This document shows positions 1 to 25,510 of a stretch of 25,510 nt of DNA, one piece after another (within the stretch, counting starts at the first letter, position 1; the number at the start of each line of letters is the position of its first letter). Both the position numbers and the translations under genes were made by a program. The stretch is from a virus: the IMG/VR virus record IMGVR_UViG_3300017739_000095, positions 1-25,510 of that record; one strand, given 5' to 3'. The notes under the pieces are model-generated. The model saw nothing but the letters and a program-made list of their open reading frames with translations, did not search any database and was not told where the DNA came from.

Positions 1-114
1 AGAGTCTTCTATGTTGGGGCTACTCGTGCCAAAAAAAAATTAATAATCGTGCATACAACGGAGGCGCAGTTTGAATATGAACCGATATTCTTCCACGATC
101 GACAAGCATCGTAA
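1..114 (+). CDS. C-terminal end of a UvrD/PcrA-like SF1 DNA helicase (partial, 5' end outside window)
   Basis: The reading frame is open from base 1 to a TAA at 112-114 and encodes 37 residues. Near its start it reads FYVGATRAKKKLIIV, which matches helicase motif VI (YVAxTRAKxxL) of superfamily 1 helicases of the UvrD/PcrA/Rep type, where the arginine contacts the ATP gamma-phosphate. After motif VI there are about 22 residues to the stop, so this is the extreme C-terminus. In the phage it would unwind DNA for replication or repair, which fits the DNA polymerase gene downstream. The family call rests on a single motif. RecD2/Dda-type helicases carry a similar motif VI, so the exact subfamily is uncertain. 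Confidence 0.75.
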   Translation, partial: RVFYVGATRAKKKLIIVHTTEAQFEYEPIFFHDRQAS

Positions 115-244
115 ACAAGTAAATCAATTAGATAAAGCTGCTGCAAAGCATTTAGTACGACTTGGTGTTGAAAAAGATTGGCGTGATGTTTACCGACGTA
201 TGCAAAACAGAAGGAGGAAACGAAAAAATGCCAAATTTTTTTAA
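77..244 (+). CDS. Small basic hypothetical protein (55 aa)
   Basis: An ATG at 77 opens a 55-residue frame ending at TAA 242-244. A GGAGG sequence at about 60-64 lies 12 nt upstream. The protein has an alpha-helical look (DKAAAKHLVRLGVEKDWRDV) and ends in a very basic tail rich in Arg and Lys, so nucleic-acid binding is conceivable. It overlaps the end of the helicase gene by 38 nt and the start of the zinc-finger gene by 17 nt, which is long but seen elsewhere in this genome. I do not recognise a family. It could be a chance frame. Confidence 0.4.
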   Translation: MNRYSSTIDKHRKQVNQLDKAAAKHLVRLGVEKDWRDVYRRMQNRRRKRKNAKFF

Positions 245-899
245 AAATGGGAGTACCCCAGAGGAGAGAAGAAAAGTATTACCAGGATATCCAAAAGATT
301 TAGTTTTTAAAAACTATGAAGAATATAAACAATATTTTGTTGGTGATAGAATTATTTGTTTGTTATGTGGCAAGCATTATAGATCACTTGGAAACCATCT
401 TAGAGTATCTCATGAAACCACGGTTGAAGATTACAAAAAAAAGTACGGTATATTATGGGGTAAATCATTAATATGTAATGAATATTATGAAATACGATCA
501 AAAGAAGCAAAAAAGACGATTGCTAATGGTAAACTAATTCCTCAAACTCTTGAGGGTAGGAGAAAACTAGCAGAGCTAGCTCGTAAATCAAAAAGAAAGC
601 CAAGAAATTTAAAACTTCATAAAGTTTCATCTCAAGATAATATTAAAAAATATAACAATTTACACGGATTTGATGGAAGCATAACTAAAGAAAAAGAAAA
701 AAATAGAACAAAAATTGGTACACCAGAATTTAAGAAAAAAATGGCAGAAAGACCTCAGTGTAATTTTTTTGGAGAAAAAAATAAATATTTTTGGATAGGA
801 AAAAAACAGACAGAAGAGCATAAAATGAAAAAATCAGAAGCTATGAAAGCTTACCATCTAAACTTAAAAGAGAAGAAAAAAAATGAAAGATCAACCTAA
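228..899 (+). CDS. Ros/MucR-type zinc-finger protein with NUMOD3-like C-terminal motif (homing-element type)
   Basis: The 223-residue protein carries a C2H2-like zinc finger at residues 44-62 (C44, C47, H57, H62), followed by a VEDYKKKYGI stretch, as in the Ros/MucR family of DNA-binding proteins. Near the C-terminus (about 185-207) the pattern GKKQTEEHKMKKSEAMK resembles NUMOD3, a DNA-binding motif of phage homing endonucleases. I see no HNH or GIY-YIG catalytic motif. It may therefore be a DNA-binding regulator or a homing endonuclease relative that has lost its nuclease. I chose the ATG at 228 because AAGGAGGA at 211-218 lies directly upstream. An earlier in-frame ATG at 162 has no such site. 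The gene is very rich in A and in Lys codons compared with the polymerase gene it overlaps by 17 nt, which may mark a separate origin. Confidence 0.65.
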   Translation: MPNFFKNGSTPEERRKVLPGYPKDLVFKNYEEYKQYFVGDRIICLLCGKHYRSLGNHLRVSHETTVEDYKKKYGILWGKSLICNEYYEIRSKEAKKTIANGKLIPQTLEGRRKLAELARKSKRKPRNLKLHKVSSQDNIKKYNNLHGFDGSITKEKEKNRTKIGTPEFKKKMAERPQCNFFGEKNKYFWIGKKQTEEHKMKKSEAMKAYHLNLKEKKKNERST

Positions 900-2760
900 C
901 TGGTTTCCTAAAGTACATCGCATGCCAAGTGAATGGGTTATGCCTGATCACTTTCCTGATTTATCTGAGTATGATGAGATAGCTATTGATTTAGAAACAC
1001 GTGACCCTGGTATTAAAGATAAAGGACCAGGTTATATTCGCAAGGACGGAGAAGTAGTTGGTATTGCTGTAGCAGTAGAAGGGTGGAGTGGATACTATCC
1101 TATCGCTCACGACACACCACCTAACATGGATAAAGCAATTGTATGCAAATGGTTAAAGAAACAATGCTCCTACGAAAATAAAAATTATATTTTTCATAAT
1201 GCTTTTTATGATGTGGGCTGGTTAAAGACGCTTGGTGTTGACATTAAAGGTAAAATAATAGACACTCTTATTGCTGCACCACTCGTAGATGAGAATAGGT
1301 TTAGATTTGATTTAAACACATTAAGCAGAGATTATCTACAAGAGTCAAAATCTGAAGCCCAACTATACGAGGCAGCAAAGATGTGGGGCCTTGATCCCAA
1401 AGCAGAACTATGGAAGCTACCTGCTTCTCATGTTGGTGAATATGCTGAACAAGACGCAGCCGTTACGCTACGCTTGTGGAATCACTTACGCACAGAAATA
1501 ATTAAACAAAATTTAACAAACATTTTTGAGCTAGAAACAGACCTATTTCCAGTTTTATTTGACATGAAACAAAAGGGCGTTAGGGTCGATCTCGAAAAAG
1601 CAGACAAGATAAAAAAAGATTTACAGAAAAAAGAAAATGATATTCTTCGATCCATTAAAAAGCTTACTAACATTGACGTCGAAGTTTGGGCTGCTGCCAG
1701 CGTTGCAAAAGCGTTCCAGAAGCTTAACCTGGACTTTGATACTACACCAACGGGGAAACCAAAGTTTGACAAAAACTTTCTTGCTACGCACGAAAGCCCG
1801 CTGGCCAAAATGGTTGTTGAATGTCGAGAGATTAATAAAGCGAGAACCACGTTCATCGATACGATCCTCAAGCATTCGTACCGTGGGAGGATTCATGCTG
1901 AGATACACCAGATGCGATCAGACGAAGGTGGAACGGTAACAGGTAGATTCAGTTACAGTAATCCTAATTTACAGCAAATACCAGCACGGCACGCTATTCT
2001 CGGCCCACTGATCAGAAGTATATTTATACCTGAGAAAGATTGTGAATGGGGTATATTTGATTACTCTCAACAAGAACCACGTCTAGTAGTGCACTATGCT
2101 AATCTAAAAAATTACATGGGTGCAAATAAGTTTGTTGATTCTTATCAAGAAGATGACACAACAGACTTTCATCAGATGGTATCTGAACTTGCTGACATAC
2201 CACGTAAGCAAGCAAAGACAATTAATCTTGGTTTGTTCTACGGTATGGGTAAAGGTAAGTTGATGTCCCAACTAGGCGTGGACCAAGAAACAGCTGAAGA
2301 TTTGTTAGCTGGTTACCACGAGCGTGTACCCTTTGTTAAAAAATTAATGATGGATACAATGCGTAAAGCTGGTGACAAAGGTTTTTTATCGACGATAGAA
2401 GGTAGACGGTGCCGTTTTGATCAATGGGAGCCCGTAAATGAGTGGGGCAAGAAAGCACTACCACTAGCAGAGGCTCAACGTGAATACGGCGAACATATGA
2501 TTAAAAGAGCTTGGACATACAAGGCTTTAAATAGATTAATACAAGGATCTGCTGCAGATCAAACAAAGAAAGCAATGCTTGAGTTATACAAACAGGGCTA
2601 CATGGCGCACATACAGGTACATGATGAACTTGATTTTTCTGTTGCGAATGAACAGGATAAGAATAATATTAAAGAGATCATGGAACAAGCAATTACATTA
2701 GAAGTGCCAAACAAAGTAGATGTAGAATGTGGTGATAACTGGGGCGACGCTGGTGACTAA
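883..2760 (+). CDS. polA: Family A DNA polymerase (DNA polymerase I-like) with 3'-5' exonuclease domain, Leu762 type
   Basis: This 625-residue enzyme replicates the phage genome. The N-terminal half is a DEDDy 3'-5' proofreading exonuclease: Exo I has D36 and E38 (IAIDLET), Exo II N106 and D110 (FHNAFYD), Exo III Y187 and D191. The polymerase half has motif A DYSQQEPR (D393), motif B RKQAKTINLGLFYG (R441, K445, Y453) and motif C HDE (580-582). All catalytic residues are present and the length suits phage PolA without the 5' nuclease domain. The residue equivalent to E. coli Phe762 in motif B is L449. In virioplankton surveys the residue here (Phe, Tyr or Leu) separates polymerase classes, and Leu is linked to slower, more accurate synthesis. 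The ATG lies inside the preceding gene in an AGAGAAG-rich context. Confidence 0.97.
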   Translation: MKDQPNWFPKVHRMPSEWVMPDHFPDLSEYDEIAIDLETRDPGIKDKGPGYIRKDGEVVGIAVAVEGWSGYYPIAHDTPPNMDKAIVCKWLKKQCSYENKNYIFHNAFYDVGWLKTLGVDIKGKIIDTLIAAPLVDENRFRFDLNTLSRDYLQESKSEAQLYEAAKMWGLDPKAELWKLPASHVGEYAEQDAAVTLRLWNHLRTEIIKQNLTNIFELETDLFPVLFDMKQKGVRVDLEKADKIKKDLQKKENDILRSIKKLTNIDVEVWAAASVAKAFQKLNLDFDTTPTGKPKFDKNFLATHESPLAKMVVECREINKARTTFIDTILKHSYRGRIHAEIHQMRSDEGGTVTGRFSYSNPNLQQIPARHAILGPLIRSIFIPEKDCEWGIFDYSQQEPRLVVHYANLKNYMGANKFVDSYQEDDTTDFHQMVSELADIPRKQAKTINLGLFYGMGKGKLMSQLGVDQETAEDLLAGYHERVPFVKKLMMDTMRKAGDKGFLSTIEGRRCRFDQWEPVNEWGKKALPLAEAQREYGEHMIKRAWTYKALNRLIQGSAADQTKKAMLELYKQGYMAHIQVHDELDFSVANEQDKNNIKEIMEQAITLEVPNKVDVECGDNWGDAGD

Positions 2761-2959
2761 AATATTTTTATTAGTTGTTAGTTTGTGGGGCTTCAATGGA
2801 TCAGTGTGGGTATACACAGGAAATCAAATGGTATACCAAGAAAAATTTTACGATTTAAAAATATGTCAAGATATGGGTAGAAAATTTATGAAGTATGATA
2901 TGAATAAATATTTTACATTTAAGGTACAATGTATTGAAGATACTGAAACTAATACTTGA
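2753..2959 (+). CDS. Small protein with N-terminal hydrophobic segment (68 aa)
   Basis: The frame ends at TGA 2957-2959. The likely start is GTG at 2753, which overlaps the polymerase stop codon region and gives an N-terminus MTKIFLLVVSLWGF typical of a signal peptide or membrane anchor. A GTG further upstream at 2729 would place eight polar residues before it. The rest contains two cysteines (in KICQDMG and KVQCIED) that could pair if exported. I do not recognise a family. Its stop codon is embedded in the -35 box of the next promoter. Confidence 0.6.
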   Translation: MTKIFLLVVSLWGFNGSVWVYTGNQMVYQEKFYDLKICQDMGRKFMKYDMNKYFTFKVQCIEDTETNT

Positions 2960-2984
2960 CTATCCCATTAAATTAGATTATATA
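2956..2984 (+). promoter_or_regulatory. Sigma-70 promoter P1
   Basis: The -35 box TTGACT (2956-2961) and -10 box TATATA (2979-2984) are separated by exactly 17 nt. Read in the alphaproteobacterial style, this is CTTGAC-N17-TTATAT. It overlaps the stop codon of the previous gene and would drive the structured leader and the small-gene operon from 3193 on. Confidence 0.85.
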
Positions 2985-3192
2985 CACAATTAAATGAGAA
3001 CATTGCAAGGTTCTCAGAGTATGGCTGAACAACTGTAACAAGGTAGTAAGGCACACTTGAGGGGAAGTACGGACAAGTGTCTGAGGTAACCAAGGGTGGT
3101 ACTGAAGTACTCGTTAACTTTTATAGGTTGATTTGTCGGGAAAAGGTTGGGGGTAGTCAAAGAATCCCCCTACTCACAAGAAGGAGAAAGTA
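2985..3192 (+). ncRNA. Structured 5' leader, candidate regulatory RNA
   Basis: About 208 nt without a convincing ORF lie between promoter P1 and the next start codon. Stems visible by eye are TGAGAAC (2995-3001) with GTTCTCA (3010-3016), ACACTTG (3053-3059) with CAAGTGT (3074-3080), GTAC-TGAA-GTAC (3099-3110 region), and GGGGG (3149-3153) with CCCCC (3166-3170). The last stem ends 10 nt before the AAGGAG ribosome site at 3181-3186. There is no U-run, so it does not look like an intrinsic terminator. It could be a riboswitch-like leader, a translation attenuator or a free small RNA. I could not match it to a known RNA family. Confidence 0.5.
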
Positions 3193-3525
3193 ATGACTGT
3201 ATTAAAAAAAGACTACGAAGCTGTATTTAAAGAAGGCTTCAAGCTTGGTACTAGACTAGCTAGGGCCAAGATAAATTTAATGCGTGCTAATGATTCACGT
3301 ATGCTTGGTGATGAACCTATGATGGAGCATTACAAAGAGTATGCAGAAACATGGACGAAGCTTGCTCGTAATTGCGGGCGTAAGTTTACACCACCCACGG
3401 CCCACTCACTTAGTCAACCATCAATTGACCTTGGTGATGTTGAGTTGTTGAGTCATAAGTACGATGATAAACCAGAGGATGAAGATGGATATCAAGAAAT
3501 TCAAGTCGGTGGCAGTAGCAATTGA
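3193..3525 (+). CDS. Hypothetical protein (110 aa), first gene of the small-gene operon
   Basis: The ATG at 3193 is preceded by AAGGAG (3181-3186), a strong ribosome site. The first 75 residues look helical with mixed charge (KKDYEAVFKEGFKLGTRLARAK) and include HYKEYAETWTKLARNCGRKF. The C-terminal 35 residues are acidic and probably disordered (DDKPEDEDGY). No signal peptide, membrane segment or catalytic motif is visible and I do not recognise a family. It directly follows the structured leader, so whatever that RNA senses most likely controls this gene first. Its 3' end overlaps the next gene by 41 nt. Confidence 0.75.
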   Translation: MTVLKKDYEAVFKEGFKLGTRLARAKINLMRANDSRMLGDEPMMEHYKEYAETWTKLARNCGRKFTPPTAHSLSQPSIDLGDVELLSHKYDDKPEDEDGYQEIQVGGSSN

Positions 3526-3631
3526 CACCTATAACTTGTTAAAAAAACTTGCTGCACTGGACGACAGGTCTGCAGGTATGCAAATTACACATTTAGTAAA
3601 AGAAGAAGCAAAACGTAGAAAGATAAAATGA
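3485..3631 (+). CDS. Small ribbon-helix-helix-like protein (48 aa)
   Basis: An ATG at 3485, inside the end of the preceding gene, opens a 48-residue frame to TGA 3629-3631. The sequence has the layout of an Arc/CopG ribbon-helix-helix domain: a short basic strand (KKFKSVAVAID), a first helix (YNLLKKLAALDD), a turn (SAGM) and a second helix ending in basic residues (ITHLVKEEAKRRK). Such proteins bind operators as dimers, so a role as a transcription regulator of phage genes is plausible. The sequence AGAGGATGAAG just upstream offers a ribosome site. The fold call is by pattern only. Confidence 0.6.
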   Translation: MDIKKFKSVAVAIDTYNLLKKLAALDDRSAGMQITHLVKEEAKRRKIK

Positions 3632-3798
3632 CATTACTACCAAAGTTCAAGTATCGTGCAAAGTACGGACGAATGTATAGTCATCATGTTTGCGAGGATT
3701 GTAAAAGAAAATACATCCTCGACAACATGTTACAGAATCACTCAACATTAGAATGGAGGTGCATTAGATGCCACAACGCAAGAAGAAAAGAACGTTAA
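3628..3798 (+). CDS. Small zinc-ribbon-like protein (56 aa)
   Basis: The ATG at 3628 overlaps the previous stop (ATGA), a sign of translational coupling. The 56-residue product has two CxxC knuckles, C22/C25 (CEDC) and C45/C48 (CIRC), spaced as in zinc ribbons, and is strongly basic. This suggests a zinc-stabilised nucleic-acid or protein-binding module. I do not recognise a specific family. It overlaps the following gene by 31 nt. Confidence 0.65.
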   Translation: MTLLPKFKYRAKYGRMYSHHVCEDCKRKYILDNMLQNHSTLEWRCIRCHNARRKER

Positions 3799-4058
3799 TT
3801 CAACGTTTGACAGACGAATTTTTTCGTTTGAGACCAAAAGTGAGACGTGATCCACGGACCAAGGAGCATTTATTGGTTACACATAAGTATCACAGAGTAG
3901 AAAATATACTAAGAAAGAGATATGGTGATCTATACGTTATGACTATCCTTAACGTTGGTTCCATCATCATAGATGAGAAAGGAGAAGAACATGATATGTT
4001 TCAATTGCAAAGGGAATGGATTTCTAAGGCTAAGCTGGGAAGGAGAACGAAGCATTGA
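3768..4058 (+). CDS. Basic hypothetical protein (96 aa)
   Basis: A clear GGAGGT ribosome site at 3754-3759 precedes the ATG at 3768. The 96-residue product is very basic, with clusters such as MPQRKKKRT and RKRYG, and has a helical N-terminal part (LIQRLTDEFFRLRPKVRRD). Nucleic-acid binding is likely but unproven. It overlaps the previous and the next gene by 31 and 68 nt, so this operon uses overlapping frames heavily. Confidence 0.6.
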   Translation: MPQRKKKRTLIQRLTDEFFRLRPKVRRDPRTKEHLLVTHKYHRVENILRKRYGDLYVMTILNVGSIIIDEKGEEHDMFQLQREWISKAKLGRRTKH

Positions 4059-4239
4059 ACAATGCAAAGTATGTAACTCGCAGGGCGAAGTTAAGAATGA
4101 TGAGCACTTTCACCAGTATTGGGACGACGGCGCAGGCTCACCTACCTACTATTACGGTCCGCCGCTTGACGTCGAAGGAGATGAAGGCTTTAAAAACTAC
4201 GAAATTTATCCAACCCTCACCAGTATTGACAGTTGGTAA
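3991..4239 (+). CDS. DnaJ-type zinc-finger protein (82 aa)
   Basis: The N-terminal half holds two CxxCxxxG knuckles, CFNCKGNG (C3, C6) and CKVCNSQG (C25, C28), like one zinc site of the cysteine-rich domain of DnaJ, where it binds zinc and unfolded protein. There is no J-domain. The C-terminal half is acidic and aromatic, with a YYYGPP stretch. I chose the ATG at 3991 because GGAG (3981-3984) sits 6 nt before it. An in-frame ATG at 3973 lacks such a site. Phages often carry such free-standing mini zinc fingers of unknown role. Confidence 0.65.
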   Translation: MICFNCKGNGFLRLSWEGERSIEQCKVCNSQGEVKNDEHFHQYWDDGAGSPTYYYGPPLDVEGDEGFKNYEIYPTLTSIDSW

Positions 4240-4393
4240 AGGGGAAGAGCCACCTTTTTAGTTGCGAACTTTTCCATTTTACTCTATCTTTCGGGGTGAG
4301 AAATATTTTTTCATTTTTCACTCCCGAGAAGGGGCTGTCAGATAAGATCAACGATCATTCCAAGGCGGCCCCGTAAAAAGGAAAGGACGTAAA
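4240..4393 (+). other. Non-coding gap with weak inverted repeats
   Basis: This 154-nt gap holds no convincing ORF. GGGGTGA (from 4293) can pair with TCACTCCC (to 4325) with one bulge around a T-rich loop, and GGGGC (4331-4335) can pair with GCCCC (4368-4372). It could be a weak terminator followed by a leader hairpin. AAGGAAAGG before 4394 is the ribosome site of the next gene. Confidence 0.3.
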
Positions 4394-4798
4394 ATGGTTA
4401 TTAAAAGCATAATAAAACTCATACCAGGGTTTAAACCTACGCCTAAATCAGGCACAGTCAGCACAATACAAAAATCTGCATCTAGGTTTGTTAAAAGAAG
4501 AAAACAGTTAGGTGGTGCTAAGTCAGTAATGCCTGTCAAGAAAGCCATGGGTGGTCAAGCGTCTGAATCAGTTGCAAGAAGCAAGATTCTTAAAGAGCAG
4601 AGAGATAGAAAAAGACAAAGTTTACTTGATTCAATTAATAGAACGCCTGGCGGTGCAGGAAAACCTAAAATTGTACCAAAGAAAAAGCCAAGAAAAGACC
4701 CACCAAAGCCAAGAAAACTTAGTGATGATCCACTAGCTCCTAAAAGCAGTGATGAAATCAAAGCATTAATAAATAAATTAAAACAGCAATTAAAGTAA
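4394..4798 (+). CDS. Very basic hypothetical protein (134 aa) with AMGG motif
   Basis: An AAGGAAAGGA site precedes the ATG at 4394. The protein is Lys/Arg/Pro-rich (for example KKKPRKDPPKPRK) and probably largely disordered, apart from a short C-terminal helix (EIKALINKLKQQLK). At residues 49-54 it carries KKAMGG, the same six residues found at 103-108 of the protein encoded at 24092-24607. A DNA-condensing, internal or scaffold-like role is possible, but I do not recognise the family. Its stop overlaps the next ATG by 1 nt. Confidence 0.65.
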   Translation: MVIKSIIKLIPGFKPTPKSGTVSTIQKSASRFVKRRKQLGGAKSVMPVKKAMGGQASESVARSKILKEQRDRKRQSLLDSINRTPGGAGKPKIVPKKKPRKDPPKPRKLSDDPLAPKSSDEIKALINKLKQQLK

Positions 4799-5016
4799 TG
4801 AACCACGAAGAAATCCTGAAGCAGAGGGACCTATTAGACACAATCCTCGCCTCACGGACCAACCAACTCGATAGAATTGAAAACATGAAAATTATGGACT
4901 CAATATATTTTAAGAAAAATTTACCCAAGAATGTGGTGCTATTTCCATTACAAAGGATAAAAAGATATGTACACAACACTTCCATCAAGCCCAATAAGAA
5001 CAGTAAAAAAGTGTAA
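4798..5016 (+). CDS. Hypothetical protein (72 aa)
   Basis: The ATG at 4798 shares its A with the preceding TAA stop, so translation is likely coupled. There is no separate ribosome site. The N-terminal 35 residues are helical and amphipathic (NHEEILKQRDLLDTILASRTNQLDRI in outline), and the C-terminus is basic. No family recognised. The last 50 nt overlap the next gene, so one of the two could be spurious. Confidence 0.5.
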   Translation: MNHEEILKQRDLLDTILASRTNQLDRIENMKIMDSIYFKKNLPKNVVLFPLQRIKRYVHNTSIKPNKNSKKV

Positions 5017-5167
5017 TAAATGCCCGAACTTCCATGTGGAGTTCTTCAACCCTAAATTTAACAGAACCTATACCCCTATTGAATGGGAAAGAATAGTTAC
5101 AGATGGTAGAGAGGCATTGGACAAAGCACTGCGATTAGTTAAGGAAGATCCTAAGTTTTTTGGTTAA
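4967..5167 (+). CDS. Hypothetical protein with CxxC knuckle (66 aa)
   Basis: AAAGGA lies upstream of the ATG at 4967. The product contains one CxxC pair (C16, C19 in KKCNKCPNF) followed by a mixed, partly helical region (EWERIVTDGREALDKALRLVKED). It resembles half a zinc ribbon. No family recognised. It is the last gene before the AT-rich repeat region. Confidence 0.55.
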   Translation: MYTTLPSSPIRTVKKCNKCPNFHVEFFNPKFNRTYTPIEWERIVTDGREALDKALRLVKEDPKFFG

Positions 5168-5230
5168 ATGTCGTTTTATATAGATGTTTTTAGTCAAGTA
5201 GTTACACTTTCTTTTTTATTAGACTACCAA

Positions 5231-5317
5231 GTAACAAGGTAACAAGGTAACAAGTAGCAGAATACTTACCTTTTTTGTTACTTACAAGGTATTTTATAGG
5301 TAACAAGAAGTAACAAA
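5231..5317. repeat. GTAACAAG iteron-like repeat array in AT-rich non-coding region
   Basis: Three perfect tandem 8-bp units GTAACAAG occupy 5231-5254. They are followed by an inverted near-copy TTTGTTAC (5274-5281), a direct copy GTAACAAG (5300-5307) and GTAACAAA (5310-5317). The surrounding 5168-5388 stretch has no ORF, and a very AT-rich segment (about 5318-5385) follows. Such arrays are typical of replication origins or of protein-binding sites such as a terminase pac site. The position just before terS supports either reading. Confidence 0.7.
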
Positions 5318-5388
5318 TTACTAAAATAACTCGATTTTGCTAGGTTTTATAATAAAAATATATTATCTTGTAAAAAACATCTATTGAA

Positions 5389-5913
5389 ATGAGCGAATTA
5401 GAAGAAGTAAAATTACCAGATGCATTATCGGACTTATTGTTTGATAGAAACATAACACAGAAGCAACGCAAGTTTATTCTGCTGTTTGTCCATTCCGAAG
5501 GTTTGAAAACTGCAACTCAATGTGCTGTGGAAGCTGGATATGCAGCTGGTTCTGCGAAGGTACGGGCGTCAGAGTTACAAAACCCAGACAGATACCCACT
5601 TGTTGCAAAAGCAATTGATGCAGAGCGCCGTGCTGCTGTTGAAAGGTACAAGTGTAGTCAGGAGCGTTCTCTTTCTACATTGGCTAGAATTAGAGATCAG
5701 GCTTCAGCTGCTGGTAATTATAATGCTGCCGTAGCTGCAGAAACCAGGCGTGGCCAGATAGCAGGTTTGTATGTGGACAAGAAAGAAATCTTAACAGGTA
5801 CTATTGATTCAATGTCAAGAGAAGAGGTTGAGAAAAAACTACAGGACTTGAAAGAACAATACAGTATTGAAACAACATTTGAAGAAGTAAAAGAATTAGA
5901 AAATAAATCTTGA
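5389..5913 (+). CDS. terS: Terminase small subunit
   Basis: The 174-residue protein has the layout of the Terminase_2-type small subunit: an entry motif ITQKQRKFI (22-30), a helix-turn-helix with TATQCAVEAGYA and AKVRASEL (41-62), a central helical region, and a final segment VAAETRRGQIAGLY (about 114-128) with a charged helical tail. Small terminases recognise the packaging start site on phage DNA and form a ring that stimulates the large subunit. The GTAACAAG array directly upstream is an attractive binding site. No Shine-Dalgarno sequence precedes the ATG (the upstream bases are AAACATCTATTGAA), which is unusual here. Its stop codon lies in the -35 box of promoter P2. The large subunit gene is more than 3 kb away. 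Confidence 0.85.
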   Translation: MSELEEVKLPDALSDLLFDRNITQKQRKFILLFVHSEGLKTATQCAVEAGYAAGSAKVRASELQNPDRYPLVAKAIDAERRAAVERYKCSQERSLSTLARIRDQASAAGNYNAAVAAETRRGQIAGLYVDKKEILTGTIDSMSREEVEKKLQDLKEQYSIETTFEEVKELENKS

Positions 5914-5938
5914 CTATAAGATTAGTTGGGAGTATATA
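5910..5938 (+). promoter_or_regulatory. Sigma-70 promoter P2
   Basis: TTGACT (5910-5915), a 17-nt spacer and TATATA (5933-5938) match promoter P1 in box sequence and spacing. The -10 is preceded by TGGGAG, shared with P5 and similar to P3 and P4. The -35 overlaps the terS stop codon. Confidence 0.85.
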
Positions 5939-5960
5939 GGTTTTAGAAAGAGAGGAAGCT

Positions 5961-6179
5961 ATGCATATAGATAAATACGTAGTGAATAATATCGGTCCAA
6001 AGTGGACTAATGGTAAAGTTAAAAAGAATCAATTGCTTGATAGTCTTGATGGTACTGATGGTATTGAATTAAAAAAGTTAGTGCCTTTGTTAGAGCAGTG
6101 GTTTGAAACTGTTACTGGAGGATGGTCTGATAAAAAGGTTGAGTTAGTTATTAATGTTAAGGAGGAAGATAGAAAATGA
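5961..6179 (+). CDS. Hypothetical protein (72 aa)
   Basis: AGAGAGGAAG before the ATG at 5961 is a good ribosome site, and promoter P2 lies just upstream. The protein is small, soluble and helical in its middle (ELKKLVPLLEQWFETV), with a mixed-charge C-terminus. No recognised family or motif. The next gene starts within its stop codon (ATGA). Confidence 0.7.
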   Translation: MHIDKYVVNNIGPKWTNGKVKKNQLLDSLDGTDGIELKKLVPLLEQWFETVTGGWSDKKVELVINVKEEDRK

Positions 6180-6376
6180 CAAATTATAGAGAGGGAGTTA
6201 TGAGCCCTGTGAAAATGTTACAAACTATTTCTGGTATTTGTAAGACCAATGGTAAGATTGATTGGAACAACACTGGTCAGACACCAGAAGATGAGTTTAG
6301 GTTTATAGCTAATATGATAGATACTTATCTTGAAGATCAAGACAAGGGCAGTGAGGGTGCAAATCAAGATGACTGA
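6176..6376 (+). CDS. Hypothetical protein (66 aa)
   Basis: AAGGAGGA lies 11 nt before the ATG, and the start overlaps the previous stop by 4 nt. The product has a helical core (SPVKMLQTISGICK and EFRFIANMIDTYLED) and an acidic tail. No family recognised. The strong ribosome site and tight overlap support it as real. Confidence 0.7.
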   Translation: MTNYREGVMSPVKMLQTISGICKTNGKIDWNNTGQTPEDEFRFIANMIDTYLEDQDKGSEGANQDD

Positions 6377-6494
6377 GGAGCTGTTTTGGAATCGTGTTGG
6401 TTGGTTACGACATGCTATGATTACTGCAGAACATTTTGAGTTTCGCCTCTTGTGGTATTGGAAGCTACAAGATTTGATGAGAAAGCAACCATGA
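6369..6494 (+). CDS. Small hypothetical protein (41 aa)
   Basis: The ATG at 6369 overlaps the end of the previous gene by 8 nt, and the frame ends at TGA 6492-6494. The 41 residues are rich in aromatic amino acids (FWNRVGWLRHA and FRLLWYWKL), so an amphipathic or membrane-associated helix is possible. It sits in a chain of overlapping tiny genes (6176 to 6595), which is the main support. No family recognised. Confidence 0.5.
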   Translation: MTEELFWNRVGWLRHAMITAEHFEFRLLWYWKLQDLMRKQP

Positions 6495-6595
6495 TACAAA
6501 TTGTGTTATTGTTGTTTGTAATACTCTTTGCCATGCATTGGAAAATTGCATTAATAGTTTTTGGTTTTATATATTATTTTGGTTGGCCCTTCTGA
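6491..6595 (+). CDS. Tiny membrane protein (34 aa)
   Basis: The ATG at 6491 overlaps the previous TGA (ATGA). The product is almost entirely hydrophobic, with one or two short membrane spans (IVLLLFVILFAM and IALIVFGFIYYFG). Its TGA at 6593-6595 shares two bases with the first two bases of the tRNA gene. No family recognised. A very small phage membrane peptide is plausible. Confidence 0.45.
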   Translation: MIQIVLLLFVILFAMHWKIALIVFGFIYYFGWPF

Positions 6596-6669
6596 TCCCA
6601 TAGCTCAGATGGTAGAGCAATTCACTTTTAATGAATGGGTCGCAAGTTCGAGCCTTGCTGGGATCGCCA
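6594..6669 (+). tRNA. tRNA-Lys (anticodon TTT)
   Basis: The 76-nt gene folds into a complete cloverleaf. The acceptor stem is GATCCCA (6594-6600) with TGGGATC (6659-6665), the D-stem GCTC/GAGC, and the anticodon stem ATTCA (6620-6624) with TGAAT (6632-6636). The anticodon TTT is at 6627-6629, the T-arm reads GCAAG-TTCGAGC-CTTGC, the discriminator is G, and CCA is encoded. The identity is lysine, reading AAA and AAG. An extra Lys tRNA suits this AT-rich genome, whose late proteins use AAA heavily. Confidence 0.97.
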
Positions 6670-6670
6670 C

Positions 6671-7084
6671 ATGAAACCAGAGTCAAAGTTGTGGCAGTTG
6701 GTCAAGAAAAACATTACTTCCATTCATTGGACAAGATTAGAATCTTGGGCTATGCCTGGTGTACCAGATGTCTTCGGCATCCAGGACGGCATCAGCGTTT
6801 TTGTGGAGTTGAAAGTAACTCGCAGTAATAAAATAGGTTTATCTGCCTTCCAAAAAAACTGGCTATATAACCATTATTTGCAAGGTGGCAGAAGTTTTAT
6901 TATGCTTCAGCACCTCGGACAGAGGACACTCTACATATTTCCAAGTTCCATTCTCCATTCTCCACTGACAATCACCTCGGCCCCTCATTATAGGGTAGAG
7001 CTCCCTGCATCCCCAGCAGCCTGGACTCAGGTGGCTGAACACCTTCTCCATTATCCATTGCCAGAGCCCAACCAACAGGTATAG
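6671..7084 (+). CDS. VRR-NUC-type endonuclease
   Basis: The 137-residue protein matches the VRR-NUC branch of the PD-(D/E)xK nucleases: an ESWAMPGVPDVFG segment with E24 and D33, a VFVELKV strand with E46 and K48, then LSAFQKNWL with Q61 and an aliphatic-rich end. Phage members are thought to cut branched or structured DNA, like Holliday-junction resolvases. This would help resolve replication intermediates before packaging, and the gene lies between the two terminase genes. The ATG at 6671 is one base after the CCA end of the tRNA-Lys gene, so there is no room for a ribosome site on a processed transcript. An upstream in-frame ATG at 6635 lies inside the tRNA and is unlikely. Confidence 0.85.
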   Translation: MKPESKLWQLVKKNITSIHWTRLESWAMPGVPDVFGIQDGISVFVELKVTRSNKIGLSAFQKNWLYNHYLQGGRSFIMLQHLGQRTLYIFPSSILHSPLTITSAPHYRVELPASPAAWTQVAEHLLHYPLPEPNQQV

Positions 7085-7234
7085 TAATAAAGGTCAGGTC
7101 TCCCTGGCAGCTGGTGCAGCCAACAGGATCTCCATTTCCATTGTCAACCGTTACTAACCGTTACATGTGTATAAGGGATATGGTGCAGCCCACACCAGTC
7201 TGATTTCCGTGGAACTTAATCTTCTTTTTACCTC
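7085..7234 (+). other. Non-coding region with short direct repeats
   Basis: No convincing ORF is visible. TGGTGCAGCC occurs at 7112-7121 and 7181-7190, and AACCGTTAC occurs twice in a 10-bp register at 7146-7154 and 7156-7164. These could be binding sites for a regulator of promoter P3 or simply remnants of duplication. Confidence 0.4.
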
Positions 7235-7263
7235 TTGACTATCTAATAAGATGGGACTATATA
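7235..7263 (+). promoter_or_regulatory. Sigma-70 promoter P3, perfect match to alphaproteobacterial consensus
   Basis: TTGACT (7235-7240), a 17-nt spacer and TATATA (7258-7263). Written with flanking bases it is CTTGAC-N17-CTATAT (7234-7262), which as I recall is the consensus for alphaproteobacterial housekeeping promoters. An ATG at 7251 falls inside the spacer and so cannot be the start of the gene it drives. Confidence 0.88.
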
Positions 7264-7270
7264 AGTATCA

Positions 7271-7314
7271 GGGTCGGCACCGAATCCGTTTAGAAGTTCC
7301 TAGGACACCGACCC
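7271..7314 (+). promoter_or_regulatory. Leader hairpin downstream of P3
   Basis: GGGTCGG (7271-7277) is a perfect inverted repeat of CCGACCC (7308-7314), separated by 30 nt that include AAGTTCCTAGG. It lies between the expected transcription start and the ribosome site GAAAGG (7321-7326). It may affect RNA stability or translation of the next gene. Confidence 0.5.
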
Positions 7315-7334
7315 ACATTAGAAAGGTAGAAACG

Positions 7335-7670
7335 ATGACTGAAGCATTAAAGAAAGATTACGAGAAGACCTGCGCAGAGCGCATAGACGAACAGTGGCAG
7401 CAGAGGCGAGAAGATCTGTCAGATCCTGAGTTTGAAGGACTCGGGTTTGACTACGTTGAGCCGCATACATTCACCGACCAACTAGAAGGATACTGGCGTT
7501 GGCAGTTCTCCTGGGGCGGGCCCAGCGACGAGCTGCGAGCATATGTAAACGAACTTAAAGAAATACATCGCCTGGAATACTGGTTCATGGACTGGATGGA
7601 CGGTGCGAAGCTGGAGCTGCAGCCAGGACCTGAATGGCAGAGGATGGAAGAGATGATTGAGGTTTCCTAA
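7335..7670 (+). CDS. Hypothetical protein (111 aa) with SWGGPSDE motif
   Basis: I chose the ATG at 7335 because GAAAGG (7321-7326) precedes it and the earlier in-frame ATG at 7251 lies within promoter P3. The N-terminal third is charged and helical. The C-terminal half has a distinctive set of aromatic and Gly residues (YWRWQFSWGGPSDELRAY and LEYWFMDWMDGAKLEL) that looks like a compact conserved domain. I recall similar patterns in other phage hypotheticals but cannot name a family. No signal peptide or membrane segment. Its TAA overlaps the next ATG by 1 nt. Confidence 0.75.
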   Translation: MTEALKKDYEKTCAERIDEQWQQRREDLSDPEFEGLGFDYVEPHTFTDQLEGYWRWQFSWGGPSDELRAYVNELKEIHRLEYWFMDWMDGAKLELQPGPEWQRMEEMIEVS

Positions 7671-7765
7671 TGATCCTGCTCATTACATTGCTTTTTGCAT
7701 CGCATCACCCATACCTGGGTGCAGCGGTTTTGGCTGTGTACCTGGCGTGGACATCACTGTGGTAG
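7670..7765 (+). CDS. Tiny membrane protein (31 aa)
   Basis: The ATG at 7670 shares one base with the previous stop, and GAGG (about 7659-7662) serves as a ribosome site. The product has hydrophobic runs (MILLITLLFA and YLGAAVLAVYLAW) and would be a single or double membrane-spanning peptide. It ends at TAG 7763-7765. No family recognised. Confidence 0.45.
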   Translation: MILLITLLFASHHPYLGAAVLAVYLAWTSLW

Positions 7766-7876
7766 CACGGTGTCTCCACCTCCATTCCATTACACATAGC
7801 TTTTGGTATAGGGTATATATAGGGATACACAGGAGTCCCTGCACAAGTTGCACGGAAGTTCCTGTTGAAAAAAGAT
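7766..7876 (+). promoter_or_regulatory. Non-coding region with possible weak promoter and hairpin
   Basis: A TATATATA stretch (7814-7821) could be a -10 box, but its -35 (around 7790-7795, TTACAC) is poor. AGGGA (7821-7825) can pair with TCCCT (7836-7840). GGAAGTTCC at about 7854-7862 recalls GAAGTTCC in the P3 leader. No ORF of note. Confidence 0.3.
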
Positions 7877-7905
7877 TTGACAGGTATAATTAAATGGGAT
7901 ATAAA
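7877..7905 (+). promoter_or_regulatory. Sigma-70 promoter P4
   Basis: TTGACA (7877-7882), a 17-nt spacer and TATAAA (7900-7905), with TGGGA immediately before the -10, as in the sister promoters. It lies 34 nt before the start codon at 7940. Confidence 0.85.
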
Positions 7906-7939
7906 GGGATAATTAACAGAAAGACGAAAGGATAAAATA

Positions 7940-8353
7940 ATGTCGAAAGCAGTTAATATATTAGAAGTGCTAGAAAAAGCTCATCAGAGTTCAGCTAGTG
8001 TAAGTAAAAGAAATAAACAAGCTATCATAGATGCCTATGGTCGTGCCTTAACAATGAAGAAAGTATTAGACGATTTCATCAAAGTAAATCGTAATCTTAT
8101 TATTGATATGGGTATCAGCGAGAACGCAAACCTATTACATGGTAAGGACTACTCTTTACACGTAACACAAAAACTATCTGTAAAGGTTGATAGTAAGCTT
8201 GTTAAGGAAGCACTTGGCGAGTTGGAATACCACAAATGTAAAGTGCCAACACAATACAAACAAATACAAGCAATGCCTAATGAAGAGGCAACAGTTCGCA
8301 GAAATAGGAAAGCTACAATTGAAGAAGTAGCTGACTTTAAGATTACTGCTTAG
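7940..8353 (+). CDS. Hypothetical protein (137 aa)
   Basis: AAAGGA precedes the ATG at 7940, and promoter P4 and a downstream UUCG-loop terminator make this a single-gene unit. The N-terminal half is helical (VNILEVLEKAHQ and AIIDAYGRALTMKKVLDDFIKV). The C-terminal half has shorter strands and ends with EEVADFKITA. The mix of a helical coiled region and a small C-terminal domain is seen in many small phage nucleic-acid or host-takeover proteins, but no motif identifies this one. Having its own strong promoter and terminator suggests a protein needed at its own level and time. Confidence 0.8.
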   Translation: MSKAVNILEVLEKAHQSSASVSKRNKQAIIDAYGRALTMKKVLDDFIKVNRNLIIDMGISENANLLHGKDYSLHVTQKLSVKVDSKLVKEALGELEYHKCKVPTQYKQIQAMPNEEATVRRNRKATIEEVADFKITA

Positions 8354-8378
8354 TTCCGATATATGCCTAAGTAGTATT

Positions 8379-8400
8379 GGGCGACTTCGGTCGCCCATTT
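8379..8400 (+). terminator. Rho-independent terminator with UUCG loop
   Basis: GGGCGAC (8379-8385) and GTCGCCC (8390-8396) form a perfect 7-bp stem closed by a C(UUCG)G tetraloop, followed by ATTT. The U-tract is short but the stem is strong. It ends the 7940-8353 transcript. Confidence 0.8.
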
Positions 8401-8508
8401 CCATTACCCATTACTTAGGACTAGTGCTACTATAGTATATAAGGATAGTAACACCATGCAGACGGAGTTCCGTGGGTCGTGTCAAGTAAAAAAAGTTTTC
8501 GAATGTTC
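8401..8508 (+). promoter_or_regulatory. Non-coding region with palindrome over a TATATA box and a leader-like hairpin
   Basis: TACTATAGTA (8428-8437) is a perfect 10-bp palindrome overlapping a TATATA box (8436-8441). The -35 for this box is weak. About 25 nt downstream, ACGGA-GT-TCCGT is an inverted repeat flanked by ACAC and GTGT. It may be a repressed promoter with a structured leader. An 18-codon ORF at 8456-8512 is probably chance. Confidence 0.35.
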
Positions 8509-8537
8509 TTGATTATAAAATAGAATGGGAGTACAAG
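8509..8537 (+). promoter_or_regulatory. Sigma-70 promoter P5
   Basis: TTGATT (8509-8514), a 17-nt spacer and TACAAG (8532-8537). The boxes are weaker than in P1-P4, but the spacer end AATGGGAG is shared with the family. It drives the gene at 8561. Confidence 0.7.
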
Positions 8538-8560
8538 ATCATTAGAAAGGAGAAATCACA

Positions 8561-8809
8561 ATGCCAGATAATGATGACTACTTATCTCGTCAGTTGCAAA
8601 TGGTTAGCCAACAGTTCGGTTTAACTAATCCAACTGATCAACCAATTACTAATCAGCAACACGTTGATAATATTAATTGGAAAGCACTTTATAAAGTTCT
8701 TGAGAGTGAAGTTGAAACTGTGATCCTTGATCCTAACTGTCCTAGTTATGTCAAGGAATGGGGTCAACGTATCATGTCCAAACTAGCCGAACACTTACCA
8801 AGAAGGTAA
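8561..8809 (+). CDS. Hypothetical protein (82 aa)
   Basis: AGAAAGGAGAA before the ATG at 8561 is a strong ribosome site. The unit is framed by promoter P5 and the strong terminator at 8832-8858. The first 35 residues are polar and Gln/Asn-rich. The rest is helical (WKALYKVLESEVETVIL and YVKEWGQRIMSKLAEHL). No motif or family recognised. Its isolated transcription unit just before the late block would suit an early or regulatory gene, but that is inference. Confidence 0.75.
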   Translation: MPDNDDYLSRQLQMVSQQFGLTNPTDQPITNQQHVDNINWKALYKVLESEVETVILDPNCPSYVKEWGQRIMSKLAEHLPRR

Positions 8810-8831
8810 GTTACCCACGTGGGCTGGTACG

Positions 8832-8858
8832 AAGGGCAGGTTATCCTGCCCTTTTTTT
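8832..8858 (+). terminator. Strong rho-independent terminator
   Basis: GGGCAGG (8834-8840) and CCTGCCC (8845-8851) form a perfect GC-rich stem with a TTAT loop, followed by seven T (8852-8858). Flanking AA/TT extends the stem. This is a textbook terminator separating the accessory region from the late genes. Confidence 0.93.
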
Positions 8859-9021
8859 ATGTCCAATCACCTGCTGCCTGGCAGCAGCACACCAGTTCCC
8901 CAGGCAGCACACCCGTATCCCAGTCAGGTTAGGTACTTAAAACCGACCAGAAACACCATATCTAGTATCTCGACCCCCCACCACACCCAATTTGGGGGCG
9001 TTGCTGTGCAGTGTCTGTAAA
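8859..9021. other. Palindrome-rich non-coding region before terL
   Basis: No ORF is convincing here. CTGCTGCC-T-GGCAGCAG (8871-8887) is a near-perfect 17-bp palindrome, partly repeated as CAGGCAGCACACC nearby. A run of C (from about 8974) and a GGGGG (about 8994-8998) could pair. The stretch is more GC-rich than its surroundings. It could hold an operator, a packaging site or a cos-like site. Confidence 0.4.
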
Positions 9022-9057
9022 GTGTAAGTTTTACACGAACACAGATTATGATATAAC
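9022..9057 (+). promoter_or_regulatory. Probable late promoter of terL with operator over the -35
   Basis: TTTACA (9030-9035), a 16-nt spacer and TATAAC (9052-9057) form a plausible promoter. GTGTAA-GTT-TTACAC (9022-9036) is a perfect inverted repeat lying over the -35 box, a common arrangement for a repressor site. The transcription start would fall a few bases before the terL ATG. Confidence 0.5.
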
Positions 9058-9068
9058 TTTTTTCAATT

Positions 9069-10508
9069 ATGTCACAAATCCCAACGGAAGTTTTAAAATA
9101 CGAATTAAGAAAGTTTCAAATAAAAGTGGCCGAGGAGTCCCGTTCCTCCTACCTTACATTTGTAAAAAAAGTTTGGCCTGACTTTATTGCAGGTTCACAT
9201 CACAAAATTTTTGCACAAAAATTAGAAGACGTTTCACGTGGAAAGATAAAAAGATTAATTGTTAACATGCCACCAAGACATACAAAGTCTGAGTTTGCTT
9301 CACATTTATTTCCTGCGTGGATGATGGGTAAGAATCCTAAGCTAAAAATTATACAAACTACTCACACAGCAGAGCTGTCATATAACTTTGGTAGAAAGGT
9401 TCGTAACTTGTTTGAGCAAGATGAATTTAAAGAAGTATTTTCTGATGTAACACTATCTCAAGATTCTAAGGCAGCAGGTCGTTTTACAACAAACAAGGGC
9501 GGCGAATATTTTGCTGCTGGTGTAGGAGGAGCAATCACAGGACGTGGTGCAGATTTATTAATTATTGATGACCCACACTCGGAGCAAGATGCCCTGTCAC
9601 AAACAGCACTAGACAATGCTTACGAATGGTATACCTCGGGCCCCCGCCAACGTCTCCAGCCTGGTGGCTCTATCGTCATTGTTATGACCAGATGGTCCAC
9701 GAAAGACCTAACAGGAAAATTAATGAACAATCAAACAAATCCAAATGCCGACCAGTGGGACGTGGTTGAGTTTCCTGCAATCTTGAACGAAGAACCACTA
9801 TGGCCTGAGTTTTGGAAACTATCAGAGCTAGAAGGTGTCAAAGCATCTTTATCCGAACAAAAATGGCAAGCTCAATGGCAACAAAATCCTGTATCCGAAG
9901 AAGGATCAATTATTAAACGAGAATGGTGGCAGATGTGGGGTAATGAAAAGATACCAGATCTTATGCATATTATTCAATCATATGATACAGCTTTTAGTAA
10001 ACGTGAGACGGCAGACTTTAGTGCTATCACAACGTGGGGTGTATTTCGACCCGTGGAACACGGACCACCGCACATTATACTTCTTGCTATGCGTAAAGGC
10101 AGATGGGACTTTCCTGATTTAAAAAGGATTGCTTTAGAAGAATATCAATACTGGGAACCCGAAACAATTTTAGTTGAAGCAAAAGCTTCTGGTATGCCGC
10201 TTACACACGAACTACGACAAGTGGGTATACCTGTTGTAACCTATACACCAAGCAAAGGTAATGATAAGTTTGTTCGTGTAAACTCTGTAGCTCCTATTTT
10301 TGAAGCTGGACAAGTATGGGCGCCAGATGAACGCTGGGCAGAAGAAGTTATTGAAGAATGCGCTGCTTTCCCTTATGGTGATCATGACGATTTAGTTGAC
10401 TCAACGACGCAGGCGTTGTTGCGATTCAGACAAGGTAACTTCATACAATTGGAGTCAGACTATACTGATGAACCTACATACATAGAACAACGAGAATATT
10501 ACGGATGA
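9069..10508 (+). CDS. terL: Terminase large subunit
   Basis: The 479-residue protein is the packaging motor: an N-terminal ATPase pumps DNA into the prohead and a C-terminal RNase H-like nuclease cuts it. Walker A is MPPRHTKSE (67-75), Walker B LLIIDDP (163-169) and the coupling segment VMTRWS (205-210). The nuclease begins at D306 (SYDTAFS), followed by DFSAITTWG. A late GDHDDLVDS segment supplies further acidic residues. Length and order suit a full-length TerL. No Shine-Dalgarno precedes the ATG (upstream bases CTTTTTTCAATT), and the predicted start site is so close that translation may be nearly leaderless. Its stop overlaps the next ATG by 4 nt. The matching small subunit lies far upstream at 5389. 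Confidence 0.96.
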   Translation: MSQIPTEVLKYELRKFQIKVAEESRSSYLTFVKKVWPDFIAGSHHKIFAQKLEDVSRGKIKRLIVNMPPRHTKSEFASHLFPAWMMGKNPKLKIIQTTHTAELSYNFGRKVRNLFEQDEFKEVFSDVTLSQDSKAAGRFTTNKGGEYFAAGVGGAITGRGADLLIIDDPHSEQDALSQTALDNAYEWYTSGPRQRLQPGGSIVIVMTRWSTKDLTGKLMNNQTNPNADQWDVVEFPAILNEEPLWPEFWKLSELEGVKASLSEQKWQAQWQQNPVSEEGSIIKREWWQMWGNEKIPDLMHIIQSYDTAFSKRETADFSAITTWGVFRPVEHGPPHIILLAMRKGRWDFPDLKRIALEEYQYWEPETILVEAKASGMPLTHELRQVGIPVVTYTPSKGNDKFVRVNSVAPIFEAGQVWAPDERWAEEVIEECAAFPYGDHDDLVDSTTQALLRFRQGNFIQLESDYTDEPTYIEQREYYG

Positions 10509-13500
10509 AAAGAAAAGAAGCAAAAGATAAATTTTATGGTCAAGATGATGTAGATATCTTTGAAGGTGGACCTGCTGGACAAACACTCAAAGACATAGAT
10601 CCTAATTACGGTGGTATTCAATTAGAACAAGACGAACTTATAGGAGATCAATTCTCCAGAGATCTAGCAAGATTTACGAAAGGAGTAACTGAATTTATTT
10701 CACCTTCTCCTGAAACAATAGCTAAACAAGATGAACAGAGAGCACAGAACCAAGCTGTTTTTAATGCAATATTAGAAATTACAGGAAAGGATGCAGACTC
10801 CTTTGAGGGACAAAAACTTTTATCTGATCTAAGAAGAGACTCTGAATTTCAAAAAAATTTAGGGTTTCAAGATGAAGGCATACTTGGAGGAGGAGGTACA
10901 ACAGATCAACCCATTTATGGATTATATGACATAGGTAATTTTTTATTTGGAGACGCAAGAAGAGGTCTGACTGAAATGACAGAAAAAGGCACGAAATATA
11001 AGGAGCTGCCTTTTGAACAAAAGCTTGGTATTGCTATACTACCTATAGATTTAATTGATGTAGGAGGTTTAGCTTATTTAGCAAAGACACCAATCGGCGC
11101 TCTTATGAGAGCTGGTCAAAAAACATTCGGTAAGGGATCTAAACTCACTGTCAAACAACTAGTGGATGATCCTGAGTTTATGTCAAATTATTTAGAACAA
11201 AATCCAAATGCTATAAAAACTTTAAAAGATTATGGTTTTGACATCGAAGCTAGATATGCATCAGGTAAAAAGAAGCGTGGTCCAACGCCAATAGAGAGAG
11301 ACACGGGATTGGAAATACTCGGAAGAGATTTTTTACAAGAACAAAAACAAATTAAACCTGGTGTTGACCCTGAATTAGAAAAAGCAGCTAAAGAAGCAGA
11401 TCAAGTTGTAAATAATTTTAGTCAAAAATATGAAAAAGCGTATGCATCTGGAAAAAATAGAAAAAGAGTTTTAAATAAACTTAGAAAAGATGTAGGCGAA
11501 AAAGAATTTGATAGATTAGAAAAACTTTCAATACAAAAAGGTTTAAGCAAAAAAAGAAATTTAGCACCAGAAGGATCAGTAAAAAAAACTACACCAGAAG
11601 GTGAAAAATTTATTTTAGAAAATTATGATAAAATGAGTAACAGGGAGTTACAAGCTATCATGTCATCTGATGAGAATGCCAGTAAATTTTTTTATACCGA
11701 TTCATCAGGCAATATAAATATACCACAAGATAGTTATTTTAGAGCTTACCTTGCAAATACATTAGGCCAGACCAAAGCTGGCGGTATAGGTCAGGCAGGA
11801 GGAGATCAAATATCTAAATTATCAAAAGAAGCAGATCAAAAAATTTATGATGAATTTAATATATTAAGAGAATCCGAAAATTTTAGATCAAATGATCCTG
11901 AGCAAGTAAGACAAGCTTTTGCTAAAGCTTTTACTAGTGAACAAAGTATGTCAAAGTATGCAGGCACGGATGCTTTATCTACAGAAACAAATTACCTACG
12001 TGCTTTAAATAGAAAAATAAAAACATTTAATGAAAGTCAAGGATTCGGAGTTTTTGATCCAAAAAAAGGTTTTGAAAAAGGAAGAGTTTATAACAGAGAT
12101 CAGATTCAACAAATAAATAGATTTTTAAAAGTGGGTGATGAGGTAGACGGAGATAAAACTAGAATCACAAATTTATTTGGTAAATATTTAAACACAAACG
12201 ATGTTTACAATAATTTAAAAAATAATATGCAAAAACTTGATGACAGTTTTTATCCAGTTATTAATGGAAAAGTAAAAAGAGATTTTTCTACAAAACTTAA
12301 AAGATATTTAGATTTTGTAAGACAAACATCACCAAATACAAAAGATCCTGTCAAAGGTGATTTTGGAGCTTTTATGAATGAATTTGGTTCAGATATAAAT
12401 GCTTTATTAGATCCAAATTCTATTGAGTATAAAAATTTTCAAAAATTTTCTTATCATGACAAGATTAGAGAGGAAGTAGGTAATCTTGCTAAACCATTTT
12501 TAAATAAAAGATTTCCGTCTAAAACAGGAAATACACCTAGAAATAGTATTCAAATAGCTCACACTTTTGAAAGCAGTCAGGTAGGTAAGACAGTGGGAGA
12601 AGGCCTTGAAGGTGCTGGAATGATACCTGGTTCGTATTATTTAGATATTTCAGAACTAAATGCAATACAGCAGCCTGTGTTAGAAAGCAGGGCTAGGGCA
12701 GCTTACAAAGAATTTAATGAAACTGGTAATAGATCAAAACTTGATGCCGTAAGTAAAGATTTAGAAAATATAGGAGCAGAGGTAGCTGTTGGTGAGTTCA
12801 TACTTGGAAAGCACAAATCACTTGAAGAAAAGTTTTTAGATCTTATTGGTGGACCTCCTGGATCGCCTGAAAGAAAAATATTAAAAGATAAGTATGGAAT
12901 TTTTGACGAAGAGATTGTAAATTTAGAAAAAGCCATTGAGCTTTTAAGTGAAGGTGCAAGTAATGCTGGCATTGCACAAATGCAAAGTGGAGGCTTAGTA
13001 GGAGACGTGGACGATATATTTGAAGAAGAACAGGAGCTATTACAGCCAAAACCAAGAATTACTGTAGAGTTTGGCGATGCAGCAAGAGGCAAGGTCCGTC
13101 GTTTTGGTGAAGAAGAACCTGAAGATATGGTTGATTTACCTTTATCTTCTATACAACTTGGAGATGGTCCAGAAGTAAAAGCTACAGCTGCACCAGCTCA
13201 AAAGACTTTTGATGTTGAGCCGATGGAAAATATTTTTACAGGAGAGATGGAGCAAGCAAATTTAAAATTACCTTTCTGGAAATTATTTACAACGCCACCT
13301 GTTAATGAAACAGCACCAATACCAACACCAAAAGAATCTTTAAACAATCCAACAAAGAAACAGAAAGAAAGTTTAGAACAAGAGAAAATAAAAAAACAGG
13401 AAGATGTGTTTGATCCATCACCTGAAGACAATAAAAATGTAGATCTAGGAAGTTCAACTGATGTAGCAGTTACACCGAAAACAGGGCAAGCTGTAACGGG

Positions 13501-15373
13501 TGTATTTTATTCTGATATTGAAAGAGCATTAGCTAGACCTGATACTCCAGCAATCTTTCCAAATAAAAAAGCCCTTCTTGATTTCTTACGTAAAAATAGA
13601 ATTAGAGACTCTGAATTTAGAGATTATCAACTTGAGTCTTTACTTCGTATCTACGATGAAAATACACCAATACCAAAGAAACAAGTAATAGATCATTTAC
13701 GTCAATCACCTATCAGAGGTATGCACGTGCACGCTACGGGTCAGGGGTCCGATATTATTAATCCATACGGCGAGGTTGGAACAAGATATGAAGGCTACGC
13801 AGAACCAGGATACATATCTGGCACACAACGTGAAAGAGTTTTGTATATTCCAAATGATAAAATAGCAGGTGATTCAGGTGGATATCCACAAAGTATTTTT
13901 CAAGGTGAATCTATTCAACGACATGAATTTGGCATACCTCAGCAGGATAATGCATACATTGTCGGTTGGACACGGCTCACGGACCGTAATGCTATATTAC
14001 CAACAAAGATATCAGCACCACAAACAGCATCCAAAGTTCCTGGTCTTACTCGTGAAAGAGATAGAGTACAAAGACAACTATCTGGATTGTTTGCTGAAGC
14101 ACAAAACAAATTAAATGCACAAGCACAAAGACGAGGTATACCTGTTGATGAAATACAAGCTGGTTCTTTAGAAGAAATGCTTAGCACTTATTCAGGAACT
14201 CTTAATGAAATAAGCCCTGGCCTAGTAGATCAGATGGATGAGCTTATTGTAAAAGCAAGGGACTTAGATGGTGAAATAGCAAAAGGATCTAATATTGATA
14301 CAAGCGGCGTAGTCCGTGTAGCGTTTGCCGATGAAATACAATCAGACATCATGCAAGCAGCAGCTGGTCGAAAACAAAAACTTGTAGCGACTCTTCGAAA
14401 AATTCAAGACGAAGGTAAAGAATCTACAACACTTCCTGAGTTAAGCAGAATTGGTCAACAGGCTTTGGCATTTTTTGAAGAAAACAAATCAGTATTTAGA
14501 CCACTTCGAAAATCACAAACAGAGGTGGATATAATTGGTGACAATCTTGCTAAGCTTGATGCTGAGGTAGATGAAATAATAAATAGATATATTGAAACAA
14601 GAGATTTAGATCCAGCTTCAGTAAAAAGATTACAAGTAGCATTGACAGAAAATATAGATGCAATGATAAATGACCTCATAACGATTGATAATAAAACTTA
14701 CGAAGGTTTGTTCCCAGATATACCATTTAAGAAAAGAGAAGAGTGGGCCGATGCTTTAATTAAAAAAGATTTATTTGAGTTAGCTTATAGAAAATTTGTA
14801 TTGAAAGATCCTCAAGCTCCTGACTATTACTCCGTTACACCAGATCAGTTTGTAATAGATAGATATAATTTTAAAGGTAATTCAGCTACACCAATGGACG
14901 TCAGAGCTGCAGATAAGAAAAAACAAATAGATTATTTTACAGGGAGAGGAGAGTTTTTAGGTTCAGAATACAAAGGTATTGGTATGTCAGAATTTTATGG
15001 TGGTCCAAATGCTAAAACACCAGACGGCAAGCATTATACATCTGTCATAGAGAAAATATTAAAAACACAAGCAAAATCAAACAACTCAGAGTTTACGGTA
15101 TTAAATGTACAGACAAAGACTGGAGCAAATGTTGTGTATAAAATTACAGACCAAAATGGCAACATGGTAGCAACACTTACAAATCAAAATCAAGCAGACA
15201 GACTGCTAAATACAAATCCAAATTATAGGGTTGAAAGAGTATCAATGCCAACAGACAAAAATACGACACCATCTTTTGCTATTAAAATTACAGAAGAAAT
15301 GCTAGAACCATACAAAACCCACAAAGCCAAGGGTGGACTTGTGCAGATGATTGATATATTTGAGGTAGCTTAA
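10505..15373 (+). CDS. Giant phage protein (1622 aa) with EIQSD-type domain, likely virion-associated
   Basis: The ATG overlaps the terL stop (ATGA) and the stop overlaps the portal ATG, so it belongs to the late operon. The N-terminal half is mostly hydrophilic and helical, with one mildly hydrophobic patch (about 165-200). Two YASGK segments lie within about 70 residues. Residues about 1073-1530 look like one large folded domain: a His/Gly-rich start (MHVHATGQG), an ADEIQSDIMQ core (D1276-D1281), a PFKKREEWADALIKKDL helix (from P1407) and EFYGG (from E1496). This recalls the conserved DEIQSD core of very large phage polyvalent proteins, some of which enter the host with the DNA. DIFE occurs at 17-20, 837-840 and 1617-1620, the last two just after GGLV. 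The enzyme activity, if any, is unknown. Confidence 0.8.
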   Translation: MKRKEAKDKFYGQDDVDIFEGGPAGQTLKDIDPNYGGIQLEQDELIGDQFSRDLARFTKGVTEFISPSPETIAKQDEQRAQNQAVFNAILEITGKDADSFEGQKLLSDLRRDSEFQKNLGFQDEGILGGGGTTDQPIYGLYDIGNFLFGDARRGLTEMTEKGTKYKELPFEQKLGIAILPIDLIDVGGLAYLAKTPIGALMRAGQKTFGKGSKLTVKQLVDDPEFMSNYLEQNPNAIKTLKDYGFDIEARYASGKKKRGPTPIERDTGLEILGRDFLQEQKQIKPGVDPELEKAAKEADQVVNNFSQKYEKAYASGKNRKRVLNKLRKDVGEKEFDRLEKLSIQKGLSKKRNLAPEGSVKKTTPEGEKFILENYDKMSNRELQAIMSSDENASKFFYTDSSGNINIPQDSYFRAYLANTLGQTKAGGIGQAGGDQISKLSKEADQKIYDEFNILRESENFRSNDPEQVRQAFAKAFTSEQSMSKYAGTDALSTETNYLRALNRKIKTFNESQGFGVFDPKKGFEKGRVYNRDQIQQINRFLKVGDEVDGDKTRITNLFGKYLNTNDVYNNLKNNMQKLDDSFYPVINGKVKRDFSTKLKRYLDFVRQTSPNTKDPVKGDFGAFMNEFGSDINALLDPNSIEYKNFQKFSYHDKIREEVGNLAKPFLNKRFPSKTGNTPRNSIQIAHTFESSQVGKTVGEGLEGAGMIPGSYYLDISELNAIQQPVLESRARAAYKEFNETGNRSKLDAVSKDLENIGAEVAVGEFILGKHKSLEEKFLDLIGGPPGSPERKILKDKYGIFDEEIVNLEKAIELLSEGASNAGIAQMQSGGLVGDVDDIFEEEQELLQPKPRITVEFGDAARGKVRRFGEEEPEDMVDLPLSSIQLGDGPEVKATAAPAQKTFDVEPMENIFTGEMEQANLKLPFWKLFTTPPVNETAPIPTPKESLNNPTKKQKESLEQEKIKKQEDVFDPSPEDNKNVDLGSSTDVAVTPKTGQAVTGVFYSDIERALARPDTPAIFPNKKALLDFLRKNRIRDSEFRDYQLESLLRIYDENTPIPKKQVIDHLRQSPIRGMHVHATGQGSDIINPYGEVGTRYEGYAEPGYISGTQRERVLYIPNDKIAGDSGGYPQSIFQGESIQRHEFGIPQQDNAYIVGWTRLTDRNAILPTKISAPQTASKVPGLTRERDRVQRQLSGLFAEAQNKLNAQAQRRGIPVDEIQAGSLEEMLSTYSGTLNEISPGLVDQMDELIVKARDLDGEIAKGSNIDTSGVVRVAFADEIQSDIMQAAAGRKQKLVATLRKIQDEGKESTTLPELSRIGQQALAFFEENKSVFRPLRKSQTEVDIIGDNLAKLDAEVDEIINRYIETRDLDPASVKRLQVALTENIDAMINDLITIDNKTYEGLFPDIPFKKREEWADALIKKDLFELAYRKFVLKDPQAPDYYSVTPDQFVIDRYNFKGNSATPMDVRAADKKKQIDYFTGRGEFLGSEYKGIGMSEFYGGPNAKTPDGKHYTSVIEKILKTQAKSNNSEFTVLNVQTKTGANVVYKITDQNGNMVATLTNQNQADRLLNTNPNYRVERVSMPTDKNTTPSFAIKITEEMLEPYKTHKAKGGLVQMIDIFEVA

Positions 15374-17742
15374 TGGTTGAAAGAAGAATTACAGGTGAGC
15401 CTACAGAGATAGAGGCTGAATCTATTACAGTTGAAACACCAGACGAAGAACTTACCGTAGAAAACGTTGAGATGACCGATGACGGCGGTGCTATAATAAA
15501 TCCTGTAGAAACCCCACCAGAAGATAGATTTGATGCTAACTTAGCTGAATTTATTGATGATGAAGATTTACAAATGCTTTCATCTGACCTTATGCAGGAA
15601 TACAAAGATGATAAATCATCAAGAGATGAATGGTATGATGCATATTCAAAAGGTTTAAAACTTTTAGGATTTAACTATGAAGATAGATCTCAACCCTTTC
15701 AAGGAGCTAGTGGTGTTACACATCCTTTACTTGCTGAAACAGTAACACAGTTTCAAGCACAAGCTTATAAAGAATTATTACCAGCTAATGGCCCAGTAAG
15801 AACACAAATTATTGGTGAGCAAACGGCTCAAAAAGAAGAACAAGCACAACGTGTTCAAGAATTTATGAATTACCAAATCATGCATGTCATGGAGGATTTT
15901 GATCCTGACCTAGATCAAATGTTATTTTACTTACCGCTATCAGGTTGTGCTTTTAAAAAAGTATATTTTGATACAACTCTTAATAGAGCAGTATCAAAGT
16001 TTATACCCAGTGAAGATCTAATTGTACCGTATAGTGCAACTGATCTAGCAACGGCTGAAAGAGTTACACACGTAATTAAAAGAAACGATAACGAAGTTCG
16101 TAAGATGCAAGTGCAAGGTATCTACAAAGATGTTGATTTACAGTATCAAGATGAGCCAAGTAATAGTAGCGTACAACAAGCTGTAAACAAATTGGACGGT
16201 GTTAGACCAACAGGGTCTGCCTATAAAAATGATGTTTACACATTACTAGAAATACATTGTGATTTAGATGTACCAGGTTACGAAAATGATGATGGTATTA
16301 AATTACCTTACATTGTTACAATTGATGAAGGGTCACAACAAGTATTGTCAATATATAGAAACTTTGAAGAAGAGGATTCTTTTAAGAAAAAGAAACAATA
16401 TTTTGTACACTATAAATTTTTACCAGGTCTAGGATTTTATGGCTTTGGTTTAATTCATATGCTTGGTGGTTTATCAAGAACTGCTACTTCAGCACTTAGA
16501 CAATTAATTGATGCAGGAACTTTATCTAATTTACCAGCAGGTTTTAAAGCAAGAGGATTAAGAATACGTGATGATGACAATCCACTACAACCTGGCGAGT
16601 TTAGAGACGTAGATGCACCAAGTGGTGATTTACGTGCAGGACTTATGCCTTTACCTTACAAAGAACCAAGCGCTACATTATTTCAACTATTAGGTTTCGT
16701 CGTACAATCAGGCCAACGGTTTGCTACTATAGCTGATCAAAAAATTGGTGATAGCGTTGCAGCTAATGCACCTGTAGGAACGACAATGGCTCTAATTGAA
16801 CGTGGTTCTAGAGTCATGAGCGCTATTCACAAAAGATTACACTACGCACAAAAGACAGAATTTAACTTATTGGCTAGTGTATTCAAAGATTTTTATCCAC
16901 AAGTTTATCCTTATGAAGTAGGTAAGAACGCAGCAGCGGTTTTTAAGGCATCTGATTTTGATGAACGTGTTGATATTATGCCTGTATCAGATCCAAACAT
17001 ATTTTCAATGTCACAACGAGTTACCTTGGCGCAGACACAATTACAAATGGCTCAATCAGATCCAAAACAACATAATTTATATGAGGCTTATAAAAGAATG
17101 TATCAAGCTCTTGGTGTCAAAGATATTGATGCAATTTTACCTGTACCAAAACCTGATTCACCAAAAGATCCTGGTATAGAAAATGCAGATGCTTTAATGG
17201 GCAAAAAACTAGTTGTATTTAGGGGACAAGCTCATCAACAGCACATAGAAGCACATAGGGTATTTATGTCATCAATGTTAGTTAGAGCAAACCCGCAAGC
17301 CACCGTAATTTTGCAAGCTCACATCATGGAACATATTTCTTTATTAGCAAGAGAAGAAGTAGAAGCTCAAATGAATGAAGTAATACAACAAGAAGCACAG
17401 AAATATGGTGGTCAAATACCACCTGAACTTCAAATGGAGTTTCAAAAGCAGCTTGAAGTACAAGTTGCAGACAAAGTTAGTGATTTTATTTCTGAAATGT
17501 TCATAGAAGAACAAGAAGCGATGCAAGGACAAGGACAAGATCCTTTAATTGGATTAAAACAGCAAGAATTACAGCTAAAAGCACAAGATATTCAACGAAA
17601 AGCAGAAAATGATGGTCAAAAATTAGAACTTGATGCTGCAAAACTTGAACAGCAGGCAAAAATAGCACAAGACAAGATAGATTCTAATGAAGATATTGCT
17701 CAATTACGTGCAAATGTAAATCTTGACAAGCAAAAACAGTAA
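15373..17742 (+). CDS. Portal protein
   Basis: This 789-residue protein forms the dodecameric ring at the capsid vertex through which TerL pumps DNA. Its position two genes after terL, its size and its sequence (DRSQPFQGASGVTHPLL near residue 105, QAQAYKELLP, a DPDLDQMLFYLPLSGCAFKKVY core, GFGLIHMLGGLSRTATSALRQLIDAG) fit podovirus-type portals of marine phages. The first 50 residues are acidic. The last 100 form a Gln-rich coiled coil (for example LKQQELQLKAQDIQRK), which could reach into the capsid as a barrel or contact ejection proteins. The start is coupled to the preceding stop (TAATG). The call rests on pattern and context. Confidence 0.88.
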   Translation: MVERRITGEPTEIEAESITVETPDEELTVENVEMTDDGGAIINPVETPPEDRFDANLAEFIDDEDLQMLSSDLMQEYKDDKSSRDEWYDAYSKGLKLLGFNYEDRSQPFQGASGVTHPLLAETVTQFQAQAYKELLPANGPVRTQIIGEQTAQKEEQAQRVQEFMNYQIMHVMEDFDPDLDQMLFYLPLSGCAFKKVYFDTTLNRAVSKFIPSEDLIVPYSATDLATAERVTHVIKRNDNEVRKMQVQGIYKDVDLQYQDEPSNSSVQQAVNKLDGVRPTGSAYKNDVYTLLEIHCDLDVPGYENDDGIKLPYIVTIDEGSQQVLSIYRNFEEEDSFKKKKQYFVHYKFLPGLGFYGFGLIHMLGGLSRTATSALRQLIDAGTLSNLPAGFKARGLRIRDDDNPLQPGEFRDVDAPSGDLRAGLMPLPYKEPSATLFQLLGFVVQSGQRFATIADQKIGDSVAANAPVGTTMALIERGSRVMSAIHKRLHYAQKTEFNLLASVFKDFYPQVYPYEVGKNAAAVFKASDFDERVDIMPVSDPNIFSMSQRVTLAQTQLQMAQSDPKQHNLYEAYKRMYQALGVKDIDAILPVPKPDSPKDPGIENADALMGKKLVVFRGQAHQQHIEAHRVFMSSMLVRANPQATVILQAHIMEHISLLAREEVEAQMNEVIQQEAQKYGGQIPPELQMEFQKQLEVQVADKVSDFISEMFIEEQEAMQGQGQDPLIGLKQQELQLKAQDIQRKAENDGQKLELDAAKLEQQAKIAQDKIDSNEDIAQLRANVNLDKQKQ

Positions 17743-17745
17743 AAA

Positions 17746-17967
17746 ATGGGTAATGCAGAAGAAAAACTTGCTGATTATTTTGATAAGCTTATGTACATAG
17801 CAAAAAATAGTAGTAAAAGCTCTGAAGATAGTATACTTTTAGCTGGTGCTATGATGGCAGCAGCAAGAGTTTTGTTCTATGATCATCTTAGTGCAAAAGA
17901 AGCACAAACTTTGTTAGATCAGGGTGGTCTTGACCTAATTGAACTTGTAAAACCTACGATACACTAA
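17746..17967 (+). CDS. Hypothetical protein (73 aa)
   Basis: It begins 4 nt after the portal stop and ends with a 1-nt overlap with the next gene. The product is helical (EKLADYFDKLMYIAKNS and ILLAGAMMAAARVLFYDHL) with an Ala/Met-rich hydrophobic middle that is too short and broken for a certain membrane span. No family recognised. Position suggests a head-neck or lysis-timing accessory. Confidence 0.7.
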   Translation: MGNAEEKLADYFDKLMYIAKNSSKSSEDSILLAGAMMAAARVLFYDHLSAKEAQTLLDQGGLDLIELVKPTIH

Positions 17968-18152
17968 TGAATTTTAAAAAAACAAAAACAGAAGTAGTAA
18001 AAACTAAAAATCCTTTTCCTAGTATGAAAGTTTCGTCTGATGCAGCCGTTGTATACTCACCTTTTGTCGTAAAACAAAACAAAGGTGCGGGCCCAAAAGG
18101 GCAGACTAGCAACGTTCAGATCAAAAAAGTTGATTTTAAAGGCGTAAAGTAA
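17967..18152 (+). CDS. Small basic hypothetical protein (61 aa)
   Basis: Its ATG shares one base with the preceding TAA. The 61 residues are Lys-rich and probably extended or disordered (KTKTEVVKTKNPFPS), with a Gly/Pro stretch (GAGPKGQTS). No motif recognised. A small virion component is possible. Confidence 0.6.
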   Translation: MNFKKTKTEVVKTKNPFPSMKVSSDAAVVYSPFVVKQNKGAGPKGQTSNVQIKKVDFKGVK

Positions 18153-18180
18153 TAAAACCTACTCAACAAAGGAGGTTTCT

Positions 18181-18300
18181 ATGAAACTTTTACAAGATCT
18201 ATGGTCTCACCTTAAGGAATGGTCAGACTGGAGTATGAAAGATTGGATTAAAGCTGGTATTGTAGCTATAATCGTAATCATAATTATTGGAGCAATATAG
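18181..18300 (+). CDS. Small single-span membrane protein (39 aa), lysis cassette
   Basis: AAAGGAGGT directly upstream is the best ribosome site in the window, so this tiny gene is very likely real and strongly translated. The product has an aromatic amphipathic N-terminus (LWSHLKEWSDWSMKDWIK) and a C-terminal membrane segment rich in Ile (about 25-39). It sits just before the holin-like gene and lysozyme, so it may be a pinholin, antiholin or other lysis-timing peptide. That role is inferred from place and topology alone. Confidence 0.7.
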   Translation: MKLLQDLWSHLKEWSDWSMKDWIKAGIVAIIVIIIIGAI

Positions 18301-18305
18301 AATTT

Positions 18306-18695
18306 ATGTGGCAATTACTTGCTAAACCTTTACTTGGCGTCGTCGCAGATGGCGTCAAGGGTTTTGTAGATACAAAAAAAGCAAAACAAGAATTAAAACT
18401 TACAACCATTAAAGCAACACAAAAACTTAAAGAAGATCAAATTGCTGGCAAAGTGAAGTGGGAGCAATCTGCTGTGGATCAAATGAAAGGGAGCTGGAAA
18501 GATGAAGTGGCATTAATTGTACTACTTCTTCCAGCAGTTTTAGTATTCACGCCTTTACAAGATCATGTGCATAAAGGGTTTCTCGCTTTGCAAGACCTAC
18601 CGTCGTATTATCATAATTTGTTGTACATTGCGATTTCAGCGAGCTTTGGCATCAAGGCAGGATCTAGTGCAATAGGGATGTTTAAAAAGAAATAA
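18306..18695 (+). CDS. Holin-like membrane protein
   Basis: The 129-residue protein begins with a helical, partly amphipathic stretch, followed by a charged coiled-coil-like region (KAKQELKLTTIKATQKLKED). Two membrane segments lie at about 67-84 (EVALIVLLLPAVLVFTPL) and 103-126, and the C-terminus is basic (MFKKK). Two spans and a basic tail fit class II-like holins, which form holes in the inner membrane and release the endolysin. The lysozyme gene lies 270 nt downstream. There is no strong ribosome site. A structural membrane protein is the main alternative. Confidence 0.6.
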   Translation: MWQLLAKPLLGVVADGVKGFVDTKKAKQELKLTTIKATQKLKEDQIAGKVKWEQSAVDQMKGSWKDEVALIVLLLPAVLVFTPLQDHVHKGFLALQDLPSYYHNLLYIAISASFGIKAGSSAIGMFKKK

Positions 18696-18967
18696 TGGTA
18701 ACTAAGTATATTAAGTTCAAAGGATCAATGAAACCAAAGGGACTTACCATGGCTACAGATGCTAAATTAAAACAACTTAAAAATACTGGATTTAGACAAG
18801 GAAAAGATTACGAGGTGGTCTCAAAAAAAATAGCTTTAGGAAAGTCTAGAGGAGGATCTGTGAAGAAAAAAGTCAGTAAGATGATTAAGGGCCTTAAAAA
18901 GGCATCAAAAACTCATGCAGGACAAGCAAGGACATTAAGTTCAATTAAGAAAAGAATTAAAGTATGA
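18695..18967 (+). CDS. Cationic hypothetical protein (90 aa)
   Basis: Its ATG overlaps the preceding stop (TAATG) and its own stop overlaps the lysozyme start (ATGA). The protein is strongly basic. A short N-terminal domain (KFKGSMKPKGLTMATDAKLKQL in outline) is followed by a GKSRGGSVKKKV segment and a helix with HAGQARTLSSIKK. Similar Lys-rich genes sit near the lysis or virion block of marine phages. No known motif. The GG within a basic stretch resembles those at 4394-4798 and 24092-24607. Confidence 0.7.
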   Translation: MVTKYIKFKGSMKPKGLTMATDAKLKQLKNTGFRQGKDYEVVSKKIALGKSRGGSVKKKVSKMIKGLKKASKTHAGQARTLSSIKKRIKV

Positions 18968-19404
18968 GTTACGAAGAATTATCAAAATCAGTTAAATTAA
19001 GTGAAGGTTTTAGAAACAAAATATATCAAGATACCGAAGGATTCGATACCATTGGGTGGGGTCATAAGGTTGTCCCAGCAGATAATTTTGTTGCTGATAA
19101 AGAATACACAGAAGAAGAATTACAAGCAGTATTTGATAAAGATTTAAGCAGAGCTATAGCTCAAGCTAAACAACTAATGACTCAAAATAGCATAGAAGAT
19201 TTACCAGAAACAGCTCAACACGTCTTATCGGAGATGTGCTTTCAACTTGGACAGTCAGGGGTGTCTAAGTTTAAAAATATGTGGAAAGCCCTGCAGGAAG
19301 CTAATTTTATAGGTGCAAGTTACGAAATGCTTGACTCTAGATGGAACAAACAAACTCCAAATCGTTGCAAAAAATTAGCTGACCTTATGAAATCATGCGG
19401 CTAG
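18964..19404 (+). CDS. Endolysin, T4-type lysozyme (GH24)
   Basis: The 146-residue enzyme hydrolyses peptidoglycan between N-acetylmuramic acid and N-acetylglucosamine to burst the host. The T4 lysozyme catalytic triad E11/D20/T26 is matched by E14, D23 and T29 in the segment SEGFRNKIYQDTEGFDTIGW, followed by H34. The C-terminal part has the expected AFDKD-like helix and a short LPETAQHVLSEMCFQLG stretch. No signal peptide is present, so it relies on a holin, which lies just upstream. Length is close to T4 lysozyme. It overlaps the next gene by 10 nt. Confidence 0.95.
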   Translation: MSYEELSKSVKLSEGFRNKIYQDTEGFDTIGWGHKVVPADNFVADKEYTEEELQAVFDKDLSRAIAQAKQLMTQNSIEDLPETAQHVLSEMCFQLGQSGVSKFKNMWKALQEANFIGASYEMLDSRWNKQTPNRCKKLADLMKSCG

Positions 19405-19592
19405 AAAATTTCTTTACAGCATATAAAAAAGATTTAATTGCTAGACAAAAGCAAGTAGAAGAGTCTATATTAAATGGGATAGCTAAGGATTGGTCAGAAT
19501 ATAAGTTTTTGGCTGGTAAATTAGCTGCATTAAAACAAGAAGAACAGGAACTCACGGACCTGCTTAAGAAAACGGAGCTAGAAAATGACTAA
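19395..19592 (+). CDS. Small coiled-coil protein (65 aa)
   Basis: The product is almost entirely one helix with alternating charge (KKDLIARQKQVEESILNG, then EYKFLAGKLAALKQEEQEL). It resembles the short EYRxLxGxIxxL-type proteins placed beside scaffold and head genes in many phages, although the function is not known. It starts inside the lysozyme gene (10-nt overlap) and overlaps the next gene by 8 nt. No clear ribosome site. Confidence 0.7.
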   Translation: MRLENFFTAYKKDLIARQKQVEESILNGIAKDWSEYKFLAGKLAALKQEEQELTDLLKKTELEND

Positions 19593-19998
19593 ACCTAAAT
19601 TAATTGTACCAAAACATGTCTGGGATGGCGCTCAGGCAGAAAAAGATAAAAATGAATTAGAAAAAATACCAAATCCAGTAGGATGGAGAATGGTTTTATT
19701 TCCTTTAAAGCTAAAAGAAAAAACAAAATCAGGTTTAATTCTTACAGATGAAACTATAGCGGAGTCACAAGTGACTACAAATATTTGTAAGATTTTAAAA
19801 ATGGGTGATTTATGTTTTAAAGATGATACAAAGTTTCCTAGTGGCCCTTGGTGTAAAGAGGGTGATTGGGTACTCATTACTAGATATGCAGGATCAAGAA
19901 TCCGTATTGATGGTGGTGAGCTACGGATTATTAATGACGATGAAATACTGGCTGTTGTTGATGATCCTCGAGATATTTTGCCAGCTAACATAATGTAA
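19585..19998 (+). CDS. GroES-like co-chaperonin
   Basis: The 137-residue protein has the Cpn10 core: PVGWRMVLFPLKLKEKTKSG, then a mobile-loop-like segment with the hydrophobic triad LIL (51-53) corresponding to the IVL of GroES that contacts GroEL, followed by CKEGDWVLITRYAGSRI and ELRIINDDEILAVV. It has an extra N-terminal stretch and an insertion compared with host GroES. Like T4 gp31 it would cap host GroEL and help the capsid protein fold. It sits directly before scaffold and capsid genes, which supports that role. GGAG lies upstream of the ATG. No groEL is visible. Confidence 0.9.
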   Translation: MTKPKLIVPKHVWDGAQAEKDKNELEKIPNPVGWRMVLFPLKLKEKTKSGLILTDETIAESQVTTNICKILKMGDLCFKDDTKFPSGPWCKEGDWVLITRYAGSRIRIDGGELRIINDDEILAVVDDPRDILPANIM

Positions 19999-20011
19999 CG
20001 TGGAGGAGACC

Positions 20012-20923
20012 ATGCAACCAACAGTGCAATCAGAGCAAGACAAAATGGTCCCGATAGATACTTCGGGTGATGCTGTCGAGATTGAATTAAAAGAAGACGA
20101 AAAAAAAGAGGGAGGTTCTGTTCAAGTAGAGCAAGATCAACCTTCTGTAGAAGTACAACAAGAAGAAAAAAAAGAAGAAGATCTTGAAGAATATTCTCAG
20201 TCAGTAAAAAGACGTATAGATAAACTAACTAGAAAAATGCGAGAAGCTGAAAGAAGAGAACAAGCAGCTATTGAATATGCAAAACAAATTCAAGAAGAGA
20301 ATAAAAATCTTCAAGCTACTACTATAAACACTTCACGTGAAAGAGTATCATCTGATGAAGCTAGCGTAGCATCTACAGAAACTCTCTTAAACACAGCTTT
20401 AAAACAAGCTATGGAAGCTGGAGATGTTGAAAAACAAGTAGAAGCTCAACAAAAAATGGCTCAACTAGCTATTGAAAAAGAAAGATTAAGAATTAGAAAA
20501 AACAAATTAGCTCAACAAGAACAAGCTGAGCAAACAACGAATCCTGTCGAAGATGTTATAAATCAGCCTCAACAACAGCAAAAAGCTCCAGATCCTAAAG
20601 CTCAAGAGTGGGCAGAGGATAACAAATGGTTTGGAACAGATAGAGCTATGACTTATACTGCGATGTCTTTTCACGACGAATTAGTTACAGAAGGATTTGA
20701 CGCAACGTCAGATGAGTATTATAATGAAATAGATCGGAGAATCCGAAAAGAGTTTCCTCAAAAATTTGAGGATCAAAGTAAGCCAAAGCAAACTGTTGCT
20801 TCGGCTGTACGAAAATCGGCATCAGGCCGCCGCACTGTGAAACTCACACCCTCACAGGTAGCTATTGCAAAAAAACTTGGTGTGCCACTTGAAGAGTACG
20901 CAAAACACGTGAAGGAGGCGTAA
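20012..20923 (+). CDS. Capsid scaffold protein
   Basis: I chose the ATG at 20012 because GGAGGAG precedes it. A GTG at 20000 is less likely. The 303-residue protein has an acidic N-terminus and a long coiled coil (about 57-168) typical of scaffolds. A Gln-rich linker leads to a conserved-looking block AQEWAEDNKWFGTDRAM to RRIRKEFPQKF (about 194-254), and the tail is basic (SASGRRTVKLTPSQ). Scaffolds guide capsid assembly and then leave or are cleaved. Position between the GroES-like and capsid genes fits. The next ATG overlaps its stop by 1 nt. Confidence 0.82.
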   Translation: MQPTVQSEQDKMVPIDTSGDAVEIELKEDEKKEGGSVQVEQDQPSVEVQQEEKKEEDLEEYSQSVKRRIDKLTRKMREAERREQAAIEYAKQIQEENKNLQATTINTSRERVSSDEASVASTETLLNTALKQAMEAGDVEKQVEAQQKMAQLAIEKERLRIRKNKLAQQEQAEQTTNPVEDVINQPQQQQKAPDPKAQEWAEDNKWFGTDRAMTYTAMSFHDELVTEGFDATSDEYYNEIDRRIRKEFPQKFEDQSKPKQTVASAVRKSASGRRTVKLTPSQVAIAKKLGVPLEEYAKHVKEA

Positions 20924-21393
20924 TGAGTACAGATAAAATAAACAAAACCTCACGCAAGCTCGAGACCCGAGATAAACAAGCTCGACCTAGAGGATGGGTA
21001 CCTCCATCTAACTTGGATGCACCAGAACCACCTGATGGTTTTCATCATCGGTGGGTGAGATCAGAGTTTCGTGGTCAATCTGACGAAAAAAACGTCATGG
21101 GTAGATTACGAAGTGGATATGAATTGGTAATGGCTAGTGAATATCCTGATCGTTTAGATTTACCTCACATAAGTGATGGTAAATACAAAGGTGTAATTGG
21201 AGTTGGAGGTTTACTACTGATGCGATGTCCTGAAGAAGTCAAGGAAGATAGGGATGCCTATTTTGCTGGCAAAGCTCAAGACCAAACTAAATCAGTAGAA
21301 AACGATTTACATAAGGAAGAGCACCCAAGCATGCCAATCCATCAGGATAGGCAGAGCAGAGTAACATTTGGGGGCAAAAAGTCTAATGGTTAG
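20923..21393 (+). CDS. Conserved phage protein (156 aa), head region
   Basis: AAGGAGG lies just upstream of the ATG. The protein is polar and mixed-charge, with a WVPPSNLDAPEPP segment, a GFHHRWVRSE segment and a C-terminal RQSRVTFGG. Proteins of this outline lie between scaffold and capsid genes in other marine phages as I recall them. The role may be a head-assembly or minor head component, but no fold or activity is visible. Confidence 0.75.
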   Translation: MSTDKINKTSRKLETRDKQARPRGWVPPSNLDAPEPPDGFHHRWVRSEFRGQSDEKNVMGRLRSGYELVMASEYPDRLDLPHISDGKYKGVIGVGGLLLMRCPEEVKEDRDAYFAGKAQDQTKSVENDLHKEEHPSMPIHQDRQSRVTFGGKKSNG

Positions 21394-21427
21394 ATTCACT
21401 GTCTCTGAATTTAGATAGGAGACTAAT

Positions 21428-22027
21428 ATGGCAAATATTGATGCGCCATTCGGTTTACGTCCAATTGCAAAACTAGGTTCGGCACCTGGTGGCACAACTG
21501 GCACTACTAAATATAAAATTACTTCTGGGGCAAGCGCACTTTTTACAGGGGATCCAGTCAAGTTAAAAGCTGACGGTTCTATCGAAGTTAAAGGTGGCGT
21601 AGGTGCAATTACAGGAGCAATTAGTGGTGTTTTTATGGGTTGTTTCTACACAGATCCGACTACAGGAAAACCGACGTTCCGAAATAATTATCCTGACGGG
21701 CTAGCAGCATCGGATGCTATAGCTTTTATATCAGATGATCCAGATCAACTGTATATTGCTCAACAGGATTCAGTCGGCAGCAACGTAGTTGCAGCAGACT
21801 TACACACAAACGCTAACATGGTCATGGCAGCGGGCAGTACCACTACGGGTATGTCTAAAGCTGAGATCGATTCAAGCACAGCAGCAACTGGAAATGCTAC
21901 TCATATGTTAAAGTTAATGGACTTTTACGATACACCAAGTAATGACGCTACGGCGAACAACTCGGTTTTAGTTGTAAAGATCAATAACCACGAATTGGGT
22001 GCACATACAGGAACTGCAGGCGTATAA
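21428..22027 (+). CDS. Probable capsid decoration or structural protein
   Basis: AGGAG (about 21417-21421) precedes the ATG. The 199-residue protein opens with ANIDAPFGLRPIAKLGSAPG, a pattern I associate with marine-phage head proteins found next to the capsid gene. It is rich in Gly, Ala, Thr and Asn, as expected for beta-rich surface proteins, and ends with KINNHELGAHTG. A head-decoration or stabilising role is the best guess from composition and its place 14 nt before the capsid gene. Confidence 0.75.
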   Translation: MANIDAPFGLRPIAKLGSAPGGTTGTTKYKITSGASALFTGDPVKLKADGSIEVKGGVGAITGAISGVFMGCFYTDPTTGKPTFRNNYPDGLAASDAIAFISDDPDQLYIAQQDSVGSNVVAADLHTNANMVMAAGSTTTGMSKAEIDSSTAATGNATHMLKLMDFYDTPSNDATANNSVLVVKINNHELGAHTGTAGV

Positions 22028-22040
22028 GGAGGACTAGACT

Positions 22041-22943
22041 ATGGCTATTAATAGAGCACAACTGGCCAAAGAACTGGAACCTGGCTTAAACGCCCTGTTC
22101 GGTATGGAATATTCTCGTTATGAGAATGAACATGCTGAGATCTTTGACCAAGAATCAAGCGATAGAGCATTTGAAGAAGAAGTTATGCTTATGGGCTTCG
22201 GCGAAGCTGGTGTAAAACAAGAAGGTGCTGCTGTACAATTTGATACAGCTACTGAAAGTTTTACGGCTAGATATACTCACGAAACTGTTGCACTTGCATT
22301 CAGTTTGACTGAGGAAGCTGTCGAAGACAATTTGTATGACACTTTATCTGCTCGTTATACTAGATCGTTAGCAAGATCCATGGCTTACACAAAACAAGTC
22401 AAGGCTACTAACGTACTTAACAATGCATTTACTACAGCTGGTGGTGATGGTGTTTCTTTAGTAAACACTGCACATCCAACAGCACTTGGTGGAAACTTTT
22501 CCAACAAGAGTGCAACAAATGCAGACTTAAACGAAACCTCATTAGAGCAAGCAATGATTGATATTGCAGGCTTTATCGATGAAAGAGGACTAAAAATTGC
22601 GATGCAGGGAAGAAAATTAATTATCCCAGTAAACACGCAGTTTGTAGCTGATAGAGTATTAAATTCTACCCTCAGAGTCGGTACTGCTGATAATGACATC
22701 AATGCTATGAGAAACATGGGTATGTTACCTGATGGATACGTGGTAAACCACTATCTATTAGATACTGATGCATTCTTTATTAAAACAGATGCTCCTAATG
22801 GATTCAAACACTTTGTAAGAGCACCACTTACTACTGGTATGGAAGGTGACTTTGACACTGGAAACATGAGATACAAAGCACGTGAAAGATACAGCTTTGG
22901 ATTCTCAGATCCAAGATGTGTATATGGATCAGAAGGTTCATAA
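22041..22943 (+). CDS. Major capsid protein (HK97 fold, Mu gpT-like)
   Basis: The 300-residue protein forms the icosahedral shell. Sequence features fit the Mu gpT-like branch of HK97-fold capsid proteins: a helical N-terminus (AQLAKELEPGLNALFGMEY), the AFSLTEEAVEDNLYDTL region, YTKQVKATNVLNNAF, then DG (136-137) and NTAHP (142-146), and a C-terminal GNMRYKARERYSFGF strand. GGAGG lies upstream of the ATG. The gene is followed at once by a strong terminator, as befits the most abundant late product. No delta-domain or protease gene precedes it, so scaffolding is by the separate protein at 20012. Confidence 0.92.
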   Translation: MAINRAQLAKELEPGLNALFGMEYSRYENEHAEIFDQESSDRAFEEEVMLMGFGEAGVKQEGAAVQFDTATESFTARYTHETVALAFSLTEEAVEDNLYDTLSARYTRSLARSMAYTKQVKATNVLNNAFTTAGGDGVSLVNTAHPTALGGNFSNKSATNADLNETSLEQAMIDIAGFIDERGLKIAMQGRKLIIPVNTQFVADRVLNSTLRVGTADNDINAMRNMGMLPDGYVVNHYLLDTDAFFIKTDAPNGFKHFVRAPLTTGMEGDFDTGNMRYKARERYSFGFSDPRCVYGSEGS

Positions 22944-22965
22944 AATTTACTAAATCTTTCTTAGG

Positions 22966-22996
22966 AAAAAGGGCGCTTGTAAGAGCGCCTTTTTTA
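22966..22996 (+). terminator. Bidirectional rho-independent terminator after the capsid gene
   Basis: AAAAAGGGCGCT and AGCGCCTTTTTT form a stem with loop TGTAAG. The GC core is GGCGCT (22972-22977) with AGCGCC (22984-22989), and A- and T-runs on both sides allow function in either direction. Confidence 0.92.
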
Positions 22997-23048
22997 TTTT
23001 ATAGTATTCTTACCCAAGACTTAAAACGACAACTAAAAGGAGGTTGAC

Positions 23049-23480
23049 ATGGGAACAACTACATTTTCAGGACCAGTAAAAGCTGGTACCGTAAGAGAAG
23101 GAGCTAGTGCAAATACAGGATCTGTATTGATGGCTCAATCAGCAGTAATAGATATTATTGGTGCTACTAACACAACAGCTGTAGGTATTATTCCTGCCAA
23201 CTCACAGATTGTGGATGTAATTTTAAATGTTACAACTGCATCTGATGATGGTGGAGCAGCAACTGTAAAAATTGGACACGTAGGTGATGATGACGAGTAT
23301 CTTGCAGCTACAAACGTAAAAGCTGTAGGCACAACTAGAGGCACAATTGGTGCTGATGGTACTGATATTGGTACGTCTGATCAAACTGTTAATGCAATTT
23401 ATACAGCAGCTAATGGTAATGGTGCTAATGGTGCAGCTACAGTAACTGTTCTTTATATTCAGAATAACAACTTAGCATAA
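23049..23480 (+). CDS. Probable virion structural protein (143 aa)
   Basis: AAGGAGG lies upstream of the ATG. The protein opens with TTFSGPVKAGT, a pattern I associate with marine-phage virion proteins. It is Gly/Ala/Thr-rich with beta-strand-like segments (VDVILNVTTAS and ATVKIGHVGDDDEY). It could be a head decoration, fibre or head-tail protein. No cysteine or catalytic motif. The preceding 105 nt hold the capsid terminator and no clear promoter. Confidence 0.7.
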   Translation: MGTTTFSGPVKAGTVREGASANTGSVLMAQSAVIDIIGATNTTAVGIIPANSQIVDVILNVTTASDDGGAATVKIGHVGDDDEYLAATNVKAVGTTRGTIGADGTDIGTSDQTVNAIYTAANGNGANGAATVTVLYIQNNNLA

Positions 23481-23489
23481 GAGGTTTAA

Positions 23490-23804
23490 ATGTACGCTAT
23501 TAAAAACAAAGAGTTAACAGCTAGCGGACAAGTAACTACAAAAGTTGCTGCGGGCACTAATACACTTAGTGCTCCAGCTAGAGTGTTGCAACTTAGTATT
23601 AGATGTGGAAGCACTTTAGGAAGAGTGGACCTTAGAGACGACGGCCCTAGTGGCACTGTCAGATATACAGTTCCTACTCCTGCAATTGGTGCTGGTGAGG
23701 ATGAAGTAATGACAATAAGTTTTCCAGATTTTGGAATAAGATTTCAAACGGACTTATATGTTTTCTTTAATCAAGCTACGCACGTTGAAGTACTTTATGC
23801 TTAG
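23490..23804 (+). CDS. Probable virion structural protein (104 aa)
   Basis: GAGG lies before the ATG, 9 nt after the previous gene. The product is beta-rich by composition (VLQLSIRCGSTLGRVDL and TISFPDFGIRFQTDLYVFF) and may be a small jelly-roll-like decoration or connector protein. I do not recognise a family. It and its neighbour at 23049 are probably partners in the same structure. Confidence 0.65.
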   Translation: MYAIKNKELTASGQVTTKVAAGTNTLSAPARVLQLSIRCGSTLGRVDLRDDGPSGTVRYTVPTPAIGAGEDEVMTISFPDFGIRFQTDLYVFFNQATHVEVLYA

Positions 23805-23806
23805 TC

Positions 23807-24091
23807 ATGGCTAAGAAAAGGGACAAACAGCCACCAAAAACAAAAAAATATTTCCGCTCCACAAAGTCTGGAGCGGGGATGACAAAGGCTGGGGTAGCAA
23901 AATATCGTCGTGATAACCCTGGCTCTAAATTAAAAACAGCAGTTACTGGTAAAGTAAAACCAGGTTCAAAGGCTGCAAAGCGACGCAAATCTTTCTGTGC
24001 AAGAAGCGCAGGACAAATGAAAAAATTTCCAAAAGCTGCTGCAGATCCTAATTCAAGGTTAAGGCAAGCAAGGAAAAGATGGAAGTGTTAA
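23807..24091 (+). CDS. Basic Cys-containing marine-phage protein (94 aa)
   Basis: The gene starts 2 nt after the previous stop. The protein is highly basic. It contains GAGMTKAGVAKYRRDNPGSK, then AAKRRKSFCARSAGQMKKF, then a C-terminal RLRQARKRWKC. I recall this set of segments as common in marine phages, without an assigned function. DNA or RNA binding, or DNA packing inside the head, are reasonable guesses. Two cysteines are present, at the KSFCAR segment and the last residue. Confidence 0.75.
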   Translation: MAKKRDKQPPKTKKYFRSTKSGAGMTKAGVAKYRRDNPGSKLKTAVTGKVKPGSKAAKRRKSFCARSAGQMKKFPKAAADPNSRLRQARKRWKC

Positions 24092-24607
24092 ATGGCTGAA
24101 AAAATAGGACCAATATTTAATAGAATTTTAATTAAAAAATTAGATCAAGCATTAGACAATGGATCTATAAATAAAAAAGATTATAATGATTTGAAAAAAA
24201 AATATTTTGGAAAGCCAAAATTAATTCAAATGGATTTATTTGATCCAAAGAAAAAGAAACAAGGAGGACTTATGGAGGCGACAAAAAGATTAAAAGCTCA
24301 AGGACTTAAAAAAGGTGGTTTTCCTGATTTAAGTGGTGACGGTAAAGTTACTATGAAAGACGTTCTTATGGGACGTGGTGTAATTAAAAAACCAAAGAAA
24401 AAAGCCATGGGTGGATCTATGACTCTTGAAGGCGGAAAACTAAAAGGTGTAAAAGATGCACCTGAAGAGAGACGCAAAGAAAAAATTCAAAAAATTAAAG
24501 GTTTTCTTAAAAGAAGATCCTTGTTAAATCCTATGGGTGGATCAAGAGGTCTTGGAAAAGTTGCAGGTAGAGCTGCAAAAAGAGGATATGGTATAGCGAA
24601 AAAGTGA
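24092..24607 (+). CDS. Basic protein with EF-hand-like calcium loop (171 aa)
   Basis: It begins directly after the previous stop. The protein is Lys-rich and has several GG motifs (KQGGLM 56-61, KKAMGG 103-108, NPMGGS near 137). At residues 79-90 the segment DLSGDGKVTMKD fits the 12-residue EF-hand or dockerin calcium loop, with D at positions 1, 5 and 12, S at 3 and G at 6. It is followed by VLMGRGVIKK. Its function is unknown. A virion protein stabilised by calcium is a natural idea for a marine phage. Its last codons overlap the next start. Confidence 0.75.
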   Translation: MAEKIGPIFNRILIKKLDQALDNGSINKKDYNDLKKKYFGKPKLIQMDLFDPKKKKQGGLMEATKRLKAQGLKKGGFPDLSGDGKVTMKDVLMGRGVIKKPKKKAMGGSMTLEGGKLKGVKDAPEERRKEKIQKIKGFLKRRSLLNPMGGSRGLGKVAGRAAKRGYGIAKK

Positions 24608-25161
24608 TTAGAATATTATTAATAATATTACTTTTATCTGTATCAATTAAAGCTTTTGCAGAAACAAATACTGTAAGTTCTACTGTTGTTACAAATAATA
24701 CACCACCTACAGCAAATTCACCAAGTGTTGTTGTAAACAATTCTGACGTTTGTAAGACGGCAGTAGCGGGCGCCGTGCAGACCCAGATTTTAGGAATTTC
24801 GTCGGGAATTACGGTGACTGATGAAAACTGTGAAAGAATAAAATTAGCTAGATCTTTGTATGCTTCAGGCATGAAAGTTGCATCTGTGTCAATATTGTGT
24901 CAAGATCCACGTGTTTTTGACAGCATGACCATGGCAGGCACCCCATGTCCGTATATGGGTTCTATTGGTCAAGATGCTGAAACAGGCTGGAAAGAAAATA
25001 TGGATATGATTCCAGAGGGTAGTGTTGTCTATGCAAAATGGAATGATGAGATTAATAAAATAAAAGTTAAAGAAGGAGTCGAAAGCGATGGAGCAAAACT
25101 GGCGAAATTTATTATTGCTGCTATGGTTATGCACTCTGGTATCGTTACCTTCTTCCCTTAG
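24604..25161 (+). CDS. Exported protein with signal peptide and four cysteines (185 aa)
   Basis: Translation most likely starts at GTG 24604, giving MIRILLIILLLSVSIKAFAE, a typical signal peptide with an AFA cleavage site near residue 19. The mature part has a Thr/Ser/Asn-rich linker followed by a compact segment with C50, C76, C99 and C115 (NCERIKL, LCQDPRVF, GTPCPYMG) that could form two disulfides in the periplasm. The C-terminus is hydrophobic. I recall related proteins in marine phages near structural genes, without known function. A cell-envelope or virion role is likely. The next gene starts inside it. Confidence 0.75.
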   Translation: MIRILLIILLLSVSIKAFAETNTVSSTVVTNNTPPTANSPSVVVNNSDVCKTAVAGAVQTQILGISSGITVTDENCERIKLARSLYASGMKVASVSILCQDPRVFDSMTMAGTPCPYMGSIGQDAETGWKENMDMIPEGSVVYAKWNDEINKIKVKEGVESDGAKLAKFIIAAMVMHSGIVTFFP

Positions 25162-25510
25162 AGCTGAGTGTCCAGTAACTGCTACAGGAGTTTGTACACC
25201 TGGCATAGAAGAAACAATTGTAATAACAGAAACAGAATCAATTGAATATGAAGCTGATGGCCATACAGTAACTACTGAGACTACCACTACAACAACGACA
25301 GTAACAACTACTAATGAAGACTCAGGAGATATTCTTGATGGAAGTAGTGGATTTGTACAGCCTAGATATGAAGGGGATATGGACCAGGATTGGGGTGGTC
25401 AAGGTCCTGCTAGTATGCCTTCAGGTAATTCTTGTTATGAATTAGGCTCAGACAAATGTGCACAAATTACTGGATCAGGTAATTCAACCTCGACACAAGG
25501 TGTAAGTGGA
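25088..25510 (+). CDS. Exported Thr-rich protein (partial, 3' end outside window)
   Basis: AAGGAG (25073-25078) precedes an ATG at 25088. The frame stays open for 141 codons to the window end and overlaps the previous gene by 74 nt. The N-terminus has a long hydrophobic run (NLLLLLWLCTLVSL) and a likely signal cleavage near LRA at residue 26. A TTETTTTTT-rich stretch (about 62-75) follows, then GDILDGSSGFVQ, DWGGQGPASMPSG and YELGSDKCAQITGSGN. The last part recalls conserved virion proteins of marine phages. With the previous gene it may form an exported pair. The function is unknown. Confidence 0.75.
   Translation, partial: MEQNWRNLLLLLWLCTLVSLPSSLRAECPVTATGVCTPGIEETIVITETESIEYEADGHTVTTETTTTTTTVTTTNEDSGDILDGSSGFVQPRYEGDMDQDWGGQGPASMPSGNSCYELGSDKCAQITGSGNSTSTQGVSG

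Follow-up and report, generated by a model that had tools for sequence, protein, structure and literature searches.

A manA-like structured RNA at a predicted sigma70-like promoter in relatives of HTVC023P-type pelagiphages

Introduction

In a 25.5-kb virus record of IMG/VR (IMGVR_UViG_3300017739_000095; its complete stretch of 25,510 nt is referred to as the window), a 208-nt leader at positions 2985-3192 separates the DNA polymerase gene from a row of small genes, which is followed by terminase-like and structural-like genes. From the letters alone, this leader had been proposed to be a new regulatory RNA which either controls an operon of small zinc-finger and DNA-binding proteins or represents an independent phage small RNA. 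The locus raises the question whether a real RNA is encoded here, to which known RNAs it is related and whether it serves the gene behind it or acts by itself. The major capsid protein of the window is 72% identical to that of HTVC023P, 65% to that of HTVC027P and 70% to that of 023Pt_psg01, and judged by sequence the manA-like RNA described below is carried by relatives of HTVC023P-type pelagiphages. A published description of this RNA was not found in the literature searched, and a word search within PMC9599517 gave no match. A single-copy RNA with changing downstream genes and in either orientation would mean that an unexplained family, so far regarded as cis-regulatory, can be put to the test as a phage RNA that has its own function.

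Sequence Sampling and Models

A scan of IMG/VR for the conserved core yielded at least 119 stretches, which are not a random sample. Among the matches listed, 137 places comprised 90 distinct stretches of 230 nt and 86 distinct complete cores including that of the window; these 86 sequences, termed type I, form alignment A1. Canonical manA loci were gathered with a pattern of their own, and 95 sequences among the matches listed were aligned, likewise a non-random sample. Scans for two core variants gave 39 and 10 further stretches, some of them false. The false matches L285, L294, L309, L292, L301 and L322 were removed from the counts. The comparison between types used an alignment of 28 sequences, made up of 18 distinct ones of type II and ten of type I. 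Model R1 was built from type I sequences and model R2 from types I and II. Layout and orientation were tallied per locus, with overlapping contigs counted apart unless stated otherwise.

Structure of the RNA

As the comparison of relatives shows, the leader contains a real conserved RNA, composed of the predicted hairpin P1, a P2/P3 core, a P4-P5 arm and the hairpins P6 and P7, which are tied together by the pseudoknots PK1 and PK2 (Table 1).

Table 1. Predicted features of the manA-like RNA and its surroundings in the window.
Feature	Position	Strand	Pairing or motif	Remarks
DNA polymerase gene	883-2760			upstream of the RNA
Sigma70-like promoter	2956..2984	+	TTGACT 2956-2961, 17 nt, TATATA 2979-2984	from sequence and comparison
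manA-like structured RNA core	2990..3176	+		about 185 nt; manA model aligned to 2996-3180
P1 hairpin	2996..3015	+	2996-3001/3010-3015	5 of 6 pairs changed on both sides; 100% of cells paired
PK1, 5' strand	3017..3021	+	GAGUA, with 3171-3175
P2/P3 core	3024..3052	+	P2 3024-3025/3051-3052; internal loop UGAACAA/GUAAG; P3 3033-3035/3044-3046
PK2, 5' strand	3038..3042	+	ACAAG, with 3132-3136	in the P3 loop
P4 arm	3055..3097	+	3055-3058/3094-3097, 3061-3062/3090-3091	strongest covariation, held across types
P5 hairpin	within P4 arm	+	3071-3074/3079-3082	loop contact 3069-3070/3077-3078
P6a	3110..3139	+	C3110-G3139, enclosing P6	C-G 70, G-C 16 of 86
P6 hairpin	3114..3131	+	3114-3119/3126-3131	97.5% of cells paired; two pairs changed on both sides
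PK2, 3' strand	3132..3136	+	UUUGU, with 3038-3042
P7 hairpin	3149..3170	+	3149-3153/3166-3170 (GGGGG/CCCCC)	invariant in 86
PK1, 3' strand	3171..3175	+	UACUC, with 3017-3021
Shine-Dalgarno sequence	3181..3186	+	AAGGAG	from sequence
First gene 3' of the RNA	3193..3525	+		110 aa, function unassigned

In A1, which holds the 86 distinct relatives among the matches listed, 98.3% of the 3950 cells of 46 base pairs are paired, a count that leans toward the structure, as alignment and structure were drawn from the same sequences. Changes on both sides occur in 21 of the 46 pairs, and slid versions of the structure are at most 47.3% paired. Cells with double changes numbered 361 compared with 104 in shuffles, and none of 500 shuffles reached the observed value. 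Mutual information and pair counts support P1, P4, P5, P6 and the C3110-G3139 contact, with the strongest signal in the P4-P5 arm (columns 73-105, 84-95 and 85-94); P2, P3 and P7 are invariant in the type I sequences among the matches listed. Two of the P3 pairs differ between types yet are paired in 27 and 28 of 28 sequences. The neighboring pair 3070-3077 beside P5 is kept in 28/28 with three pair types, and its fit to the P5 loop is ambiguous. These compensatory changes, found with homologs from IMG/VR as had been proposed as a check, strongly support the original view of a structured, regulatory-type RNA.

Of the four stems that had been read from inverted repeats, two hold (2996-3015 and 3149-3170): the repeats 2995-3016 and 3149-3170 are present and belong to the conserved helices P1 and P7. 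The letters also contain the repeats 3053-3059/3074-3080 and 3099-3102/3107-3110; read as helices, these are 73.0% paired in the 86 sequences versus 73.9% in shuffles. The stems 3053-3080 and 3099-3110 were rejected, being no better than shuffles and having bases that pair elsewhere. The view that the leader is made up of chance repeats without function could draw on its ordinary single-sequence folding energy (z -0.68). Energy folding alone is uninformative here and it is the comparison that reveals structure; covariation and conservation refute the chance reading, the probability of which is negligible. The claim that the leader lacks an ORF was borne out, since the longest plus-strand ORF overlapping the RNA has 38 aa from a GTG and no convincing ORF was found inside it.

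Both pseudoknots had escaped the first inspection, as had the likeness to manA, and were found by comparison. PK1 is paired in 86/86 type I sequences and varies in two of them, one change being compensatory. PK2 (ACAAR/YUUGU) is complementary in 86/86 and occurs in four combinations, with G-C 60, A-U 15 and G-U 11 of 86 in columns 53-149 and A-U 77 and G-U 9 in columns 51-151. A link of the PK2 segment GUAACAAGGUA to a 16S rRNA motif was rejected, as the letters vary in relatives (GUCACAAAGUA) and form PK2.

Type II sequences provided an independent test of both pseudoknots. It is free of the structure bias of A1 because PK1 and PK2 had been fixed beforehand from type I. A distant member was detected by R1 in the complete genome 023Pt_psg01 (E 8e-9), which the scan with the manA model did not list. 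In 18/18 type II sequences PK1 and PK2 are both fully complementary with other letters than in type I (strands CUUUG/CAAAG, GCUU(U)G/CAAGC, AAGCG/CGCUU, AAGUG/CACUU and AAGAG/CUCUU), PK2 in three combinations; most of the type II PK1 pairings need one U omitted from the 5' strand. Pairing the strands across types gave at most 4/5 pairs for PK2 and 2/5 for PK1. The contact corresponding to C3110-G3139 is CCG/CGG in 16/18 and CCU/AGG in 2/18 type II sequences. Helices and pseudoknots are given here precisely enough for structure and binding work.

Relationship to manA

An Infernal search against Rfam had been suggested as a check. At gathering thresholds it found only a tRNA in the window, and no manA in 27 homologous loci scanned. 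A permissive scan of 2900-3260 revealed an end-to-end match to manA (RF01745) at 2996-3180, covering model positions 1-192 with 38.0 bits and an E of 1.7e-8, and an identical scan of 12 homologous leaders matched manA in every case with 35.3-44 bits (E 4e-8 to 1.7e-5). A RAGATH-8 match (E 2.8) was regarded as chance. As the 38 bits lie below the gathering score of 55.2 and the relatives behave alike, the RNA lies outside RF01745 as curated. By sequence and predicted structure, it is a distant relative of manA, an orphan family of marine and cyanophage RNAs, so that the attribute "new" is justified only with respect to the curated family. In searches of whole records with RF01745, a match below the cut-off was obtained for four of five records holding a type I RNA, and such searches thus miss some copies.

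The two RNAs share a hairpin on the 5' side close to the start of the transcript, PK1 as the link between the first and last parts, the P2/P3 core UGAA.AA with GUAAGG, P6 and the P7 hairpin GGGUA..AAUCCC, and both occur once per matching record. The manA core CUGAAUAA...GUAAGG and its terminal hairpin correspond to UGGCUGAACAA..GUAAGGC and GGGGGUA..AAUCCCCC in the window, where P1 and PK1 are likewise present. PK1, which carries a question mark by the discoverers of manA (PMC2864571), is supported by this analysis; it covaries also in the 95 canonical sequences among the matches listed (A-U 88, U-A 6). The order of elements in canonical manA is P1, PK1, core, P3, P6 and P7 as in the window type, and the middle differs: canonical manA has a central stem closing three hairpins, whereas the window RNA has P4 with the single hairpin P5, and additionally an extra segment, UUGUCGGGAAAAGGUU. 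Instead of PK2, canonical manA has a contact of the P6 and P7 loops (C-G 83, A-U 11 of 95 among the matches listed). In columns 155-191 of the canonical alignment the inner P6 loop CUGU covaries with the P7 loop ACAG, the alternative pair being AUGU/ACAU; this contact is absent from the RF01745 structure line displayed by cmscan.

The different inner domain, the scores below gathering and the fact that R1 matches none of 15 canonical manA loci would suit a separate RNA class that resembles manA by convergence. We consider such a convergence very improbable in view of the common order of elements and of the end-to-end matches with E of 1e-8 to 1e-5 in 13/13 leaders scanned (the window and 12 others). 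Moreover, R2 matches one of the 15 canonical loci, that of S-CREM1, at the exact place, though only with an E of 0.023. Type III sequences (L289 and L296) were found by R2 at E of about 1e-15 to 5e-16, and L297 is weakly matched by both models (manA E 0.0018, R2 E 0.0099).

In S-CREM1 (L155), manA lies between two tRNA genes, within 2 nt of tRNA-Leu and touching tRNA-Asn, and is hardly a 5' leader. RNA C and RNA D of phage T4 are stable phage RNAs with unassigned function and are likewise located in a tRNA cluster. Further phage-borne structured RNAs near small genes are the wcaG and glnA/downstream-peptide RNAs of cyanophages, of which wcaG was observed in S-CREM1; these families gave no match to the window in the Rfam scans.

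Promoter and Downstream Genes

Comparison shows that the predicted 5' end of the RNA lies just after a sigma70-like promoter, and transcription would start near 2990. A -10 hexamer with at least five of six identical positions is located 4-16 nt before P1 in 45 of 72 unique upstream regions among the matches listed, compared with a mean of 9.4 and a maximum of 20 of 72 in shifted controls. To speak of a consensus promoter, as was done initially, overstated the case, since TTGACT-17-TATATA is absent from the list of the single-sequence scan; a promoter at this site is supported by the comparison. The strong ribosome site that had been noted is present before the ATG at 3193.

A cis-acting leader, either a riboswitch or a protein-bound RNA, would gate translation of the operon behind it. 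We give this reading clearly less than an even chance; for the window's type it is quite possible. It agrees with the ribosome site 5 nt downstream of the 3' strand of PK1 and with the start codons, which in 81 of 88 type I contexts among the matches listed follow the RNA within 60 nt, mostly 15-24 nt, as for a cis leader; this spacing counts against a free RNA, and compact phage genomes may account for it. The Rfam type label of manA is Cis-reg, and Weinberg 2010 (PMC2864571) rates manA "Y" as cis-regulatory and "y" as a switch. On the other side, the stretch between RNA and gene varies among relatives and takes part in none of the conserved pairs found; a translational control in which the ribosome site is hidden was rejected, since this site was seen to take part in no conserved pairing.

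The genes behind the RNA also speak against a cis leader. Among the matches listed, the ORFs following the RNA fall into 23 blastp clusters, i.e., about 20 unrelated and mostly domainless small families, a tally in which 9 of 137 places lack an ORF or a 3' end and some ORFs are second genes behind a first start without clear ribosome site. Such unrelated genes are not the coherent regulated set of a riboswitch. The RNA of the window is indeed a leader, as had been proposed, but an operon of zinc-finger and DNA-binding proteins does not describe what follows it in relatives, and the zinc ribbons in the window are weak Pfam matches below cut-off. The product of the first gene has no match in PHROG, Pfam or the phages collection, and its family comprises 40 loci in IMG/VR. 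After exclusion of 13 of the 40 loci with too little DNA before the gene, 20 unique contexts of this family were obtained, 17 with the RNA and three in which the ribosome site immediately follows a promoter. The RNA and this gene family are separated by other DNA or genes in 9 of 40 type-A contexts, and there the RNA remains at the promoter. Three layouts were found, with the RNA after the polymerase gene, 2-2.7 kb before the gene of the terminase small subunit or divergent from the latter. One copy of the core pattern was present in 18 of 20 records and none in the other two, which likewise counts against a cis leader; canonical manA occurred once in 11 of 12 records (in both cases records from the matches listed). 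In the records searched, the comparison shows a conserved, manA-related, single-copy RNA that is tied to a promoter and not to a gene.

Two structural peculiarities were noticed between RNA and gene. The small-gene ORF of L047, L086, L091 and L130 is preceded by a second promoter-like sequence with a further recurrent structured leader behind it (GAATATTTTCATATATTCCTTCTGAGATGGGCGGTGATC...TTCACCGCCTAGATT), and in L004, L006, L074 and L110 long hairpins, perhaps mobile palindromes, are inserted before the ribosome site.

In many contexts the RNA starts right behind the -10 box; this and its independence of particular genes would also be expected of a 5'-terminal module that acts in cis on the transcript, by protecting its 5' end or by making RNA polymerase read through terminators. 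RNAs that cause the polymerase to ignore terminators are put of phage HK022 and EAR. Among the matches listed, 94 contexts of canonical manA included 26 with a terminator-like hairpin and seven with a tRNA right behind the RNA, which suits such a module and also the free-standing RNA proposed below. We nevertheless regard the module as unlikely, because each matching record has only one copy and inverted copies have no gene on the same strand to help. Behind many canonical loci (L168, L176, L194) there is a recurrent decorated terminator, ACCTAAGATGCAACT..AGTSGGGCAGATGGT with a T run, possibly a further element.

Inverted Copies and Proposed Function

In 023Pt_psg01 the RNA is encoded on the minus strand (about 10398-10201) in a gap of 408 nt, opposite to the annotated genes, which between 1 and 14371 all run on the plus strand. 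Together with this genome, nine inverted type II loci were found, eight of which have distinct RNAs. The eight further loci adjoin homologs of URG13066, and seven of them also URG13067 (L315: URG13066 only). Forward orientation was found in three loci, of which L284 and L313 have the same neighbors and in L319 the forward direction is apparent from one side only. In 9/9 inverted loci TTGAC(A/T)-17 nt-TATA precedes the RNA, which there has its own promoter and is followed by no same-strand gene, whereas in the window a gene starts 16 nt after the RNA core. A same-strand ORF of 50 aa about 200 nt beyond the RNA in L300 and L318 overlaps genes of the opposite strand and was taken as spurious.

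Copies in either orientation, the inverted ones with their own promoter, argue against a purely gene-specific riboswitch and for a free-standing RNA. The inverted loci are the strongest evidence that the RNA may have a use of its own; all are of type II, and for type I such a use would apply by transfer. A terminator-like hairpin before the ORF was present in one of 88 type I contexts among the matches listed, and a search behind the RNA of 023Pt_psg01 gave none, so that a free RNA would need processing.

The reading we prefer, to which we assign an even chance, is that of a single-copy pseudoknotted RNA which acts mainly by itself in trans and in the window is also a 5' leader. The RNA of about 185 nt (2990-3176) would be transcribed from the sigma70-like promoter, and a factor from the host or the phage would probably bind at the conserved P2/P3 internal loop. 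The RNA would at the same time lead the small-gene operon of the window, with a secondary or shared effect on it; cis leader and trans RNA may both be true at once. The independent phage small RNA, named as the alternative in the original prediction, is by reason of the inverted copies the better supported of its two proposals. More tentatively, and with slightly less than an even chance, we suggest that the whole manA superfamily (canonical and types I, II and III) consists of free-standing phage RNAs, one per genome, that would bind a factor of host or phage in trans during infection. They would then not be riboswitches, and leaders would be only one mode of their transcription.

With the window and with types I and II as queries, blastn searches of the phages collection (isolated or named phages) gave only 023Pt_psg01, apart from one weak and unrelated Bacteroides phage match in one search; HTVC023P, HTVC027P and DSL-LC04 matched neither R1 nor the manA model. 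In bacterial genomes there were two matches, one of which (L157) looks like coding sequence. The other, L156, is a window-like phage contig within the single-cell genome of the uncultured alphaproteobacterium AG-910-K03 and gives a hint at the host. A tRNA-Lys(TTT) is encoded at 6594-6669 (+) of the window and a tRNA-Lys also in L156; tRNA matches were likewise obtained in L003, L006, L010 and L014. In L289 a freshwater-2 RNA (RF02980, 65 bits; 6263-6349) lies about 0.5 kb after the type III copy.

Follow-up and report, generated by a model that had tools for sequence, protein, structure and literature searches.

A two-module protein with an EIQSD-type domain between the terminase and portal genes of marine podovirus-like phages, a candidate packaged effector

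Between the genes for the terminase large subunit (TerL) and the portal of a virus lies a single gene, here called P0001, for a protein of 1622 residues; what does a protein of this size do in that position? The window analyzed was the whole stretch of 25,510 nucleotides (IMG/VR record IMGVR_UViG_3300017739_000095, positions 1 to 25,510), and its genes all run on the + strand: DNA polymerase, small genes, TerL, P0001, portal, lysozyme-like gene, small structural-type proteins, and major head protein. The locus comprises:

9069..10508, + strand: TerL (PHROG terminase, E 2e-113)
10505..15373, + strand: P0001, whole gene, 1622 residues in two modules (open reading frame listing, junctions, homologues)
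15373..17742, + strand: portal protein (PHROG portal, E 7e-54)

P0001 is one intact frame and the sole long frame there, and no long frame was seen antisense to it. Its first 4 nt (ATGA) are shared with the end of TerL, and the final base of its stop codon is also the first of the portal gene (TAATG), in agreement with the original prediction of a frame coupled to both neighbors. The frame was kept in 20 homologue loci (55 to 100% identity), with TerL upstream and portal downstream wherever neighbors were checked, and dN/dS of the C-terminal module was about 0.05 to 0.2. An assembly artifact was ruled out by a 100% copy in a second locus (L008) and many homologues. Two contigs carry a broken DEIQSD frame (829 + 193 residues in L012, 606 + 210 residues in L019), which is either real decay or sequencing error. 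P0001 gave no match above chance in Pfam, PHROGs, NCBIfam, PADLOC, or PDB sequences, and neither the whole protein nor the C-terminal module had a tblastn match in 50,697 phage records. Below-cut-off matches to RapZ-like_N (12 of 15 close homologues), ANC1_spectrin, SpoIVA_C, and Lact_bio_phlase were rejected, those in helical parts as coiled-coil noise.

The C-terminal module could be placed in a family. Its parts are as follows:

13502..13714, + strand: FYS subdomain, residues 1000 to 1070, common to the EEIQSDWHQ family (profile match probability, 98.5%)
13829..15304, + strand: EIQSD core domain, residues 1109 to 1600, predicted b-b-b-a-b-a-b-b with helical insertions (model, profile comparison, alignment)
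13997..14308, + strand: helical insertion 1, residues 1165 to 1268, not in the canonical family (model secondary structure)
14330..14347, + strand: DEIQSD motif, residues 1276 to 1281, invariant in 47/47 (alignment of 47 divergent relatives)
14357..14704, + strand: helical insertion 2, residues 1285 to 1400, in place of the canonical Q-x-G-R-x-x-G-Y loop (model and alignment)
14723..14746, + strand: PFKKREEW block, residues 1407 to 1414, counterpart of VPDAPFKK.W (after-motif profile match, 88 to 93%)
14990..15004, + strand: EFYGG block, residues 1496 to 1500, counterpart of GM.GFYD (Y1498 in 47/47; canonical Y in 68/69)
15131..15250, + strand: inserted mini-domain, residues 1543 to 1582, like small phage proteins of 40 to 75 residues (model, structure search)

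A DNA pattern scan for EEIQSDWHQ, which is invariant in the canonical family, returned at least 120 stretches, 97 of which were used to build a canonical profile; a second scan returned at least 116 ADEIQSD-type proteins, the complete marine ones being 870 to 1858 residues long. Compared with the 97-member profile (hhalign), residues 985 to 1600 of P0001 matched with a probability of 97.8% (E 5e-12). A profile of 47 divergent ADEIQSD relatives (A2) matched a profile of 43 canonical EEIQSDWHQ members (A3) at 98.5% (E 2e-15); this match fell within the FYS-YRE block and not on the motif, and masking the motif left the probability at 97.8%. Taken on their own, the stretches preceding and following the motif matched at 97.8% and at 88 to 93%, respectively (profile-profile probability). 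The profile score was 131, versus about 20 at most for 12 column-shuffled controls, on which grounds a chance motif was rejected. Invariant in the 47 divergent relatives were A, D, E, I, Q, S, D, W1155, R1161, Q1284, W1414, and Y1498; E, H, R, E, Q, S, D, Q, P, W, and Y are kept at equivalent blocks of both families, and the polar residues E1110, H1140, R1161, E1277, Q1279, S1280, D1281, Q1284, W1414, and Y1498 are common to both. P0001 as such is no chance frame, given its conservation in homologues, the low dN/dS, the invariant residues, and a profile score far above the shuffles. Motif blocks in colinear order and profile similarity that is significant beyond the motif itself place it in the EIQSD family; because W-H and GRxxGY of the full EEIQSDWHQxGRxxGY signature are lost (P0001 has ADEIQSDIMQ), we treat it as a divergent relative or a subfamily and do not count it among the canonical members. 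By profile comparison, residues from about 1000 to 1600 are thus well supported as a remote homologue of a widespread EIQSD phage domain family.

These results bear out the original prediction of an EIQSD-type domain with a conserved flank: profile homology extends before and after the motif, a profile search of the kind it had proposed as a check found similarity to EIQSD phage domains (97.8 to 98.5%), and the blocks it named (DEIQSD, PFKKREEW, and EFYGG, as listed, and a His/Gly stretch at residues 1072 to 1085) were in place. Three loci elsewhere (L152, L190, and L240) encode 1086-residue ADEIQSD proteins with ADEIQSDLHKEG..YGY-like motifs, next to neighbors unlike this TerL or portal; such proteins of other phages may be intermediate between the marine type and the canonical type.

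Neither Pfam nor NCBIfam has a model, LPD models included, that matches the canonical EIQSD domain; PHROGs matches it solely inside a 2564-position "endolysin" profile, and the EEIQSDWHQ family is part of PHROG 7348. It had been thought that giant phage proteins with a DEIQSD core were already described, but our search of a library of 5.39 million papers found no mention of (D)EIQSD in a phage context. The largest canonical EIQSD proteins also carry ART-PolyVal, LPD38, LPD39, LPD22, ddrB-ParB, RadC, GGDEF, and helicase (AAA_34; Strawberry-notch) domains. This is the domain repertoire of polyvalent proteins (Iyer et al. 2017, PMC5512222). Since no library model covers the EIQSD domain and its partners are polyvalent ones, we regard it as a polyvalent-associated domain that is nameless in those libraries. 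Pfam-type searches detected no cataloged polyvalent domain (LPD1-40, ART-PolyVal, etc.) within P0001, which has two modules in one polypeptide, one of them assigned to a family. The suggestion of a polyvalent domain therefore stands insofar as homologues sit in polyvalent proteins and falls insofar as this is not an LPD domain with a Pfam model.

What the domain might do was approached through predicted structures. AlphaFold models of P0001 residues 960 to 1622 (pLDDT 81, pTM 0.73) and of a compact canonical core (L036; pLDDT 84, pTM 0.80) have the same strand and helix order, b-b-b-a-b-a-b-b. In a Foldseek search of the PDB, the best 17 rows for the canonical core were all GNAT proteins (SSAT, 2eui), none significant (E 0.06 or worse; TM of about 0.3 or less), with GNAT-fold AHL synthases and Eis2 in lower rows. 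The P0001 domain had no PDB match and four uncharacterized viral ones. Single phage proteins of 40 to 75 residues structurally match part of the P0001 model (Foldseek), a part that is probably the b-b-a-b mini-domain, an insertion close to where the EIQSD domain ends. The models are suggestive, and no more, of a fold closest to GNAT acyltransferases. In the canonical family, Q-x-G-R-x-x-G-Y after the third strand could be a CoA loop. The CoA-binding motif Q/R-x-x-G-x-G/A after b4 is absent from P0001, the canonical family having GRxxGY, and the alignment shows P0001 and its marine relatives without the Q-x-G-R-x-x-G-Y stretch. P0001-type proteins may therefore be inactive as acyltransferases or may use other chemistry.

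The other half of the protein behaves differently:

10505..12982, + strand: N-terminal variable cargo module, residues 1 to 826, recombination-shuffled (comparison with L002; fused and free versions in relatives)
12431..12673, + strand: H...N...Q block, residues 643 to 723, with H686, N719, and Q723 invariant (conserved within many N-terminal modules)

Residues 251 to 845 are nearly identical between P0001 and its relative in L002 (dS 0.11 to 0.27), while both flanks have diverged (dS 0.35 to 1.2), direct evidence that modules are exchanged. The N-terminal module also has sequence in common with free-standing spacer genes of relatives, and across at least 100 marine relatives with the gene directly upstream of portal the C-terminal module is constant and the N-terminal module shuffled. 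P0001 thus has a two-module anatomy with a recombining N-terminal module. N-terminal modules contain no recognized Pfam or PADLOC domain. One could speculate that the H...N...Q block is a degenerate HNH-like (His-Me finger) unit; it has no PDB sequence match and no HNH profile match, and assignment as an HNH nuclease was not accepted, the likeness being by eye with H..N..Q alone conserved.

Where cargo of this kind sits was clear from relatives. Portal lies no more than 63 bp downstream in 101 of the 102 listed relatives with portal on the contig. TerL lies upstream in 46 listed relatives, abutting in about 28 and in most others 1.3 to 1.8 kb (one gene) away. The closest isolates by TerL (60 to 64% identical) and portal (48 to 53%) are Pelagibacter phages HTVC027P and HTVC023P, phage psg01, and DSL-LC04. 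Their slot proteins are of 483 + 892 residues (HTVC027P), 201 residues (HTVC023P), 615 + 751 residues (psg01), and 825 residues (DSL-LC04); the DSL-LC04 protein matches PcfJ at a score above cut-off. These differing contents mark the TerL-portal interval as a cargo slot, one that recurs in the lineage with varying contents; the original view was of a site normally kept for head-assembly genes, and in this lineage the arrangement is no oddity of a single phage. The PcfJ protein of DSL-LC04, a freshwater phage, lies at L265:10344-12821 and has N-terminal GG motifs. The P0001 lineage is marine (pelagiphage-like), podovirus-like, and probably SAR11 infecting. The same phage type was seen on contig 11 (L266) of the single-cell genome AG-910-K03 from an uncultured alphaproteobacterium (portal 84% and head protein 91% identical), a possible host link.

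It is unlikely that P0001 is a head-assembly or internal-core (scaffold-like) protein that is translationally coupled to portal, aids portal incorporation or packaging, and has no action in the new host. Its fixed position against portal, the gene overlaps, and the long conserved helical insertions would suit such a role, but the closest isolates carry unrelated proteins there, or 201 residues alone (HTVC023P), a replacement which argues that P0001 is not a core assembly factor; moreover, the homologous domain occurs in polyvalent proteins with effector enzymes, and the N-terminal module is swapped by recombination. Slightly less likely again is an ejection or conduit protein like P22 gp16 or T7 gp16, forming a DNA channel and not acting as an enzyme on the host. 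P0001 is large, helical, and within the structural-gene module, as this would predict, but a PHROGs search matched it to no ejection protein by sequence, its N-terminal module is hypervariable, the protein is replaceable, and genes for ejection proteins usually follow portal.

Each module of P0001 ends in a short glycine-containing peptide:

12983..13042, + strand: internal GG tag QSGGLVGDVDDIFEEEQEL, residues 827 to 846, at the module junction (G829 and G830 in at least 90% of 31 diverse full-length relatives)
15314..15370, + strand: C-terminal GG tag THKAKGGLVQMIDIFEVA, residues 1604 to 1622 (G1610 and G1611 invariant in 47/47; tail predicted disordered)

Free spacer proteins end in DGG[FIL][AV]S[IF]EEVLEY or close variants, and DEIQSD proteins end in GG[LMV]V..(I)DIFE[AV]A or GGYV..I.E.IGA. 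A strict GG...DE regular expression was too narrow (44/136); under a broader rule, chosen after seeing the tails and controlled against TerL, portal, and other proteins, GG[LIVMFYAE] was found in the last 40 residues of 132/133 spacer proteins of at least 200 residues versus 0/39 TerL, 0/94 portal, and 2/32 others. The tail is common to four BLAST-unrelated free spacer families; independent occurrences are few, because most tagged spacer proteins are mutually homologous. Of the other proteins in these phages, which are mostly small, 28% likewise have GG close to the C terminus; the tag may therefore be something common to virion proteins, or to the lineage, in general. At the sequence level, the GG tag is conserved at the ends of these putative cargo proteins, and the invariance of the C-terminal GG in a disordered tail is as expected of a short recognition peptide. 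In T4, injected internal proteins carry a short terminal peptide that signals loading or cleavage (PMC3012670, PMC7697877). Many small proteins of the lineage (window 24092-24607 and 18695-18967; L247:10240-10732; L257:10909-11098) have GG[LI]AGRLAQRGYGKAR-like or RGGGIAKRGMGKAK-like tails, a second C-terminal motif of GG type, which may be virion-related as well.

That P0001 works in the infected cell alone, never packaged (e.g., as a TerL/portal-associated regulator or nuclease), is the least probable alternative, consistent with a possibly degenerate nuclease in the H...N...Q block and a gene that adjoins TerL, with the conserved disordered tag and polyvalent relatives weighing toward delivery without deciding the matter.

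Our preferred answer, only just probable when taken as a whole chain, is that P0001 is a two-module packaged polyvalent-type effector in a TerL-portal cargo cassette. Residues 1 to 826 would be an exchangeable payload, and residues from about 1000 to 1600 are a constant EIQSD domain of predicted GNAT-closest fold; the GG tag ending each module would direct loading into the head or mark a maturation cleavage, and the modules would be carried into the host along with the DNA, acting there before phage expression. The conserved slot and the GG tag are the sole signs, both indirect, of packaging and ejection. For P0001 we infer packaging, cleavage, injection, a GNAT-like fold, and any catalytic activity. 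A wider proposal, which we hold tentatively and rate short of probable, is that abundant marine phages keep, between TerL and portal, a dedicated recombining cassette of unrelated cargo payloads bearing a portable GG tag for head loading or trimming, P0001 being a fusion of two tagged payloads, the second from an undescribed EIQSD enzyme family.

A very common nameless phage domain (the EEIQSDWHQ and ADEIQSD scans each gave at least about 120 loci) is hereby tied to polyvalent effectors, with a proposed fold. A slot for putative effectors is identified in marine phages; the nearest relatives of these phages in culture infect bacteria of the SAR11 group, the most abundant in the ocean. The GG tag, as a short candidate packaging tag, would allow injected proteins of uncultured phages to be listed.

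Set against known systems, P0001 has the block order of the EEIQSDWHQ family (FYS / YRE / H / R / EIQSD / PFK..W / FY / IT.EM) and differs in having ADEIQSDIMQ for EEIQSDWHQ.GR..GY, two long helical insertions, the mini-domain, and the GG tag. Compared with GNAT proteins (SSAT, AHL synthases), the predicted b-b-b-a-b-a-b-b order is alike, and these are the best PDB neighbors of the canonical core, whereas P0001 lacks a CoA-loop-like sequence and the structural matches are not significant. T4 capsid-targeted internal proteins offer an analogy to the GG tag in their short terminal signal peptide; the T4 signal is N-terminal, acts with a known protease, and has no sequence relation to the tag. 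Like polyvalent proteins (PMC5512222), P0001 is very large, belongs to a portal-terminase phage, and has a domain that is partnered with ART-PolyVal, LPD, and ddrB-ParB in other phages; unlike them, it contains no listed polyvalent domain, and its delivery is putative. The slot proteins of HTVC027P, psg01, HTVC023P, and DSL-LC04 are without EIQSD, that of DSL-LC04 having PcfJ, yet they occupy the same TerL-portal slot as P0001.
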